This document shows, piece by piece, positions 1 through 64,000 of a DNA stretch of 64,000 nucleotides. The translations under genes were made by a program, and so were the position numbers. This DNA is from Bradyrhizobium sp. CB82. Lineage in GTDB: Bacteria > Pseudomonadota > Alphaproteobacteria > Rhizobiales > Xanthobacteraceae. The notes under the pieces were generated by a model, which saw only the letters and a program-made list of their open reading frames with translations, made no database searches and was not told the origin of the DNA. Position 1 is the first letter of the stretch. Each line of letters begins with the position of its first letter. The stretch covers positions 6,887,001 through 6,951,000 of the forward strand of contig NZ_CP121650.1 in assembly GCF_029714405.1 (NCBI RefSeq), in the 5' to 3' direction.

Positions 1-755
1 ACCTCGTCGAGCAGGTTCTGGTCTTCGAGCAGCTCGAAGCCTTGCGCAAAGGCGAGCTGCTTGGCGTCGGTCAGGATCGAATCCTTGCGACGCTCCGGAT
101 CGAGCACGACCTTGGCGTCGAGCAGTTTTGCCTCGTAATCCTCGAAGCGGCGCACGTTGATCGCCCCTGGTGCCAGGAAGCGATGGCCGAAGGTGGTCTG
201 GCCGGTCTCGATGCCGTCGACGGAAAAATTCACGACGTCAGGCTGTTCGGTCTCGAGCCCGAAGGTCGCGGTGATCGCATGCAACGGACGCACCCAGTTG
301 AGCGAGCCTGACCTGGCCGAGCGCGCGCCCCAGCGCATCGATTTGGGCCAGGGGAAGGTGCGGATGATCACCGGGAGGATCTCGGCGATCACGTCGATCG
401 CCGCACGGCCCGGTTTCTCGATCAGCGCGATGTAGAAATCGCCCTTCTTGTCGCTCTGGATCTTTGCCTCGCTCAGCGAGGCAAGGCCCGTGGCCTTCAA
501 GAATCCCTGGATCGCAGCCTCCGGTCCGCCGACGCGCGGACCGCGGCGCTCTTCCCTAAGATCGGGCTGGCGCGCGGGGATGCCGTGTACGGTGAGCGCG
601 AGGCGGCGCGGCGTCGCAAACGCCTTGGCGCCCTCATAGACGAGGCCTTCGGCAACCAGCTTGTCGGTGACCATGCGTCGCAGATCGTCGGCCGCCTTGG
701 CCTGCATGCGCGCGGGAATCTCCTCGGAGAACAGCTCCAGCAACAGATCGGGCAT
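1..755 (-). CDS. glyS: Glycine--tRNA ligase beta subunit, 5' part (cut by window edge)
   Basis: This is the beta subunit of the heterotetrameric bacterial glycyl-tRNA synthetase, which supplies much of the tRNA-binding part of the enzyme. Only the N-terminal ~250 residues are present because the gene runs off the left edge. It starts at 755 with [17 protein letters not shown], the typical GlyS opening. The frame stays open to base 1. The ATG overlaps the stop of glyQ as TGATG, so the two subunits are translationally coupled, which suits a 1:1 complex. Family and partner are clear; only the C-terminus is unseen. Confidence 0.95.
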
Positions 756-1693
756 CAGGCCACTCCGCCCGCTTCGGTGTGCACCCAGGCCTCGCCGCAG
801 GCCTTGGCTAGCTCGCGCACCCTGAAAATGTAGCTCTGCCGCTCGGTCACCGAGATGACGCCGCGCGCGTCGAGAAGATTGAACACGTGGCTCGCCTTGA
901 TGCACTGGTCATAGGCCGGCAGCGCCATCAGGTGCTCCCTGCGGTTGCTGGCTTCGCGCCAGCCGGCCTCGAGGTATTTCTTGCAGGCTTCTTCCGCCAT
1001 CTTGAATTGCTCGAACAGCATCGCGGTGTCGGCATATTCGAAATTGTGCCGCGAATATTCCTGCTCGGCCTGGAAGAACACGTCCTTATAGGTGACCTTC
1101 TGATCGCCTTCGCGGCCGTTGAAGTTGAGGTCCATGATGCGGTCGACGCCCTGCAAGTAGCAGGCAAGCCGCTCGAGCCCATAGGTGAGTTCGCCCGCCA
1201 CCGGCGCGCATTCGACGCCGGCGACCTGCTGGAAGTAGGTGAACTGCGACACTTCCATGCCGTCGCACCAGCATTCCCAGCCCAGCCCCCACGCGCCCAG
1301 CGTCGGGCTCTCCCAGTCGTCCTCGACGAAGCGGATGTCGTGCACGGCGGAATCGATGCCGATCGCGGCAAGCGACTTCAGGTACAGCTCCTGAAGGTCC
1401 GGCGGCGACGGCTTGAGGATCACCTGGAACTGGTAATAGTGCTGGAGCCGGTTGGGGTTCTCGCCGTAGCGGCCGTCCTTCGGCCGGCGCGAGGGCTGCA
1501 CATAGGCGGCATTCCACGGCTTCGGGCCGAGCGCGCGCAGGGTGGTCGCAGGGTGGAAGGTGCCGGCGCCGACCTCCATGTCGTAGGGCTGGAGGACCAC
1601 GCAGCCGTAATCCGCCCAATAGCGTTGCAGCGCCAGGATCAGGCCCTGGAACGAGCGGTCCGGGCGCATATGGGCGGGCAATGAGGCGTCCAT
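755..1693 (-). CDS. glyQ: Glycine--tRNA ligase alpha subunit
   Basis: GlyQ is the catalytic alpha subunit of alpha2-beta2 glycyl-tRNA synthetase. It activates glycine with ATP and charges tRNA-Gly in the cytoplasm. The 312-residue product matches the family length of about 300. Residues 11-60 carry the class II motif 1 region ([35 protein letters not shown]), and the segment [20 protein letters not shown] follows near residue 90. The ATG at 1693 is preferred because the family opens shortly before SFQGLI. The downstream glyS overlaps by one base (TGATG). Nothing unusual is seen. Confidence 0.97.
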
Positions 1694-1782
1694 CGTCAGG
1701 TCAGGCTTTCGCGGGGGGTTTTGAATCGCGCGGGACCGTATCGACGGCGGCGATGGGAATCAAGGCAAAGGGGGGCGTTCTT

Positions 1783-1899
1783 ACCTCCCGCGCTTGCGGG
1801 GAGGTCGCGCCGAAGGCGCGGGTGGGGGCTCTTTCCATTGAGGGAGTGTTCACTGCGGAGATACCCCACCCCCGCCCTCCCCGCAAGCGGGAGAGGGAG
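1783..1899. repeat. Palindromic intergenic repeat (CTTGCGGGGAG type)
   Basis: Between glyQ and the next gene lies a self-complementary element. A left arm of cctcccgcgcttgcgggga and ggtgggggct is matched about 60 bases later by ccccacccc and ctccccgcaagcgggag. Relatives of the CTTGCGGG/CCCGCAAG core occur at 5550-5578 and near 14600. It can fold into a long hairpin and could lie in the glyQ leader transcript. No reading frame here looks real. Confidence 0.7.
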
Positions 1900-1937
1900 C
1901 ACACCTTTTGCGTGGCAGTGACGGAGTTTGGCGTCCC

Positions 1938-2129
1938 TTAACCCGGGCGATACGCCCCGGTGACGGGGTCGCGCTTCAGCGTCTGAATTTCCCCCGTGCG
2001 GGCGGCTTCGGCAACGCGCGACAGGCGCATCTCCTCCAGCTCCTGGTTGATCCGGACGGCTGTCTTGTAGGCCCAGCGGACCACGGCTAGCCCGCCCAGC
2101 ACGCCCGCGAATGCAACGAACGGCGGCAT
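1938..2129 (-). CDS. Small conserved hypothetical protein, one membrane-like segment
   Basis: A 63-residue protein opening MPPFVAFAGVLGGLAVVRWA. It has a short hydrophobic N-terminal stretch (residues 3-20) followed by a charged helix-like region (residues 21-45) and an RDPVTGAYRPG tail. The ATG at 2129 is preferred over an upstream TTG at 2147 because AAGGAT lies about 7 bases before it. It may be a membrane-anchored small protein. It could share a leftward unit with the S49 peptidase gene upstream, whose stop is about 100 bases away. No function can be assigned. Confidence 0.65.
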   Translation of the reverse strand: MPPFVAFAGVLGGLAVVRWAYKTAVRINQELEEMRLSRVAEAARTGEIQTLKRDPVTGAYRPG

Positions 2130-2233
2130 CGGTCGATCCTTGTTCAATGCTCAGCCCCCACGCGTATTCTCGCGCAGACGGGCCCGCGCCGCAATTGGCT
2201 TGGTTCGGACCAAATGGCGCGGGCCAGCTGCTG

Positions 2234-3145
2234 CTAGAACCCGAATTTCGCCCAAATCGCCCGCGTTTCCAACGCCGAGATCAGTTCATCCGGCAGGCTG
2301 GCTACCCCATCCAAGGCCGAAAGCTGGCCTGCGCCGGGCGCTTTGCGGCCGAACAGGCCGGCCAGCAGCCCGGTCGGCTGCGCGATCACGGGGGTGAGAA
2401 CCTTCTCGCCATAGCGGGCACGAAGAGTTGAGCGGAGATCGCCGATCCCATCGGCAAGGCCCAGCGAGATCGCGGTATCGCCCGCCCAATATTCGCCGGT
2501 GAACAGCGTATCCTCGCCGCCCCTCAGGCGCGCGCCCCGGCTCTCCTTCACCAGCGCGATGAAGATCGCGTGGATCTCGCGCTGGAGCTTCTTGAGCCGC
2601 GCCACATCGTCGGGATTCTCGGGCAGAAATGGATCGAGCATCGCCTTGTGCTCGCCGGCGGTATAGAGCCGGCGCTCGATGCCGAGCCGCTTGATCGCCT
2701 CCTGGAAGCCGAAGCTGCCGCCGACTACGCCGATGGAGCCGACGATCGAAGAGGGATCGCAGAAGATCTCATCGCCCGCGCAGGCGATCATGTAGCCGCC
2801 GGAGGCGGCGACGTCCTCAACGAACACCAAAACCTTAAGCTTCTTTTCGGCCGCAAGCTGCTTGATACGCAGATAGATCTGGCGCGACTGCACCGGCGAT
2901 CCGCCGGGCGAGTTGATGACGAGTGCCACCGCCTTCGCATTCCGGAACGAAAACGCACGCTCCAGCACCCGCGCGATGCCCGCGAGCGTCATGCCCGGCC
3001 GCAGCGGCGTCACCGCGCCGATCACGCCGGAGAGCCGGACCACGGGCACGACCGCGGCGCCGGGACGAAAGCGCGCCGGAAGATAATCGATGAACCCGTC
3101 GATCAGGCCGGACGACTTATTCGTATCGCTCAATTGTTCGGCCAT
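2234..3145 (-). CDS. S49 family serine peptidase (SppA/SohB-like)
   Basis: A 303-residue peptidase of the signal peptide peptidase A family, which cuts cleaved signal peptides or membrane-protein fragments with a Ser-Lys dyad. The ClpP-like fold signature VINSPGGSP is at residues 77-84. AASGGYMIA places the nucleophile at Ser115, and YTAGEHK places the general base at Lys167. The 52-residue spacing equals that of the Bacillus SppA dyad (Ser147/Lys199). It is a short single-domain form. Unlike most SppA proteins it shows no clear N-terminal transmembrane anchor, so it may be cytosolic or peripheral. The start at 3145 is the only good Met before the domain. Confidence 0.9.
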   Translation of the reverse strand: MAEQLSDTNKSSGLIDGFIDYLPARFRPGAAVVPVVRLSGVIGAVTPLRPGMTLAGIARVLERAFSFRNAKAVALVINSPGGSPVQSRQIYLRIKQLAAEKKLKVLVFVEDVAASGGYMIACAGDEIFCDPSSIVGSIGVVGGSFGFQEAIKRLGIERRLYTAGEHKAMLDPFLPENPDDVARLKKLQREIHAIFIALVKESRGARLRGGEDTLFTGEYWAGDTAISLGLADGIGDLRSTLRARYGEKVLTPVIAQPTGLLAGLFGRKAPGAGQLSALDGVASLPDELISALETRAIWAKFGF

Positions 3146-3256
3146 GCCGTTACCTCGTCTTTACCATTTCTTATCACGCGACTGTCATTGGAAGTGCCTG
3201 GAACGTGTTTTGCAAAGCCTCGATTGGGAGGCTGCAATGGCGCAGCGGAGGGCACC

Positions 3257-3355
3257 ATGAAGATCTATCTGCTGGTGATGTTGATGGGTGCGCTTTTCAC
3301 GGCGATTCGCTTCACCACGACGCAAGAACAGCAGTCAAGCTCGCTTCCCCAATAG
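3257..3355 (+). CDS. Very small hydrophobic protein (32 aa)
   Basis: A short frame encodes MKIYLLVMLMGALFTAIRFT followed by a polar TTQEQQSSSLPQ tail. A purine-rich GCGGAGGG lies 5 bases before the ATG, a good ribosome binding site. The N-terminal 18 residues form one hydrophobic helix, so a small membrane or secreted peptide is likely. It lies in the gap between two leftward genes, and its stop falls 4 bases before the convergent methyltransferase stop. Its existence rests on the Shine-Dalgarno and composition only. Confidence 0.5.
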   Translation: MKIYLLVMLMGALFTAIRFTTTQEQQSSSLPQ

Positions 3356-3359
3356 ATTT

Positions 3360-4142
3360 TCACGGGACCGCCAGCGGCAGCACCGCCCTCCCGGCCAATA
3401 CCTCCTGCACCTCTTTTTTAGGCACGCGTGAGTCTTCGTTGAGCATCAGGCTGGGCAGGATGCGTGTCGGCGCCCTGCCGCCTTTGATGGCGCGGACCAG
3501 CACGCGGATCGCAGGCTTTTCCACGTCGCCGTGAACCGGCAACACCGAGAGGCTTCCGAAGCCGCGTGACAGCGCTGTCAGTACTTCTGCTATCCCATCT
3601 GCGCGCCAGATCAAGGTCAGCGCGCCGCCTGATTTGAGGATGCGCCTTGCTGCGTGCACCCAGGCGTGCAGCGTCTCCTCCGTCGCGACATGGGCGACGT
3701 GACGCGCCTGGTCCGGGGAGCCGCGATGGCGCACTGGATCGTTGAAGGGCGGATTCATCAGGACGACGTCGACGCTGTCAGGTGAAAGGCCGCTGGCCGC
3801 AAAGCTCTCCGAACCGGCAGTGACGTCGAGGATAATCGCGTCGGCTTCAATCGCATTAGCGGCCACGTTGGCGCGCGCGAGGCTGCCAAGCTCCGGATCG
3901 ATCTCGACCAGCGTCAGGCTGACCCCGGGAACGCGGCGTGCCAGCGCAAGGCCCGCCGCGCCGACGCCAGCGCCGAAATCGACGACGCGATCGCCTGCCT
4001 TGGCCGCGGTCGCCGCGGCCAGCAGGATCGCATCGTGACCGGCGCGGTGGCCGGACCGCTTCTGCATCAGCCGCAATTGCCCGTCGAGGAACGCGTCCTC
4101 GGTGATGCCATCGTCCGTGACGTTTTGGGCGAGCTCAGTCAT
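3360..4142 (-). CDS. Class I SAM methyltransferase, TrmN6-like (tRNA1(Val) A37 type)
   Basis: A 260-residue methyltransferase. The SAM-binding loop VVDFGAGVGAAGLALA is at residues 53-68, the acidic strand VEIDPE at 79-84, and the amino-methyltransferase catalytic motif NPPF at 130-133. The NPPF motif and small size match the YfiC/TrmN6 family, which methylates N6 of A37 in tRNA1(Val). RNA or DNA adenine methylation is the inferred chemistry; the exact substrate is not proven. The start at 4142 lies inside the end of the upstream DUF2007 gene, giving an 8-base overlap and probable translational coupling. Confidence 0.85.
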   Translation of the reverse strand: MTELAQNVTDDGITEDAFLDGQLRLMQKRSGHRAGHDAILLAAATAAKAGDRVVDFGAGVGAAGLALARRVPGVSLTLVEIDPELGSLARANVAANAIEADAIILDVTAGSESFAASGLSPDSVDVVLMNPPFNDPVRHRGSPDQARHVAHVATEETLHAWVHAARRILKSGGALTLIWRADGIAEVLTALSRGFGSLSVLPVHGDVEKPAIRVLVRAIKGGRAPTRILPSLMLNEDSRVPKKEVQEVLAGRAVLPLAVP

Positions 4143-4362
4143 CGCCGCGCAATTCGTGGCTGAGGCCGGCCTCGGTCAGAAGCTGCCGCGCCTCGCTGGC
4201 GTCGTCCTCATGGACCAGGATCCGCCGCGGCAGGATACCGAGCGAGCCTTCGATGATGCTCATGTTCTGGTCCAGCACCAGATGGTGGATATTGGCGCCG
4301 TCGAGCAGTGCGCCGATCGCCGACACCAGCACCATGTCGTTGGTCCGAACCAGTTCGCGCAA
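4135..4362 (-). CDS. DUF2007 domain protein
   Basis: A 75-residue protein, MRELVRTNDMVLVSAIGALL and onward, covering a whole DUF2007 domain (putative signal-transducing protein, function unknown). The start is a TTG at 4360-4362. A perfect AGGAGG lies 6 bases upstream (plus-strand 4369-4374), and homologues begin with exactly this MRELVRTND sequence, so the TTG is preferred over the internal ATG. It overlaps the methyltransferase gene by 8 bases. It diverges from the polyprenyl synthase gene across about 130 bases that must hold both promoters. Confidence 0.85.
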   Translation of the reverse strand: MRELVRTNDMVLVSAIGALLDGANIHHLVLDQNMSIIEGSLGILPRRILVHEDDASEARQLLTEAGLSHELRGDD

Positions 4363-4491
4363 AACGAGCCTCCTGCCTGACGCGGGGTGGGCGGAAATGT
4401 CAATGGTTCCGCGGCACTTGCCGCATCCGCCCGCAGTTTCTATTGTCTTTGCATCAGAATAGCCCTTCCCGGGCAAATATTGGAGACCGGC

Positions 4492-5499
4492 GTGGCCGTA
4501 ATCGTACCTTTCGAAACTCCCGGCGCGTCGATCGAAGAGCTGGTTGCCCTTGTCGCCCCTGACATGGAGCGGGTCAATGCGACCATCCTGTCGCGGACCG
4601 GCTCCGAGGTGACCATGATCCCGGAGGTCGCCAACCACCTGATCTCCTCCGGCGGCAAGCGGCTGCGGCCGATGCTCACCCTCGCCATGGCCAACCTCGC
4701 CGGCTACACCGGCGACGGCCATATCAAGCTCGCCGCCTCCGTCGAGTTCATGCATACCGCAACCCTGCTGCACGACGACGTCGTCGACGAGAGCGAGATG
4801 CGCCGCGGCAAATTGTCGGCGCGCATGCTGTGGGGCAATGAAGCGAGCGTGCTTGTCGGCGACTTCCTGCTGGGACAAGCCTTCCGCATGATGGTCGAGG
4901 TCGGCTCGCTGCGGGCGCTCGACATCCTCTCGGCTGCGGCTGCGACCATTGCCGAGGGCGAGGTGATGCAGCTTGCGGCCGCCAAGAACACCGCGACCAC
5001 CGAGGACGAATATCTCGCCGTGATCCGTGCCAAGACCGCGGAATTGTTCGCGGCCGCCTGCGAGGTCGGGCCCGTGATCGCCAACCGTCCGAAGGCCGAG
5101 CAGACCGCCTGCCGCTCGGTCGGCATGAATCTCGGCATCGCCTTCCAGCTCGTCGACGACGTCCTCGATTATGGCGGCAAGAGCGCCAAGCTCGGCAAGA
5201 ACACCGGCGACGATTTCCGCGAAGGCAAGATCACGCTGCCCGTGGTGCTCGCCTTCCGCCGCGGCAATGACAGCGAGCGCGCCTTCTGGATTCGGGCGCT
5301 GGAGCGCGGCGAGATTGGGGACACCGATCTGGATCACGCCATCGGGCTGATGAACAAGCACCGCGCACTCGAGGACACGCTGAGCCGCGCTCAGCACTAC
5401 GGCGCCATGGCCGTCGATGCACTGGCGCTGTTCCCGTCCTCGCCGATGAAGAGCGCGCTGGAGCAGGTGGTAGCGTTCTGCCTCGCACGGTCGCACTAG
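4492..5499 (+). CDS. ispB: Polyprenyl (octaprenyl/decaprenyl) diphosphate synthase
   Basis: A trans-isoprenyl diphosphate synthase that builds the ubiquinone side chain from IPP and FPP. The 335-residue product has the first Asp-rich motif HDDVVDE at residues 94-100, with the GKRLRP substrate loop at 55-60. The second Asp-rich motif DDVLD is at 222-226, followed by GDDFREGKITLPV. The start is a GTG at 4492 with GGAG 7 bases upstream; this gives the usual short N-terminus (MAVIVPFETP), and the upstream in-frame Met would add poorly conserved sequence. In Bradyrhizobium the product would be decaprenyl for Q10, an inference from the lineage. Confidence 0.92.
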   Translation: MAVIVPFETPGASIEELVALVAPDMERVNATILSRTGSEVTMIPEVANHLISSGGKRLRPMLTLAMANLAGYTGDGHIKLAASVEFMHTATLLHDDVVDESEMRRGKLSARMLWGNEASVLVGDFLLGQAFRMMVEVGSLRALDILSAAAATIAEGEVMQLAAAKNTATTEDEYLAVIRAKTAELFAAACEVGPVIANRPKAEQTACRSVGMNLGIAFQLVDDVLDYGGKSAKLGKNTGDDFREGKITLPVVLAFRRGNDSERAFWIRALERGEIGDTDLDHAIGLMNKHRALEDTLSRAQHYGAMAVDALALFPSSPMKSALEQVVAFCLARSH

Positions 5500-5549
5500 A
5501 ACAGGACAAGTTTGAATTGGATCGATGAGCCCGCAGACTCGCTGCAGCT

Positions 5550-5578
5550 CTCCCGCTTGCGGGTCCCGCAAGCGGGAG
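5550..5578. repeat. Perfect inverted repeat, possible terminator
   Basis: Fourteen bases, CTCCCGCTTGCGGG, are followed by one central T and the exact complement, giving a 29-base near-perfect palindrome between ispB and the LysE gene. It shares its core with the repeats near 1783-1899 and 14600. It could act as an intrinsic hairpin after ispB, but no T-run follows. Confidence 0.8.
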
Positions 5579-5645
5579 GGGAGCGCATCTTCCTCGCGGT
5601 TCGCAATCGGATCTAACCTCAACATGCTTTAGCGGAGCTCCGGGA

Positions 5646-6278
5646 ATGGTCGACGCGAATTTCTGGCTGTTCCTCGCCGCGGCCCTCGTCATTGCGCTCG
5701 TTCCCGGTCCCGGCATCTTCTACGTCGCCGCGCGAACCTTCTCGGAAGGCCGGACAAGCGGATTCGCCTCGATTGCCGGCACGGCGCTGGGCGGAATGGT
5801 CCACGTGGTCGCGGGCAGCCTCGGCATCTCCGCCATCATCCTTGCGAGCGCCGAGCTGTTCGCCGCCGTGAAGTACGTGGGTGCGCTGTATCTGGTCTGG
5901 CTCGGCATCCGGACCTTTCGCAGCGCCGGCCGGCCTCCGGCGCTGGAGCGTGAGCCTGTCGGCGACAGACGCGCCTTCTGCGACGGCGTGCTGGTCGAGG
6001 CGCTGAACCCGAAGACCGCAGCGTTCTTCCTGGCCTTCATCCCGCAGTTTCTCGATCCATCCGCCGCCAGCCCCACGCTGCAATTCATCCTGCTTGGCGC
6101 AATCTCGGTGACGCTGAATACGCTCGCAGATTTCGGCGTCGTGCTGATGGCCTCCTTCACCCGCGCGCAACTGACCAGCCGGCCGCGTCTCGTGCAGCGC
6201 CTCACCCAAGGCTCCGGCGTCTTCATCGCAGGCCTCGGGCTTTCGCTCGCGCTGGCGCGTCGGCCGGTGAATAGTTAG
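5646..6278 (+). CDS. LysE/RhtB family amino-acid exporter
   Basis: A 210-residue inner-membrane transporter of the LysE superfamily, which exports amino acids or their analogues by proton antiport. The family opening is clear: a hydrophobic first helix, then ALVPGPGIFYVAARTFSEGR (residues 19-38), where PGP is the hallmark. The helix FVGALYLVWLGIRTFR-like segment is near residue 80, and the LNPKTAAFFLAFIPQF motif is near 120. About six transmembrane helices are expected. The ATG at 5646 has GGAG 7 bases upstream. The substrate is unknown. The alpha/beta hydrolase follows 23 bases downstream and may be cotranscribed. Confidence 0.9.
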   Translation: MVDANFWLFLAAALVIALVPGPGIFYVAARTFSEGRTSGFASIAGTALGGMVHVVAGSLGISAIILASAELFAAVKYVGALYLVWLGIRTFRSAGRPPALEREPVGDRRAFCDGVLVEALNPKTAAFFLAFIPQFLDPSAASPTLQFILLGAISVTLNTLADFGVVLMASFTRAQLTSRPRLVQRLTQGSGVFIAGLGLSLALARRPVNS

Positions 6279-6301
6279 CGTCGGCATAGGATCGCCGCAC
6301 G

Positions 6302-7177
6302 ATGCTCGCCCCGCAAAGTCGCTTCTATGAATCTCACGGCCTGCGGCTGCACTACGCCGACTGGGGCAATGAAGGCGCGCCGGTCGTCATCCTGGTCCAT
6401 GGCGGCCGCGATCATTGCCGGAGCTGGGACGTCATCGCCCGCGCGTTGCAGCCGCATTTTCACGTGCTGGCGCCCGATCTTCGCGGCCACGGCGATTCCG
6501 ACTGGACCAGGGGCGGTAGCTACGCGTTGACGGAGTATGTGTACGATCTGGCCCAGCTCGTCCGCGTCATCGCCGCGCCAGAGGTGATCCTCATCGGCCA
6601 TTCGATGGGCGGCATGGTGTGCCTGATCCATTCGGGATCGTTTCCGGAGACGGTATCGGCGCTCGTGGTTCTCGACGGCGTGACCGTCTTGCCGGATGCG
6701 CAACGGGCTCCGACACATGAACGCATCGCCAAATGGGTCGGCCAGGTCGACAAATTGCACGACCGTGCACCCCGCTTCTATCGCACGATCGAGGACGCGG
6801 CGGCGCAGATGAGGACCTACAACAAACGGCTGTCACGTGAGTTGGCGCTGCACCTTGCAACGCACGGGGTGCGGCAGAACGAGGATGGCACGTTTAGCTG
6901 GAAGTTCGATCCCTATCAGCGCGTCACCGCGCCGCAGCGATTATGGCCGGATGACCACGTCGCACTGTGGGCGCGCATCGCCTGCCCCACGCTGCTCCTG
7001 AACGCAGACGAAAGCTTCCTCGCCGCCTCCCGGGCGGCAGGCCTGGAGCGCTACTTCCAGAAGGCGTGCATCGAAATGGTTTGCGGCGCTGGACACTGGC
7101 TGCATCACGACCGGCCGCAAGAGGTCATCGGCGCGATCAGGCGGTTTCTCGGACTAGCAGATGAAGGCGCAGGCTAG
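6302..7177 (+). CDS. Alpha/beta hydrolase
   Basis: A 291-residue single-domain serine hydrolase. The oxyanion segment LVHGGRD is near residue 31, DLRGHGDSD near 59, and the nucleophile elbow GHSMGGM places Ser101. LLLNADESF near residue 230 carries the likely acid, and GAGHWLHHDRP near 263 the catalytic His. Esterase, lactonase or haloalkane-type activity cannot be told apart from sequence alone. It lies 23 bases after the LysE gene with no terminator between, so a two-gene unit is possible. The protein is complete. Confidence 0.88.
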   Translation: MLAPQSRFYESHGLRLHYADWGNEGAPVVILVHGGRDHCRSWDVIARALQPHFHVLAPDLRGHGDSDWTRGGSYALTEYVYDLAQLVRVIAAPEVILIGHSMGGMVCLIHSGSFPETVSALVVLDGVTVLPDAQRAPTHERIAKWVGQVDKLHDRAPRFYRTIEDAAAQMRTYNKRLSRELALHLATHGVRQNEDGTFSWKFDPYQRVTAPQRLWPDDHVALWARIACPTLLLNADESFLAASRAAGLERYFQKACIEMVCGAGHWLHHDRPQEVIGAIRRFLGLADEGAG

Positions 7178-7189
7178 CTGAGCCGCCTT

Positions 7190-7281
7190 GGGGTGGTCAA
7201 AGGCGCGACAGCGCCTTGCCCACCGTGCATCCCAGATCGGGCGATAGACGTGGTGGGCACGCTTCGCCTTGGAGGCGGCGA
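7190..7281. repeat. Dispersed intergenic repeat (GTGGGC / GCCCACC type), copy 1
   Basis: Between the convergent hydrolase and ispE genes the sequence reads ggtggtcaaaggcgcgacag, then gccttgcccaccgtgc, and then gtggtgggcacgcttcgcc. The same kind of inverted GTGGGC/GCCCAC pairing recurs at 28887-29022 and 52869-52945. I read it as a short non-coding palindromic repeat. Confidence 0.65.
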
Positions 7282-8166
7282 CTAACTCAACGTCCCCGCA
7301 TGCACCCACCAGCCAGGGTGATCGCGGCGGATCGTCTCGGCTGCGGCATGTGCCTCGGCAGGTCCGCCGAAGATCGCAAAGCAGGTCGCGCCCGAACCCG
7401 ACATGCGGGCAAGCTTGACGCCGGCACAGGCGCGCAAGGCGCCCAGCACGTCGCCGATCACGGGCTCGATGCGCATTGCAGGAGCTTCGAGATCGTTGGC
7501 GACGGTCGAAAGCACGTCGACCCAGTCTGCGGTCGAGGCTCCCTCCCCCGGCCAGGCCGGCGCTTCGAAGACGTCGGTGACGCCGACCAAAAGCTCGCCG
7601 TTGCGCAGGCCCAGAGCCTGGAACACGTCCTTTGTCGCCACCGGCACGCGCGGGTTCACCATCACACTGGGCATGCTCGGCAACTTCAGCGGCAGGAGTT
7701 GCTCGCCGACGCCGGTCATGTCGCAGGCGCGCGAGAGCAGGCACACTGGCACGTCGGCGCCGGTCGCAAGTGCGACCTTCTGCAAAAGGGGATCATCGAG
7801 CGAGAGATTGTTGAGGCGCGCCAGCAGCCGCAAGGCCGCCGCAGCATCCGCCGAGCCGCCGCCGATACCGGCTGCGACGGGAAGCACCTTGTCGAGCGCG
7901 AAGGCACCAAGCTTCAGGTTCGGCACGGCCTCCGTGAGAAACCTTGCCGCCTTGAGCACGAGATTGTCCGATGTCTCGCCGCAGGCCGCGGCCAACGGGC
8001 CCGTGGTGGTGAGCTTCAGCTCTTCGCCCGGCTCGAGCGTGAGACGATCGGCGCAATCGGCGAATGCGACCACGCTTTCGAGATCATGATAGCCGTCGGT
8101 GCGACGGCCGACGACACGAAGGCTCAGATTGACCTTCGCGCGCCCTTCTTCAATCAACGCCGACAT
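7282..8166 (-). CDS. ispE: 4-diphosphocytidyl-2-C-methyl-D-erythritol kinase
   Basis: IspE phosphorylates CDP-methylerythritol with ATP in the non-mevalonate (MEP) route to isoprenoids. This 294-residue GHMP kinase has an N-terminal AKVNLSLRVVGRRTDGYH (residues 10-27) with the conserved Lys and His. The ATP-binding motif PVAAGIGGGSADAAAALR spans 97-114. LARMSGSGATCFAIF near 250 is the third GHMP motif. Length and motif order are normal. With ispB about 3 kb away it makes a loose isoprenoid pair, but the genes are not in one operon. Confidence 0.96.
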   Translation of the reverse strand: MSALIEEGRAKVNLSLRVVGRRTDGYHDLESVVAFADCADRLTLEPGEELKLTTTGPLAAACGETSDNLVLKAARFLTEAVPNLKLGAFALDKVLPVAAGIGGGSADAAAALRLLARLNNLSLDDPLLQKVALATGADVPVCLLSRACDMTGVGEQLLPLKLPSMPSVMVNPRVPVATKDVFQALGLRNGELLVGVTDVFEAPAWPGEGASTADWVDVLSTVANDLEAPAMRIEPVIGDVLGALRACAGVKLARMSGSGATCFAIFGGPAEAHAAAETIRRDHPGWWVHAGTLS

Positions 8167-8193
8167 CGACGACCAACCCCCAAAAATGCCCGA

Positions 8194-9990
8194 TCAGCCG
8201 CCCTTGCCGTCGTCCTTCTTCTTCTCGGCCTGCGCGGCCGAAGAATTCGAATTGTCGTCGGTCAGACCGTTGGCGATCTTGGCCTCGATCTTCGGCAGTT
8301 CATCCGGCTCGGGCTTCAGATCGCGTGCATGCGACCACTGGAATTTGGCTTCCAGCGTGCGGCCGATGCGCCAGTAGGCGTCGCCGAGATGGTCGTTGAT
8401 GGTGGGATCCTCGGGTTTCAAGTCGATCGCACGCTCGAGGTTCTTCACCGCCTCCTCGTAATTGCCGATGCGATAGTAAGCCCAACCGAGAGAATCGACG
8501 ATATAGCCGTCGTCGGGCCGCTGCTCGACGGCGCGCTTGATCATCTTCATGCCCTCGTCGAGATTGACGCCCTGGTCGATCCAGGAATAGCCGAGATAGT
8601 TGAGGACATGCGGCTGGTCGGGCTGGAGCTCGAGCGCCTTCTTCATGTCGGCTTCCGCCTTGCCCCACTGCTTGGAGCGCTCCTCGCAGATGCCGCGGTA
8701 GTAGTACCAGACGCTGTTGGACTTGTCGGCGCCGGCCGGCAGCACGTCGATGCCCTGCGAGTAGGTCGCGCCGCAATCACCAAACTTCTTGCGGCCGCGC
8801 TCGATATTGCCGAGCGCCATGATGGCTTCGAGATCCTTCGGATCTTCCATGACCACGGATTTGAGGATCTTGATCGCCTCGTCGGTCTTGTCGGCGGAGT
8901 CGAGATCGACCGCGAGCTGGATCTGCGCATTGCGCTTCAATGGCGAGCTCGCCGGGACGCGCTCATAGACCTTGATCGCCATCTGCGGCCGCTTCACCGA
9001 TTCATAGAGGTCGGCGAGCGAGAGCAGCGCGAGCGGATGGCTCGGCTGGAGATAGAGCGCAAGCTGGAGATAGACCAGCGCAAGATCCTCGCCGCCGCGG
9101 CGGGTCAGCGTGGCGCCGATGCCGTAGAGCGCTTCGGCCGCACCTCCTTGCGCGGACTCGATCAACGGCGGCATCTTCTTGCCGGCGCGGGTCTCGCGCA
9201 GGCCATCCTGGATCAGCGGATGACGGGCGAGCTTCTTGTCGAAGGCCTCGTAAACGGTGGTCGCTGCGGCCGCATCCTTGTTGCGCGACAGCCAGCGCGC
9301 ATAGGCTTCGGTGATGCGCAGCATGGAATCATCGAGCTTGTAGGCGCGCTCGAAACGGGTTCCGGCGTCCTTCTCCTTGCCTGAGAGCTCGAGGATCATG
9401 CCTGCATGGAGGTCCTTGAACAGCGGATACCATTCCGGGCCGGTCAGCTTGTCGATGCTGGCGATGGCGGCCTTCGAGTCGCCCGCGCCATAGGCGGCCC
9501 AGCCGGACAACAGCGTCGCGACCAGATCGGTGATCGGCCCGCGGATCGACTGGTTGATGTTGCTCTGGGCGGTCGCATATTTCTTCATCTTCAGGTCGTG
9601 CACGCCGACCACGAGGCGCGCGACGCGGTTCGACTTGTCGATGGTCAGGATGCGCTCGGCGAGCTTGACGGCTTCGTCGATGTCGCCATCCGCGACGGAG
9701 GAGATGAAGGCGCGGTCGAGCAGCTCGTTGTTCTTGGGATCGGTGCGCAGCGCCGAGCGATAGAAGGCGGCCGCGGACGAGGCGTCGCGTTCGACGCTGG
9801 CGTGGCGCGCGGCGAGATAGCTGCCCGCGCCGGTGAGCGACTTCAAATCATTCCGGGTCGGAAACTGCACCGCCGTGTCGGCCGGATGATCCGGCGTCTG
9901 CGCCAGGACCGCGCCGGGGACCGCGATGATCGCAGAACCGGCAAGAGCGATGGCAGCAGCAGTCCAGCGGTTGAAACGATTTGAAAACAT
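8194..9990 (-). CDS. Secreted/periplasmic tetratricopeptide repeat protein
   Basis: A 598-residue protein that starts MFSNRFNRWTAAAIALAGSA and has a Sec signal peptide ending near AVLAQ (residue 31). The start at 9990 is chosen because it directly opens the signal peptide; an in-frame Met 31 codons upstream would spoil it. Repeated TPR helices run from about residue 60 to 560. The strongest are near the C-terminus (PHVLNYLGYSWIDQG, YIVDSLGWAYYRIGNYEEAV, PTINDHLGDAYWRIGR). TPRs mediate protein-protein contacts. The tail is Lys/Asp-rich. It lies 27 bases upstream of ispE on the same strand. The role is unknown, perhaps envelope assembly. Confidence 0.85.
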   Translation of the reverse strand: MFSNRFNRWTAAAIALAGSAIIAVPGAVLAQTPDHPADTAVQFPTRNDLKSLTGAGSYLAARHASVERDASSAAAFYRSALRTDPKNNELLDRAFISSVADGDIDEAVKLAERILTIDKSNRVARLVVGVHDLKMKKYATAQSNINQSIRGPITDLVATLLSGWAAYGAGDSKAAIASIDKLTGPEWYPLFKDLHAGMILELSGKEKDAGTRFERAYKLDDSMLRITEAYARWLSRNKDAAAATTVYEAFDKKLARHPLIQDGLRETRAGKKMPPLIESAQGGAAEALYGIGATLTRRGGEDLALVYLQLALYLQPSHPLALLSLADLYESVKRPQMAIKVYERVPASSPLKRNAQIQLAVDLDSADKTDEAIKILKSVVMEDPKDLEAIMALGNIERGRKKFGDCGATYSQGIDVLPAGADKSNSVWYYYRGICEERSKQWGKAEADMKKALELQPDQPHVLNYLGYSWIDQGVNLDEGMKMIKRAVEQRPDDGYIVDSLGWAYYRIGNYEEAVKNLERAIDLKPEDPTINDHLGDAYWRIGRTLEAKFQWSHARDLKPEPDELPKIEAKIANGLTDDNSNSSAAQAEKKKDDGKGG

Positions 9991-10269
9991 CAGGGCTCGC
10001 CTTAAGTTTGGAAAGTCGGGGTCATCTCGCCTGCAAACGCGACCGGTGGCATCGGGACCCGGAACCGTCATGGCCGGGAACAATGCCGCTTTTAGCGCCC
10101 AATCGCAAGGATTCGGCGGGGTTTTCGGAAGCCGATTCGGCGCTCGCCCGTTACCGGCCCTGTCCGCCCCAACGTCCTGCCCAAGACGCTTTTACTATGG
10201 CCTTATCGTGGCCGCGTGTGATCGCGATCACTGCCCCCTCACGCGATCGTGCGGCAGTTTGCCCGAATC
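9991..10269. other. Intergenic spacer, no feature recognised
   Basis: About 280 bases separate the start of the TPR gene from the stop of the ETF dehydrogenase gene. The promoter of the TPR gene should be here. I see no convincing reading frame, hairpin or repeat. Confidence 0.4.
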
Positions 10270-11931
10270 CTACATGGCCTCGTAGTTCGGCCCGCCGCCA
10301 CCCTCCGGCGGAACCCAGGTGATATTGCCGTTGGGGTCCTTCACGTCGCAGGTTTTGCAGTGGACGCAATTCTGGGCGTTGATCTGGAATCTCACGCTCG
10401 CGACCTCCTCGACCCACTCATAGACGCCGGCCGGGCAGTAACGGTTCGAGGGACCGGCAAAGATGTCGTGCTCCGAGGTCTTCTGAAGTTCCATGTCCGC
10501 AACCTTCAGATGAACCGGCTGATCCTCTTCGTGGTTGGTGTTGGACAGGAACACCGACGACAACTTGTCGAAGGAGATCTTGCCGTCCGGCTTCGGATAG
10601 TTTTTCGGTGCGTGGCTTTTCGCCGCGTCGAGCGTGGCGCGATCGGGTTTTGCATGCGACTGGGTGCCGAACAGCGAGAGTCCGAACAGCGTATTGGTCC
10701 ACATGTCCAAGATGCCGAGCCCGGCGCCGATGAAGGTACCGAACTTCGACAATAGCGGCTTGGCGTTGCGGACGGGGTAGAGGTCCTTGCCGACGACGGA
10801 ATCCCGCCATGCATTTTCGTATTCGACGAGTTCGTCATTGGCGCGGCCCGCACCAAGCGCGGTGGCGACGTACTCGGCAGCGAGCATGCCGGTGCCCATC
10901 GCATTGTGCACGCCCTTGATGCGCGGCACGTTGACGAAGCCGGCTGCGCAGCCGATCAGCGCGCCGCCGGGGAAGCTGAGCCGCGGCACCGACTGATAGC
11001 CGCCTTCGGTGATTGCGCGCGCGCCGTAAGCCAGCCGCTTGCCGCCTTCGAGCGTCGCGCGCACCGCAGGATGCAGCTTGACGCGCTGGAACTCGTCGAA
11101 TGGTGACAGATAGGGATCGTTGTAGTTGAGGTGGACGACGAAGCCGATCGACACCAGGTTTTCGTCATAGTGGTAGAAGAACAAGCCGCCGCCGGTGTCG
11201 TTCTTGAGCGGCCAGCCGACGGCGTGCTGGACCAAGCCCTTCTGGTGCTTGGCCGGATCGATCTGCCAGACTTCCTTCAGACCGATGCCGAATTTTGGCG
11301 GTTCGCTCTTGGCGTCGAGCGCGTATTTCGCAATCAGCTGCTTGGACAGGCTGCCACGCGCGCCTTCGGCGAACAGCGTGTACTTGCCAAGCAATTCCAT
11401 GCCGCGGGTAAAGGAATCCTTCGGCTTGCCGTCCCTGCCGATGCCCATGTCGCCGGTGGCGATGCCGCGCACCGCGCCGTTGTCGTTATAGAGCACCTCG
11501 GCCGCCGCAAAGCCCGGATAAATCTCAACGCCGAGCGCTTCGGCTTTTCGCGCCAGCCAGCGGCAGACATTGCCGAGCGAGCCGATATAACAATGATGAT
11601 TGTTCATCAGCGGCGGCATGATGAACTGCGGCAGCTTGATCGAACTCGTCTCGGTGAACCAGAAGAAGCGGTCGTCTTTCACCTGGGTCTTGAGCGGGCA
11701 ATCGGCATCCTCGCGCCAGTCCGGGAACAGCTTGTCGAGGCCGGCAGGATCGATCACCGCGCCAGAGAGAATATGCGCGCCGACTTCCGAGCCCTTCTCC
11801 ACCACGACGATGTTGAGATCGGCGTTGAGCTGCTTCAGCCGGATCGCGGCCGACAGGCCCGAGGGGCCGGCGCCGACGATGACGACGTCGAATTCCATGG
11901 ATTCGCGCGGGGGAAGTTCTTCGGTGCTCAT
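10270..11931 (-). CDS. Electron transfer flavoprotein-ubiquinone oxidoreductase
   Basis: ETF-QO passes electrons from reduced ETF (fatty-acid and amino-acid oxidation) to the ubiquinone pool. It is a monotopic inner-membrane flavo-iron-sulphur protein. The 553-residue product has the FAD-binding fold near the N-terminus (VVIVGAGPSGLSAAIRLK, residues 15-32). A central region runs through GGYQSVPRLSFPGGALIGCAAG (described by position, near 330-350). The C-terminal 4Fe-4S part has CPAGVYEW and INAQNCVHCKTCDVKDP near residues 500-535. All ligand cysteines appear to be present. No etfA or etfB is adjacent, so the partner is encoded elsewhere. Confidence 0.96.
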   Translation of the reverse strand: MSTEELPPRESMEFDVVIVGAGPSGLSAAIRLKQLNADLNIVVVEKGSEVGAHILSGAVIDPAGLDKLFPDWREDADCPLKTQVKDDRFFWFTETSSIKLPQFIMPPLMNNHHCYIGSLGNVCRWLARKAEALGVEIYPGFAAAEVLYNDNGAVRGIATGDMGIGRDGKPKDSFTRGMELLGKYTLFAEGARGSLSKQLIAKYALDAKSEPPKFGIGLKEVWQIDPAKHQKGLVQHAVGWPLKNDTGGGLFFYHYDENLVSIGFVVHLNYNDPYLSPFDEFQRVKLHPAVRATLEGGKRLAYGARAITEGGYQSVPRLSFPGGALIGCAAGFVNVPRIKGVHNAMGTGMLAAEYVATALGAGRANDELVEYENAWRDSVVGKDLYPVRNAKPLLSKFGTFIGAGLGILDMWTNTLFGLSLFGTQSHAKPDRATLDAAKSHAPKNYPKPDGKISFDKLSSVFLSNTNHEEDQPVHLKVADMELQKTSEHDIFAGPSNRYCPAGVYEWVEEVASVRFQINAQNCVHCKTCDVKDPNGNITWVPPEGGGGPNYEAM

Positions 11932-12066
11932 CTGATCTCAGCCCTTGAGACGGTCCTCGGTCGTTTGCGCCCTCTTGTTTCCGATTTTTCCGGGCAGGAC
12001 AACCTCGGAAATGCATTTCACCGGGATGCAGGGCGGCCCAAACTGATATAATAGTCAGACTTTCCC

Positions 12067-12873
12067 ATGATCCCCGAACCCGCCCCCACCGTCCGCGAGC
12101 TGCTGGCCTTCTATTTGGAGGCCGGCGTCGACTGCGCGCTTGCCGGGGAACCGATCGATCGGCTCGCCGAGGCGGACGCGCCGCCCCCGGTCGCGCGCGC
12201 CGCTTCGCCGGCCGAGGCGCCTCGCCCCGTTGCGGCGCCGGCGGTGATGCGGGGCGAGGCTGCACCCGCCCCCGACGTCGCGATCGCCTCGGCGCGCGAG
12301 GCGGCGCGGACCGCGCCAACGCTGGAGGCGCTGCGCGAGCTGATGCAGAACTTCGACGGCTGCGCTTTGAAGAACACCGCGACGCGGCTGGTGTTCGCCG
12401 ACGGCAACCCGGAAGCGCGCATCATGTTCGTCGGCGAGGCGCCGGGGCGCGACGAAGACATCGAAGGCCTGCCCTTCGTCGGGCGCAGCGGCAAGCTGCT
12501 CGACCGCATGATCGGCGCGATCGGGCTCGATCGCAGCAAGGCCTATATCGCCAACGTCATCCCGTGGCGGCCGCCCGGCAATCGCACGCCGACGCCGCAG
12601 GAGACGCAAACCTGCCTGCCCTTCATCCAGCGCCAGATCGAGCTCGTGAATCCCGACGTGCTGGTGACGCTCGGCAATCCCTCGACGCAGACGCTGCTCT
12701 CTACCCGCGAAGGCATCATGCGCACGCGCGGGCGATGGTTCGACTACGACACGGGTGGTCGCGTCATCCGGGCGCTGCCAACATTCCATCCGGCCTACCT
12801 GCTGCGCTCGCCGTCCTACAAGCGGCTGGCCTGGCAGGATCTGCGCGCGATCGCGAAGGCGCTGGCGGGGTAG
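12067..12873 (+). CDS. Family 4-like uracil-DNA glycosylase lacking two Fe-S cysteines
   Basis: A 268-residue uracil-DNA glycosylase that should remove uracil from DNA. Residues 1-80 are Ala/Pro-rich and not conserved. The core has motif [20 protein letters not shown] (123-142), [15 protein letters not shown] (163-177) and the catalytic-loop PTFHPAYLL with His241. Family 4 enzymes normally hold a 4Fe-4S cluster with four Cys. Here only Cys99 and Cys183 remain. The first position of the CxxC pair is Phe96, and the Cys of NVVKCRPP is Trp167. The protein probably has no normal cluster, unlike the type enzymes. It is divergent from ETF-QO. Confidence 0.88.
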
Positions 12874-12875
12874 GC

Positions 12876-12994
12876 CTCGTGTCCCGGACGCGATGCAGCG
12901 CGCAAGCGATGCTTCGCAGAGCCGGGACCCACAGTGAGATGGGCCCCGGCTCAGCAGCGCCACATTTCATGCCGCGCTGCGTCCGGGGCACGAG
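12876..12994. repeat. Dispersed intergenic palindrome (GTCCCGGACGCG type), copy 1
   Basis: It begins ctcgtgtcccggacgcgatg, has an inner gagccgggaccca / tgggccccggctc pair, and ends with gctgcgtccggggcacgag. The outer arms and inner arms are each complementary, so it can fold into a branched hairpin. Close relatives lie at 24315-24446 and 48231-48368. It sits between the convergent glycosylase and GT39 genes. Confidence 0.8.
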
Positions 12995-13000
12995 AAAGTG

Positions 13001-14509
13001 TCACGATCCCTTCGGGCGCACGATGGCCCAGCCGATGCGCAGAAGCGGCTGACGGCCGTTCACCAGCCATTCGAAGGCGCGCGGCACTTCGGGCACGATG
13101 CCGGGGAAGCGCTGTGCAATCTCCGGCGGTGGGGTGCCGGCGGTGTCGGAGGCGCGCCAGACCACGACGCCGCCGGTCTCGCTGAACCTGGCCGGCGTGA
13201 ACCAGGGGGTGCGCTGGGGCTCGGCGTCGATGAGAAGATGCGGCCGGCCGGAATGCAGCGCGATCAGGCTCGCAAGCTGCGTCTCGCCGGCGACTGCGCG
13301 CAGACGCTGGTTGGTGCGGCGGGCAAAGCTGTCGTCGAAAAAGTCCGAGATCGCACGCGCCGGCATCGAGGTCGCGATCTCGCCGGTCCCAGTCCACGGC
13401 ATCAACAATACCGCCAGCACGACGCCCGCGGCGGGCGCCGCGACGGCGGCCGCCCACACCGTGCGCAGCACGCGGGCGCGGCGCATCGCGATGAAGTCGC
13501 CGGCGGCGACGATGACGGCAAGGCCCGACATCACCAGCACGATGCCCGCTCCGCCCGCAACGCTGTCGAGTCCGAACAGACCGGAGACCAGGATGGCGCC
13601 AAGCCCGGGCGCCAGGGCGAAGAAGTAGACGAAATTGCGCGCCAGCGGCTCGACCGGCGGCCGGTAGATGATCGGTGCGTCCTCGGCTTGACCGGCGAAC
13701 CATCTGGTGTTGAGGAACGTCAGCACCGGGATCGCGACCGCGCCAAGCAGGAGGCCGCCGAACAGCCAGGCCGTGTTGATCGCGCGGGCCTTCAAATCCT
13801 CAACCTGCGGCAAGACCGGCATGGTCAGCGTCTCGGCACGCAACAACCAGATCGCATAAGGCAGCGCCAGCACGGCAACAACGACGAGCGCATAGATCGG
13901 ATCGAGCGCGCGCAGCGTCCTGCGGCCGCCTTCGGTCGCGACCGCGAAGATAACGAGCAGCAGCAACAGACCGATAGCGGCCGGCGTCGTCAGCAGCAGC
14001 AGGCCGGCGGCGATCGACCAGGCGAACCAGGCGTTGCCGCGGCGCTGGCCAATGAGCTGCCAGGAATGCAGCAGGAGCAGCGCCCAGAGCGGGCGCGCCA
14101 GCACCATCGGACCGAAGTCGAGCGCAGGCGAGGAGAACGCCAGCACCGTCATGGTCAGGAGCACGGCGAGCACCGCTTGCTGGGTGCCGACCACGGCGCG
14201 CGCCAGATGATAGAGCGCGATGAAGGTCGCGATCTCGCAGAGCTCGGCCAGCACATAGACGCCGATCATGTGGCTGCCGGCGGCGCGATAGGCGATGTCG
14301 GCGAGCCAGAAGGCGAGCGGCGGCCCGAGCTCGGTGCCGACCTGATATTCGCGGCCGAAGGCGAGCAGGGTTGCAAGGTTGCCGGGCGGGCTGCGGTAGA
14401 AGACCAGCGCCACGAACAACCACATCACGGCCTGGAGCAGCACCACGATCCACACCACCAGCCGCGGCCGGGCGCGGATCAGCTCGATGACCAGGGAGGT
14501 AAACCGCAT
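13001..14509 (-). CDS. Multi-spanning membrane glycosyltransferase, GT39/ArnT-like
   Basis: A 502-residue integral membrane protein with roughly ten hydrophobic helices in the first 390 residues, followed by a soluble C-terminal part. The early loop carries acidic residues after the first helix. The segment GTELGPPLAFWLADIAYRAA near residue 57 resembles the first-loop region of GT39-type (PMT/ArnT) transferases, which move sugars from polyprenyl-phosphate carriers. The sugar and acceptor are unknown. The start at 14509 opens directly into a positively charged, then hydrophobic first helix. No lipid-A or protein glycosylation genes are adjacent. Confidence 0.75.
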   Translation of the reverse strand: MRFTSLVIELIRARPRLVVWIVVLLQAVMWLFVALVFYRSPPGNLATLLAFGREYQVGTELGPPLAFWLADIAYRAAGSHMIGVYVLAELCEIATFIALYHLARAVVGTQQAVLAVLLTMTVLAFSSPALDFGPMVLARPLWALLLLHSWQLIGQRRGNAWFAWSIAAGLLLLTTPAAIGLLLLLVIFAVATEGGRRTLRALDPIYALVVVAVLALPYAIWLLRAETLTMPVLPQVEDLKARAINTAWLFGGLLLGAVAIPVLTFLNTRWFAGQAEDAPIIYRPPVEPLARNFVYFFALAPGLGAILVSGLFGLDSVAGGAGIVLVMSGLAVIVAAGDFIAMRRARVLRTVWAAAVAAPAAGVVLAVLLMPWTGTGEIATSMPARAISDFFDDSFARRTNQRLRAVAGETQLASLIALHSGRPHLLIDAEPQRTPWFTPARFSETGGVVVWRASDTAGTPPPEIAQRFPGIVPEVPRAFEWLVNGRQPLLRIGWAIVRPKGS

Positions 14510-14597
14510 GCAACGTCCGATATGATGCAGCCAACCCGTCCAAGCCGGCGCGTCCGCGTTTGATAAAGCGCGCTGCGCGCCGTGGCAACTGAGTCTC

Positions 14598-14750
14598 TTC
14601 TCCTTCTCCCCGCTTGCGGGGAGAAGGTCGGGATGATGGGAGTGCGAGGGCGGTGACCAGTCAGACTCGTGGAGACCCCCTCACCGAAATTCAAGCTGCG
14701 CTTGAGTTTCGACCTCTCCCCGCCAGCGGGGCGCGAGGTGAAGACATCGC
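14598..14750. repeat. Palindromic intergenic repeat region (CTTGCGGGGAG type)
   Basis: The stretch between the GT39 start and the RNase HII stop holds ctccccgcttgcggggag, a near-perfect hairpin at about 14605-14622. A second arm, cctctccccgccagcggggc, follows near 14711. It shares its core with the elements at 1783-1899 and 5550-5578. No gene is visible in 14510-14772. Confidence 0.65.
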
Positions 14751-14772
14751 GGGCCGGGCTAATGGAAAAGAC

Positions 14773-15612
14773 TTAGAGGCTCGCAGAGGCGTCGACGACC
14801 GACGCCTCCGCCTGGGCCTCAACTTGAACGTCCACTTCAGCAGCCGCCGTGAACAGATCGCGCTTGGGTTCCACCGTCCAGGGCATGTGCTTCTCGCGCG
14901 CGGCGACGACGGGGGCGAAAAAGCTGCGGTGGTGGATGGAAGGACCGAGGCGGTCCAGTGCCTCGAGATGCTCCGGCACGGCATAGCCCTTGTGCTGCTC
15001 GAAACCGTAGCCCGGACAATCCCCCGCCAGCGCGCACATCAGCCGGTCGCGCGTCACTTTCGCGACGATCGAAGCCGCTGCGATCGAGAGCACCAGGCCG
15101 TCGCCGCCGATCACGGCCTCGCAGTCGCAAGGCGTGTCGAGCCTGTCGCGGCCGTCGACGAAGATGTGGCGGGGCGCCTCGGGCAGCGCCATCACCGCGC
15201 GCTTCAGCGCCCACAGCGAGGCGCGCAATATATTGTCGCGGTCGATGCGCGCCGGCGAGGCGACGGCGACCGAGACCTGCGCGGTTGCGCAGATCTTGTC
15301 GAACAGCTTTTCGCGCTCCTCGGCCGTAAGGCGCTTGGAATCGTCGATGCCGCGCGGAATCCGGTTCGGGTCGAGGATCACGGCGGCCGCGACCACGGGC
15401 CCGGCCAGCGGCCCACGCCCCGCCTCGTCGCAGCCGGCGACCGGCCAGACGCCGCGCTTGATCAGCGCGCGCTCACGGCGAAAGCTCGGCGGCGCGATCG
15501 CGATGACGCCCCTTTGGGTATTGACGGCGCCGTTAGGCTCCTTCGCGGCCGCTTTGGGCTCCTTCTTCGCGGCGTTCTTGGCCGGCTTGCTGGCGGACTT
15601 GTCCCGAATCAT
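14773..15612 (-). CDS. rnhB: Ribonuclease HII
   Basis: RNase HII cuts the RNA strand of RNA-DNA hybrids and removes single ribonucleotides misplaced in DNA. In this 279-residue product the active-site signature [14 protein letters not shown] (residues 60-73) supplies Asp62 and Glu63. [13 protein letters not shown] and LICDGRDR-like ([10 protein letters not shown]) motifs follow, and the [10 protein letters not shown] region near 205 is typical. The start at 15612 (MIRDKSASK) is preferred over an in-frame Met 18 codons upstream. The first 40 residues form an Ala/Lys-rich low-complexity extension seen in Rhizobiales homologues. Confidence 0.93.
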
Positions 15613-15689
15613 GGCCGGGATCGTGCGCACGCCGGTCCGGCCCGCGCAACTGGGAACCTCGGACAATTCCCGTTATTCAGATATAGGCG

Positions 15690-16030
15690 TCAATCGGTCA
15701 GATGCACCCGCCGGTCCTCGCCGACGTCAATACCGGGCGCGACCACGACTTCCCAAGGATGGGCGTCCGGATCGGCAAAATAGCCGGAATAACCGCCATA
15801 GTCGGTCTCGTGCGCGGCCTTGAGCAATGCGGCTCCCTTGTCGACCGCAAACGCCAGGACCGTATCGACCTCCTCGCGCGTCCGGCAATTCCAGGCGAGG
15901 GTGATGCCACGAAGGTGGCCTTCAGCTTGCGCGCAAACCCGAGCGCCTCATAGAAGGCAATGCTGGCACGGATGTCGCTCACACCGAGCGTGATGACCGT
16001 GAGCCGCGGCACCGGCAATCCCTTATTCAT
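15690..16030 (-). pseudogene. VOC family (glyoxalase-like) gene broken by internal deletion and frameshift
   Basis: The frame opening at 16030 gives 39 normal residues (MNKGLPVPRLTVITLGVSDI through GFARKLKAT), the first beta-alpha-beta of a VOC domain. It then runs into nonsense and ends at 15698. The second half lies in another frame: RGITLAWNCRTREEV, HETDYGGYSGYFADPDAHPW, and GEDRRVHLTD with a stop at 15690. About 30 residues of the middle (normally ending before RGITLAW) are missing. This is therefore an internal deletion with frame loss, not a simple base slip. Vicinal-oxygen-chelate dioxygenase or lyase function must be lost. Confidence 0.82.
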
Positions 16031-16054
16031 GACAGCCCTCGTTGAATTTGCACG

Positions 16055-17218
16055 CTAGAATAGGCTCAGCTGCTCGCCGCCGCGTTTCGGCTTTGCAAAG
16101 TGGTCGGTGGTCAGCTTCGAGCGGCGCTTGTTCAGGCCGAGCCGCTCGCAGGCGATCTCGAAGCGGCGGCCGATGGTCCAGGCCATGGGACCCGTGCCCT
16201 TCATCCGCGTGCCCCATTGCGAGTCGTAGTCGCGGCCGCCGCGCATGTCGCGGATCAGCGTGAAGACGTGGCGATAGCGATCCGGATAGTTCGCCATCAG
16301 CCATTCCCGGAAGAGGTCGCGGACTTCGAGCGGCAGCCGCAGCAGCACGTAGGCGGCTTCCTTGATGCCGGCATGCGCGGCCGCGTCCAAAATGCGTTCG
16401 ATCTCGGAATCGTTCAGCGCGGGGATCACGGGAGCGACCATCACGGTCGTCGGGATACCGGCGTCCGCAAGCTGCTTCAGCGCCTCCAGGCGCTTGGGCG
16501 GCGTCGATGCGCGCGGTTCCATGGTGCGCGCCAGCTTTGGATCGAGCGTCGTGACCGAGATCGCGACCTTGGCAAGGTTGCGCTGCGCCATACGCGACAG
16601 GATGTCGATGTCGCGCGTCACCAGCGCCGATTTGGTCACGATGCCGACGGGGTGTCCCGCGCGCTCCAGCACTTCGAGAATGCCGCGCATGATTTTCCGC
16701 TCGCGCTCGATCGGCTGATAGGGATCGGTGTTGGTGCCGATCGCGATCATCCGCGGCTCGTAGCCGGTCGCGGCGAGTTCCTTCTCCAAGAGCGCCGGCG
16801 CGTCGGGCTTGGCGAACAGCTTCGACTCGAAGTCGAGCCCCGGCGAGAGGCCCAGATAGGCGTGGGTCGGCCGCGCGAAGCAGTAGACACAGCCATGCTC
16901 GCAGCCGCGGTAGGGATTGATGGAACGGTCGAAGCCGATATCCGGCGAGTCATTGCGGGTGATCACCTTGCGCGAGGTGTCGACCGCTACCGTGGTCTTG
17001 AACGGCGGCAATTCCTCCAGGCTCTGCCAGCCGTCGTCGAAGGCGACGCGTACCTCGGCCTCATAACGGCCGCTGGCGTTGGACTGGGCGCCACGCCCGC
17101 GCCTGCGCTCGCGGTCGATCGCGACGGCAAGCTCGGGAAACGCGGAAGGTGCACCCGCCGGCTCGGAGGGCGCCGTGACCGGCGGGTGCCTGAGGGCATG
17201 AGAGGATGCTCGACTCAT
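16055..17218 (-). CDS. PA0069 family radical SAM protein
   Basis: A 387-residue radical SAM enzyme of the PA0069/Rv2578c family (spore-photoproduct-lyase-like branch). The 4Fe-4S ligands are in GCEHGCVYCFARPTHAYLG, at Cys106, Cys110 and Cys113. DTSRKVITRNDSPDIGFDRS just before is a family hallmark, and IGTNTDPYQPIERE near residue 165 is the SAM-proximal strand. The substrate is not known. Length is standard. The start at 17218 is the best upstream Met; residues 1-50 are poorly conserved. It diverges from the phosphoketolase gene with about 200 bases between. Confidence 0.92.
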   Translation of the reverse strand: MSRASSHALRHPPVTAPSEPAGAPSAFPELAVAIDRERRRGRGAQSNASGRYEAEVRVAFDDGWQSLEELPPFKTTVAVDTSRKVITRNDSPDIGFDRSINPYRGCEHGCVYCFARPTHAYLGLSPGLDFESKLFAKPDAPALLEKELAATGYEPRMIAIGTNTDPYQPIERERKIMRGILEVLERAGHPVGIVTKSALVTRDIDILSRMAQRNLAKVAISVTTLDPKLARTMEPRASTPPKRLEALKQLADAGIPTTVMVAPVIPALNDSEIERILDAAAHAGIKEAAYVLLRLPLEVRDLFREWLMANYPDRYRHVFTLIRDMRGGRDYDSQWGTRMKGTGPMAWTIGRRFEIACERLGLNKRRSKLTTDHFAKPKRGGEQLSLF

Positions 17219-17424
17219 GAAGCCAAGATAGCACCGAAAAGGAACAAATCAAGAACATGAAAGTAAAAACCACAAAACAACCCCATGCAAAGGAGTCGGC
17301 GCGCGGAATTTTGACCTCGCGCAAAGGTTGCCGGTCGCAATGCCGTTTGATGACGCCGCTAGAAACGGGATCGATCGCCCTGGAACCGGGTTGGTGACAC
17401 CAGCCGCAACAAGGTCACCCCATC

Positions 17425-19830
17425 ATGACCAGCCAACAACAAGCGCGCGCCAGCGCAGACGACCTCGACCTGCTCGATCGCTACTGGCGCGCCGCAAACT
17501 ACTTATCCGTCGGGCAAATCTACCTCCTGGACAATCCGCTGCTGCGCGAGCCGCTCCGCCCCGAGCACATCAAGCCGCGCCTGCTCGGCCATTGGGGCAC
17601 GACGCCGGGGCTGAACTTCATCTATGCCCATCTCAACCGCGCGATCCGCACGCTCGATCTCAGCGTCCTCTATCTCTGCGGCCCCGGCCATGGCGGCCCG
17701 GGCATGGTCGCCAATACCTACCTCGAGGGCAGCTACAGCGAGATCTACCCAGACATCGGGCGCGACACGGACGGATTGCGCAAGCTGTTCAGGCAGTTCT
17801 CCTTCCCCGGTGGCATTCCGAGCCATGCAGCGCCTGAGACGCCGGGCTCGATCCATGAGGGCGGCGAGCTCGGCTACGCGCTGGTCCACGCCTATGGCGC
17901 CGCGTTCGACAATCCCGACCTGATCGTGGCCTGCGTCGTCGGCGACGGCGAGGCCGAGACCGGGCCGCTCGCGGCGTCCTGGCATTCGAACAAGTTTTTG
18001 AATCCCGCCCATGACGGCGCGGTGCTGCCGATCCTGCATCTCAACGGCTACAAGATCGCCAATCCCACCGTGCTCGGGCGGATGGGCGACGAGGAGATCC
18101 GCGATCTCTTTCGCGGTTACGGCCACGAGCCGCTGTTCGTCGAGGGCGACGATCCACAAACGATGCACCGGATCATGGCGGACGCACTCGACGTGGCGCT
18201 GGCGAGTATCCGCTCGATCCAGCGGCATGCACGCGAAACAAGGACCACGATCGAGCGGCCGCGCTGGCCGATGATCGTGCTGCGCTCACCTAAGGGCTGG
18301 ACCGGCCCCAAGGAGGTCGATGGGCTGAAGGTCGAAGGTTTTTGGCGCGCGCACCAGGTGCCGGTCGCCAATTGCCGCGAAAATCCCGCGCATCTGAAAG
18401 TGCTCGAAGACTGGATGAAGAGCTACGCGCCCGAGGAGCTGTTCGACCGCAACGGCACGCTGGTCGCCGAGTTGCAGGCGCTTGCACCAGGCGGCGACCG
18501 CCGCATGGGCGCCAATCCCCATGGCAATGGTGGCCTCCTGAAGCGCGAGCTGAAGCTGCCCGATTTCCGGAACTTCGCCGTCGAGGTGAACGAGCCGGGC
18601 AGGACGGTCGCGGAGGCGACGCGCGAGCTCGGAAAATTTCTGCGCGACGTCGTCAGGCTGAATGCCGAGGCGCGCAACTTCCGCATCATGGGTCCGGACG
18701 AGACCGCGTCAAACCGGCTCGACGCCGTGTTCGAGGTGACCGAACGCGTCTGGATGGAGCCGACAGACCCTTACGACGTGCACCTCGCCCAGGATGGCCG
18801 CGTCATGGAGGTGTTGAGCGAGCATCTCTGCCAGGGCTGGCTCGAAGGCTATCTGCTTACCGGACGCCACGGCTTTTTCTCCTGCTACGAGGCCTTCATC
18901 CACATCGTCGACTCCATGTTCAACCAGCACGCCAAATGGCTGAAGGTGTCGCGCGAGCTGACGTGGCGGCGGCCGATCGCCTCGCTCAATTATCTCCTGA
19001 CGTCGCATGTCTGGCGCCAGGACCATAATGGCTTCAGCCATCAGGACCCCGGCTTCGTCGACCTCGTCACCAACAAGAAGGCCGATATCGTCCGCGTCTA
19101 TTTCCCGCCGGACGCCAACACGCTGCTGTGGGTCGCCGATCACTGCCTGCGCACCTATGACCGCATCAACGTCATCGTTGCCGGCAAGCAGCCCGCGCCG
19201 CAATGGCTCACCATGCACGACGCGGCGACGCATTGCGATGCCGGCATCGGCATCTGGACCTGGGCCGGCACGGAAAGCTCGGGCGGCGAGCCCGACGTCG
19301 TGATGGCCTGCGCCGGCGACGTGCCGACGCTGGAGACCCTCGCTGCGGTCGATCTCTTGCGCAAGGCGCTGCCTGACCTGAAGATCCGCGTCGTCAACGT
19401 CGTCGACCTCATGACGCTGCAGCCGAAGGAGCAGCATCCGCACGGCCTCAGCGATCGCGATTTCGACTCGCTGTTCACGCGCGACAAGCCCGTGATCTTC
19501 GCCTATCACGGCTACCCCTATCTCATTCATCGCCTCACCTACAGCCGCACCAATCATGCCGGCATGCATGTTCGAGGCTTTGACGAGGAAGGCACCACGA
19601 CGACGCCGTTCGACATGGTCGTGCTCAATGAGCTCGACCGCTTCCATCTCGCGATCGAGGCGATCGAGCGCGTGCCTGATCTCGCGACGAAGGCCGCGCA
19701 TGTGAAGCAGCAGTTCCGCGATGCCCTGCTCAGGCATTCGCACTACGTCCGCGAGCACGGCGAGGACATGCCGGAGATCCGCAATTGGGTCTGGCCGAAC
19801 GGCGCCGGCGCAGCGACGCCGCCTCAGTGA
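17425..19830 (+). CDS. xfp: Xylulose-5-phosphate/fructose-6-phosphate phosphoketolase
   Basis: A TPP-dependent phosphoketolase that splits xylulose-5-P or fructose-6-P to acetyl phosphate plus glyceraldehyde-3-P or erythrose-4-P. The 801-residue length is standard. Hallmarks are [20 protein letters not shown] (residues 84-103), FPGGIPSH near 127-134, the Mg-TPP motif GDGEAETG (173-180) and [13 protein letters not shown] near 532. The start [20 protein letters not shown] fits family N-termini. No acetate kinase, phosphotransacetylase or pentose genes are adjacent, so the fate of acetyl phosphate depends on genes elsewhere. It is probably a carbon-conserving bypass in central metabolism. Confidence 0.95.
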
Positions 19831-20717
19831 GTTCCGGTAAAGATCTGGACACAGCCGATCACGACCTCGATCACGATGAGCACGACGACGGCGACCTCGA
19901 GGCGCAGCGAACGCTGCGTGTCGATGATGTCGGTCAGCGCATTGGCGGTCTCGGACACCGCAGTGAGCTTGCGCTCGAGCGTATCGAGGCGCTCCTTCAG
20001 TTCGTACTCGTCCTCGAGCCGCGAGTAGAGGCGGTCGAGCGCGGGCTTTTCCCAGAGCACGTCGGGCTTTTCGGCGACCGCGACACGGCCCGCGACGCGC
20101 TGCTGAACCAGCAGCGCATTACCGATCAATTGCAGGATACCCTTGCGGCGGCGCGGCGTGCGACCGCGCTGGGCAAGTTCCCGCGCAAAGGGCTCGATGA
20201 CATCGAACACGGCGGCGACGCGGCGCTCGTCGCGTGCAAGGGCCGTGCTCTTGGCGAGCGCGTCGGCGATCAGGAGCAGCCGATCGTCGGAGAATTTGGC
20301 GATGCAGATCGGCCCGCCCGGCTGGATCGCTTCGGAGGCTTCGTCGTTGCAGAGCTGCGCCTGCGCGGTCTCCTCCTCATAGGGGCTGAATTCGCCGATC
20401 ACGCGCGGCTTCAAGGTGTCGATCAGGACCTTCTCCTCCGAGGGCAATAGTCCGATCAGCACCACGACGCCGTAGCGGAAGATCACAGCGAGTCCAGCAT
20501 GGACGCGGAACGCGGCCGGCATCGACGATACCAGCGTTCCGATCTCCAGGCCCGCAGCATTGATGCGGTCGCCCAGCATCAGGGCGCGAATCCGCAAGGC
20601 AGGCGTCGTCTCCTGCCGGGGTGATGTTGCGGTCGTACCAACAGCGAGTTGATCGGCGTTCACACGAAGATCCTGCTCAGGCCACGGTGAGGCGACAAGC
20701 GACGGCGCCGGAGTCAT
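19824..20717 (-). CDS. DUF155 / RMD1-family protein
   Basis: A 297-residue protein of the RMD1/Sif2 (DUF155) family. Eukaryotic relatives act in mitochondria, but the bacterial role is unknown. Features are [17 protein letters not shown] (near residue 48) and [15 protein letters not shown] (near 80). A long helical middle follows, then a coiled-coil-like segment ([20 protein letters not shown] region), and one C-terminal transmembrane helix near 275-292 ([19 protein letters not shown]). It is therefore a tail-anchored membrane protein. The ATG at 20717 is chosen for the GGAGG 5 bases upstream; a GTG a little further in is an alternative. Its 3' end overlaps the phosphoketolase stop by 7 bases. 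Confidence 0.85.
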
Positions 20718-20829
20718 CGAAGACCTCCAGAACGCGATCACGGATCGTGCAGCGAAACTCGCCGCGTTCACCTTCCAGGGATGATAGCGTGATCCGACGA
20801 AATCCGGCGCCGCATTTCGGGCAGATAGA
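20677..20829 (-). pseudogene. Remnant of a small zinc-ribbon protein
   Basis: In a second frame overlapping the DUF155 start, the leftward strand reads ICPKCGAGFRRITLSSLEGE, then [20 protein letters not shown], then AVACRLTVA and stop. This resembles small rhizobial zinc-ribbon proteins of the CPKCGAGFRRI type, which normally have a second CxxC. Here that pair is reduced to CTIRD. There is a stop (20830-20832) just before the first ribbon and no usable start codon, while an ATG at 20841-20843 is out of frame. I read it as a decayed gene; it could also be chance. Confidence 0.45.
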
Positions 20830-21095
20830 TCACCTTTTTGCATGACTGCTCGTCCTGGCACGACCGCGCGCGACAAGGGCGGCCATCCTTGCAGCGATGC
20901 GATCCGTCGCATTGCCCTCACAATGTCCGCGTTGAATCAGGTTGCATGCGGTCAGGGTCTGTGGCCGTCGAAATATTGCGCAACATTGCGGCCTGTGTGC
21001 GACGGGCTTGGCTGCGGCGGTCTACACAGTTTACCATCGCGCGACGCGGCCGCAGCAATGGACGCGCAAAACGTTGCGCGGAGCCCGAGGCCATG

Positions 21096-21110
21096 GTTAT
21101 ACCGTATAAC
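21096..21110. promoter_or_regulatory. Perfect 7+1+7 dyad upstream of the glycosyltransferase gene
   Basis: GTTATAC-C-GTATAAC is a perfect inverted repeat about 40 bases before the start at 21153. Its right arm contains TATAAC, a plausible -10 hexamer. A regulator bound here would cover the promoter. The surrounding sequence is otherwise GC-rich, so an AT-rich perfect dyad stands out. The regulator is unknown. Confidence 0.55.
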
Positions 21111-21152
21111 AATTGCGTTTTTGCTCTAGCTTGAGACACTGAAGCCTCGGTC

Positions 21153-21728
21153 ATGTTGAGCGTCATCATCCCGACGGAAGGCGTCGAGCAGCCGGCGGTC
21201 GCAACTCTGGCCGCGCTGGTTCCAGGTGCTGCTGCGGGCCTGATCAAGGAAGTTCTCCTGGTCGATGCCACGCGCAACGGCGTGATCGAGCGCGTCGCCG
21301 ACGTCGCCGGCTGCCGCTTCATAGGCGTCGAAGGCTCATCGCAGGGTGCAGCTCTTGCCGCCGGCGCGTTACAAGCGCGTTCGCCCTGGCTGATGTTCCT
21401 GCATGCCGGCGCCGTGCTCGAGACCGGCTGGATCGAAGAGACCACCCAGTTCATCCAGACCGTCTCCGCCAGCGGACGCGACCGGGCCGCCGTGTTCCGC
21501 TATGCGCGTTCGCCCTATTCTGATACCAGCCTGCGCGACATCGTCCGCTTCGTCGCGCGCAAGGTCGTAGGTCCACTTGGCGATCAGGGCCTCTTGATTG
21601 CGCGCGACCATTACGACCGCATCGGCGGCTACCCGCCCCATGCCAGCCGTTCCGAGACGCGGCTGTTGCGGCGGCTTGGCCGCTCGTCCCGCATGGTGCT
21701 CCGGAGCAAGATTGTCGTCGTGACGTGA
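21153..21728 (+). CDS. Short family 2-like glycosyltransferase
   Basis: A 191-residue protein that opens MLSVIIPTEG, the first strand of a GT-A fold. VLLVDATRNG (residues 30-39) resembles the acidic DxD-type strand region, QGAALAAGALQARSPWLMFL (residues 64-83) the central GT2 core, and GYPPHASRSETRLLRRLGR the end. The size fits the small TIGR04283-like GT2 proteins, though the classic DxD is not obvious. The substrate is unknown. Catalytic activity is uncertain because the acidic residues are weakly conserved. Confidence 0.7.
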   Translation: MLSVIIPTEGVEQPAVATLAALVPGAAAGLIKEVLLVDATRNGVIERVADVAGCRFIGVEGSSQGAALAAGALQARSPWLMFLHAGAVLETGWIEETTQFIQTVSASGRDRAAVFRYARSPYSDTSLRDIVRFVARKVVGPLGDQGLLIARDHYDRIGGYPPHASRSETRLLRRLGRSSRMVLRSKIVVVT

Positions 21729-21741
21729 GGCCGAAAGATAC

Positions 21742-21770
21742 TTGCTAAAGTCAAACAATTGATTGACAAT
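21742..21770 (+). promoter_or_regulatory. Promoter and dyad operator of the MarR-GNAT gene
   Basis: GTCAAACAATTGATTGAC (21750-21767) is an 18-base dyad with a single mismatched pair, of the form GTCAAnCAATTGnTTGAC. A possible promoter overlaps it: TTGCTA (21742-21747), 17 bases, then GACAAT (21765-21770). The MarR-like gene begins 23 bases further on. MarR proteins often repress their own promoters through sites of this size. The regulator is inferred from position only. Confidence 0.55.
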
Positions 21771-21790
21771 GGCAAATATTGGAGGTCCCC

Positions 21791-22747
21791 ATGTCGTCCA
21801 GCGTGTCTCCAGGCGTGACCACCGGACAGGTCTCCGAAGACCAGATTCAGGCGGTTCGCGCCTTCAACCGTTTCTACACCCGCAAACTCGGCGTGCTCGA
21901 CCAGCAGCTTCTGAAGACGCCGTTCTCGCTCAGCGAAGCGCGCGTGCTCTACGAGCTCGCTCATCGCGATGCGCTTTCGGCCAAGGAGATCGGCATCGAG
22001 CTCGGGCTCGATCCGGGCTATCTCAGCCGCATCGTGCAGAATTTCGACGATGCTGGCCTGATCGCGCGCAAGCCGCTCGCAACCGACCGGCGGCAATATC
22101 AGCTCAGCCTGACGGCGAAGGGCCGGCAGGCTTTCGCCCGGCTCGAGCGCTCGACAGAGGAGGACGTCGCCGCGATGCTGCAGCCATTGTCGGAGATCGA
22201 TCGCAGGCAGTTGAGGGGTGCGATGGACACGGTCGAACGTCTACTCGACATGCCGCGCGCCGAACCGCCGCCCGCCTCCTTGCGCGATCCGCGCCCCGGC
22301 GACATGGGCTGGGTCGTGCAGAGCCATGGCGCGCTCTATGCGAGCGAATATGGTTTCGACGCAGGCTTCGAAGCGCTCGTCGCCGAGATCGTCGCGAAGT
22401 TCATGACCTCCTATGACGCCTCGCGCGAGCGTTGCTGGATCGCCGACATCGAGGGGCGCCCGGTCGGCTCGGTGTTCTTGGTGAAGGCCAGCGACGACGT
22501 CGCCAAGCTGCGCCTCCTGCTGCTCGATCCCGCCGCGCGCGGCCGCGGCCTGGGCCAGCGGCTGGTCGCCGAATGCGTCTCCTTCGCGCGCGCCTGCGGC
22601 TATCGGCGGATGACGCTGTGGACGCAAAGCATTCTCGTCGGCGCGCGCAAGATCTATCAGGACGCCGGCTTCAAGCTGGTGGCGAGCGAGCCGCATCGCA
22701 GCTTCGGCCAGAACCTGATCGGCGAGACCTGGGAGCGCGACCTCTGA
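21791..22747 (+). CDS. MarR-type regulator fused to GNAT acetyltransferase
   Basis: A 318-residue two-domain protein. Residues about 20-150 form a MarR winged helix: FSLSEARVLYELAHRDALSA, KEIGIELGLDPGYLSRIV as the recognition region, and the wing at RKPLATDRRQYQLSLTAKG. Residues about 165-318 form a GNAT N-acetyltransferase, with LLLLDPAARGRGLGQRLVAE carrying the acetyl-CoA loop RGRGLG, and LWTQSILVGARKIYQDAGF afterwards. This architecture is known in actinobacteria and proteobacteria, but the ligand is rarely known. The ATG at 21791 has GGAGG 5 bases upstream. A dyad operator candidate precedes it, and a tiny gene follows with TGATG coupling. Confidence 0.9.
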   Translation: MSSSVSPGVTTGQVSEDQIQAVRAFNRFYTRKLGVLDQQLLKTPFSLSEARVLYELAHRDALSAKEIGIELGLDPGYLSRIVQNFDDAGLIARKPLATDRRQYQLSLTAKGRQAFARLERSTEEDVAAMLQPLSEIDRRQLRGAMDTVERLLDMPRAEPPPASLRDPRPGDMGWVVQSHGALYASEYGFDAGFEALVAEIVAKFMTSYDASRERCWIADIEGRPVGSVFLVKASDDVAKLRLLLLDPAARGRGLGQRLVAECVSFARACGYRRMTLWTQSILVGARKIYQDAGFKLVASEPHRSFGQNLIGETWERDL

Positions 22748-22884
22748 TGCGCCCACGGCACGAAGCTGCGTGCCGGGTCACGGCCGAGCTCGTCGATCTC
22801 TACAAACGCCGCGCCCGCCGGCTGCGCCGCGATGCCTGCCGCGACCTGTGGCGGGCGGTTTGGCTGCGCTTCGCAGGAGGTTGA
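22747..22884 (+). CDS. Small Arg-rich protein coupled to the MarR-GNAT gene
   Basis: A 45-residue frame opening MRPRHEAACRVTAELVDLYK, then an Arg-rich helix (residues 20-35) and WRAVWLRFAGG at the end. Its ATG overlaps the stop of the MarR-GNAT gene as TGATG, the classical termination-reinitiation arrangement. The net charge is strongly positive and the sequence could form an amphipathic helix, somewhat like DUF1127-size proteins. No homology is recognised with confidence. Confidence 0.45.
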   Translation: MRPRHEAACRVTAELVDLYKRRARRLRRDACRDLWRAVWLRFAGG

Positions 22885-23020
22885 AACAGACGAACTGCGG
22901 CGCTCAACAGCACACGCTGCGCATGATTGTGCCCTCGCCCCTTGTGGCCAACATTCGTTGAGCCCCTTGGCGAGGCCAGGTTCAGCATCGGTGCCAAGGT
23001 TGTGCACCGGGTGTGTCTAA

Positions 23021-23116
23021 AGCGATGAGATCGAATCGTCATCGCGCGAGAGGTTATTGCTTGAGCATGATCTCCGCGCAAACGCGGCGAGGGAAAACTT
23101 TCCGGATCATGTTCTA
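23021..23116. repeat. Dispersed repeat (GAGCATGATCTCCGCGCAAACGCG type), copy 1
   Basis: The sequence agcgatgagatcgaatcgtc is followed by atcgcgcgagaggttattgc, then ttgagcatgatctccgcgca and aacgcggcgagggaaaactt. It matches closely a second copy at 31051-31164. I recognise this as a common Bradyrhizobium intergenic repeat. It fills most of the 22885-23113 gap after the small Arg-rich gene; the rest has no feature. Confidence 0.8.
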
Positions 23117-23560
23117 GAGGCTTCGTCTCACACTTTCGAGAAATCGTTGTTTTTCGCCAGGCGCGTAACCTTGAGAAGCTCCATAATACGGTTCATTGTA
23201 TTGATTGTACGGTGCGGCCCGGTAGTGGATCGGCGACTGAGATGGCGCGTACGATCTGGTCTCTGCGTGCGCGGACGATCTTGATCCGGCTTGGCGAGAA
23301 CCTTGGCGAGAATAACGCCGATTGTTTCCCCTCACCGGCGCCGTCGCGCCAGCGTAATACGGGTTGAGGATGCACATCTGACCGTTGGCGGACGCCCTGC
23401 ATTGGTCCATCGTCGTGTAGCTGCATCTATAGTAAGGGCTCGCTCCGAAAGAGACGACGTACAAGCAAACGGGAAAAGCCGGATCATATCTCTGAGCCCG
23501 GGCGTGCCCTGCGGTTAAAACGATACTTATCGTCAAAATCGTCAAAGCCAATGTGCGCAT
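23114..23560 (-). CDS. Secreted DUF3551 protein
   Basis: A 148-residue exported protein. The start at 23560 opens MRTLALTILTISIVLTAGHA, a Sec signal peptide with likely cleavage near AHARAQ, and AGGAAG lies about 8 bases upstream. The DUF3551 core follows: PVCLYVVSFGASPYYRCSYT, TMDQCRASANGQMC and ILNPYY, with four conserved Cys. The C-terminal half is Arg/Ser/Tyr-rich and low complexity, ending KQRFLESVRRSL. DUF3551 proteins are abundant in Bradyrhizobium and have no known function; a small disulphide-bonded periplasmic domain is likely. Confidence 0.88.
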   Translation of the reverse strand: MRTLALTILTISIVLTAGHARAQRYDPAFPVCLYVVSFGASPYYRCSYTTMDQCRASANGQMCILNPYYAGATAPVRGNNRRYSRQGSRQAGSRSSAHAETRSYAPSQSPIHYRAAPYNQYNEPYYGASQGYAPGEKQRFLESVRRSL

Positions 23561-23745
23561 TGGAACTTCCTCCAAGTCGGCACAACAACGGCGCACTCAG
23601 ACCCTGGGCAGTGTTGATCCAAGTCAATGTTCTCGGAATAGGTTCACGCGCGCGCAGCGAGAGATCGCGCCAATCTTGCGCGAGCAGCCTTCCGCAGCGC
23701 GCGCAAGTAGGCTCGCCTGGGTAAAAGTCGGGCCTGTGTTTGCGG

Positions 23746-24309
23746 TCAAACCGTCGCGCCTTGCGCTTTCGGCCGGCGCAAATGCTCGTCGAGGCGCGGC
23801 ATGATCTCGACGAAGTTGCAGGGGCGCGTGCGGTAGTCGAGTTGGGCAGCGAGGATGCCGTCCCAGCCGTCGCGGCAGGCGCCGGGCGAGCCGGGAAGGC
23901 AGAAGATGTAGGTCGCGCCCGCCACGCCCGCGGTGACGCGGCTCTGGATCGTCGAGGTGCCGATCTTGGCGTGGCTCATCATGTGAAACGCGATCGAGAA
24001 GCCGTCCATCCGCTTCTCGAACAAGGGCTCGATTGCCTCCGGCGTGACGTCGCGTCCGGTGAATCCGGTGCCGCCGGTGGTGATGACGACATCCACGCCG
24101 CTATCGCCGATCCAGCGTTGGACGACCGCGCGGATGGCCTCGACGTCGTCGGTGACGATCTCGCGCGCGGCGAGATGATGGCCGGCCACCGTGATCCTGT
24201 CCGCCAGCGTCTGGCCGGACTTGTCGTCGGCGAGGATGCGCGTGTCGGACACCGTCAGCACCGCGATGTTGAGCGGGATGAATTGTTTTGTCTCGTCGAT
24301 GGAAGCCAT
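23746..24309 (-). CDS. moaB: Molybdenum cofactor biosynthesis protein B
   Basis: MoaB/MogA-fold protein that binds molybdopterin and is thought to adenylylate it during molybdenum cofactor synthesis. The 187-residue product has LNIAVLTVSDTR (residues 13-24), the molybdopterin-binding TTGGTGFTGRDVTPEAI (77-93), and FCLPGSPGACRDGWDGIL near 135-152. Length and motif order are normal for MoaB. A dispersed palindrome follows upstream at 24315, so it is probably transcribed alone. Confidence 0.93.
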   Translation of the reverse strand: MASIDETKQFIPLNIAVLTVSDTRILADDKSGQTLADRITVAGHHLAAREIVTDDVEAIRAVVQRWIGDSGVDVVITTGGTGFTGRDVTPEAIEPLFEKRMDGFSIAFHMMSHAKIGTSTIQSRVTAGVAGATYIFCLPGSPGACRDGWDGILAAQLDYRTRPCNFVEIMPRLDEHLRRPKAQGATV

Positions 24310-24314
24310 GGCTC

Positions 24315-24446
24315 CTCTCGTGTGCCGGACGCGGTGCAGCGCGTCAGCGATGCACCGCAGAGCCGGGACCCATTGCTGAGATACCGGCGTTGTGGGCCCC
24401 GGATCTGCAGCGCATCACTTCGCGCTGCGCAGCGTCCGGGGCAAGA
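24315..24446. repeat. Dispersed intergenic palindrome (GTGCCGGACGCG type), copy 2
   Basis: It has the same architecture as 12876-12994: outer arms ctctcgtgtgccggacgcgg and gcgcagcgtccggggcaag, and inner arms gagccgggaccca and gtgggccccggatc. It separates moaB from the zinc peptidase gene. Confidence 0.8.
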
Positions 24447-24457
24447 AGCCCTCCTGA

Positions 24458-25405
24458 CTACAACGACCCGTTTCCACCAAAGGTGTTGCAGGCCTGCACC
24501 GTGCCTTGCTGATAACCGGTCATGAACCAGCGCTTGCGCTGCTCGGCCGAGCCGTGGGTGAAGGAATCCGGCACGACGCGTCCCGTCGCCTGGCGTTGCA
24601 GCGTGTCGTCGCCGATCGCGGTTGCGGTTGTCAGCGCGGCGTCGATGTCGCCGGCTTCGAGGAATCCCGGACGCTTCTTCTCCTCGCGGTTGACCCAGAC
24701 GCCGGACAGGCAGTCGGCCTGTAATTCCACCCTCACCTGGAGCGCGTTGGCTTCGGACTTGCTGCCGGCCTGCTGCTGCAGGCGCGTCACCCGCGGAATG
24801 ATGCCGAGCAGGTTTTGCACATGGTGGCCGGCTTCATGCGCGATGATGTAGGCCGCAGTGAACTTGCAGGCGTTGCCGGAGCAGCCGCGGAAGCGCGTCT
24901 CCACCTCGCGGAAGAAGCCGGTGTCGAGGAAGATGGTCTTGTCCGGCGGGCAGTAGAACGGCCCCATCGCCGACTGCGCCATGCCGCAGCGCCCGCCATT
25001 GGTGGCGTTGCGGAACAGCACGATCTTGGGACCGGTGAAGCTCTGGCCGCTGGCCTGGAAGATCTCGCTCCAGCGATCGTCGATCTCACCCAGGATGCCG
25101 GAGATCATGCTGCCCATCTCGTCGGTCGGCGCACCGCGCTTCACTTGCCCGCCCGAGGCCTGACGATCGGTCTGGTAGCTCGGCGCCTGGCCGCCGCCGG
25201 TGAGGATCTCGGCCCCGCCGATCAGGATGCGCGGATCGATGCCGAAGGCGTAGCCGAGCAGGCCAAGCACGATGATGGTGCCGATGCCCAGGCCGCCGCC
25301 GCCCATCGGGAGGCCGAAACCGCCGCCGCCACCGCCAAATCCACCGCCACCCTCGTCGCGACGATCCTCGATGTCGTCGCTGCGGCGGAAATCATCGTAA
25401 CGCAT
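24458..25405 (-). CDS. YpfJ-family neutral zinc metallopeptidase
   Basis: A 315-residue membrane-anchored metallopeptidase. Residues 18-41 are a Gly-rich spacer, 42-58 a transmembrane helix (IGTIIVLGLLGYAFGID), and the external catalytic domain has the zinc site HEAGHH at 190-195. Cys-containing segments CGMAQSAMGPFYCPPDKTIF (140-159) and RGCSGNACKFTAAY precede it, as in the family. The substrate is unknown. The ATG at 25405 is preferred because the family starts MRYDDFRRS-like; 13 upstream codons are not conserved. Confidence 0.92.
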   Translation of the reverse strand: MRYDDFRRSDDIEDRRDEGGGGFGGGGGGFGLPMGGGGLGIGTIIVLGLLGYAFGIDPRILIGGAEILTGGGQAPSYQTDRQASGGQVKRGAPTDEMGSMISGILGEIDDRWSEIFQASGQSFTGPKIVLFRNATNGGRCGMAQSAMGPFYCPPDKTIFLDTGFFREVETRFRGCSGNACKFTAAYIIAHEAGHHVQNLLGIIPRVTRLQQQAGSKSEANALQVRVELQADCLSGVWVNREEKKRPGFLEAGDIDAALTTATAIGDDTLQRQATGRVVPDSFTHGSAEQRKRWFMTGYQQGTVQACNTFGGNGSL

Positions 25406-25545
25406 GGCGGCTTCCTTCAAGTCCCTGATTGCATCCCTGGGCACACAAAGAACGCGAGGCTCAGGGCGTCACAAACGTAAAATTTCCGTTCCTTTAATCA
25501 ATATCCTGCTCGGCAAAAATTGCCTAGTGCGGCGGCTTGTCGATG

Positions 25546-25587
25546 GCAGCAATTTTTTCCGGGAGAGCAGCAATTTTTTCCGGGAGA
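25546..25587. repeat. Perfect tandem duplication of 21 bp
   Basis: Two identical 21-base units, each beginning gcagcaattttttccggg, stand head to tail at 25546-25566 and 25567-25587. They lie in the roughly 400-base intergenic region upstream of ccrM, 220-260 bases before its start. The A/T run in each unit could bend DNA. Confidence 0.9.
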
Positions 25588-25710
25588 GAGTTTGACGCGA
25601 ACGAAGCGATCGTTGCGCACAAAACGCGAAATATGCTGCAAAACACGAGTGATCCACGCATCTTTCCGCGCGCGATGCGCAACGTCGAAGCAATCTCCAA
25701 AAGATGCGGG

Positions 25711-25725
25711 TTAAGTCGTTTTTTA
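25711..25725 (+). promoter_or_regulatory. CtrA-like box upstream of ccrM
   Basis: TTAA, 7 bases, TTTA (25711-25725) departs by one base from the alphaproteobacterial CtrA consensus TTAA-N7-TTAA. It lies 83 bases before the ccrM start. CtrA activates ccrM late in the cell cycle in Caulobacter, so the position is meaningful, though the match is imperfect. Confidence 0.45.
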
Positions 25726-25788
25726 CTTTGCGCGGTCAATGTAGCGGCCAGTCGGTTGTTTGGTCCCGCGTCGCCGACAGCGTCGCCT

Positions 25789-26935
<1,147 letters not shown>

Positions 26936-27055
26936 CGCTGCTTCACCTTTTCGTCATTCCGGACATGGTGTGGGTCCGGAATGGCGCGGCTCCTTGAACG
27001 ATCCGACCCCCGGGACTACATTCGATATCCGCTTCCTGTCCTGACCGGTCGAGCC

Positions 27056-27382
27056 ATGCGACGACAGTCCGAGACATTGCTGTTCTTGCCGCTGCTGCCG
27101 ATCTTCCTGGTTGGCATGTTTCCAATGTTGATGATCGGACTGCTCGGCTTTGCCGGGCTCGCCCTGTTCGGCGTACTGCTCATCTGCGTCGGGCTCGCCA
27201 GCGGCAACGAGGCTCACGACACCTTCAATCACGACGTCATCGTCCACGGTTATCCGCGCGGCTCCGAGCGCGCCGCGCGGGCTTCCGACGTGCATGCCGC
27301 GACGCACCTTGCGCACCGCGTGGAAGCCGCGGGACTCGGCGTGATCATCGTCGCCATCCTCGGCTTCCTCTACGCCGGCTGA
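27056..27382 (+). CDS. Small hypothetical membrane protein (108 aa)
   Basis: It opens MRRQSETLLFLPLLPIFLVG and has two closely spaced hydrophobic helices at about residues 8-25 and 28-48, a polar middle rich in His/Asp/Arg, and a third hydrophobic segment at the C-terminus (LGVIIVAILGFLYAG). No motif identifies it. The start at 27056 is favoured because the membrane segment begins right after; an in-frame Met 25 codons upstream adds a charged, uninformative stretch. Its last 13 bases overlap the chemoreceptor remnant on the other strand. Confidence 0.55.
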   Translation: MRRQSETLLFLPLLPIFLVGMFPMLMIGLLGFAGLALFGVLLICVGLASGNEAHDTFNHDVIVHGYPRGSERAARASDVHAATHLAHRVEAAGLGVIIVAILGFLYAG

Positions 27383-27612
27383 CCTGCGCGGCGCGCGGAC
27401 TGCAGATTGGCGCGCCTGATCGCCTGGAGATGGGTCGAGATTTCCTGAACGCGCGCAGTGTTGTCCGAAAGGGCTGACAGTCTCGCCACCTGGTGCTGGA
27501 CGGCCCACAGGTTCCAAACGGCAACCACGGCCATGATCAGGCCCACCACGACGAGAGCCGTGAAGCCGGCGTAAAGACGCCCACGGATTCTCAAACGAAC
27601 GCTCGGCATCAT
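27370..27612 (-). pseudogene. 5' remnant of a methyl-accepting chemotaxis protein
   Basis: Only 80 residues remain: VRLRIRGRLYAGFTALVVVG, a transmembrane helix, then VQHQVARLSALSDNTARVQE and ISTHLQAIRRANL, the start of a four-helix sensor domain. After that the frame departs (QSARRAGQPA) and stops. Bradyrhizobium chemoreceptors with this N-terminus are some 550-700 residues long with HAMP and signalling domains, all absent here. It is the intact 5' end of a chemoreceptor whose remaining ~85 percent has been deleted. Confidence 0.75.
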
Positions 27613-27827
27613 GCCCCCAAAGAATTCGAGCAGCTTAACGACGGAGATTCGCCGTCGATCGCCCCCGGCGACTCATGCTGGGGGCGGTACAATGAAGAAC
27701 ACTTGTTAATTGTATCCTTCATGCCGCTCGCGTGCCCTATGGTGGAGGAGCGACCGCAAAGCAGCATTTTCCTTGCATCTGGCAAAAAGCCAGCCTGGCG
27801 CTGGCGAGATTGCCCCGAGACGAGCGA

Positions 27828-28244
27828 TCAGCCTGATGCCCCGGTTGCTGCCTGCGGAAACGGGCCCAGCGCTTTCTCAGTCAGGACCGAGTCGCAATAT
27901 TCCCTGATCTCCTTGATCCTGCCGTCCTCCAGGCGAAACACCAGGCAATAGTCGTTGTCGTAGCGAACGCCTTCCTTGGTGACGTTGTCGCCCTTGGCCT
28001 CGACCACGACGATGTCGCCGTCGGCGATGAAGCGGTGCGCCACCGTCCGGGTGCGGTCGACGAGGCGCGAGCGGACATGGCCGTGCAGATCGTTGAGGAT
28101 CGCGTCCTTGCCCTTGAAGGTGCGCGACCAGGAATATTGCCCGGTGACGACCCATTTCGCGTCGTCGGCGAGGCTCGCGATGAACAGCGCGCGGTCGCGC
28201 ACGGATGGATCGGGGTTGGCGGCGGCAGCGAAGATATCCTGCAT
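27828..28244 (-). CDS. NTF2-like / SnoaL-type protein
   Basis: A 138-residue single-domain NTF2-like protein: MQDIFAAAANPDPSVRDRAL, LADDAKWVVTGQYSWSRTFK, then ADGDIVVVEAKGDNV and YCLVFRLEDGRIKEIREYCD. The pocket residues are typical of small ketosteroid-isomerase-like enzymes or binding proteins with unknown ligand. The sequence just upstream (ANRKL) is also family-like, so the true N-terminus may be slightly longer. Only about 40 bases further the DNA becomes a truncated LysR gene on the other strand, so its natural promoter may have been lost. Confidence 0.75.
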   Translation of the reverse strand: MQDIFAAAANPDPSVRDRALFIASLADDAKWVVTGQYSWSRTFKGKDAILNDLHGHVRSRLVDRTRTVAHRFIADGDIVVVEAKGDNVTKEGVRYDNDYCLVFRLEDGRIKEIREYCDSVLTEKALGPFPQAATGASG

Positions 28245-28270
28245 CAGTTTCCTGTTGGCGGCAGCCGCTT

Positions 28271-28889
28271 GATGATGCCCGACCTCGCCGTCGAACTTCT
28301 GATGCCACCCTTGATGGAGAAGGTGACGCGTCTTGCGCCCAACGTCCGCATCGACGTGGTGCCGTGGCGGGGACCTGCGATCTTCCACGCCGAGTTCGCC
28401 CGCACCATCGATCTCGTGATCTCGATCGGCAACGCCTTCAAGGGATTTCACCGCCAGCTGCTCTATACCGACGGCGATGCGCTGGCCGTGCGGCGCGGCC
28501 ATCCCGTCGGCACCAGGCTGAAGCGGCGCGAGACGTTCCTCGCCGCGCGTCACGTCGCCGTCATCATCCGCGGCCAGGCCGAGGACCTGATCGACACCTG
28601 GCTGCGTACCAAAGGCATCGAGCGGCACATCGCGCTCGTCGTGTCAGGCTATCTCGAGGCGCTGCATGTCGCAGCACGCACCGACCTCGTCGCCTTCGTG
28701 CCGCGCCGCCTGATCGCGGCGTTGTCGAAGCAGCTAGTGCTCGCCACCGTCACGCCGCCGCTCGATCCCGGCATCGACGAGCAGTTCATGTTCTATCCGA
28801 CCCGCGCGCAGATGGATCCCGGCTCGATCTGGCTGCGACGGCTGATGCTCGAGACGGGACGGGAATTGGAAAAGCGGAAAGCTTCGTAG
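28271..28889 (+). pseudogene. LysR-type regulator lacking its DNA-binding domain
   Basis: Only the substrate-binding half of a LysR regulator is present: LLMPPLMEKVTRLAPNVRID, then FARTIDLVISIGNAFKGF, HIALVVSGYLEALHVAARTD and PTRAQMDPGSIWLRRLM. The N-terminal winged helix (about 60-90 residues) is missing. The sequence upstream of 28260 belongs to the oppositely oriented NTF2-like gene. A deletion joining two divergently transcribed genes explains this. An effector-binding fragment alone could not act as a regulator. Confidence 0.75.
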
Positions 28890-29018
28890 GGTCGGCAAAG
28901 CGACTTGTCCGCCGTAGCTCGAAAAGGCGGAAGCGTGCCCACCACCATCTGGCATGGCTTGAAGCGGCGAGTGGTGGGCACGGCGCTACGCGCCTTTGCC
29001 CACCCTGCAGGCCGGGGC
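28887..29018. repeat. Dispersed intergenic repeat (GTGGGC / GCCCACC type), copy 2
   Basis: It includes gggtcggcaaagcgac, gcgtgcccaccaccatct, gagtggtgggcacggc and ctttgcccaccctgc. The GTGGGCA and TGCCCAC arms are mutually complementary. It separates the LysR remnant and the GST gene, which converge. It is related to 7190-7281 and 52869-52945. Confidence 0.65.
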
Positions 29019-29639
29019 CTACGCCCTGTGCGCGTCCATCACCTTGCGCACGGCGGGCCGCTCGGACATCCGCTTGAAATGATCGGCGACCTTCGGTGTC
29101 GCCTTGATGTCGACGCCGTCGCCTTCGAGCCAGAGCGACAGCGTGTAGAGATAGGGATCGCAGATCGTATACTGCTCGCCCATCACCCAGGGCCCCCTGA
29201 GCATCTTCTGCTCGATCAGTGAAAAGCAGGCGCCCATGGTCTTCGGGACCATCCGCTTCATGTCCGCGAACGAAGTCTCCTCCGTCGCCCAGCGCGCACC
29301 GCGTATCTTGTGGGCGTGCGCCACATGCACCGTCGAGCACAGATAGGAATTGAACGACTGCGCTTGCGCGAGCGCGAAGGCATCGTCGACCGGCGCGAGC
29401 TTCGCCTTCGGAAACACTTGCGCGATATAGGCGAGCATCGCCGGCGTCTCGGTGAGGACACCGCGATCGGTGACCAGCGACGGCACGCGGCCTTTCGGAT
29501 TGATCGCGAGATAGTCCGGACTGTTCTGCTGGTTGACCTTGAAGTCGAGCCGTTCGGTCGTGTAGTCGGCGCCGGCCTCTTCAAGGGCGATATGGGAGGC
29601 GACCGCGCAGGTGCCGGGGGCGTAGTAGAGCTTGAGCAT
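29019..29639 (-). CDS. Glutathione S-transferase
   Basis: A 206-residue cytosolic GST. It opens MLKLYYAPGTCAVASHIALE, which places the catalytic Ser/Cys region of beta-like GSTs near residues 9-13. NPKGRVPSLVTDRGVLTETP (residues 48-67) is the cis-Pro and glutathione gamma-glutamyl binding segment. The helical C-domain includes GEQYTICDPYLYTLSLWLEG with the N-capping ICDPY motif. The electrophilic substrate is unknown. It diverges from the flavin monooxygenase over about 125 bases; shared detoxification is possible but not shown. Confidence 0.92.
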   Translation of the reverse strand: MLKLYYAPGTCAVASHIALEEAGADYTTERLDFKVNQQNSPDYLAINPKGRVPSLVTDRGVLTETPAMLAYIAQVFPKAKLAPVDDAFALAQAQSFNSYLCSTVHVAHAHKIRGARWATEETSFADMKRMVPKTMGACFSLIEQKMLRGPWVMGEQYTICDPYLYTLSLWLEGDGVDIKATPKVADHFKRMSERPAVRKVMDAHRA

Positions 29640-29765
29640 GGGAGACCTCGTACCGAAAGGGGAACGTTAACGGCAGGCCGGCGCGGCGTCCATAGGCCGC
29701 TCTCTTTGCAGTTGCCCATGGCCGCCTCCTCGTGCGAAGACGCCGCCAATCGGAGGGGTTTTGAC

Positions 29766-31052
29766 ATGACGGTCCTCATCGCCGGCGGCGGCATCGGCGG
29801 GCTGACGCTCGCGCTCAGCCTGCACGGAATCGGCATTCCCGCAAAAGTGTTCGAGAGCGTCGCCGAGCTGAAGCCGCTCGGCGTCGGCATCAACGTGCTG
29901 CCGCATGCGGTGCGCGAATTGATCGAGCTCGGCTTGATGGACAAGCTCGATGCCAACGGCGTGCGCACTCGCGAGCTCGCCTACTTCTCCAAGCATGGCA
30001 AGCCGATCTGGAGCGAGCCGCGCGGGCTGGAGGCCGGCTACAGATGGCCGCAATTCTCGATCCATCGCGGCATCCTCCAGCAGCTCCTGCTCGACGCCGC
30101 CGTCGAGCGGCTCGGCCGCGAGAACATTCTGACAAGCCATCATCTCACCGGCTGGCATGAGACGGCAGACGGCGTCCGCGCCGAGTTCGTCGACAAGGTG
30201 ACCGGCAAGCCCGCCGGCATCTACGAAGGCGCGCTCCTGATCGGGGCCGACGGCATCCATTCCGCCGTGCGCGAAAAGCTCTATCCGCAGGAGGGATCGC
30301 CAGTCTGGAACGGCCGCATCCTCTGGCGCGGCGTGACGCCGGCAAAGGCATTCCTCACCGGCCGCAGCATGATCATGGCCGGGCACGAGATCCTGAAATT
30401 CGTCTGTTATCCCATCACCAAGGCGCCGGACGCATCCGGCAATCACCAGATCAACTGGGTCGCCGAGCGGCATATGCCGCCGACCTATCAGTGGCGGCGT
30501 GAGGACTATAACCGCACCGCGCGGCTGGAGGAGTTTTTGCCGTGGTTCGAGAGTTGGCAGTTCGACTGGCTCGACGTACCCGGCCTGATCCGGAACTGCG
30601 CGCACGCCTACGAATACCCGCTGGTGGACCGCGATCCCATTTCGCATTGGACCTTTGGCCGCGTCACGCTGATGGGCGACGCCGCGCACCCGATGTATCC
30701 GATCGGCTCGAACGGCGCCTCGCAAGCGATCCTCGATGCCCGTGTCATCACCCGCGAGATTCTTGCGCATGGGCTGACGACTAAAGCGCTATCGGCCTAT
30801 GAGGCCGAGCGCCGGCCGGCGACGACCGATCTTGTGCTGCTCAACCGCAAGAACGGCCCGGAGCAAGTGATGCAGCTCGTCGAGGAGCGCGCGCCCAACG
30901 GCTACGATATCGTCACCGACGTGCTGTCGCAGAAGGAACTGGAAGACATCGCCACGAACTACAAGCGCGTCGCCGGCTTCCAGGTCGAGGCCCTCAACGC
31001 CAAGCCACCGCTCGTGCCGCGGCTCACCGATGCAAGTCGCGCGAGCACCTAA
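29766..31052 (+). CDS. FAD-dependent monooxygenase, PhzS/4-hydroxybenzoate hydroxylase-like
   Basis: A 428-residue class A flavin monooxygenase. The FAD Rossmann motif is at residues 3-16 (VLIAGGGIGGLTLA), the DG motif region is LLIGADGIHSAVREKL near 155, and the second FAD motif is VTLMGDAAHPMYPIGSNGAS near 300. ELKPLGVGINVLPHAVREL resembles PhzS and related flavin-dependent oxidoreductases acting on aromatics. The substrate is unknown. The start at 29766 has GGAGG about 7 bases upstream and opens directly into the FAD strand. A repeat begins at the stop codon. Confidence 0.9.
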   Translation: MTVLIAGGGIGGLTLALSLHGIGIPAKVFESVAELKPLGVGINVLPHAVRELIELGLMDKLDANGVRTRELAYFSKHGKPIWSEPRGLEAGYRWPQFSIHRGILQQLLLDAAVERLGRENILTSHHLTGWHETADGVRAEFVDKVTGKPAGIYEGALLIGADGIHSAVREKLYPQEGSPVWNGRILWRGVTPAKAFLTGRSMIMAGHEILKFVCYPITKAPDASGNHQINWVAERHMPPTYQWRREDYNRTARLEEFLPWFESWQFDWLDVPGLIRNCAHAYEYPLVDRDPISHWTFGRVTLMGDAAHPMYPIGSNGASQAILDARVITREILAHGLTTKALSAYEAERRPATTDLVLLNRKNGPEQVMQLVEERAPNGYDIVTDVLSQKELEDIATNYKRVAGFQVEALNAKPPLVPRLTDASRAST

Positions 31053-31164
31053 AAGCGCGATGAGATTGGGATGATTCGTCATCGCGCTTTAGGTTATTGT
31101 TTGAGCATGATCTCCGCGCAAACGCGTTCAACGCTTGTCGCGATTGAAAATCGCTTCACACTTG
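31051..31164. repeat. Dispersed repeat (GAGCATGATCTCCGCGCAAACGCG type), copy 2, with 12-bp hairpin
   Basis: It matches the copy at 23021-23116. Here the first part forms a perfect 12-base inverted repeat, AAAGCGCGATGA (31052-31063) and TCATCGCGCTTT (31079-31090), beginning within the monooxygenase stop codon. It may double as a transcription terminator, though only three Ts follow. Confidence 0.8.
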
Positions 31165-31226
31165 GCGCTAACGTGGCCCTTCGGGGTCGTCGCCGCACGA
31201 TCCGCAATGCAGTCAACGGGCGCGAG

Positions 31227-31664
31227 TTAGTTGGAGCGACGACCGCTCAAGGTGGACGACAGCCGCTTAAGTTTGTTGATGGCACGGACGGCATAACCAA
31301 GCCCAACCGGATAGGTCTGACGCAGGAAGGCGACCTTTTTCACATACGTTTCGATGTGCCATTTGGCGTGCGCACCCTCGCGGAAAAAGACGACGTCGCC
31401 GACACCGTAGCGTTTCGGCGGCATGCCGTCGCTCTCGATCACCATTGATCCTTCAAGGATCATGATCGTCTCGTCCAGATCGTAGTACCAGTTGAACTTG
31501 CCCTTGGTACAGGACCAGATCAGGGTCGTGGCGGTGCCGCACGCGCTGGTCGACAGCAGGTGCGAACGCGCTTGTGGGTTTCCTTCAATGATCCAGGATG
31601 GCTCAATCGGGGAAGGTTTGAGATCGACGTTGCAATGGCCGGTCTCGATAAGCGCAAGCGGCAT
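31227..31664 (-). CDS. Cupin domain protein (cupin_3 / DUF861-like)
   Basis: A 145-residue single-cupin protein. The beta-barrel signature appears as FNWYYDLDETIMILEGSMVI (residues 67-86), followed by KRYGVGDVVFFREGAHAKWHIE (described by position, 94-115), where Glu76 and the later His residues are candidate metal ligands. Similar DUF861 proteins include ureidoglycolate and ethanolamine enzymes, but no pathway neighbours help here. The start at 31664 is the first Met and has a purine-rich AGGTGAG just upstream. Function is unassigned. Confidence 0.82.
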   Translation of the reverse strand: MPLALIETGHCNVDLKPSPIEPSWIIEGNPQARSHLLSTSACGTATTLIWSCTKGKFNWYYDLDETIMILEGSMVIESDGMPPKRYGVGDVVFFREGAHAKWHIETYVKKVAFLRQTYPVGLGYAVRAINKLKRLSSTLSGRRSN

Positions 31665-32041
31665 AGCTCACCTCAAGGACTTAAGTAAAACACAGCTTTG
31701 AAAATTATCCCGTTTGACTTTTGTTAATTTCTATCGGGCCACCTATCAAATCTTCAGCCGAGAATATTAGGAAGTGGCCACTTTGCCGCATGCCACGTCG
31801 ACGATGCGGCGAACGCCGCGATTCGCCCGCAGATTGCGCGTATCCAATCGTCTCTTTTCCGGGCTGCGACAATAAGCGCGAATCCAAATGCTCGCGCTGC
31901 TCGAACCGGCAACGAGCGGCGCGCTGATTCGCGCGGGCAAGGAATTTACGAGCAAATTCCCTCACTGCACGCGCAGGTAGATCCCTTTCCGGTTCCATGC
32001 CGATGCGGTAGCATTGCCCCCTATTCGCCACCGCACCCGTA
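31665..32041. other. Intergenic region with AT-rich island, no gene recognised
   Basis: The first ~110 bases (31670-31770) are unusually AT-rich for this genome and should contain the cupin promoter. The remaining stretch has weak open frames with poor codon use on both strands and no Shine-Dalgarno. I see no convincing gene or structured RNA. Confidence 0.4.
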
Positions 32042-32461
32042 TCAGAGAACCACCCTTGCCGCATCGAGCAGGCGCTCGCTGGCGGTGGCGGTCGCAAGCA
32101 GCGTGCCGTCTTCGGCCGTTAGCCTCCCTTCGACAAACGCGATCGTCTTGCCGAGCTGGGTGACTTTGGCCTCAGCGACGATCGGCCCGGGTTTGGCCGA
32201 CGCGAGGAAGTTCACGGTCATGCTGACGGTGGTCGTGTAGAGTCTGCCTTCACTCGTCACGAGCACCGCCGGACCCATCGTATCGTCGAGCATCGCCGAG
32301 AGCAGGCCGCCCTGGATGAAGCCGGCGGGGTTGCAGAACTCCGGCTTGCCCTCGAAGCCAAGCTTGATCCAGCCCTCCTCGGGCCGGGCGTCCAAGAGGC
32401 GCCAGCCCAGCAGCTTGGCACAGGGCGGCATGTTGAAATCATCGAGCGCAGTCTTGACCAT
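32042..32461 (-). CDS. PaaI-family thioesterase (hotdog fold)
   Basis: A 139-residue hotdog-fold acyl-CoA thioesterase. NPAGFIQGGLLSAMLDDTMG (residues 44-63) has the family GG and the catalytic acidic residue. TTVSMTVNFLASAKPGPIVA follows as the second strand region, and EGRLTAEDGTLLATATAS is near the end. It likely hydrolyses small or aromatic acyl-CoAs. The start at 32461 has GGAGG 7 bases upstream. It lies 53 bases after mutY on the same strand and may be expressed with it. Confidence 0.88.
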   Translation of the reverse strand: MVKTALDDFNMPPCAKLLGWRLLDARPEEGWIKLGFEGKPEFCNPAGFIQGGLLSAMLDDTMGPAVLVTSEGRLYTTTVSMTVNFLASAKPGPIVAEAKVTQLGKTIAFVEGRLTAEDGTLLATATASERLLDAARVVL

Positions 32462-32513
32462 CGGGAGCCTCCATTTCGCTTCCCGATAGCGCAGCGCTGC
32501 TGCCAGCATCCCG

Positions 32514-33653
32514 TCAGGAGTGCGCGCGAAGCTGGAGATCCAGCCCGTGCGCAATGACCTTGCGCATGACGTTGGGCAGCGCCTCATCGGCAAGCGTTGC
32601 GATCGGCACCCACCGCATGCCCCTTGGCGCACGGGTGCGACCATCGACCTCCGCGGAGTAGACCACGAGCTCCAGCCGGAAATGCGTGAACACGTGGGTG
32701 ACCACGCCCAGCTTGCGCCGCCAGCGCGTGATGCCCTTGATCTCAGGCGCCTGCGCGCGCGCGGCCTCGTCCTCCTGCCCGGCTAGCCAGTCCGAGCCCG
32801 GCACCTCGGTCATGCCGCCGAGCAGGCCCTTCTCAGGCCGCGAGCGGACCAGCAGCTCATCGCCGCGGACGATGACGAAGGCCGCGCCGCGACGCAGCGT
32901 GCCGTTCTTCTTCGGCGCCTTGCGCGGAAACGTCTCCCGCGTGCCTTGCGCGCGCGCGATACAACCCTCATTCAACGGACAGAGCGAGCACGCCGGCTTC
33001 TTCGGCGTGCAGATCGAGGAGCCCAGATCCATCAGCGCCTGCGCGCTGTCGCCGGCGCGAGACTTCTCGTCGTCCGCGCGAGAATCGGCGAGCAGCGTCG
33101 CCGCCAATTGCTGAATCAGAGGTTTTGCCTGCGGCAATTCCTCTTCGACCGCGAACAGCCGCGACACCACCCGCTCGATATTGCCGTCGACCGGCATGGT
33201 GCGGCGGTCGAAAGCGATCGCGGCGATCGCCGCCGCGGTATAGGGCCCAATGCCCGGAAGAGACCGCAAATTTTCTTCGCTATCGGGAAACACGCCGCCA
33301 TGTTCGCGCGCGACCGCGACCGCGCAGGCGTGCAGATTGCGTGCGCGCGAGTAGTAGCCGAGCCCCGCCCACATCCGCAGCACGTCCTCCTGCGAGGCGC
33401 TGCCGAGCGCCGTGACGTCGGGCCAGCGCGCGACGAACTTTTCGAAGTAGGGCCCGACCGCCTTCACAGTGGTCTGCTGGAGCATGATCTCCGACAGCCA
33501 GACGCGGTACGGATCGGGCGTCTCGCCCGCCCTCGCGCGCCATGGCAGCTGGCGGCGATGGCGGTCGTACCACTCGAGCAGCGCAATCGGACGCGCAGTC
33601 ACGTCTGGCTGGTGCAGTTCCGATTTTGCCTTCAGGGCAGACTTGGAGCTCAT
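32514..33653 (-). CDS. mutY: A/G-specific adenine glycosylase
   Basis: MutY removes adenine paired with 8-oxoguanine and so prevents G:C to T:A mutations. In this 379-residue product the catalytic Glu55 is in WLSEIMLQQT, and the helix-hairpin-helix LPGIGPYTAAAIAAIAF runs 132-148. Asp156 is in PVDGN; the Glu-Asp spacing of 101 equals that in E. coli. The 4Fe-4S ligands are in CTPKKPACSLCPLNEGC. The C-terminal Nudix-like domain, which reads 8-oxoG, runs from about residue 240. The start at 33653 is chosen because sequence upstream is antisense to the divergent dciA-like gene. Confidence 0.96.
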   Translation of the reverse strand: MSSKSALKAKSELHQPDVTARPIALLEWYDRHRRQLPWRARAGETPDPYRVWLSEIMLQQTTVKAVGPYFEKFVARWPDVTALGSASQEDVLRMWAGLGYYSRARNLHACAVAVAREHGGVFPDSEENLRSLPGIGPYTAAAIAAIAFDRRTMPVDGNIERVVSRLFAVEEELPQAKPLIQQLAATLLADSRADDEKSRAGDSAQALMDLGSSICTPKKPACSLCPLNEGCIARAQGTRETFPRKAPKKNGTLRRGAAFVIVRGDELLVRSRPEKGLLGGMTEVPGSDWLAGQEDEAARAQAPEIKGITRWRRKLGVVTHVFTHFRLELVVYSAEVDGRTRAPRGMRWVPIATLADEALPNVMRKVIAHGLDLQLRAHS

Positions 33654-33691
33654 GCTGATACTGTAACTGGGTAACGCTGATCTCTCCACGT

Positions 33692-33800
33692 CATGCCAGC
33701 GCTCGTCGCAGGCATCCACGCCTTTCTTCGCGGTGAGGCGGCCGGGCATACGCAAGCGGAAGCGACGCCGTCCTTTGGACGGCCCGGCCCGGCCATGACG
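33692..33800. repeat. Palindromic intergenic repeat in the mutY-dciA divergent region
   Basis: It reads tcatgccagcgctcgtcgca at the left and gcccggcccggccatgacgg at the right, with internal ggccgggcatacgcaa. Elements of this type encode a spurious MPALVAGIHAF-like peptide in many Rhizobiales genomes. I treat the peptide as an artefact of the repeat and start the downstream gene later. Confidence 0.6.
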
Positions 33801-33839
33801 GAGTTTCAGGCGGCGGATCAGCGATGCTATAAGGCCCAA

Positions 33840-34319
33840 ATGTCCAAACCCGGTCCCATCAGCGCGAAGCCGCTGTCGATCCTGCTCAACGACGTCTTTG
33901 CCGATGCCTATGCCAAGCAGGGGTTTGCCGCGCGCGAATTGGTGACGCGGTGGGGCGAGATCGCCGGCTCCGAGATCGCCGCGCATTCGGAGCCGTTGAA
34001 GATGCAATGGCCACGGCCGGTGGAGGGCCAGCCGCAGGAGCCGGCGACGCTGGTGCTGCGGGTCGAGGGGCCGATGGCGCTGGAGATCCAGCACTCCGCA
34101 GACGTCATCCTGGAACGGGTCAACCGCTTCTTCGGCTGGAATGCGGTCGGCAAGCTCGCCTTCCGCCAGGCTCCCCTGTCGAGCCGCGGCCGCCCGGCGC
34201 GGCCCCGCCCGCCCGACGCCGGGGCGGTTGCGAAAGTGGCCGAGACCCTCGGCAATATCGAAGATGAACAATTGCGGGACGCGCTGGCCCGGCTGGGCGC
34301 CGCAATCAAGCGAAATTGA
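33840..34319 (+). CDS. DUF721 / DciA-like protein
   Basis: A 159-residue DUF721 protein. The domain covers residues about 12-105: KPLSILLNDVFADAYAKQGF, then LVTRWGEIAGSEIAAHSEPL, and later VEGPMALEIQHSADVILERV. The C-terminal third is Pro/Arg-rich and ends with a short helix (LRDALARLGAAIKRN). DciA is the ancestral loader of the replicative helicase DnaB in bacteria without DnaC. Alphaproteobacterial DUF721 proteins are distant from it, so the same role is inferred, not shown. The start at 33840 follows the repeat. Confidence 0.8.
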   Translation: MSKPGPISAKPLSILLNDVFADAYAKQGFAARELVTRWGEIAGSEIAAHSEPLKMQWPRPVEGQPQEPATLVLRVEGPMALEIQHSADVILERVNRFFGWNAVGKLAFRQAPLSSRGRPARPRPPDAGAVAKVAETLGNIEDEQLRDALARLGAAIKRN

Positions 34320-34452
34320 GCCTCATTCCGCCGCTAATCTGGAGCCGTGGTTGCGGCCCGCCATTGCCTCCATTGCCGTTTCAAGCTAGCGACAGGCCGC
34401 TCGATCGGGGAACTTTGGGCGTGCTCACGCCAATTCGGGAGTTGGACCTTTG

Positions 34453-35121
34453 ATGATCACCCGCCGCGTCTTCACCACGATGCTTTCGCTGACCGGACTT
34501 GCCGTGGCCGCCGGATTGTCGCCGCTGCGGCTCATCACCGAGGCCATGATTCCTGAAGCCCTGGCGCAGAGCGCCTCCGATGTCGCCAAACCGGTGTCGC
34601 TGCCCGACATGGCGCTCGGTCCCGACAACGCCGCCGTCACCATCACCGAATTCGCCTCGATGACCTGTCCGCATTGCGCGGCCTTCAACGAGCAGGTGTT
34701 CCCCAAGATCAAGAAGGAATACATCGACACCGGCAAGGTGCGTTACATCTTCCGCGAGTTCCCGCTCGACATCAAAGCCGCCGCCGGCTCGATGCTGGCG
34801 CGCTGCATCGCCAATGGCGACGCGCCGAAATACTTCGCCGTCACCGACATGTTGTTCCGCTCGCAGGTCGACTGGGTGACGAAGAACACCACCGAGACGC
34901 TTGGGCGGATCGGCAAGCAGGCGGGCCTGTCTCAGAGCCAGGTCGAGGCCTGCCTGAAGGACCAGGCGCTGCTCGACAAGATCGCAGCCGACCAGAAATA
35001 TGCGAGCGAGGTTCTGAAGGTCGATTCGACGCCGACCTTCTTCATCAACGGCGAGAAGATCAAGGGCGAGGCCTCGTTCGAGGAATTCGCAAAGAAGATC
35101 AATCCGCTGTTGAAGAGCTGA
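34453..35121 (+). CDS. Periplasmic DsbA-family thiol:disulfide oxidoreductase
   Basis: A 222-residue exported thioredoxin-fold protein. The N-terminus MITRRVFTTMLSLTGLAVAA has twin Arg before a hydrophobic stretch, so Tat export is possible, with cleavage near ALAQS (residue 40). ITEFASMTCPHCAAFNEQVF places the active site CPHC at 72-75, and the cis-Pro loop is VDSTPTFFINGEKIKG near 195. It resembles the DsbA/DsbG-like proteins found next to smc in Rhizobiales. Oxidase or isomerase roles are both possible. Confidence 0.92.
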   Translation: MITRRVFTTMLSLTGLAVAAGLSPLRLITEAMIPEALAQSASDVAKPVSLPDMALGPDNAAVTITEFASMTCPHCAAFNEQVFPKIKKEYIDTGKVRYIFREFPLDIKAAAGSMLARCIANGDAPKYFAVTDMLFRSQVDWVTKNTTETLGRIGKQAGLSQSQVEACLKDQALLDKIAADQKYASEVLKVDSTPTFFINGEKIKGEASFEEFAKKINPLLKS

Positions 35122-35318
35122 TCTTCACGTTTTGATCCTGATTCGCGCCTCAAAAGCCTTGGGAAAAGCAATGCTGGCTGGTTGCCCTTGAGCACCGGCA
35201 CAGCCATTGTCGCTTGTGCATAAGCCGCTCGAAGCGGTAGCCCAGACACCGACATTTGCCTTCTATGGTATTGTCACGGCAGGGAGATTCGCGTCCTGCC
35301 AACAGAGAAGCGTGTTTC

Positions 35319-38300
35319 ATGAAGATTACCCGCCTGCGCCTTCACGGCTTCAAGTCCTTCGTCGAGCCCACCGACTTCGTGATCGAAGCGGGCCTCACCG
35401 GCGTCGTCGGACCGAACGGCTGCGGCAAGTCGAATCTGGTCGAAGCGCTGCGCTGGGCGATGGGCGAGACCTCGCACAAATCGCTGCGCGCCGCCGACAT
35501 GGACGCGGTGATCTTCGCCGGCTCCGGCAATCGCCCCGCGCGCAACCACGCCGAAGTGACGATGACGATCGACAATGCCGATCGCACCGCGCCTGCGGCG
35601 ATGAACGACAGCCAGCTTCTCGAAATCTCCCGTCGCATCGAGCGCGAGGCGGGCTCGGTCTATCGCATCAACGGCCGCGACGTGCGCGCCCGTGACGTGC
35701 AGATCCTGTTCGCCGATGCCGCGACCGGCGCGCGCTCGCCGGCCCTCGTCCATCAGGGCAAGATCGGCGAGATCATTCAGGCCAAACCCGAACAGCGCCG
35801 CCGCGTGCTGGAAGATGCCGCCGGCGTCGCCGGCCTGCACGCCCGCCGCCATGAGGCCGAGCTGCGGCTGAAGGCAGCCGAAACCAACCTCACCCGCGTC
35901 GAGGACGTGATCGGCCAGCTCTCCGGCCAGATGGAAGGCTTGAAGAAGCAGGCCCGCCAAGCTGTGCGCTATCGCGAGGTCGCGGCCAAGGTGCGCAAGG
36001 CCGAGGCGACGCTGTTCCATCTGCGCTGGATCGGGGCGCAAGCCGAGGTCAATGCTTCCGGCCACACCCATGATCTCGCCGTCCGCGAGATGGCCGAGCG
36101 CACCCAGCACCAGGCGGAAGCTGCCCGCATCCAGGCGATCCGCGCCGCCGGGATGCCGGCGCTGCGTGATGCCGAAGCGCGCGCCGCGGCCGGCCTGCAA
36201 CGGCTGACCAATGCACGCGAGCTGCTCGACCGCGAGGAAGAGCGTGCCAAGGAGCGCGTCACCGAGCTCGAGCGCCGGCTGACCCAGTTCGAGGGCGACA
36301 TCGCCCGCGCCCAGCAGCAGACCATGGATGCCGACGTCGCGCTTCAGCGGCTCGATGCCGAGGATCTGGAGCTGAAGGAAGAGATCAAGTCGCGTGTCGA
36401 GAAGCGTTCCGGCGTCGACGAGCGCGTGGCCGGGGCCGAGGCGACACTCACCGAAGCCGAGCAGCAATTCTCCGAGCTGACCACCGCGCTCGCCGACCTC
36501 ACCGCCAAGCGCAACCAGCTGGAAGCCAATGTCCGCACCCACCGCGACCGCCTCGCCCGGCTCGACCAGGAGATCGCGAACGTCTCGGCCGAAGAGCAGA
36601 AGCTTGCGGAGGAGACCGGCGGCTTCGGTGACCTCGACGAGCTGACCGCTGCCGTCGAGAACGCCGAGCAGACGCTGGCGGCGTCCGAAGCCGCGGCACA
36701 GGCGAGCGAAGCCGCGCATGTCGCGGCTCGCCAGACGCTGGAATCCTCGCGCTCGCCGCTGAACGAGGCCGACAAGCGCGTGCAGCGGCTGGAGACCGAG
36801 GCGCGCACGATCTCGAAGATCGTCAACGGCGAGACCAAGAATCTGTGGCCGCCGATCATCGATGGCATCACCGTCGACAAGGGCTTTGAAAAAGCGATCG
36901 GCGCCGCGCTCGGCGACGACCTCGACGCACCCGTCGATCCCTCCGCGCCGATGCGCTGGACCAATGCTGGCGTCACCGATGGCGACCCGGCCCTCCCCGA
37001 GGGCGTCGTGGCCCTCGCCGACCACGTGCAGGCGCCGATCGAGCTCTCGCGCCGCCTGGCGCAAATCGGCGTCGTGCCGCGCGAGCGCGGCGCCGAGCTC
37101 GTCTCGCAGCTCAAGACCGGTCAGCGGCTGGTCTCGCCCGAAGGCGACGTCTGGCGCTGGGACGGTTTTGTCGCAGCGGCTCACGCGCCGACCGGTGCTG
37201 CGCGACGTCTTGCTGAGCGCGCCCGCCTCGTCGACATCGAGAACGAGCTGGAGCAGGCCCGCATCGACGCGCAGGTCAAGCGCCAGGCGCTGGAGAACGC
37301 CGAAGCCGAATTGCAGATGGCCGCCAGCACGGAAGGCGCCACGCGAGAGGCATGGCGCGCCGCGCAGCGCGAGCTCAACGCCGCGCGCGAGCGCCATGCC
37401 ACCGCGGAGCGCGAAATCAACCGTCACGCCGCGCGCAAGTCGGCGCTGTCTGAAGCGCACAGCCGCCTCGCCGCCGACCGCGCCGAGGCCGAGGCCGCGC
37501 ATGAATATGCAGCGGCTGCGATCTCCGAGCTGCCGTCGAGCGAAGACACCGAAGTCCGGCTCGCCGCCGTGCGCAGCGACATCGAGGGCCATCGCCGCAT
37601 GGCCGCCCAGGTCCGTGCCGAGGCGCAGGCGCTGGCGCGCGAGGCCGAGCTCGCCGACCGCCGCGTGCAGGCGATCCTCGCCGAGCGCACCGAATGGCAG
37701 AACCGGAAAGCAAGCGCGGCCTCCCACATCGACACCATCCAGGCCCGCATCACCGAGGTCTCGATCGAGCGCAGCGACCTCGAGAATGCCCCCGCGGTGT
37801 TCGCCGAGAAGCGCAGCGCGCTGATCAACGAGATCGAATACGCCGAGAACGATCGCCGCGTCGCCGCCGACGCGCTCGCTGAGGCCGAAACGGCCATGGC
37901 AGAGACCGATCGCGTGGCAAAGTTGTCGCTCGAAGCACTGTCGAGCGCCCGCGAGGCGACCGCGCGCGCCGAGGAGCGCATGGAAGGCGCACGGCGCCGG
38001 CTCGAAGACATCGAGCGCGAAATCCGCGACATGCTCGAGGTCGAGCCGCAGGCAGTCGCAGGCCTTGCCGAGATCGAGCCCGGCGCCGAGCTGCCGCCGC
38101 TTCATGAGATCGAGGAAGATCTGGAAAAGCTGCGCCGCGACCGCGAGCGTCTCGGTGCGGTGAACCTGCGCGCCGAGGAAGAGCTGCGCGAGGTCGAGGC
38201 CCAGCACACTGGCCTCACCACCGAGCGCGACGACCTCGTCGAAGCCATCAAACGGTTGCGCCAGGGGATCCAGAGCCTCAACAAGGAGGCCCGCGAGCGG

Positions 38301-38783
38301 CTGCTGACCTCGTTCGAGGTCGTCAACAACCACTTCAAGCGGCTGTTCGTCGAGCTGTTCGGCGGCGGCGAGGCGGCCCTGCACCTGATCGAGAGCGACG
38401 ATCCGCTCGAGGCCGGTCTCGAGATCATCGCAAAGCCGCCGGGCAAGAAGCCGCAGACGCTGTCGCTGCTCTCGGGCGGCGAGCAGGCACTGACTGCGAT
38501 GGCGCTGATCTTCGCGGTGTTCCTCACCAACCCCTCGCCGATCTGCGTGCTGGACGAGGTCGACGCGCCGCTCGACGACCACAACGTCGAACGCTACTGC
38601 AACCTCCTGCACGAGATGACCGGCTCGACCGACACGCGCTTCATCATCATCACGCACAATCCGATCACGATGGCGCGGATGAACCGGCTGTTCGGCGTCA
38701 CCATGGCCGAGCGCGGCGTCTCGCAGCTCGTGTCGGTGAACCTGCAGGAAGCGGTGGAGATTCTCGATCAGAACGTGGCGTGA
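35319..38783 (+). CDS. smc: Chromosome segregation SMC ATPase
   Basis: SMC forms a ring with ScpA and ScpB that compacts and segregates the chromosome. The 1154-residue product has the Walker A GPNGCGKSN (31-39). Long coiled coils run at about 170-490 and 640-980, with the hinge near 500-620 (VNGETKNLWPPIIDGITVDK begins it). The signature LSGGEQ is at 1051-1056 and Walker B VLDEVDAPLDD near 1077-1087. The start at 35319 (MKITRLRLHG) is preferred because the conserved head begins immediately; an upstream in-frame Met adds 21 unrelated residues. Confidence 0.97.
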   Translation: MKITRLRLHGFKSFVEPTDFVIEAGLTGVVGPNGCGKSNLVEALRWAMGETSHKSLRAADMDAVIFAGSGNRPARNHAEVTMTIDNADRTAPAAMNDSQLLEISRRIEREAGSVYRINGRDVRARDVQILFADAATGARSPALVHQGKIGEIIQAKPEQRRRVLEDAAGVAGLHARRHEAELRLKAAETNLTRVEDVIGQLSGQMEGLKKQARQAVRYREVAAKVRKAEATLFHLRWIGAQAEVNASGHTHDLAVREMAERTQHQAEAARIQAIRAAGMPALRDAEARAAAGLQRLTNARELLDREEERAKERVTELERRLTQFEGDIARAQQQTMDADVALQRLDAEDLELKEEIKSRVEKRSGVDERVAGAEATLTEAEQQFSELTTALADLTAKRNQLEANVRTHRDRLARLDQEIANVSAEEQKLAEETGGFGDLDELTAAVENAEQTLAASEAAAQASEAAHVAARQTLESSRSPLNEADKRVQRLETEARTISKIVNGETKNLWPPIIDGITVDKGFEKAIGAALGDDLDAPVDPSAPMRWTNAGVTDGDPALPEGVVALADHVQAPIELSRRLAQIGVVPRERGAELVSQLKTGQRLVSPEGDVWRWDGFVAAAHAPTGAARRLAERARLVDIENELEQARIDAQVKRQALENAEAELQMAASTEGATREAWRAAQRELNAARERHATAEREINRHAARKSALSEAHSRLAADRAEAEAAHEYAAAAISELPSSEDTEVRLAAVRSDIEGHRRMAAQVRAEAQALAREAELADRRVQAILAERTEWQNRKASAASHIDTIQARITEVSIERSDLENAPAVFAEKRSALINEIEYAENDRRVAADALAEAETAMAETDRVAKLSLEALSSAREATARAEERMEGARRRLEDIEREIRDMLEVEPQAVAGLAEIEPGAELPPLHEIEEDLEKLRRDRERLGAVNLRAEEELREVEAQHTGLTTERDDLVEAIKRLRQGIQSLNKEARERLLTSFEVVNNHFKRLFVELFGGGEAALHLIESDDPLEAGLEIIAKPPGKKPQTLSLLSGGEQALTAMALIFAVFLTNPSPICVLDEVDAPLDDHNVERYCNLLHEMTGSTDTRFIIITHNPITMARMNRLFGVTMAERGVSQLVSVNLQEAVEILDQNVA

Positions 38784-38804
38784 GACTGCGGACGTTCCAC
38801 AACC

Positions 38805-38908
38805 ATTGACGTCATCATCCGCGAAGGCGGATGATCCAGTACGCCGTGACTTCTCGGTTGACGGCGCTGTCACGGAGTACTGGATGCCCCGCCTTCGCGT
38901 GGCATGAC
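38805..38908. repeat. Palindromic repeat after smc
   Basis: The arms catcatccgcgaaggcgga, tgatccagtac, gtactggatgccccgcc and ttcgcgtggcatgac are complementary in nested fashion (GATCCAGTAC / GTACTGGATG and CCGCGAAGGCGG / CCGCCTTCGCG). It fills nearly the whole spacer between smc and the Rsm22 gene and would form a strong hairpin at the end of the smc message. Confidence 0.75.
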
Positions 38909-38913
38909 CGCGC

Positions 38914-39894
38914 ATGATGATCGCTCCCACCCTCCCCGCCGAACTGAAAGCCGCCCTTGACGCGAAGCTGCAAGGCTTCTCCCGCACCGACGCTGCGCGG
39001 CGGTCGTCGCAGATCTCGAGGACCTATCGCGCTGGCGGTGGCTCGGGCGCCATCAAGTCCGATGCCGATGCGCTGGCCTATGCGCTCGCACGGATGCCCG
39101 CGACCTATGCCGCCGTTGCGGCCAGCCTGAATGCGCTGACCGAGATCGCGCCGGAGCTTGCTCCGGAAAGCCTGCTCGATGTCGGCGCAGGGCCGGGCAC
39201 CGCGAGCTGGGCAGCCGCGGAAGCCTTTGCTTCGCTGCAATCCTTCACCCTGCTCGACGCCAACCGCACGTTGAGCAACCTGGCACTCGAGCTTGCGCAT
39301 GACAGCGCGCGACTGGCTGACTGCCGGTATTTGCCGGGCGACGCGGCCGCGAACCTCGCGGAGGCCATGCCCGCCGATCTCGTCGTCGCGAGCTACATGA
39401 TTGGCGAGCTCAGTGAGCACGACCAGCGCGTGCTCGGCGAGGCCATGTGGGCGAAAGCCCGGCACGCCCTCGTCGTGATCGAGCCTGGCACGCCGGCCGG
39501 GTACGCGCGCATCCTTGCGCTGCGTCAGCAGTTGATTGCATTGGGCGCGCATGTCGCAGGCCCCTGCCCGCACGATAAACCCTGCCCGCTCGTCGCGCCC
39601 GACTGGTGCCATTTCACCCAGCGGTTGCCGCGCTCGCGAGCGCACCGGCAGCTCAAGGCGGCCGAGGTGCCGTTCGAGGACGAGAAGTTCATCTATGTGG
39701 CGCTGACCCGCGCGCCCCCTGCCGCGCGCTTTTCGCGCGTGCTGGCAGAGCCGGACGTGGGTAAGGTCGAGATCACCGCCAAACTCTGTACCGAAGAGGG
39801 CGTCGAGCTCGCAAAGGTGCCGCGCCGCGACAAGGCGGCTTATGCGGGTGCCCGCCGCTGGCGTTGGGGCGACGCCGTCATGGCCGAAAGTTAA
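38914..39894 (+). CDS. Rsm22-family methyltransferase-like protein with four-Cys metal site
   Basis: A 326-residue protein of the Rsm22/METTL17 family, which associates with the small ribosomal subunit in mitochondria. The SAM-binding loop LLDVGAGPGTASWAAAEA is near residues 87-104. Four cysteines match the family metal site: Cys218 and Cys224 in GPCPHDKPCPL, Cys232 in WCHF, and Cys292 in KLCTEEG. In METTL17 the equivalent Cys bind a 4Fe-4S cluster. Methyltransferase activity of the family is disputed. Two adjacent ATG codons (38914, 38917) could be the start. Confidence 0.88.
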   Translation: MMIAPTLPAELKAALDAKLQGFSRTDAARRSSQISRTYRAGGGSGAIKSDADALAYALARMPATYAAVAASLNALTEIAPELAPESLLDVGAGPGTASWAAAEAFASLQSFTLLDANRTLSNLALELAHDSARLADCRYLPGDAAANLAEAMPADLVVASYMIGELSEHDQRVLGEAMWAKARHALVVIEPGTPAGYARILALRQQLIALGAHVAGPCPHDKPCPLVAPDWCHFTQRLPRSRAHRQLKAAEVPFEDEKFIYVALTRAPPAARFSRVLAEPDVGKVEITAKLCTEEGVELAKVPRRDKAAYAGARRWRWGDAVMAES

Positions 39895-40039
39895 CCTCGT
39901 TCGGCGCTTTTCCCTTGAACTGGAATGGGCTCGCGCCCGACCAAGCCTTACTTGCCTTTTGCCCGCCTTGCTCGCCGGCCTGCCGCCCGGCGTCATTTTG
40001 GTTTACGCTACGCGCCTTCTTTCCCCTCAGGAGTTCTCC

Positions 40040-40600
40040 ATGTCGACCGGCTGGATCGTTCTCGGCGTCATCGTCGTCCTCGTGCTGTTCGCCTTCGGCG
40101 CCTACAACCGCCTGGTGGCGCTGAGCCAGCGCGTGGGCCAGGCCTTTGCCGACATCGACGTGCAGCTCAAGCAGCGGCATGACCTGATTCCGAACCTGGT
40201 CGAGACCGTGAAGGGCTACGCCGCGCATGAGCGCGGCACCCTCGACGACGTCATCAAGGCGCGCAATTCGGCGATGTCGGCGCAGGGTCCGGCGCAGGTG
40301 TCCGCGGCCGAGAACCAGCTCTCCGGCGCGCTCGGCCGGCTGATCGCGCTGTCGGAGGCCTATCCCGATCTCAAGGCCAACGCCAATTTCCAGCAGCTCG
40401 CGAGCGAGCTCTCGGACCTCGAGAACAAGATCGCAGCGAGCCGCCGTTTCTTCAACAACGCGGTCCAGGAATACAACACCGGCATCCAGCAGATGCCCGC
40501 CGCCTTGTTCGCCGGCATGTTCGGCTTCACGCGCAAGGAGTTCTTCGATCTCGGCGCGAGCCGCACCGAGGTCGAGGCAACGCCACAGGTCAAGTTCTGA
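40040..40600 (+). CDS. lemA: LemA family protein
   Basis: A 186-residue LemA protein. The N-terminal transmembrane helix is MSTGWIVLGVIVVLVLFAFG, followed by AYNRLVALSQRVGQAFADID, the hallmark QLKQRHDLIPNLVETVKGYA, and a helical bundle to FNNAVQEYNTGIQQMPAALF. LemA proteins commonly pair with M48 (HtpX-like) proteases or DUF2207 proteins; the role may be envelope-stress or protease support. The ATG at 40040 has AGGAG 7 bases upstream. The M48 gene follows after 31 bases, so the two form an operon. Confidence 0.93.
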   Translation: MSTGWIVLGVIVVLVLFAFGAYNRLVALSQRVGQAFADIDVQLKQRHDLIPNLVETVKGYAAHERGTLDDVIKARNSAMSAQGPAQVSAAENQLSGALGRLIALSEAYPDLKANANFQQLASELSDLENKIAASRRFFNNAVQEYNTGIQQMPAALFAGMFGFTRKEFFDLGASRTEVEATPQVKF

Positions 40601-40631
40601 TCGAACCGATTGACCGGCAGGACAGCGCGCC

Positions 40632-41840
40632 ATGGCCGCGTATGGTCTCTACACGCATATCGCCTCGAACAAGTTTCGTTCGATGGTTCTGCTCGCGGGG
40701 CTGTTCCTGCTGGTCTATGTGCTGGTCTATGCCGGTGCGCTGATCGCCGAAGTCGTCATCAACGGCAATCAGTCCGTCGCCTATTACCTGACCCGCGCCT
40801 TCTCCGATCTGATCAAGGCCTCCCCCTTTGCGACCGTCGCGGTGGTTGCCTGGATCGTGATCGCCTATTTCTTCCACCAATCGATGATCGATGCCGTCAC
40901 CGGCGGCCATGACGTGACACGGCAGGAAGAGCCGCGGCTCTACAATCTCCTCGAAAATCTCTGCATCTCGCGCGGCATCACCATGCCGAAGCTGAAGATC
41001 ATGGAGAGCCCGGCGCTGAACGCGTTCGCGACCGGCCTCAACCCGCGGCAATACGCGATCACCGCCACCACGGGTCTGTTGGAAGCACTGAACGACCAGG
41101 AGATCGAGGCGGTGCTGGGCCACGAGCTGACCCACATCAGGAACGGCGACGTGCAGCTGATGGTGGTCGCCGTGATCATCGCCGGTGTGGTCGGCTTCTT
41201 CGGCGAGTTGTTCTTCCGCCTGTTCACGAGCTTCAACTGGAGTTCGGGCTCCGGCGGCTCGTTGTCTTCGGGTTCGTCCTCCTCGTCGCGATCGTCCTCA
41301 TCAAGCGACAGCAAGAGCTCCGGCGGCGGCGCAGTGGTGGTCGTCATCATCGCGGTCGTGCTGATCGTGGTGGCCTGGCTGGTGTCGCAGGTGGTCAAGC
41401 TCGCGCTGTCGCGTTCGCGCGAATTCTTGGCCGATGCCGGCTCGGTCGAGCTCACCAAGAACCCCGACGCGATGATCTCGGCACTGCGCAAGATCGACGG
41501 CCGCGGCGAGCTGCCGGGCGCGACCTCTGCCGTGATGGAGCTCTGCGTCGACAATCCCCGCGAGGGCTTCGCCGACCTGTTCGCGACCCACCCCTCGGTG
41601 GACGCGCGGATCAAGGCGCTGGTCGATTTTGCCGGCGGCCATGACCCGGGCCCGCTCCAGCCGCCGACCGACGAAGGCAAGCAACCTGATACCGAGGCGG
41701 AACAGCAGGACGCCCCGCCGCCGCTGCCCACCGGGCCATGGAATGATCCGGGCAAGCCGGCCGATGCCGCGCAGGGCACCGCGCACAGCCCGTCCGGAAC
41801 CCCCGTCCCCAACCCGATGGGGCCTTGGGGCCATCATTGA
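40632..41840 (+). CDS. M48 family zinc metalloprotease (HtpX-like) with Ser-rich loop
   Basis: A 402-residue membrane protease. Transmembrane helices lie at about 17-42 and 64-82, and the zinc motif HELTH is at 164-168 with the third ligand region SREFLADAGSVEL near 259. A Ser/Gly-rich low-complexity stretch (about residues 196-236, mostly Ser) and another helix separate the two. The C-terminal 70 residues are Pro/Gln-rich. M48 enzymes degrade misfolded membrane proteins. It follows lemA by 31 bases, the usual pairing. The Ser-rich insertion is longer than in HtpX of enterics. Confidence 0.9.
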   Translation: MAAYGLYTHIASNKFRSMVLLAGLFLLVYVLVYAGALIAEVVINGNQSVAYYLTRAFSDLIKASPFATVAVVAWIVIAYFFHQSMIDAVTGGHDVTRQEEPRLYNLLENLCISRGITMPKLKIMESPALNAFATGLNPRQYAITATTGLLEALNDQEIEAVLGHELTHIRNGDVQLMVVAVIIAGVVGFFGELFFRLFTSFNWSSGSGGSLSSGSSSSSRSSSSSDSKSSGGGAVVVVIIAVVLIVVAWLVSQVVKLALSRSREFLADAGSVELTKNPDAMISALRKIDGRGELPGATSAVMELCVDNPREGFADLFATHPSVDARIKALVDFAGGHDPGPLQPPTDEGKQPDTEAEQQDAPPPLPTGPWNDPGKPADAAQGTAHSPSGTPVPNPMGPWGHH

Positions 41841-42003
41841 TCGCACGATTTGCACCGTCGCGAGGCCGATCTTGCGGGGATTTCATTGCGATTGGGAAAA
41901 ACCGCGAGAATTGCCGCAACGAGGCTGCGAGGAATTGAATTCTCCCTTGTTTCTGCCATGTTCGCGCCCAACAGCAGACTTGGGAAAGTCGATCTGGGAC
42001 CCG

Positions 42004-42027
42004 GCCGATTGCACCTACGCAATCGGC
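42004..42027. promoter_or_regulatory. Hairpin in the leader of the P-loop ATPase pair
   Basis: GCCGATTG, an 8-base loop and CAATCGGC form a perfect 8-base stem ending 22 bases before the ATG at 42050. No T-run follows, so it is not a terminator. It is placed to affect mRNA stability or ribosome access. Confidence 0.5.
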
Positions 42028-42049
42028 GGGCGTGCGTTAGGGGACAGCG

Positions 42050-42802
42050 ATGGCAAAGCCGGCAGTGGTTGTGGTGGGCGCGGACAAGGGCGGGGTTGGC
42101 AAGACCACGGTCTCGCGCACCTTGCTCGATTATTTTTCCGCCAACAACGTGCCGACGCGCGCCTTCGACACGGAATCCCCGCGCGGAACGCTAAAGCGCT
42201 TTCACCCGGAGATCACCGAGATCGTCGACATGATGACGACGGCCGACCAGATGAAGATCTTCGACACGCTCAATGCGGCGAGCCCGTCGGTGACCGTGAT
42301 CGACGTCCGCGCCGGCCTGCTATCGCCGGCACTCGCCTCGCTGCGCGACATCGGTTTCCTCGACGCCGCCAAGGCCGGCCAAATCACCTTCGCGGTGTTC
42401 CACATCCTGGGGCCGTCGATCGCCTCGCTCGACGAGATCGCCGAGACTGCGGGTTTCATGGCCGGCGCCAAATACTTCCTGGTGAAGAACTTCATCAACG
42501 ACACCCAGTTCTTCCAGTGGGACCAGTCGACCTACAACTCCTACTTTCACCGCATCAAGGACGCAACCGAACTCACGATCCCCAAGCTCAACGAAATGGC
42601 CTATGAGCAGGTCGAGGTCTCGTCCGTTCCGTTCCTGAAGTTCGTCGCCAACAAGGGGATGAACGACGAGGCCGCGAACTATTCCTTCGTGCTGCGCGGC
42701 TATGTCCGGCATTGGCTCGCCAATGTCTGGAGCGAATTCGACCGCATCCGGCTGACCGACATCGTCAGCTCCAAGCCCGCCGCCCGCAGCAGCGAAAAAT
42801 AG
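42050..42802 (+). CDS. ParA/MinD-like P-loop ATPase, function unknown (first of pair)
   Basis: A 250-residue deviant Walker A ATPase: VVVVGADKGGVGKTTVSRTL puts the KGGVGKT loop at 13-19, with the signature Lys13. VTVIDVRAGLLSPALASLRD near residue 84 fills the Walker A' position, and KYFLVKNFINDTQFF near 146 the base-recognition region. It resembles ATPases of the ParA/MobD type, but no ParB, parS or mobilisation gene is near. A second ATPase follows 60 bases later. RBS and promoter are within 200 bases downstream of the M48 gene. Role unknown; a dimerising switch is likely. Confidence 0.8.
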   Translation: MAKPAVVVVGADKGGVGKTTVSRTLLDYFSANNVPTRAFDTESPRGTLKRFHPEITEIVDMMTTADQMKIFDTLNAASPSVTVIDVRAGLLSPALASLRDIGFLDAAKAGQITFAVFHILGPSIASLDEIAETAGFMAGAKYFLVKNFINDTQFFQWDQSTYNSYFHRIKDATELTIPKLNEMAYEQVEVSSVPFLKFVANKGMNDEAANYSFVLRGYVRHWLANVWSEFDRIRLTDIVSSKPAARSSEK

Positions 42803-42862
42803 TTGCGGGCGAGGTGTGGATGCGGCTGGATTGGGCGCCGAACCCGCCTGATATAGCTGCTA

Positions 42863-43531
42863 ATGGCCGTCACGCCCGTCTACATCATCTGCTCGCCCCG
42901 ACCGCAGGTCGGCAAGACGCTGCTCGCGCGCCTGCTGACCGAATTCCTGCTGCTCAAGAACGGCGATGTCGCGGCCTTCGACGTCAATCTGAAGGAGCCG
43001 TCGCTGCTCGACTATCTGCCGAAGGTCACCGAGACGGCCGACGTCATCGATACCTACGGCAAGATGCAGCTCATGGACCGCGTCATCGTCGATGACGGCC
43101 TTGCCAAGGTGATCGACCTCGGCTTCCACGCCTTCGATGAATTCTTCAAGATGACCGACGAGATCGGCCTGTTGAAGGAAGCCGCCCGCCGCCACGTGGC
43201 GCCGATGATCCTGTTCGTGGCCGATACGGACCGCGTCTCGGGCCGCGCATATGAGATGCTGCGCCAGCAGATCCCGCGGATCAATCTGATCACCGTGGAC
43301 AACGAATATGTCGTGCGCGGCGAGCTGCCGCCCGCCATGGCCGGGGGCCGGCTGTTCCGCCTGCCGGCGCTGCCAGGCTTCCTGAAGACCTATATCGACC
43401 GGCTGAGCTTCTCCTTCACCGGCTATCTGCGCCAGGAGAAGGATTCCTCGACCGAGCTGCACCAATGGATCCGTCGGAATTATCTCGCCTTCCGCGAGCT
43501 CGAGCTCAGCCTGATCCTGCAACGATCCTGA
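42863..43531 (+). CDS. P-loop NTPase-like protein with altered Walker A (second of pair)
   Basis: A 222-residue protein that opens MAVTPVYIICSPRPQVGKTL. The GKT of the P-loop (Lys18) is kept, but the leading Gly/Lys of a normal GKGGVGKT loop is replaced by SPRPQV, so it lacks the signature Lys of ParA proteins. VAAFDVNLKEPSLLDYLP near 35 corresponds to the Asp-containing A' region. RHVAPMILFVADTDRVSGRA near 115 fills the core strand. The C-terminal part (LSFSFTGYLRQEKDSSTELH) is helical. It shares fold and order with its upstream neighbour but little sequence. Confidence 0.78.
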   Translation: MAVTPVYIICSPRPQVGKTLLARLLTEFLLLKNGDVAAFDVNLKEPSLLDYLPKVTETADVIDTYGKMQLMDRVIVDDGLAKVIDLGFHAFDEFFKMTDEIGLLKEAARRHVAPMILFVADTDRVSGRAYEMLRQQIPRINLITVDNEYVVRGELPPAMAGGRLFRLPALPGFLKTYIDRLSFSFTGYLRQEKDSSTELHQWIRRNYLAFRELELSLILQRS

Positions 43532-43537
43532 TTTATT

Positions 43538-43580
43538 TTACCCGGGTAATATTGACCACCCGTCTGGTGGCTTGTATGAC
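43538..43580 (+). promoter_or_regulatory. Promoter with TTACCCGGGTAA operator, GIY-YIG gene
   Basis: A perfect 12-base palindrome TTACCCGGGTAA (43538-43549) lies 2 bases before TTGACC (43552-43557), which is followed by exactly 17 bases and TATGAC (43575-43580). These are good -35 and -10 hexamers. The dyad abuts the -35, the usual place for a regulator. The expected start site near 43587 precedes the gene. Confidence 0.65.
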
Positions 43581-43612
43581 CGCGCGACACCGTGCCCCGC
43601 GAGACCAAGCCT

Positions 43613-43945
43613 ATGAGCATCGACCGAAAGGCCGCGATTGCCGCCTACAAGGAGCGCAAGACCGCCGTCGGCATCTACGTCGTCCGCTGCGCGGCGACAG
43701 GCGAAGCCTGGGTCGGCCAGGCGCTGGATCTGGAGAAGGTCCCCAATCGGATCTGGTTCACGCTGCGCCAGGACGGACACCCCTGCCGCACGCTTCAGGC
43801 CGCCTGGAACGCGCATGGCGCAGCAAACCTGAGCTTCGCCGAATGCGAGCGGCTGGACGAGGAGGAGATGAGCTATGTCCGCGATGCGCTTCTGAAGGAG
43901 CGCATGCTGCATTGGCTGTCTGAGCTGAAGGCCGAGGCGATCTGA
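43613..43945 (+). CDS. GIY-YIG domain protein
   Basis: A 110-residue protein with a GIY-YIG nuclease fold: AVGIYVVRCAATGEAWVGQA (residues 18-37) gives the GIY and a WVG in place of YIG, then NRIWFTLRQDG and CRTLQAAWNAHG. The family includes repair and intron nucleases. The short form here is a stand-alone domain of unknown target, common in Rhizobiales. The conserved Arg is seen (Arg47 or Arg52), but a clear catalytic Glu is not certain. The ATG at 43613 is preferred over a GTG at 43592. It has its own promoter. Confidence 0.8.
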   Translation: MSIDRKAAIAAYKERKTAVGIYVVRCAATGEAWVGQALDLEKVPNRIWFTLRQDGHPCRTLQAAWNAHGAANLSFAECERLDEEEMSYVRDALLKERMLHWLSELKAEAI

Positions 43946-43949
43946 GCGC

Positions 43950-44489
43950 TCAATGCCCTTCGAACGTCATCAGCGTGCGCACCGGCACGTCCATGGCGCG
44001 CAGCTTGGCGGCGCCGCCGAGCTCGGGCAGGTCGATGATGAAGCAGGCGGCTATCACGTTGGCGCCGATCTGTCTGAGCAGCTTGACTGCGCCCTCCGCG
44101 GTGCCACCGGTGGCAATGAGGTCGTCGACCAGGATGACGCGCTCGCCGGGCGCGACCGCGTCGACATGCATCTCCATCTCGTCGATGCCGTATTCCAGCG
44201 AATAGGCGATGCGCACCGTGGTGTGCGGCAGCTTGCCTTTCTTGCGGATCGGCACGAAGCCGGCCGAGAGCTGGTGCGCCACCGCGCCGCCGAGGATGAA
44301 GCCGCGCGCCTCCATGCCGGCGACCTTATCGATCTTGTTGCCGGCCCAGGGATGCACGAGCTCGTCGACCGCGCGGCGGAAGCCGCGCGCATCCGCGAGC
44401 AGGGTCGTGATGTCGCGGAACATGATCCCGGGCTTCGGATAGTCCGGGATGGTGCGAACGCTCGCCTTCAGATCGTGGTCAAAGGTCAT
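43950..44489 (-). CDS. apt: Adenine phosphoribosyltransferase
   Basis: Apt salvages adenine by joining it to PRPP to give AMP. The 179-residue length is standard. It opens near [20 protein letters not shown] (residues 8-27), has [17 protein letters not shown] near 57, and the PRPP-binding motif [17 protein letters not shown] near 118-134. It converges with the GIY-YIG gene (4 bases between stops) and lies 9 bases downstream of trpE(G) on the same strand, so readthrough is possible. Confidence 0.97.
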
Positions 44490-44498
44490 TGGTGCCTC

Positions 44499-46664
44499 TC
44501 AATCGACGCCCGCATCCAGCCGGAATGCGTTCTCGACAATTCGTAAACCCACCTCGCCACCGAGCGACATCAGCGACTCCGGGTGGAACTGCACGCCGGC
44601 GACGGGCAGCGTCTTGTGCTCGAGCGCCATGGCGACGCCGTCCTCGGTGCTCGCCGTCACGGATAGAACATCCGGCATGCTGCCCCGTTCAACATACAGC
44701 GAATGGTAGCGGCCGATCACGATCTCGTTCGGCAGATTGCGCATCAGGCGCCCGCCCCGCACCTGCACCCGCGACGGCCGGCCATGGGCGGGATGCGTCA
44801 GTTGCCCGAGCTCACCGCCAAAATATTCGCCGATCGCCTGCACGCCGAGGCAGACGCCAAACACCGGCAGCTTCTTCGCAAGCGCCGCGTCGATGGTCTT
44901 TTTGATCCCGAAGTCTTCGGGACGGCCCGGTCCGGGCGACAGCACCAGCAAATCCCACGTCCTCTGCTTGAGCATGTCAAGCGCATGCACATAGCGGACC
45001 ACGGTGACGCTGGCGCCGACCTGGCGGAAGTAGTCGGCGAGCATGTGCACGAAACTGTCGTCGTGGTCGATCAGCAGCACGTGCTTGCCCGAGCCGGTCG
45101 CATCGGGCGCGAAGGTCGACAGCGGCTTCGGCGGATCGCCGCGCAGCGCCTGGAACAGCGCCGCCGCCTTCACCTGGCACTCGCGGTCTTCCGCGGCCGG
45201 ATCGGAGTCGAACAGGCAGGTCGCGCCGACGCGAACCTCGGCGAGCCCGTCCTTCATGCGGATGGTGCGGATGGTCAGGCCAGTGTTGATGCTGCCGTCG
45301 AAATTCACCGCCCCGATCGCGCCCGCATACCAGCGGCGCGGCGAGCGCTCGTGATCCTCGACGAACTGCATCGCCCAGAGCTTTGGCGCGCCGGTGACGG
45401 TGACGGCCCAGGCATGGGTGAGGAACGCGTCGAGCGCGTCGAAGCCGGGACGCAACATGCCTTCGACGTGATCGACGGTGTGGAAGAGCTTCGAGTAGGT
45501 CTCGATCTGCCGCCGCGCCAGCACCTTGATGGTGCCGGGAACGCAGACGCGCGCCTTGTCGTTGCGATCGACGTCGGTGCACATGTTGAGCTCGAACTCG
45601 TCCTTCTCCGAGTTCAGGAGCTGGCGGATCTGCTCGGCATCGCCGATCGCATCCGTGCCGCGTGCGATCGTGCCCGAGATCGGGCAGGTCTCGACGCGAC
45701 GGCCGTCGGAACGCACGAACATCTCCGGCGAGGCCGACACCAGGAATTCGCCCTCGCCAAGGTTCATCAGCGCGCCGTAGGGCGACGGGTTGATGACGCA
45801 GAGACGCTGGAACACTTCTGCCGGCGAACGCTCGCAGGGCTCGGCGAACAGCTGCCCCGGCACGGCTTCGAAGAGATCGCCGCGGGCAAAGGCGGCGCGC
45901 GCGGTCTCCACTGTGGACTGATATTCGCCGGGCGCGTGATCGGCAAAGCCCTGCCGCGGCGTCTTGAGGTACGGGCTGTCCGCGGTCTCGCGCGGCAGGC
46001 CCTCGGTCGACCGGCCCTCCCAGGTGAAGTCGTAGCTCAGCACCACGCCGCGGCCGGTGGCGCGGTCATAGGCGAGCAGGCGATCGGGCACATAGAGCAC
46101 GATGTCCCGCTGGTCCTTTTCGCGCGCGCGCTTCTGTACGAGGTCCTCGATCTGGAACACGAGGTCATAGGCGAAGGCCCCGAACAGGCCGAGCAGCCCG
46201 TCGTCATTGGCGGAAAAGGCGGCGACGAGATCGCGCACCAGCGACATCACGCTGGCACGCCGGGTGCGCTGATCTTCCTCGACCGGCGCATCGCCGCGGA
46301 TGATGTGGCCGGCAAGGTACGAGGCCGTCTTCTCGGAGATCACCACGCAGGGCTCGCGCAGGACGTCGGCCAGGAAGGTGATCAGCACCTGCCCGCGCTG
46401 GTTCAGCGCTTCGAGCTTGAAATTGACGCCGACGGTTTCCAGCATGAGCGGCGGATCGGAGAAGCCAAGGTCGAAACTCTCGTAGCGGCCGGGCACGGTG
46501 GTGCCCGACGACAGCACCACGCCGCGGCGGCGGTCGAGCAGGCTGACGAGATCGTCGAGCCTGCTGGCGCCGCCGCTAAACTGCTCCGCCACGCGCGTGA
46601 TCGCGAGACCCGCGCGGGTCACAAAGTCGCTTCTGGCCGGGAGGGCAAAGACTGTCCTGTTCAT
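44499..46664 (-). CDS. trpE(G): Fused anthranilate synthase, TrpE-TrpG
   Basis: This single protein makes anthranilate from chorismate and glutamine, the first step to tryptophan. Residues 1-510 are the TrpE domain with LVSASPEMFVRSDGRRVETC, PISGTIARGTDAIGDAEQIR and AWAVTVTGAPKLWAMQFVED. Residues ~525-721 are the glutamine amidotransferase: SPGPGRPEDF, nucleophile Cys605 in GVCLGVQAIG, and His694 with Glu696 in FHPESLM. Such fusions are typical of Rhizobiales. The Trp-responsive leader is at 46767-46875. The start at 46664 fits the family. Confidence 0.97.
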   Translation of the reverse strand: MNRTVFALPARSDFVTRAGLAITRVAEQFSGGASRLDDLVSLLDRRRGVVLSSGTTVPGRYESFDLGFSDPPLMLETVGVNFKLEALNQRGQVLITFLADVLREPCVVISEKTASYLAGHIIRGDAPVEEDQRTRRASVMSLVRDLVAAFSANDDGLLGLFGAFAYDLVFQIEDLVQKRAREKDQRDIVLYVPDRLLAYDRATGRGVVLSYDFTWEGRSTEGLPRETADSPYLKTPRQGFADHAPGEYQSTVETARAAFARGDLFEAVPGQLFAEPCERSPAEVFQRLCVINPSPYGALMNLGEGEFLVSASPEMFVRSDGRRVETCPISGTIARGTDAIGDAEQIRQLLNSEKDEFELNMCTDVDRNDKARVCVPGTIKVLARRQIETYSKLFHTVDHVEGMLRPGFDALDAFLTHAWAVTVTGAPKLWAMQFVEDHERSPRRWYAGAIGAVNFDGSINTGLTIRTIRMKDGLAEVRVGATCLFDSDPAAEDRECQVKAAALFQALRGDPPKPLSTFAPDATGSGKHVLLIDHDDSFVHMLADYFRQVGASVTVVRYVHALDMLKQRTWDLLVLSPGPGRPEDFGIKKTIDAALAKKLPVFGVCLGVQAIGEYFGGELGQLTHPAHGRPSRVQVRGGRLMRNLPNEIVIGRYHSLYVERGSMPDVLSVTASTEDGVAMALEHKTLPVAGVQFHPESLMSLGGEVGLRIVENAFRLDAGVD

Positions 46665-46766
46665 GTGATCCTCTTGGGCTCCTCTTACGAGACTTGCCGA
46701 GGGAACGCCACACAGGACAAACGATCAGGCCGCCGCACTGCGTTGGCGACCTTCGACGATTTAGGG

Positions 46767-46808
46767 AAAAGAAATCGCACCGGCCACCTCTTCAGGAGGT
46801 GCGCCACC
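46767..46808 (-). terminator. trp attenuator hairpins and terminator
   Basis: Leftward, GGTGGCGCACC is followed by CACCTC-CTGAA-GAGGTG, then GGCCGGTGC and the tail GATTTCTTTTCCC. The segments can pair in alternative ways (GGTG with CACC; CACCTC with GAGGTG; GCACC with GGTGC), as in a classical transcription attenuator. The first segment overlaps the Trp codons of the leader. The T-rich tail is at 46767-46774. About 100 bases separate it from trpE(G). Confidence 0.75.
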
Positions 46809-46839
46809 AACGACGGGATGGGCGGACGACGGTGCTCAT
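46792..46839 (-). CDS. trpL: trp leader peptide
   Basis: A 15-codon frame reads MSTVVRPSRRWWRTS and stop, with tandem Trp codons at positions 11-12. It lies directly before and into the attenuator hairpins and about 130 bases before trpE(G). Ribosome stalling at the Trp pair would favour the antiterminator when Trp-tRNA is low. There is no Shine-Dalgarno, and the ATG coincides with the predicted transcript start, so it is probably translated from a leaderless RNA, as described for Sinorhizobium trpL. In that genus the peptide and the small attenuator RNA also act in trans. Confidence 0.8.
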   Translation of the reverse strand: MSTVVRPSRRWWRTS

Positions 46840-46846
46840 GGGGAAC

Positions 46847-46875
46847 TACACACCATGGCGCGGCGGCGGCGTCAA
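46847..46875 (-). promoter_or_regulatory. trp promoter
   Basis: Leftward, TTGACG (46875-46870), 17 bases, then TGTGTA (46852-46847). The -35 matches the consensus well and the -10 weakly. The predicted start, 7-8 bases on, falls at 46839-46840, the A of the leader ATG. Confidence 0.6.
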
Positions 46876-46930
46876 GATGCCATCCACGTGCCATAGCCAG
46901 GATGGAGCTGCGGTATATCCTGGCTATGGA

Positions 46931-47356
46931 TCAATACGCCCCGACCTCATATCCGATCGCCCGAAATCCGTTGTCAGGGACATAGCGGAATTCGAACGTG
47001 AATTCGGAATTCGTGTCGTGCCAGGTCAGCGCGCAGTGGCCTTCGGGCAACGACAGGAGTTTTGCGGTGTGCAGATGCTTGCGCATGAAGGGCGTGAACA
47101 ACGTGTCGAAGCGTTGCAGGAATTCGGCCTCGCTCTTGACCGGGCCGCTCTGAACGTCGTGCTTGCCTTCCCCCGACCAGAACTCGACGGGGAATGAGAT
47201 CAGCTTGACGATGCGGTTCTTGTCGTTCGCATTCGCCGCGCCTTCGAAGTCGTTGCGGAAGGCCTGAAATTCCGGTCCGTTACACACTGGATCCTTGGCC
47301 CAACAGGGCGCCGCAAGGGCGGTCACGAACAATGATGCGATCAGGAAGGCTTTCAT
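46931..47356 (-). CDS. Exported hypothetical protein
   Basis: A 141-residue protein with a Sec signal, MKAFLIASLFVTALAAPCWA, and likely cleavage after CWA. The mature part has two Cys (VCNGPEF, GHCALTW), a charged middle (FPVEFWSGEGKHD) and an aromatic-rich C-terminus (EFTFEFRYVPDNGFRAIGYE). It resembles small periplasmic NTF2-like or DUF proteins but I cannot name the family. The start at 47356 is taken because it opens the signal peptide; 20 upstream codons are unlikely. It lies between the trp leader and the dienelactone hydrolase gene. Confidence 0.75.
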   Translation of the reverse strand: MKAFLIASLFVTALAAPCWAKDPVCNGPEFQAFRNDFEGAANANDKNRIVKLISFPVEFWSGEGKHDVQSGPVKSEAEFLQRFDTLFTPFMRKHLHTAKLLSLPEGHCALTWHDTNSEFTFEFRYVPDNGFRAIGYEVGAY

Positions 47357-47473
47357 ATGGGATGCTCGGCGCCACATTGTTGACGAAGGACACGGCAGCT
47401 TGCTGAACCGCGCCAACGCGGCCGCCCGACGTCGGGGCGGCCTCCCCTGTGTCGCAGAAGCGCACCGCCGCGT

Positions 47474-48148
47474 TCATCCCAGATGCTTCTTGAAGAACTC
47501 CGTCGCGCGGCCCCAGGCGAGCTCGGCGGCTTCGCGGTCGTGCACGGCCTGGCGCTGCTCGTTGACGAAGGCGTGCTCGGCATCGTACCGGAACAGCTCC
47601 AGCGACTTGCCGGCCGTCTTCATGCCCTTCTCGAAGGCATCGACCACCTCAGGCGTGCACCAATCGTCCTTGTTGGCGAAATGCGCCTGAAGCGGGATTT
47701 CGACGTCGGCGGGCTTGGCCGCCTGCTCCGGCGGGATGCCATAGAACACGACGCCGGCCGCAAGCTCCGGGATCTTGGTGGCGCCGATGATGGTAACCGC
47801 ACCGCCGAGGCAGAAGCCGGTCAGGCCGACCTTGGCGCTGTTGCGTGCCAGATATTGCGCGGCGCCGCGCACGGTCTGCGTGGTCAAGTCCATGAAGTCG
47901 AGCGAGTTCATCTCGCGATTGGCTGCATCGGTGTCGTGATAGGGCACCACCTTGCCCTTGTAGAGGTCGGGCGCGAGCGCATCGAAGCCGGCGAGCGCAA
48001 AGCGGTCGCACAGGCCCTTGATCTGGTCCGACAGGCCCCACCATTCCTGGATCACGACCACGCCAGGTGCGTTTCCGCGCGCGGCATTGGCGAGATAGCC
48101 CGACGCATCCTTGCCGTCCGGACGCTTGAAGGTGATCATGGTGCCCAT
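47474..48148 (-). CDS. Dienelactone hydrolase family protein
   Basis: A 224-residue alpha/beta hydrolase of the DLH family, which opens lactones from aromatic degradation. The nucleophile is Cys113 in VGLTGFCLGGAVTIIG. The acid and base are in NKDDWCTPEVVDAF and YDAEHAFVNEQ near residues 167 and 195. GVVVIQEWWGLSDQIKGLCD (29-48) is the family N-terminal motif. The ATG at 48148 follows GGAGG by 6 bases. No chlorocatechol genes are nearby, so the true substrate is unknown. Confidence 0.93.
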   Translation of the reverse strand: MGTMITFKRPDGKDASGYLANAARGNAPGVVVIQEWWGLSDQIKGLCDRFALAGFDALAPDLYKGKVVPYHDTDAANREMNSLDFMDLTTQTVRGAAQYLARNSAKVGLTGFCLGGAVTIIGATKIPELAAGVVFYGIPPEQAAKPADVEIPLQAHFANKDDWCTPEVVDAFEKGMKTAGKSLELFRYDAEHAFVNEQRQAVHDREAAELAWGRATEFFKKHLG

Positions 48149-48230
48149 GCTTTCCTCCGACGAATTTCTGGGGCGGTTGACGGTATTCTGGCCGCTGCGC
48201 GAGCGATAGGCAATCGCGGTCCCATACAAA

Positions 48231-48368
48231 CTCTCGTGCCCGGATGCTGTGCCGCGCGCCGCGTCTTTGCGGCGTGATGCACTGCTGATCCCGGAGCCCA
48301 GCCGCGAGCAGGCTGGGTCCCGGTTCTGCGGCGCACCGTTGCACGCTGCGCCGCGCCCGGGACACGCA
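48231..48368. repeat. Dispersed intergenic palindrome (GGATGC...GTGCC type), copy 3
   Basis: Related to 12876-12994 and 24315-24446: ctctcgtgcccggatgctgt at the left, an inner gatcccggagccc / gggtcccggttc pair, and gcgccgcgcccgggacacg at the right. It sits upstream of the dienelactone hydrolase gene and just past the fbc terminator. Confidence 0.75.
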
Positions 48369-48378
48369 TGCGCCCAAC

Positions 48379-48404
48379 AAAAAAGCCCCCTTGCAGGGGC
48401 TTTT
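48379..48404 (-). terminator. Intrinsic terminator of the fbcF-fbcH operon
   Basis: Leftward, GCCCC-TGCAA-GGGGGC is followed by six Ts (48384-48379). This is a canonical Rho-independent terminator 25 bases beyond the fbcH stop. Confidence 0.92.
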
Positions 48405-48428
48405 CTATTTCACTCGCCGTTCGGCCGC

Positions 48429-50492
48429 TCAGTGCGCGTCGGCCCAGACCTTCTTCTTGGTGAAGTACATCATGCCTGCGAAGATGATCAGGAACACGAA
48501 TACCTGGAAGCCGAGCTGCTTGCGGGCCTCCATGTGCGGCTCCGCGGTCCACATCAGGAACGTGGTCACGTCCTTGGCGTATTGCGCGACAGTGGTCGGC
48601 GAGCCGTCGTCATAGGCGACCTGGCCGTCGCTCAGGGGCTTGGGCATCTTGATGGCGTGGCCAGGGAAGTACTTGTTGAAGTACGAGCCCTCCGGAATGG
48701 TCACGCCTTCCGGCACCTTGTCCTCAAAGCCCTGCAAGACCGCCGCGACGTAGTCCGGACCCTGCTCCTGGTACTGGGTAAAGAAGTCGAAGATGAACCA
48801 TGGGAAGCCGCGCTCGTAGGACCGCGCCTTGGTGATCAGCGACAGGTCGGGCGGCGCCGCTCCGCCGTTCGCCGCGCGAGCCGCCTGCTCGTTCGGGAAG
48901 GGCGATGGGAAGTAGTCCGCCGGGCGGCCGGGGCGCTCGAACATCTCGCCCTGGTCGTTCGGACCGTCCTTGATCTTGTACTCGGAGGCAAACGCCGACG
49001 CTTGCGCGACGGAATAGCCCGGGCCGCCGGCTTCCGCGAGGTTGCGGAAGGCGACATAGGACAGGCCGTGGCAGTTGGAGCAGACTTCCTTATAGACCTT
49101 CAGGCCACGTTGAAGCGCACCGCGGTCGAACTTGCCGAAGGGACCGGCGAACGACCACTTGATGCCCGGCGGCTTGTCGCTGCCTTCGGCCGCGCGCGCG
49201 TCCTGCAACGTGCCGGCAAACAGCGCGCCGGCAGCGACCAGCGCGACCATGACGGAGGCAGCGACCTTGCCGCCCTTGGCCAGCACCGCGGCCGCGATCG
49301 AGTTCGGCACCGGGCGCGGCGTCTCGACCCGGGAGAGCAGCGGCAGCACGATCAGGAAGTAGGCGAAGTAGCAGACCGTCAGAACACGGCCGGCGATCAC
49401 GTAGATGCCCTCCGGCGGCTGCGCGCCGAGATAGCCGAGCAGGATGCAGACCACAACGAAGATCCAGAAGAACTGCTTGGCGAGCGGGCGATACTTGGTG
49501 GACCGGGTCTTGGCGCTGTCGAGCCACGGAAGGAATGCCAGCACAATGATCGCAGAGAACATCGCGATGACGCCGGCGAGCTTGTTCGGGATCGAGCGCA
49601 GGATCGCGTAGAACGGCAGATAGTACCATTCGGGCACGATGTGCGGCGGGGTCACGCCCGGATTGGCCGGGATGTAGTTGTCCGCATCCCCGAGATAGTT
49701 CGGCATGTAGAAGATGAACCAAGCATAGAGGAGCAGGAAGCAGGACACGCCGAACAGGTCCTTGATCGTCGCGTGCGGCGTGAACGGCACCGTGTCCTTT
49801 TCCGTCTTGGCTTCGACGCCGTCCGGATTGTTCTGGCCGGCAACATGCAGCGCCCAGACGTGCAGCACGACAACACCGGCAATCAGGAACGGCAAGAGGT
49901 AGTGCAGCGAGAAGAAGCGGTTCAGCGTCGGGTTACCGACGGAATAGCCACCCCACAGCAGTGTCACAATGCTCTCGCCGACATAGGGAATGGCCGAGAA
50001 CAGGTTGGTGATGACGGTGGCGCCCCAGAAGCTCATCTGGCCCCACGGCAACACGTAGCCCATGAAGCCGGTCGCCATCATCAGGAGGTAGATGATGACG
50101 CCGAGGATCCACAGCACCTCGCGTGGCTCCTTGTACGACCCGTAATAAAGGCCGCGGAACATGTGAACGTAGACGGCGAAGAAGAACATCGACGCGCCGA
50201 CAGCATGCATGTTGCGCAGCAGCCAGCCATAATTGACGTCGCGCACGATCAGTTCGACCGACTTGAAGGCCAGATCAGCGTACGGCGTGTAGTGCATCGC
50301 CAGGATGACGCCGGTGAGAATCTGGATCCCGAGCATGAAAGACAGGATGGCGCCGAAGGTCCACCAGTAGTTCAGATTACGCGGCGTCGGATAGGCGACG
50401 AACGAGGAGTGCATAAGACCAAAGATCGGCAGCCGCCGCTCGATCCATTTCAGGGCTGGATTGCTCGGCTGATAGTCGGAGGGTCCGCTCAT
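48429..50492 (-). CDS. fbcH: Cytochrome b/c1 polyprotein of the bc1 complex
   Basis: One 687-residue gene encodes both cytochromes of ubiquinol:cytochrome c reductase. In B. japonicum the FbcH precursor is known to be cut into separate cytochromes b and c1. Residues 1-400 are cytochrome b with haem His96, His110, His197 and His211, and the Qo-site PEWY at 287-290. Residues ~405-434 form an internal signal peptide ending at DARA. The c1 part carries the haem site CSNCH (471-475) and a C-terminal membrane anchor ([19 protein letters not shown]). It is cotranscribed with fbcF and ends at a strong terminator. Confidence 0.97.
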
Positions 50493-50554
50493 GATGCGAT
50501 CCTGAGGAAATAAACAACGCGACGGCTCGGAGCTTCGGACGCGGGGTCCGAAGC

Positions 50555-51085
50555 TCAGCCGATCTGGATTTTGGTGTCGGAGACGAACTGGTAGGGCGGC
50601 ACCGGCAGGTTTGCGGGTGCGGGCCCCTGGCGAATACGCCCCGAGGAATCGTACTGCGAGCCGTGGCAGGGGCAGAAGAAGCCGTCGTAATTGCCCTCAT
50701 GCGCGATCGGGATGCAGCCAAGATGGGTGCAGATGCCGATCACGACCAGCCACTGCTCGTGCCCGGCCTTGACCCGAGCCTCGTCGGACTGCGGATCGGG
50801 CAGGCTCGCGACGTTGACCGCGCGCGCCTCCTCGACCTGCTTCTTGGTGCGGTGGCTGATGTAGATCGGCTTGCCGCGCCAGAACACCTTGATGTCCTGG
50901 CCCTCGGCGACCGGAGTCAGATCCACCTCGATCGGAGCGCCGGCGGCGATCGTCGAGGCATCCGGATTCATCTGGGAAATGAACGGCCAGAGCGTCGCAA
51001 CGCCGCCCACTGCCGCTGCTGCCCCCGTTGCAACGAAAAGGAAATCACGGCGTGTCGGATGGTCCGCCGAAGACGCTGTCGTCAC
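50555..51085 (-). CDS. fbcF: Rieske iron-sulphur subunit of the bc1 complex
   Basis: The 176-residue Rieske protein takes electrons from ubiquinol at the Qo site. The Tat signal is [11 protein letters not shown] (11-21), which stays as the membrane anchor. The 2Fe-2S site is CTHLGC (Cys119, His121, Cys124) and CPCHGS (Cys138, Cys140, His141). It lies 62 bases upstream of fbcH. Length and spacing are standard for alphaproteobacterial petA/fbcF. Confidence 0.97.
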
Positions 51086-51364
51086 GATTCCAACCCTTTC
51101 TTCTTATGCGACCGGCGGAACCGCCCCAGGGGGCGCCCAAAGGTCCCCAGAACAGGCTGCCGGCGCCCGCGGCCCCCGCGGCGGCAGAACTTTGCTTGAT
51201 CCGCGCCAAAACGAGCGAAACAGCAGTCCAGAATCGTTCTATTGGCACCCTTGCCGGGCGAGCGCAAGCCCGCTATCGGCGCGGAAGCGTGCAATGCACG
51301 AATTCCGCGGCCAGCGGTGTTTTATTGAGACATTTCCGGCCCGCACCAACCCCGTCGCAGCCCC
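51086..51364. other. Divergent promoter region, fbcF and trmL
   Basis: About 280 bases with no gene. The first half (51105-51190) is extremely GC-rich, the second half less so. The promoters of both the leftward bc1 operon and the rightward trmL-que cluster must lie here. I cannot pick exact hexamers with confidence. Confidence 0.4.
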
Positions 51365-51823
51365 ATGCAGATAGCGCTTTTCCAGCCCGACATCCCCCAG
51401 AACACCGGCACCATTCTTCGGCTCTGCGCCTGTCTGGACATGGCCGCCCATATCATCGAGCCGGCGGGTTTTCCCGTCTCCGACCGCTTGTTCCGCCGGG
51501 CTGGAATGGACTATCTGGACCAGGTCAGCGTGACCCGTCACGACTCCTGGTCGAAATTTCAGGCCTGGCGCACGGAACGAGGGTACCGGCTGCTGCTGTT
51601 CACCACCAAGGGTGCGACCAACTATCTTGATTTTCGCTACCAGCCGTCGGACATCCTGCTGCTCGGGCGCGAGAGCGCAGGGGTCACCGACGAGGTGGTC
51701 GCGGCCGCGGATGCGCGGCTCGTCATCCCGATCAAGCCGGGGCTGCGCTCGCTCAATGTGGCGATGACCGCGGCGATGGCCGCAGGCGAAGCGTTGCGGC
51801 AGGTCCGCAATCCGCAGATCTAG
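51365..51823 (+). CDS. trmL: tRNA (cytidine(34)-2'-O)-methyltransferase
   Basis: TrmL (YibK) 2'-O-methylates the wobble base of tRNA-Leu. The 152-residue length is standard for this small SPOUT enzyme. QIALFQPDIPQNTGTILRLC (residues 2-21) contains the conserved N-terminal PxNxG. LLGRESAGVTDEVV near 101 and VIPIKPGLRSLNVAMTAAMA near 121-140 form the SAM-binding trefoil knot. queE follows 15 bases later, so the two are likely cotranscribed. Both act on position 34 of tRNAs. Confidence 0.95.
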   Translation: MQIALFQPDIPQNTGTILRLCACLDMAAHIIEPAGFPVSDRLFRRAGMDYLDQVSVTRHDSWSKFQAWRTERGYRLLLFTTKGATNYLDFRYQPSDILLLGRESAGVTDEVVAAADARLVIPIKPGLRSLNVAMTAAMAAGEALRQVRNPQI

Positions 51824-51838
51824 AGCTTTAAGGAGAAC

Positions 51839-52486
51839 ATGGTGAGTTACGCGGTCAAGGAAATCTTCCTGACCCTGCAAGGCGAAGGCGCCCATGCCGG
51901 GCGCGCGGCGGTGTTCTGCCGTTTTGCCGGCTGCAACCTCTGGAGCGGCCGCGAGGCGGACCGCGCCGGTGCGATCTGCCAGTTCTGCGACACGGATTTC
52001 GTCGGCACCGATGGCACGCTGGGCGGACGCTACGCCACAGCGGAGGACCTTGCGGCGACGATCGCCGCGCAATGGACGGGAACCCAAGAAAAACATCAAG
52101 GCAGCCGTTATGTCGTGCTGACCGGCGGCGAGCCGCTCTTGCAGGTAGACGCCCCGCTGGTCGATGCGCTACACGGCAGCGGCTTCGAGATCGGGGTCGA
52201 AACCAACGGCACGATTCTCCCGCCGGAAGGCCTCGACTGGATCTGCGTCAGTCCGAAAGCGGGAAGCGATCTCGTGCTGCGGCGCGGGCACGAGCTGAAG
52301 CTGGTCTATCCGCAAGCGCAGGCGCTGCCGGAAGCTTTCGAAGGCCTCGCCTTCGAGCGGTTCTCGCTGCAACCGATGGACGGGCCCGAGGTGGCCGAAA
52401 ACACCGCGCGCGCCATCGACTATTGCCTGCGCCACCCGCAATGGCGGCTCAGCGTGCAAACACACAAGACGCTCGGCATCAGATAG
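51839..52486 (+). CDS. queE: 7-carboxy-7-deazaguanine synthase
   Basis: QueE is a radical SAM enzyme that rearranges 6-carboxytetrahydropterin to CDG in queuosine synthesis. This 215-residue form has the Fe-S ligands Cys32, Cys47 and Cys50, a CX14CX2C arrangement known from Burkholderia-type QueE rather than the usual CX3CX2C. IFLTLQGEGAHAGRAAVFCR (9-28) and LTGGEPLLQ near 94 are family marks. An AAGGAGA lies 4 bases before the ATG. queD follows after 16 bases. Confidence 0.95.
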   Translation: MVSYAVKEIFLTLQGEGAHAGRAAVFCRFAGCNLWSGREADRAGAICQFCDTDFVGTDGTLGGRYATAEDLAATIAAQWTGTQEKHQGSRYVVLTGGEPLLQVDAPLVDALHGSGFEIGVETNGTILPPEGLDWICVSPKAGSDLVLRRGHELKLVYPQAQALPEAFEGLAFERFSLQPMDGPEVAENTARAIDYCLRHPQWRLSVQTHKTLGIR

Positions 52487-52502
52487 GACTGACGTTCACA
52501 AG

Positions 52503-52868
52503 ATGTGGGAATTGACGAAATCATTCCGCTTCGAAGCGGCGCATACGCTGTCGGGTACGACCTTTGGCGCGGCGAGCGAAGAGATTCACGGCCACTCCTT
52601 CCGCGCCGAGGTGAGCTTGCGCGGCACGCCCGATCCCGTGACCGGAATGGTGGTCGATCTCGGCCTCCTCCAACGCGCGATCGAGGACGTGCGACTGACG
52701 CTCGACCACAAGTTTCTCAACAAGATCGAGGCGCTGGGCACCCCGACACTGGAAAACCTCTCGCGCTTCGTCTGGGAGCGCCTTGCGCATCTCGGCGGGC
52801 TGACCCGCGTCAGTATCCATCGCGACAGTTGCAACGAGAGCTGCACCTATTACGGTCCGCAGAGTTAG
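52503..52868 (+). CDS. queD: QueD/PTPS-family protein with Ser in place of the catalytic Cys
   Basis: Next to queE, so expected to be 6-carboxytetrahydropterin synthase, which converts dihydroneopterin triphosphate. The 121-residue product has the zinc ligands His14, His29 and His31 (FEAAH, IHGH) and the LDHKFLN and NESCTYY motifs. The usual CxxxHGH becomes SEEIHGH, with Ser25 where the catalytic Cys should be and no Cys in the first 100 residues. Other COG0720 proteins show shifted or altered catalytic residues, so activity is possible but altered. Function as QueD is inferred from context. Confidence 0.85.
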
Positions 52869-52945
52869 ACTTCGTAAGGCGGGCAAGATGGTGGGCTCGG
52901 CGCAACAGCGCCTTGCCCACCGTAGACGACGCTCCGCTTGGTTGG
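52869..52945. repeat. Dispersed intergenic repeat (GTGGGC / GCCCACC type), copy 3
   Basis: ggcgggcaagatggtgggct is followed by cggcgcaacagcgccttgcc and caccgtagacgacgctccgc. The GTGGGC / GCCCAC pairing matches 7190-7281 and 28887-29018. It separates queD from hemF. Confidence 0.65.
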
Positions 52946-52953
52946 CGACGGGA

Positions 52954-53847
52954 ATGCAGATGGACGTTTCGATGATCGAAGACCGCAAGGCACGCGCGCG
53001 CGCCTGGTTCGAATCCTTGCGCGACGACATCTGCACAAGCTTCGAGCGGCTCGAAGATGACGCGCCGCAAGAGCTCTATCCCGGTGCGGCCGGCCGTTTC
53101 GTGCGCACGCCTTGGCAGCGCACCGATCACTCCGGCGCGCCCGGCGGCGGCGGCGTGATGTCGATGATGTACGGTCGCCTGTTCGAGAAGGTCGGCGTGC
53201 ACTGCTCGACCGTGCATGGCGAGTTCGCGCCCGAGTTTCGCGCGCAGATCCCCGGCGCGGCGGACGATCCGCGGTTCTGGGCGTCGGGCATCTCGCTGAT
53301 CGCGCACATGCGCAATCCGAACGTGCCCGCCGTGCACATGAACACGCGCTTTGTCGTCACCTCCAAGGCATGGTTCGGCGGCGGCGCCGACTTGACGCCG
53401 GTACTCGAGCGGCGGCGCACGCAGGAGGATCCGGACAGTATCGCCTTCCACGCCGCGATGCAGGAAGCCTGCACCGGGCCGAACGGTGTCGCCGACTACG
53501 ACAAGTACAAGAAATGGTGCGATGAGTACTTCTATCTGCCGCACCGAAAGGAGGCCCGCGGCATCGGCGGCATCTTCTACGACTGGCATGACAGCGGCGA
53601 TTGGGAAGCCGATCTCGCCTTCACCCAGGACGTCGGCCGCGCCTTCCTGAAGATCTATCCGGAGCTCGTGCGGCGCAACTTTGCCGAGGCCTGGACGGCG
53701 GAAGACCGCGAGGAGCAGTTGATCCGCCGTGGGCGCTATGTCGAGTTCAACCTGCTCTACGACCGCGGCACCATCTTCGGGCTCAAGACCGGCGGCAATG
53801 TGGATTCGATCCTGTCGTCGCTTCCACCGGAGGTGAAATGGCCATGA
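52954..53847 (+). CDS. hemF: Oxygen-dependent coproporphyrinogen III oxidase
   Basis: HemF decarboxylates coproporphyrinogen III to protoporphyrinogen IX with O2 in haem synthesis. In this 297-residue product the family marks are [20 protein letters not shown] (residue ~65 on), [18 protein letters not shown] ([17 protein letters not shown]), [12 protein letters not shown], and [12 protein letters not shown] near 195. [20 protein letters not shown] near the end is diagnostic. Two Met codons (52954, 52960) are possible starts. The HAD gene begins 10 bases before its stop. Nearby fbcH has a haem demand, but there is no direct link. Confidence 0.96.
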
Positions 53848-54581
53848 CCGTACAGCCTCTCCCGCGCGCCATGCTGATCGACATGGATGACACGATCCTG
53901 TCAGCCTACGGTCGTCCCGAGATCGCCTGGAACACGATTGCCACCGAATTCGCGGCCGAGCTTGCCCCGCTGCCGCCGGAGCAGGTCGCCGCAGCCGTTC
54001 TGACGTTTGCGCGGAACTTCTGGGCCAATGCGGAAGCCGCCTGGCGGCTCAAGCTCGGCGAAGCCCGGCGCCTGACCGTGAAAGGCGGCTTCGCAGCGCT
54101 CGCCGCAAGCGGGCACCGCGCTCTGCCCGACGATCTCGCCATTCGCCTCGCCGACCGCTTCACCAGCTATCGGGAGGAAGAGATGTTCGTCTTCCCCGGC
54201 GCGCATGAGGCGATCGACCGGCTGAAGGCGCTTGGCGTCAAGCTCGCGCTGGTGACCAATGGGGCTGCCGACATGCAGCGGGCCAAGGTCGAGCGTTTCG
54301 AGCTGACCCATCGCTTCGACCACATCCAGATCGAAGGCGAGCACGGTTTCGGCAAGCCCGAGGAGCGCGCCTATCTGCATGCAATGGACGCGCTCGGCGT
54401 CACCGCCGGGGATACCTGGATGATCGGCGACAATCTGGAATGGGAAGTCGTGACGCCGCAGCGCCTCGGCATCTACGCGATCTGGATGGACGTGCATGGC
54501 GAGGGCCTACCGGCGGGATCTCCGATCAAGCCCGACCGCATCATCCGCTCGCTGACCGAGTTGTTGCCCGGCAAGCCCTGA
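53838..54581 (+). CDS. HAD-superfamily hydrolase
   Basis: A 247-residue HAD phosphatase. [20 protein letters not shown] (11-30) carries the DMDDT nucleophile, [20 protein letters not shown] near 138 the Thr-containing motif [15 protein letters not shown] near 170 the Lys motif, and [10 protein letters not shown] near 194 the acidic motif IV. It belongs to the YjjG/epoxide-hydrolase-like type I HADs. The substrate is unknown. The start overlaps hemF by 10 bases, with AGGTG upstream, so it is translationally coupled. Confidence 0.92.
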
Positions 54582-54717
54582 TTGGTTGCGGTCCTCCGAC
54601 CGCGACAACGTTCTCCCGACAATCGACAGCGCGGCAGCGTGCTCTCCTTCCGTGATCGGCGTGTCATGACGGCTTGCTAGCGTTGAACACGTGTCGATCA
54701 ACTCGGAGGACAAATCC

Positions 54718-54933
54718 ATGGAATTGAAAGCCGGCGATGTCGTGATGTTGAAATCCGGCGGCCAGCCGCTGACCGTCGTCGAGGTCAAGGAGGAGGACGT
54801 GCTCTGCCTCTGGATGGGCATGGAAGGCAATCTGTTTCGCGAGACGCTTCCTTTGGCCGCGCTCGAGCGCCCCGAAGAGGAAGACGACGAGGACGATGAG
54901 GACGAAGACGAGGAAGATGAAGACGAGGAGTGA
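54718..54933 (+). CDS. DUF2158 / YodC-like protein with polyacidic tail
   Basis: A 71-residue protein. Residues 1-48 form the DUF2158 small beta domain (MELKAGDVVMLKSGGQPLTV, then CLWMGMEGNLFRETLPLAAL). Residues 52-71 are almost entirely Glu and Asp. The ATG at 54718 has GGAGG 9 bases upstream. Function is unknown; the acidic tail suggests binding to a basic partner. It stands alone between the HAD gene and a leftward operon. Confidence 0.85.
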   Translation: MELKAGDVVMLKSGGQPLTVVEVKEEDVLCLWMGMEGNLFRETLPLAALERPEEEDDEDDEDEDEEDEDEE

Positions 54934-55007
54934 TTGCGGCTCAGCGACAGGTCGATAGCGTCACCTCGCGACCCAGGCGCAAACGCTGCCTGGGCCGCGA
55001 TCGTCTG

Positions 55008-55614
55008 TCAAACAAACTGTTTGACCGCAGCCGAGATCATCACCAGCCCGCCCGTGATCACCGCGACGTCGAGGATCGCGGCGTGGATGTGCACCGGCAT
55101 CCGCTCGACAAAGGCCTTTGCCAGGAATGCGCCCGGCACCGCCATCCCGCCGATCAGGAGCGCGAACGCCAGCACCTGCGCAGTCACCGCGCCGGCGAGG
55201 CCGAACACCGAGATCTTGATGAGGCCGGTGCCGAGCGAGATCATCGCGTCGGTCGCGATCACCGCCGCGCCCTCCAGCCCTGCGGCCATCAACAGCGAGA
55301 GCAGGATCACGCCCGAGCCCGAGGTGCCGCCGACCAGCGCGCCATAACCGACCGAGCGCGAGCACGATCAGGGCGCGGCGGCGATCGGCATAGCTGACAT
55401 AGGCGACTGCGCGGCTGAGATTGGTGAAGATCGCGGAGATCGCGATGATCGGCACCACGGGCTCAGCGCCGACCATCGGCACCAGCACCAGCGGCATCAG
55501 CGCGCCGGTGCCATAGCCGGCGAGCCCACCGATGATCGAAGCAAACAACGCCATCAACGCGACCAGCAGAAGCTGCAAAATCGAGATATCGGCGAAGCCT
55601 GAGACGATGGTCAC
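55008..55614 (-). pseudogene. TauE/SafE exporter gene with internal deletion and frameshift
   Basis: The frame from the GTG at 55614 gives 86 good residues (FADISILQLLLVALMALFAS, GTGALMPLVLVPMVGAEPVV, then YVSYADRRRALIVL). It then passes near 55345-55365 into another frame: GYGALVGGTSGSGVILLSLL, then ISLGTGLIKISVFGLAGAVT, and ILDVAVITGGLVMISAAVKQ to the stop at 55008. About 50-60 residues of the middle helices are missing. Original role: anion export across the inner membrane. It is the last gene of a tightly packed operon. Confidence 0.82.
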
Positions 55615-56867
55615 GTTCTCTGATCGCGGCTGACGCGTGCCGCAGCTTGATCGGCGATGGAAGCGAGCGCCGCCTCCTCTAGGGGAAAATCCGCTGCAAG
55701 CCAAGCGTCCTCGGCGAGCGTCAACACATGTCCGAGCGCGGGCCCTTCCGCCATTCCGCGCGCGATGAAGTCGGCAGCTTTCAGCGGGAATTTCGGCGGC
55801 ATCCAGCGTTGCGGCAGTTCGGCAAGCTCGCGCCAGCGCGCCGAATTCACGTCGCCGCCGTCCCTCGCCCAGGCCAGCAACACGCGATCGTGATAGCGCT
55901 CGGCGCCCAACCGGTAGAGCAGCCGCCGCGCATTGGCCTCGTCCTTGTTGGCGAACCGCCACCAGCGGTGCCCCATCGAATCCAGCGCCTTGGCCTCCGC
56001 ATTGCTGAGCCTGAGCCGCGACGCGACGCGCTTGGCATCCTCGGTAACGGCGACCGTCAGTCCGGCGAGGCGCCGGGTCGCGTTTGCCGGCAGGCCGAGT
56101 TCGTGCTCGATCGCGATCATCCTCGCCAGCGGGCCGGTATAGGCCACGCCGCCGATCAACGGCAGGAGCAGGCCACTGTCGGCCATCGCGAGCACTGCTG
56201 CTGCAGCGCCGCCTGCGACCAGCAGCTTGAGCATTTCCATGCGCACCCGCTCGGCCGAGAGACCGGCAAGCCCGGCGCGGCCGCGGATGCAGGCGAGATA
56301 GCCGTCGCGGTCCGGCTCACCCAGGCCAAAGGCGGCGTGGATGCGGAAGAAGCGCAGGATGCGCAGATAATCCTCGGCGATGCGCTGGTCGGGATCGCCG
56401 ATGAAACGCACGCGCCGTGCGGCGACGTCGGCAAGCCCGCCGACATAATCGTGCACGACGCCTTTCGCGTCGACCGAGAGCCCGTTCATGGTGAAGTCGC
56501 GCCGCTCGGCGTCCCTCACCCAGTCACGGCCGAACGCAACCTTGGCCTTGCGGCCGAAGGTCTCGGTATCCTCGCGCAGCGTAGTGACCTCATACGGGTG
56601 CCCGTCGATGACCAGGGTGATGGTGCCGTGGTCGATGCCGGTCGGCACGCTCTTGATGCCGGCGCTTTTTGCGCGCCGCATCACCTCCTCCGGCAATGCG
56701 GTGGTCGCGATGTCCATGTCGCCCGGCGGCAGCTTGAGGAGCGCGTTGCGCACGGCGCCGCCGACCACGCGCGCCTCCTCGCCGTCCGCGTTCAACAGCC
56801 GCAGGACATGCGCGGTCCCCCCGGAGGTCAGCCAGGAGGCATCGGCAAGCAGGGGCTCCGCTCTCAT
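55611..56867 (-). CDS. cca: CCA tRNA nucleotidyltransferase
   Basis: Adds or repairs the CCA end of tRNAs. The 418-residue product is a class II polymerase-beta-like nucleotidyltransferase: ARVVGGAVRNALLKLPPGDM (32-51) with the catalytic GDMD at 49-52, then FGRDWVRDAERRDFTMNGLS near 117 and DPDQRIAEDYLRILRFFRIH near 155. The start at 56867 fits the family; upstream codons belong to the DUF6111 gene. It overlaps the TauE remnant by 4 bases (GTGA) and follows DUF6111 by 10 bases. Confidence 0.95.
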   Translation of the reverse strand: MRAEPLLADASWLTSGGTAHVLRLLNADGEEARVVGGAVRNALLKLPPGDMDIATTALPEEVMRRAKSAGIKSVPTGIDHGTITLVIDGHPYEVTTLREDTETFGRKAKVAFGRDWVRDAERRDFTMNGLSVDAKGVVHDYVGGLADVAARRVRFIGDPDQRIAEDYLRILRFFRIHAAFGLGEPDRDGYLACIRGRAGLAGLSAERVRMEMLKLLVAGGAAAAVLAMADSGLLLPLIGGVAYTGPLARMIAIEHELGLPANATRRLAGLTVAVTEDAKRVASRLRLSNAEAKALDSMGHRWWRFANKDEANARRLLYRLGAERYHDRVLLAWARDGGDVNSARWRELAELPQRWMPPKFPLKAADFIARGMAEGPALGHVLTLAEDAWLAADFPLEEAALASIADQAAARVSRDQRT

Positions 56868-56877
56868 CTGCCAGCCC

Positions 56878-57141
56878 CTATTTCTCGACGCCCGGCACGA
56901 GCCTGCCGTTCTCGACATGTGCTGGAACATAGGTCGAGTTCGGCGAGGCGCCGGTGAAATGCGCAAGTCCGACCAGGCTCGCGATCACCAGCACCAGCGC
57001 GACCAGCACGAGACGGGCGATGGCGTAGACCGGCCAGGACGACTGCACGAACAGGCCCGAGCGCGTCGCGACCAGGAACAACGCATAGACCGCGAAGGGA
57101 ATGAGGAAGATTCCGATCTCGGTCAGCGCCGGCCGGATCAT
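56878..57141 (-). CDS. DUF6111 small membrane protein
   Basis: An 87-residue protein with two transmembrane helices, at about 8-27 (EIGIFLIPFAVYALFLVATR) and 40-63 (AIARLVLVALVLVIASLVGLAH, by position). The polar tail ends in STYVPAHVENGRLVPGVEK. It matches DUF6111, found between Nudix and CCA genes in Rhizobiales. Function is unknown. It overlaps the Nudix gene by 4 bases, so it is coupled. Confidence 0.85.
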   Translation of the reverse strand: MIRPALTEIGIFLIPFAVYALFLVATRSGLFVQSSWPVYAIARLVLVALVLVIASLVGLAHFTGASPNSTYVPAHVENGRLVPGVEK

Positions 57142-57809
57142 GGCAGATAGATCCGCTCATACAACACACGCAATATGCCGGCGGTCGCGCCCCAGATGTA
57201 CCGCTCCGCGAACGGCATCGCATAGTAGAAGCGCTCCATGCCGCGGAATTCCTTGCTGTGCATCTGGTGGTTCGCCGGATTCATCAGGAAGGATAGCGGC
57301 ACCTCGAAGGCGTCATCAACCTCGGAATGATTGATCGCCAGTTCAAATCCCGGCTGCACCCTTGCAACCGTCGGCAGGATGCGGAAGCCGAAGGCGGTGC
57401 CATAGAGATCGAGATAGCCGACCGGCTCGACGAAATCGCGCGACAGGCCGACCTCTTCCTCGGCCTCGCGCAGCGCCGCATCGCGCGGAGAGGCATCCAT
57501 CGCGTCGATCTTGCCGCCGGGAAAGGCGATCTGCCCGGCGTGGTCATTCAGATGCGCGGAGCGCTGCGTGAGCAGCACGGTCGGCTCGGGCCGATCGATG
57601 ACCGGAATCAGGACCGCCGCGGGGCGCACCGGCTGCTCGCGCGCAATGATCTGCAGCATCTTGTCGGTGCCGGGATCACCAGACATCGGCACGATGTTGG
57701 GATCGTAGAGGGCGGGCGGCACGTCGAAGGTCAGCCGCGCCTTGGAGCGGGCGAAAAAATCCGCCGCGCCCAACCGGGCAGGTTCGTCCTTCAGAAACGG
57801 CTTGGTCAA
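57138..57809 (-). CDS. CoA pyrophosphatase (Nudix hydrolase)
   Basis: A 223-residue Nudix hydrolase of the CoA branch. The Nudix box runs 98-122: GGKIDAMDASPRDAALREAE followed by EEVGL, with REAEEEVGL for metal binding. LTQRSAHLNDHAGQIAFPGG just before is the CoA-specific UPF0035 motif (LLTxRS...GQIAFPGG). It cleaves CoA or acyl-CoA to 3',5'-ADP and phosphopantetheine. It overlaps DUF1285 and DUF6111 genes by 4 bases on each side. Confidence 0.93.
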   Translation of the reverse strand: MTKPFLKDEPARLGAADFFARSKARLTFDVPPALYDPNIVPMSGDPGTDKMLQIIAREQPVRPAAVLIPVIDRPEPTVLLTQRSAHLNDHAGQIAFPGGKIDAMDASPRDAALREAEEEVGLSRDFVEPVGYLDLYGTAFGFRILPTVARVQPGFELAINHSEVDDAFEVPLSFLMNPANHQMHSKEFRGMERFYYAMPFAERYIWGATAGILRVLYERIYLP

Positions 57810-58408
57810 AGCGCGGCCCTCACCTGCTCAGCATCCGCCATGGCGAAGAATTCGTCGGCCGACTCGACACCGAACATCGGCTGGCCATCGACCATCCGCT
57901 CCTCGCCCATGTCAACCAGATCGTAGTAGAGCGCACGTGTCACCTTGGCCCAAAGGTCAGAGCGCACGTGCAAGTACGGCGTCAGCCCGCCGTCGGCCGC
58001 CTGCTCGAAGCGCAAGCCATGCGCCGCATCGCACCTCACCCAGTCGTCGACATTGGTGCGGAAGCTCAACACGCGATGGTTGCCCTCGCCCTCCGTCTGC
58101 ATCTCGACCGCCATGAACGGTGCGTCGTCGACGCGAATCCCGACCTTCTCCACAGGCGTGACGAGAAAGTGCTTGTCCCCTTCGCGTTTCAGGATGGTCG
58201 AGAACAGGCGCACCAGTGCCGGGCGGCCGATGGGCGTCCCCATGTAGAACCACGTACCATCGGAGGCGATTCGAATGTCGAGATCGCCGCAAAACGGCGG
58301 ATTCCACAGATGCACCGGGGGCAGCCCTTTTTGGGCAGCACCGGCGTTCCTGGCGGCGGCGGTCAGGCCGTCAAGGCCCCGATTTTTGCTCTGCCCTTGG
58401 TTCGCCAT
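57806..58408 (-). CDS. DUF1285 protein
   Basis: A 200-residue protein covering DUF1285: PPVHLWNPPFCGDLDIRIAS (29-48) and DGTWFYMGTPIGRPALVRLF, then HFLVTPVEKVGIRVDDAPFM and LRFEQAADGGLTPYLHVRSD. It is a beta-rich domain of unknown function. The first 28 residues are a low-complexity Gln/Gly/Ala segment. It is the first gene of the leftward operon and its TGA overlaps the Nudix ATG (ATGA). The start at 58408 removes 39 upstream codons that overlap the promoter region. Confidence 0.88.
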   Translation of the reverse strand: MANQGQSKNRGLDGLTAAARNAGAAQKGLPPVHLWNPPFCGDLDIRIASDGTWFYMGTPIGRPALVRLFSTILKREGDKHFLVTPVEKVGIRVDDAPFMAVEMQTEGEGNHRVLSFRTNVDDWVRCDAAHGLRFEQAADGGLTPYLHVRSDLWAKVTRALYYDLVDMGEERMVDGQPMFGVESADEFFAMADAEQVRAAL

Positions 58409-58474
58409 GGTTTGCCCTGACTCTGTCTTTGGCACGATTGGTGCAGGTCTACGTTGTACCTCGGTGAGCGGTTC

Positions 58475-58496
58475 CACACCGGAATCATCCGGTGTG
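58475..58496. promoter_or_regulatory. Hairpin in the DUF1285-moxR divergent region
   Basis: CACACCGGA, a 4-base loop and TCCGGTGTG form a perfect 9-base stem. It is 67 bases before the DUF1285 start and 169 before moxR. It could be an operator for either operon or a leader structure. The rest of 58409-58664 shows nothing I can name. Confidence 0.5.
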
Positions 58497-58664
58497 CAAG
58501 GTCGCCACTTCGTGATGCCGTACATATCCCGAAGCCGATAAGGTGGGGATAGCTTAATTCAGCGAATACAGGGCCTTCCTGCAAGTCTAGCATGAGGCCA
58601 AGAGCTGGCATGTGATGAGACGACGACGCGAGCAGGCTGCGTGAACGGCTTAAGGAGCTGACGG

Positions 58665-59663
58665 ATGGCGGAAAGTGTCGAAAAACTCGAGGACGTGATC
58701 GTCCGCTCGGCCGAGCAGGTGTCGGGACAGATTCGCGCCGCCAAGGACGCGATCGCAACCGTCATCTTTGGCCAGGACCGCGTGATCGAGAACACGCTGG
58801 TGACGATCCTCTCCGGCGGTCATGCGCTGCTGATCGGCGTGCCCGGTCTTGCCAAGACCAAGCTCGTAGAGACCCTCGGCGTTACGCTCGGCCTCGACGC
58901 CAAGCGCATCCAGTTCACGCCCGACCTGATGCCGTCAGACATTCTCGGATCAGAGGTGCTCGATGAGAGCACCGCGGGAAAACGCTCGTTCCGTTTCATC
59001 GCTGGTCCCGTCTTCGCGCAGCTCCTGATGGCCGACGAAATCAACCGCGCCAGCCCGCGCACGCAATCGGCGCTGTTGCAGGCGATGCAGGAGCAGCACA
59101 TCACGGTCGCCGGCGCGCGTCATGATCTGCCGAAGCCGTTCCATGTGCTGGCGACGCAAAACCCGCTGGAGCAGGAAGGCACCTACCCGCTGCCCGAAGC
59201 GCAGCTCGACCGCTTCCTGATGGAGATCGACGTCGACTATCCGGATCGCGACGCCGAGCGGCGCATCCTGTTCGAGACCACCGGCGCCGAGGAGACGCTG
59301 GCGAAGGGATCGATGACGGGGGATGCGCTGATCGCGGCCCAGCGGCTGGTGCGGCGTTTGCCGGTCGGTGATTCCGTAGTGGAAGCCATTCTGTCGCTGG
59401 TGCGCTCGGCCCGTCCCGGCCCCGAAGGTGGCGAAGCCGGCAAGCTGATCGCCTGGGGACCGGGTCCCCGCGCCAGCCAGTCGCTGATGCTGGCCGTGCG
59501 CGCACGCGCGCTGCTCGACGGCCGCCTCGCGCCGTCGATCGACGACGTGCTCGACCTCGCCGAGCCGGTGCTGAAGCACCGCATGGCGTTGACATTCACG
59601 GCCCGCGCCGAGGGCCGCACGATTCCGGACGTGATCCGGCAATTGAAGACACGGATCGGTTGA
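58665..59663 (+). CDS. MoxR-family AAA+ ATPase
   Basis: A 332-residue MoxR ATPase, a chaperone-like protein for maturation of envelope or vWA-domain proteins. Walker A is GVPGLAKTK (58-66). QFTPDLMPSDILGSEVLDE follows near 85, Walker B LLMADEINRASPRTQSALLQ near 122, and sensor 1 ATQNPLEQEGTYPLPEAQLD near 163. It is the first gene of a rightward operon with DUF58 and DUF4159. Its TGA overlaps the next ATG. Confidence 0.94.
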   Translation: MAESVEKLEDVIVRSAEQVSGQIRAAKDAIATVIFGQDRVIENTLVTILSGGHALLIGVPGLAKTKLVETLGVTLGLDAKRIQFTPDLMPSDILGSEVLDESTAGKRSFRFIAGPVFAQLLMADEINRASPRTQSALLQAMQEQHITVAGARHDLPKPFHVLATQNPLEQEGTYPLPEAQLDRFLMEIDVDYPDRDAERRILFETTGAEETLAKGSMTGDALIAAQRLVRRLPVGDSVVEAILSLVRSARPGPEGGEAGKLIAWGPGPRASQSLMLAVRARALLDGRLAPSIDDVLDLAEPVLKHRMALTFTARAEGRTIPDVIRQLKTRIG

Positions 59664-60607
59664 TGGCCGCAGCGAACGGGCACATAGCGAAGGAGATCAT
59701 TGCGATCCGACGTGCCGATGGCGAAAGCCGAACGCTCGCCGCATCGCTGCCACACCTTGTCCTCGAAGCCCGCCGCATCGCCGCCAATGTCATCCACGGC
59801 CTGCATGGCCGCCGCCGCGCCGGCCCCGGTGAAAATTTCTGGCAATATCGTCGTTTCATCTCCGGCGAGCCGGCGCAGAACGTCGACTGGCGACGCTCGG
59901 CGCGTGACGACCATCTCTATGTCCGCGAGCACGAATGGGAAGCCGCGCACACGGTGTGGATCTGGCCCGACCGCTCGCCCTCGATGGCGTTTGCATCCAG
60001 GCAGGCACGCGACTCCAAGCTCGAGCGCACGCTGATCGTGGCATTCGCGCTGGCCGAACTGCTCGTCTCCGGCGGCGAACGCGTCGGCATTCCCGGCCTG
60101 ATGAATCCCACCGCAAGCAGCCGCGTCATCGACAAGATGGCGCAGGCGATGCTGCATGACGATGCAGAACGGCCGAGCCTGCCGCCGTCCTTCGTGCCCT
60201 CGGCGCTCGCCGAGACGGTGGTGCTGTCCGATTTCTGGTCGCCGATCGCCGAGATCAGGAGCATGCTCGCGGGGCTCTCCGGCTCCGGCGCCCATGGCAC
60301 CCTGGTGCAGATCGTCGATCCCGCCGAGGAGACGTTCCCCTATTCCGGCCGCGTCGAATTCGTCGAGCCCGAGGGCTTTGGCGCGATCACAGCGGGACGC
60401 GCCGAAAGCTGGGCCCTGGACTACACCGCGCGGCTCGCACTCCACCGCGACCAGATCCGCGGCGAGACCAACACGCTCGACTGGCTGTTCACCACCCACG
60501 TCACCGATCGCTCCGCCGCCGAACTGCTGTTGTTCCTGCATGCCGGCATGCAGGTGAGCAAATCGGGCGTGCGCTCGACCACCGTCAAAGCGGGACCCGC
60601 CGCATGA
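59663..60607 (+). CDS. DUF58 domain protein
   Basis: A 314-residue protein with the DUF58 signature near residue 60: FWQYRRFISGEPAQNVDWRR followed by SARDDHLYVREHE. It contains a vWA-like fold (ADRSPSM-like strand WPDRSPSMAFASRQARDSKL) that probably binds a partner or metal, working with MoxR. The start overlaps the moxR stop (TGATG) and the end overlaps the next gene (ATGA, 4 bases), so three genes are coupled. Substrate unknown. Confidence 0.92.
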   Translation: MAAANGHIAKEIIAIRRADGESRTLAASLPHLVLEARRIAANVIHGLHGRRRAGPGENFWQYRRFISGEPAQNVDWRRSARDDHLYVREHEWEAAHTVWIWPDRSPSMAFASRQARDSKLERTLIVAFALAELLVSGGERVGIPGLMNPTASSRVIDKMAQAMLHDDAERPSLPPSFVPSALAETVVLSDFWSPIAEIRSMLAGLSGSGAHGTLVQIVDPAEETFPYSGRVEFVEPEGFGAITAGRAESWALDYTARLALHRDQIRGETNTLDWLFTTHVTDRSAAELLLFLHAGMQVSKSGVRSTTVKAGPAA

Positions 60608-63414
60608 TCGGAAGCCTGCCGCTCGCCTTCACCGAACCGCTGCTCCTGATCGGGCTCGTCAGCCTGCCGGTGCTGTGGTGGCTGCTGCGCGTGATGCCGC
60701 CGCGGCCGCGCCGCATCGAGTTCCCGCCGACGCGCCTGTTGTTCGACATCGCGCCGAAGGAAGAGACGCCCTCGCGCACGCCCTGGTGGCTCACGGCGCT
60801 GCGCCTGCTCGCAGCCGCGCTGGTGATCTTCGCAGCCGCCGGCCCGATCTGGAATCCGCAGACCGGTCTTGCCGGCAGCAAGGCGCCGCTGATGATCATG
60901 TTCGACGACGGCTGGAGCGCGGCCTCAAACTGGGACAGCAGGATCAAGGCCGCGGACGAGCTGATCGCCAATGCCGACAACGACCGCCGCGCCGTCGCGC
61001 TGGTGCCGCTCTCGGAGCCGAACCGCGACATCACGCTGATGCCGGCCGGCGCAGCCCGCGTTGCGCTGCGGCAGCTCGCGCCAAAGCCCTATTCCGTCGA
61101 GCGTGTTGAGACGCTCGCCGCGATTGATCGTTTCCTGAAGGCCACCGGTGATTGCGAGATCGCCTGGCTGTCCGACGGCGTCGATACCGGCCGCGGCGAG
61201 GAATTCCTGCAAGGCCTGACAAAGACGATCGGAGACCGCAGCTTGACGGTGTTTGAAGGCGGCACGTCCTCGCCGCTGGCGCTGGTCGCGGCGGAGAATG
61301 CGGCCGCCAAGATGGTCGTCAAGGTGCTGCGCACCGACAGCGGCATTGCTGCCGGCACCGTGCGCGCGCTGGACCAGAAGGGATCGCCGATCGGTGAGGC
61401 CCGCTACACTTTCGGCCCGCAGGACAAGGAGACCGAGGCGTCGTTCGATCTCCCGGTCGAGCTGCGCAACGACATCACCCGTCTCGAGATCTCCGGCGAG
61501 CGCTCCGCGGGCGCCGTGCAACTGCTCGACAAGCGCTGGCGCCGCCGCGCCATCGGCATCGTCTCCGGCGCGACCAGCGAGACCGCGCAGCCCCTGCTGG
61601 CGCCGACCTTCTATCTCACCCGTGCGCTGGCGCCGTTCGCCGACGTCCGCCTCGCCGACAAGGGCGCGCCGCAGCAGGGCATCACGCAATTCCTCGACCA
61701 GAAGCTGCCGATGATCATTCTGGCCGATGTCGGCACCGTCGCGCCCGAAATCCGCGAGCGCCTCAACGCCTGGGTCGACCAGGGCGGCGTGCTGGTGCGC
61801 TTCGCAGGTCCCCGCCTCGCGCAGGCCGAGGACGACCTCGTGCCGGTGAAGCTGCGTAAGGGCGGCCGCACGCTCGGCGGCAGCCTGACATGGGAGAAGC
61901 CGCAGCACCTCGCCGCCTTCACCGCCGACGGTCCGTTCGCCGGCGTCCCGGTCCCCAAGGACGTCACAGTGAGCCGGCAGGTGCTCGCGGAGCCCGATGC
62001 GGTGCTCGCGACCAGGAGCTGGGCTTCGCTCGAAGACGGCACACCGCTCGTTACCGGCGAGCATCGCGGCAAGGGTCTGGTCAGCCTCTTCCACGTCTCT
62101 GCCGACATGCGCTGGTCGGATCTGCCGATGTCGGGCACCTTCGTCGAAATGCTGAGGCGGATCGTCGATATGTCCGGCTACACCTCCAAACCCGGCCCAG
62201 GCGTTGCCGGCGAGGCCAGCGCCGAGACGGTGGCGCCGCTGCACATCCTCGACGGCTTTGGCGCCTTCGGCCCGCCACCGACGACCGCGAAGCCGCTGTC
62301 GGCCGATTACCGCGACCGCGCCACGCCCGATCATCCGCCCGGCTTCTACGGCCCCGCGGAAGGACCGCTGGCCGTGAACACGCTCGCCGCCGCCGACCGT
62401 ATCGCCCCGCTAAGCACGGCAAGCCTTCGCGCCCGGCACGCGACCTATACCAACGCAGAGCCGCGCGATTTGCGTGGCTGGCTGCTCTCGACCTCGCTCG
62501 CGCTGTTCCTAGTCGATGCCATCATCGTTGCGTTGCTCGGCGGCGGCCTCGCCGCGCTGTTGCGGCGGCGCGCGGCGACCGCCATGCTCGCGATCGGATT
62601 GGTGTTCGCCAGCCTGATGTCGCCCGCACCATCGCGCGCCGACGGCGCTGCCGACGATTTCGCGATGAAAGCCGTCTCGCAGACTCGCCTGGCCTATGTC
62701 GTGACTGGTAACGCCGACGTCGATTCCATCGTGAAAGCCGGCATGTCCGGGCTGACGCTGTTCCTGGCGCAGCGCACCGCGCTCGAGGCCGGCGATCCGG
62801 TCGGCGTCGATCCGGCGCGCGACGAACTCGCCTTCTTCCCGCTGATCTACTGGCCGATCGTTCCGGGCGCGGCAAAACCGCCGCAGGACGCCATCAACAA
62901 GGTCGACGCCTACATGAAGCAGGGCGGCACCGTGATCTTCGACACCCGCGACGCGGTCGAAGCGCCCCCCGGCGAGAACGGCGCATCGCAGACACCCGGC
63001 ATGCAGGCGCTGCGCGAGATCCTGTCCTCGCTCGACGTCCCGGAGCTCGAGCCGGTGCCGCGCGAGCACGTGCTGACCAAGACGTTCTATCTGCTGCGCG
63101 ACTTCCCCGGCCGTTTCAACACCGGACAGACCTGGGTCGAGACCTTACCGCGCGAGGAAGAGGAAGAGAGCGCGCAGCGCCCGGCACGTGGCGGCGACGG
63201 CGTCTCGCCGATCATCATCACCTCGAACGATCTTGCGGGCGCCTGGGCGATCCGCCCCGATGGCCAGCCGATGCTGCCGCTGACGTCGGGCGAGCCGCGC
63301 CAGCGCGAATTCGCCTTCCGCGCCGGCGTCAACATCGTGATGTACACGCTGACCGGCAACTACAAGGCCGACCAGGTGCACGCGCCGGCGCTGATCGAGC
63401 GGCTCGGGCAATAG
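60604..63414 (+). CDS. BatA-like/DUF4159 membrane protein
   Basis: A 936-residue protein. The N-terminus (residues 1-90) has two helices and the aerotolerance BatA segment LRVMPPRPRRIEFPPTRLLF. A large exported middle follows, including a vWA-like part. Helices occur near 625-650 and 660-680. The C-terminal ~210 residues are DUF4159 (VDAYMKQGGTVIFDTRDAVE, RDFPGRFNTGQTWVETLPRE). Such proteins accompany MoxR and DUF58 in alphaproteobacteria and may assemble or monitor the envelope. Overlaps DUF58 by 4 bases. Confidence 0.9.
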   Translation: MIGSLPLAFTEPLLLIGLVSLPVLWWLLRVMPPRPRRIEFPPTRLLFDIAPKEETPSRTPWWLTALRLLAAALVIFAAAGPIWNPQTGLAGSKAPLMIMFDDGWSAASNWDSRIKAADELIANADNDRRAVALVPLSEPNRDITLMPAGAARVALRQLAPKPYSVERVETLAAIDRFLKATGDCEIAWLSDGVDTGRGEEFLQGLTKTIGDRSLTVFEGGTSSPLALVAAENAAAKMVVKVLRTDSGIAAGTVRALDQKGSPIGEARYTFGPQDKETEASFDLPVELRNDITRLEISGERSAGAVQLLDKRWRRRAIGIVSGATSETAQPLLAPTFYLTRALAPFADVRLADKGAPQQGITQFLDQKLPMIILADVGTVAPEIRERLNAWVDQGGVLVRFAGPRLAQAEDDLVPVKLRKGGRTLGGSLTWEKPQHLAAFTADGPFAGVPVPKDVTVSRQVLAEPDAVLATRSWASLEDGTPLVTGEHRGKGLVSLFHVSADMRWSDLPMSGTFVEMLRRIVDMSGYTSKPGPGVAGEASAETVAPLHILDGFGAFGPPPTTAKPLSADYRDRATPDHPPGFYGPAEGPLAVNTLAAADRIAPLSTASLRARHATYTNAEPRDLRGWLLSTSLALFLVDAIIVALLGGGLAALLRRRAATAMLAIGLVFASLMSPAPSRADGAADDFAMKAVSQTRLAYVVTGNADVDSIVKAGMSGLTLFLAQRTALEAGDPVGVDPARDELAFFPLIYWPIVPGAAKPPQDAINKVDAYMKQGGTVIFDTRDAVEAPPGENGASQTPGMQALREILSSLDVPELEPVPREHVLTKTFYLLRDFPGRFNTGQTWVETLPREEEEESAQRPARGGDGVSPIIITSNDLAGAWAIRPDGQPMLPLTSGEPRQREFAFRAGVNIVMYTLTGNYKADQVHAPALIERLGQ

Positions 63415-63421
63415 GAGCGAC

Positions 63422-64000
63422 ATGAATTACGGCATCGCGTTCACGCCGCTTGTCCCCGCGATCGTCTTGTGGATCGCACTCGCCGCGATCGTGGTCATCG
63501 CCATTCTCCTGCTGCTTGCGCGGGCGCGTGGCGCAGCCGTGCGCGTGGCCGCGCTGGCGCTGTTCCTGCTCGCGCTCGCAAACCCCTCCTTCACCCGCGA
63601 GGACCGTGATCCCCTCACCTCGGTGGCCGCGGTCGTCGTCGACAAGAGCCCGAGCCAGAATTTTGGCAATCGCACCCGCGAAGCTGCCCAGGCGCAGGAG
63701 GCGCTGGTCGACAGCCTGAAGCGGATCAAGGGCCTCGAGGTGCGCGTCGTGGAGGCCGGACAGGCCGACGGCGAAACCGACGGCACCAAACTGTTCGGCG
63801 CGCTCTCGTCTGCACTTTCCGACGTGCCCGTCGACCGCGTCGCCGGCGCCTTCCTGATCACGGACGGCCGGGTTCACGATATTCCCCCGAATGCTGCCGC
63901 GCTCGGCTTCCAGGCGCCGGTGCACGCACTGATCACCGGACAGAAGGACGAGCGAGACCGCCGCATCGCGATCACCGCGGCGCCGCGTTTCGGCATCGTC
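63422..64000 (+). CDS. Membrane protein of the moxR operon, 5' part (cut by window edge)
   Basis: 193 residues are visible to the right edge. Two helices open the protein (TPLVPAIVLWIALAAIVVIA at 8-27; RVAALALFLLALANPSFTRE near 42). A globular vWA-like domain follows with VAAVVVDKSPSQNFGNRTRE, which puts a DxS-type metal-binding strand near residue 72, and FLITDGRVHD near 145. It starts 7 bases after the DUF4159 stop. In other alphaproteobacteria the next protein of this operon is a ~700-residue glutamine-amidotransferase-like membrane protein; this may be it. Confidence 0.85.
   Translation, partial: MNYGIAFTPLVPAIVLWIALAAIVVIAILLLLARARGAAVRVAALALFLLALANPSFTREDRDPLTSVAAVVVDKSPSQNFGNRTREAAQAQEALVDSLKRIKGLEVRVVEAGQADGETDGTKLFGALSSALSDVPVDRVAGAFLITDGRVHDIPPNAAALGFQAPVHALITGQKDERDRRIAITAAPRFGIV

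Follow-up and report, generated by a model that had tools for sequence, protein, structure and literature searches.

Upstream of the fused anthranilate synthase gene trpE(G), the window (the whole 64,000-nucleotide stretch analysed here, C1:6887001-6951000 of a 10.1-Mb genome) contains a short ORF with two adjacent Trp codons, and the locus raises the question of whether trpE(G) is under ribosome-mediated attenuation, where the leader RNA would begin and end, and whether that RNA also acts elsewhere. From conservation and pairing, the locus is very probably a Bradyrhizobium trpL attenuator of trpE(G), of the leaderless type, and it is predicted to release a leader RNA that ends near position 46718. 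A counterpart of this leaderless trp attenuator has already been studied in the genus, and the terminator and RNA length are corrected here; for the Bradyrhizobium trpL leader, a search of the openly licensed literature found no study of its fine structure.

The trpL reading frame and its predicted promoter

Leaders were aligned from 82 genomes, one locus per genome, consisting of 36 genomes of the same genus (that of the window included) and 46 new genomes of the family. The family was represented by 149 genomes, 48 of which carry trpE(G) at E <= 1e-200, and the 46 are the new ones among these. By locus, 41 belong to the same genus and 41 to other genera of the family, giving 81 distinct rows; a paralogous copy (L031), a more distant locus (L032) and distant leaders from other families with two to four consecutive Trp (L033-L036) were left out. 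Further database loci were taken from the best 80 of 355 trpE(G) relatives (78 Bradyrhizobium and 2 Alphaproteobacteria MAGs), among which Bradyrhizobium sp. Ec3.3 (98%) and B. niftali (97%) are the nearest. The features of the locus are collected in Table 1.

Table 1. Features of the trpL-trpE(G) locus in window coordinates
Feature	Position	Strand	Basis or remark
-35 box TTGACG	46870..46875	-	TTGAC in 81/81 loci counted and 80/80 further loci
-10 box TGTGTA	46847..46852	-	17 nt from -35 box, 7 nt from the A of the trpL ATG
trpL, predicted leaderless leader-peptide ORF MSTVVRPSRRWWRTS	46792..46839	-	sequence and alignment
Tandem Trp codons (codons 11 and 12)	46804..46809	-	both TGG; kept in 80/82 aligned loci
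Hairpin 1:2, 5' arm CACCTC	46796..46801	-	helix 97.3% of cells paired
Hairpin 1:2, 3' arm GAGGTG	46785..46790	-	overlaps region 2
Region 2 GGTGGCC, antiterminator outer stem with region 3	46782..46788	-	99.6% of cells paired
Antiterminator inner stem, 5' arm GCGATTT	46772..46778	-	89.8% of cells paired
Antiterminator loop CTTTTCCCT	46763..46771	-	length and sequence variable in alignment
Antiterminator inner stem, 3' arm AAATCGT	46756..46762	-	alignment
Region 3 GGTCGCC, partner of region 2 in the antiterminator or of region 4 in the terminator	46745..46751	-	
Region 4 GGCGGCC, terminator 3' arm	46728..46734	-	
T-rich terminator tail TGATCGTTTG, predicted attenuator RNA 3' end	46718..46727	-	relatives' tails, sub-threshold Rfam match
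trpE(G), fused anthranilate synthase	44499..46664	-	NF010081 1153.5 bits, TIGR01815 989 bits, both over cut-off

The trpL frame runs on the minus strand from an ATG at 46839 to a TGA at 46792 (15 codons), and an in-frame TAG 9 nt 5' of the ATG (46848-46846) means that no longer trpL frame is possible. As in ribosome-mediated trp attenuators (the trpL class), the locus has a leader ORF with regulatory Trp codons: the ORF stands ahead of trpE(G) in every one of the 82 aligned loci, 80 of which have tandem Trp codons, and in each of the 80 further database loci (from the best 80 of 355 relatives, partly overlapping the 82). This bears out the 15-codon leader with tandem Trp codons that the initial annotation had placed before trpE(G). 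The ORF is 14 to 20 residues long among the 82 loci, differing by whole codons, and start, stop, frame and Trp codons are kept, with the first ten codons variable. In two loci of one genus (L056 and L061, genus g44), FWRPTF replaces WWxTx, leaving one Trp codon, and the terminator is intact.

The promoter TTGACG-N17-TGTGTA that had been proposed for trpL is present at 46875-46847, and its TTGAC is conserved at 35, 36, 37 and 38 nt before the ATG in 21, 44, 15 and 1 loci, respectively (81 of 81 counted); the 82nd locus (L066), inspected by eye, carries TTGAC at 36 nt, and in each of the 80 further loci (best 80 of 355 relatives) TTGAC falls inside the interval 40-31 nt upstream. The -10 pattern of the family (81 loci) begins with TG followed by any base; the fourth position is T in 48 loci and G in 24, the fifth is T in 73, and the sixth is T in 39 and A in 36. 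PMC4842269 describes TGnTA as an extended -10 motif upstream of leaderless mRNAs in B. japonicum; the trpL pattern is alike, though not an exact match. The main text of that start-site paper and that of a B. japonicum small-ORF paper (PMC5082802) contain neither trpE nor trpL. These data support a leaderless or near-leaderless trpL, with transcription predicted to start at or near the ATG. A start exactly at the ATG, as first proposed, would fit the promoter geometry conserved in 81 of 81 loci, but the offset of the ATG from the -35 box drifts by 3 nt, and the start may therefore lie a base or two away. Judged from sequence, a trp attenuator with this leaderless-type promoter geometry appears to span the sampled Bradyrhizobium genomes and sister genera.

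Published counterparts and possible action in trans

The leader resembles trpL-trpE(G) of Sinorhizobium meliloti (rnTrpL, peTrpL), which is likewise described in PMC7298713 and PMC10117765 as a leaderless short ORF with consecutive Trp codons and an attenuator RNA. The S. meliloti peptide differs in having 14 residues and three Trp, and the window peptide shows no conservation with it outside the Trp run; PMC7298713 itself says the same of the B. japonicum peptide. Much closer is the peptide Bja-peTrpL, MSTAVAPARLWWRTS, of Bradyrhizobium japonicum / diazoefficiens 110spc4, a strain of the same genus as the nearest relatives of the window: in the form printed in PMC7298713, both peptides have 15 residues, 11 of 15 are identical and the WWRTS end is shared, whereas V4, R6, S8 and R10 of the window peptide correspond to A, A, A and L. 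The exact Bja-peTrpL peptide occurs in none of the 80 loci from the best 80 of 355 relatives.

The initial annotation also held that the locus yields an RNA and a peptide acting in trans, and by analogy with the published B. japonicum counterpart the released RNA and peptide may do so. According to PMC7298713, overproduction from a Bja-rnTrpL plasmid in B. japonicum lowered the mRNA of an smeR homologue and raised tetracycline resistance; this plasmid makes both the RNA and the peptide, and the effects of the two are therefore not separated. Furthermore, a review (PMC7143759) states that control of trpDC by rnTrpL is conserved in Agrobacterium and Bradyrhizobium. If a trans role is real, one short RNA would couple expression of trpE(G) and trpDC, as already proposed in print.

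The trpD gene was found in 52 of 52 genomes searched (24 + 28), and 50 of these were scanned for short duplexes between the leader and the first trpD copy, with second copies left out, as were G177, where the match was partial, and G104. A short-duplex scan of 20 genomes pointed to trpD nt 113-128, and in the genome of the window the best trpD duplex joins leader nt 13-24 with trpD nt 113-125 at -12.6 kcal/mol after opening costs. Pairing of the leader RNA with trpD is thereby suggested at most, and it is against this evidence that attenuation in cis alone has to be weighed, with the released RNA and peptide having no trans function in this strain. That alternative is a real possibility, although we give it clearly less than even weight. 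It agrees with a trpD site that does not stand clearly above background, since 9 of 116 window segments of 1.1 kb score at least as well as trpD and one of these is the leader's own antisense, which leaves 8 of 115 non-self segments; with the weak advantage of the site over synonymous trpD shuffles, which in 40 same-genus genomes were as good on average in 36% of 60; and with the peptide itself, residues 4-8 of which vary from genome to genome. It is opposed by the B. japonicum effects and the trpDC statement cited above, and by the duplex scan of the 50 genomes, which are related to one another: in 22 of them the best duplex begins within trpD nt 105-125, using leader stretches from within nt 5-30, and in 30 trpD outscores the two control flanks, where 16.7 would be expected. 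The proposal of a trans-acting RNA and peptide draws its support only by way of the B. japonicum counterpart.

Alternative leader folds and the predicted site of termination

The anatomy of the leader, its alternative folds and their conservation were established by computation, on a structure derived from the window's own sequence and an alignment whose rows are related. The leader has an antiterminator and a terminator that exclude each other by competing for one shared strand, as is characteristic of the trpL class, and folds with the ribosome at set positions agree mostly, not fully. Hairpin 1:2 and the terminator are paired in 95.5% of cells, compared to at most 60.9% for slid partners, and the antiterminator is paired in 94.8%, compared to at most 64.0%; the outermost terminator pair was omitted from the pairing counts because of gaps. 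In hairpin 1:2 and the terminator, both-sided changes were counted in 42 cells against 19.2 (sd 2.7) in shuffled alignments, a number that none of 500 shuffles reached. By contrast, neither the number of pairs with both-sided changes (2) nor that of pair types exceeded the shuffles, and sliding by -1 gave 3 both-sided pairs but only 8 cells. Among the 81 distinct rows, the last pair of hairpin 1:2 changes from C-G to U-A in 19 and to G-C in 1, and is unpaired in 12; similarly, terminator pair 123/137 changes from C-G to U-A in 22 and is unpaired in 20, many of which are Bradyrhizobium, where the stem seems to be shifted. Compensatory support, as seen in the alignment, is clear for hairpin 1:2 and the terminator. 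For the antiterminator it is weak, and the case is mainly that the stem stays paired: both-sided changes were counted in 6 cells, a number reached in 10 of 500 shuffles and surpassed by a slide of -3 (7 cells). Within the inner stem, three pairs show such changes, in 2, 3 and 1 rows, and the helix of regions 2 and 3 shows none among the aligned rows; 45 of 73 rows leave the inner-stem pair adjoining the loop unpaired. A consensus scan for promoters and terminators returned 0 of each, not above background, and folded as a single sequence the 120 nt leader shows no unusual stability (z -0.62), being equalled by 48 of 200 shuffles; the case therefore rests on comparison.

The predicted terminator is GGTCGCC/GGCGGCC (46751-46745 / 46734-46728) followed by its tail, with an end near 46718 and an attenuator RNA, from 46839, of 122 nt. 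With 6 T among 12 bases the tail makes a poor U-tract, and stronger ones occur in some sister genera; several relatives carry TTTTTCGTTTG and similar at its position, and several other genera have a terminator GGCCGTC...GACGGCC followed by TTTTT(C)GTTTG. Rfam at the gathering threshold gave no match in the entire window. Below that threshold, RF00513 (Trp_leader) was the best of 4227 families on 46600-46950, spanning 46815-46720 and the full model (positions 1-100); the match scores 17.8 bits where gathering requires 41, has an E of 0.39 and falls short of Rfam membership, and its end at 46720 agrees with the terminator end near 46718.

The initial annotation had ended the RNA at 46767, about 50 nt away from the conserved terminator further downstream, on the strength of a T-rich tail, ATTTCTTTT (46775-46767), which turns out to be the end of the antiterminator inner stem and most of its loop. 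It is very unlikely that a GCACC/GGTGC hairpin and this stretch terminate transcription and give an RNA of about 73 nt: a CGCACC/GGTGCG pairing is possible next to the T-rich stretch, but many relatives lack a T-rich sequence there and differ in its length (for example L054, L067 and L071), the flanking GCGATTT/AAATCGT stem is conserved with a few compensatory changes, and the hairpin GGCCGTC/GACGGCC with its T-run is explicit further downstream in several sister genera. A terminator at 46767 was accordingly rejected on the alignment, whose rows do not conserve a T-run in the loop. The boundaries at which the attenuator RNA should be sought in transcriptome data are thus about 46839 to 46718, not 46767. 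Like the rows that break pair 123/137, four loci (L024, L025, L028 and L042) speak against the model: region 4 is longer and altered, the leader is about 13-17 nt longer, and an extra T-rich run (GGTTTGTTTATTTG and similar) lies ahead of the usual one, which amounts to a rebuilt terminator.

In the attenuation mechanism proposed for this downstream terminator, transcription would begin at the trpL ATG or within 1-2 bases of it, and a ribosome would load on the leaderless mRNA. With Trp-tRNA scarce, the ribosome would stall at codons 11-12 and leave region 2 free; region 2 would then take region 3 as the polymerase makes it, no terminator would form, and trpE(G) would be transcribed. When Trp is ample, the ribosome would reach the stop codon and cover region 2, regions 3 and 4 would pair, and termination near 46718 would free a leader RNA of ~120 nt, itself encoding the peptide.

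To follow these states, 81 leaders were folded with the edge of the ribosome set at 11, 14 or 17 nt, counted from the first base of the codon in the A site. A ribosome with its A site on the second Trp codon left region 3 captured upstream in 81 of 81 leaders, compared to 71% in a shuffled-spacer control (mean energy -16.7 kcal/mol for the real leaders, -11.3 for the control). When the A site instead held the stop codon, P for the terminator exceeded 0.5 in 67, 69 and 69 of 81 leaders at the three edges, respectively, the counts of 69 leaving 12 of 81 short of it; a shuffled region 4 paired in 58% (mean energy -11.6 vs -15.3 kcal/mol for the real one). When the ribosome stood at the stop codon and the RNA ended with region 3, region 3 was still paired upstream in 50 of 81 leaders, and therefore just 29 of 81 pass on all three of these counts. 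For the window, upstream pairing in this last state was 0.89 and weak (-5.3 kcal/mol), and it yielded to the terminator (0.99) with region 4 made. Equilibrium folds that included region 4 favored the antiterminator in 48 of 81 leaders for the stalled state and the terminator in 80 of 81 for the stop state; the stalled window leader formed the antiterminator at 0.89, but with one more base folded at 0.35 against 0.62 for the terminator. Because this equilibrium preference is mixed, classical attenuation would need region 3 to be captured co-transcriptionally, before region 4 is made. The claim of a cis attenuator with a leaderless or nearly leaderless trpL is supported, though not proven, by the conservation and by this pairing pattern.

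Folded without a ribosome, the window leader paired region 3 with the Trp-codon region at P 0.74 and formed the terminator at P 0.03, and with one extra end base these values were 0.56 for upstream pairing and 0.32 for the terminator; among the 81 leaders, region 3-ORF pairing exceeded P 0.5 in 21 and the terminator in 40. As a speculation from this model that we regard as unlikely, the leaderless trpL switch may also sense the efficiency of initiation on leaderless mRNA, such that failed initiation would raise trpE(G). In E. coli, failed leader initiation has the opposite effect on attenuation. That the ORF is untranslated and conserved through RNA pairing of the TTGGTGGC stretch alone is barely credible, for although the RNAalifold consensus joins the Trp-codon region to region 3 and the terminator loop by long-range pairing, the 82 loci preserve frame, start, stop and Trp codons despite length changes by whole codons, and the S. 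meliloti counterpart was detected by mass spectrometry and Ribo-seq, according to published work on that system.

The second trpE(G) copy

The genome of the window carries a second fused trpE(G) at C1:8105352-8107508 (L031 2353-4512, plus strand), whose protein is 93% identical. Upstream of this copy there is no trpL-like ORF, but a remnant, GTGCGGCGGCC..., that resembles the distal leader; its start region was found in 3 of 264 other genomes of the genus searched, likewise without a trpL-like ORF. As read from its upstream region, the second copy may represent an anthranilate synthase that has escaped Trp attenuation. Aligned with each other (window 46664-44499, L031 2353-4515), the two trpE(G) copies are identical over a tract of 644 nt that breaks off abruptly, whereas identity per 100 nt drops to 59-84% across the first 200 columns and to 75-82% across the last full 300, a pattern that looks like recent gene conversion between them. 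The same genome also contains further trpE/trpG-like and trpD-like genes, at C1:7681918-7683575 and C1:7611152-7612123, respectively, about 70 kb apart.
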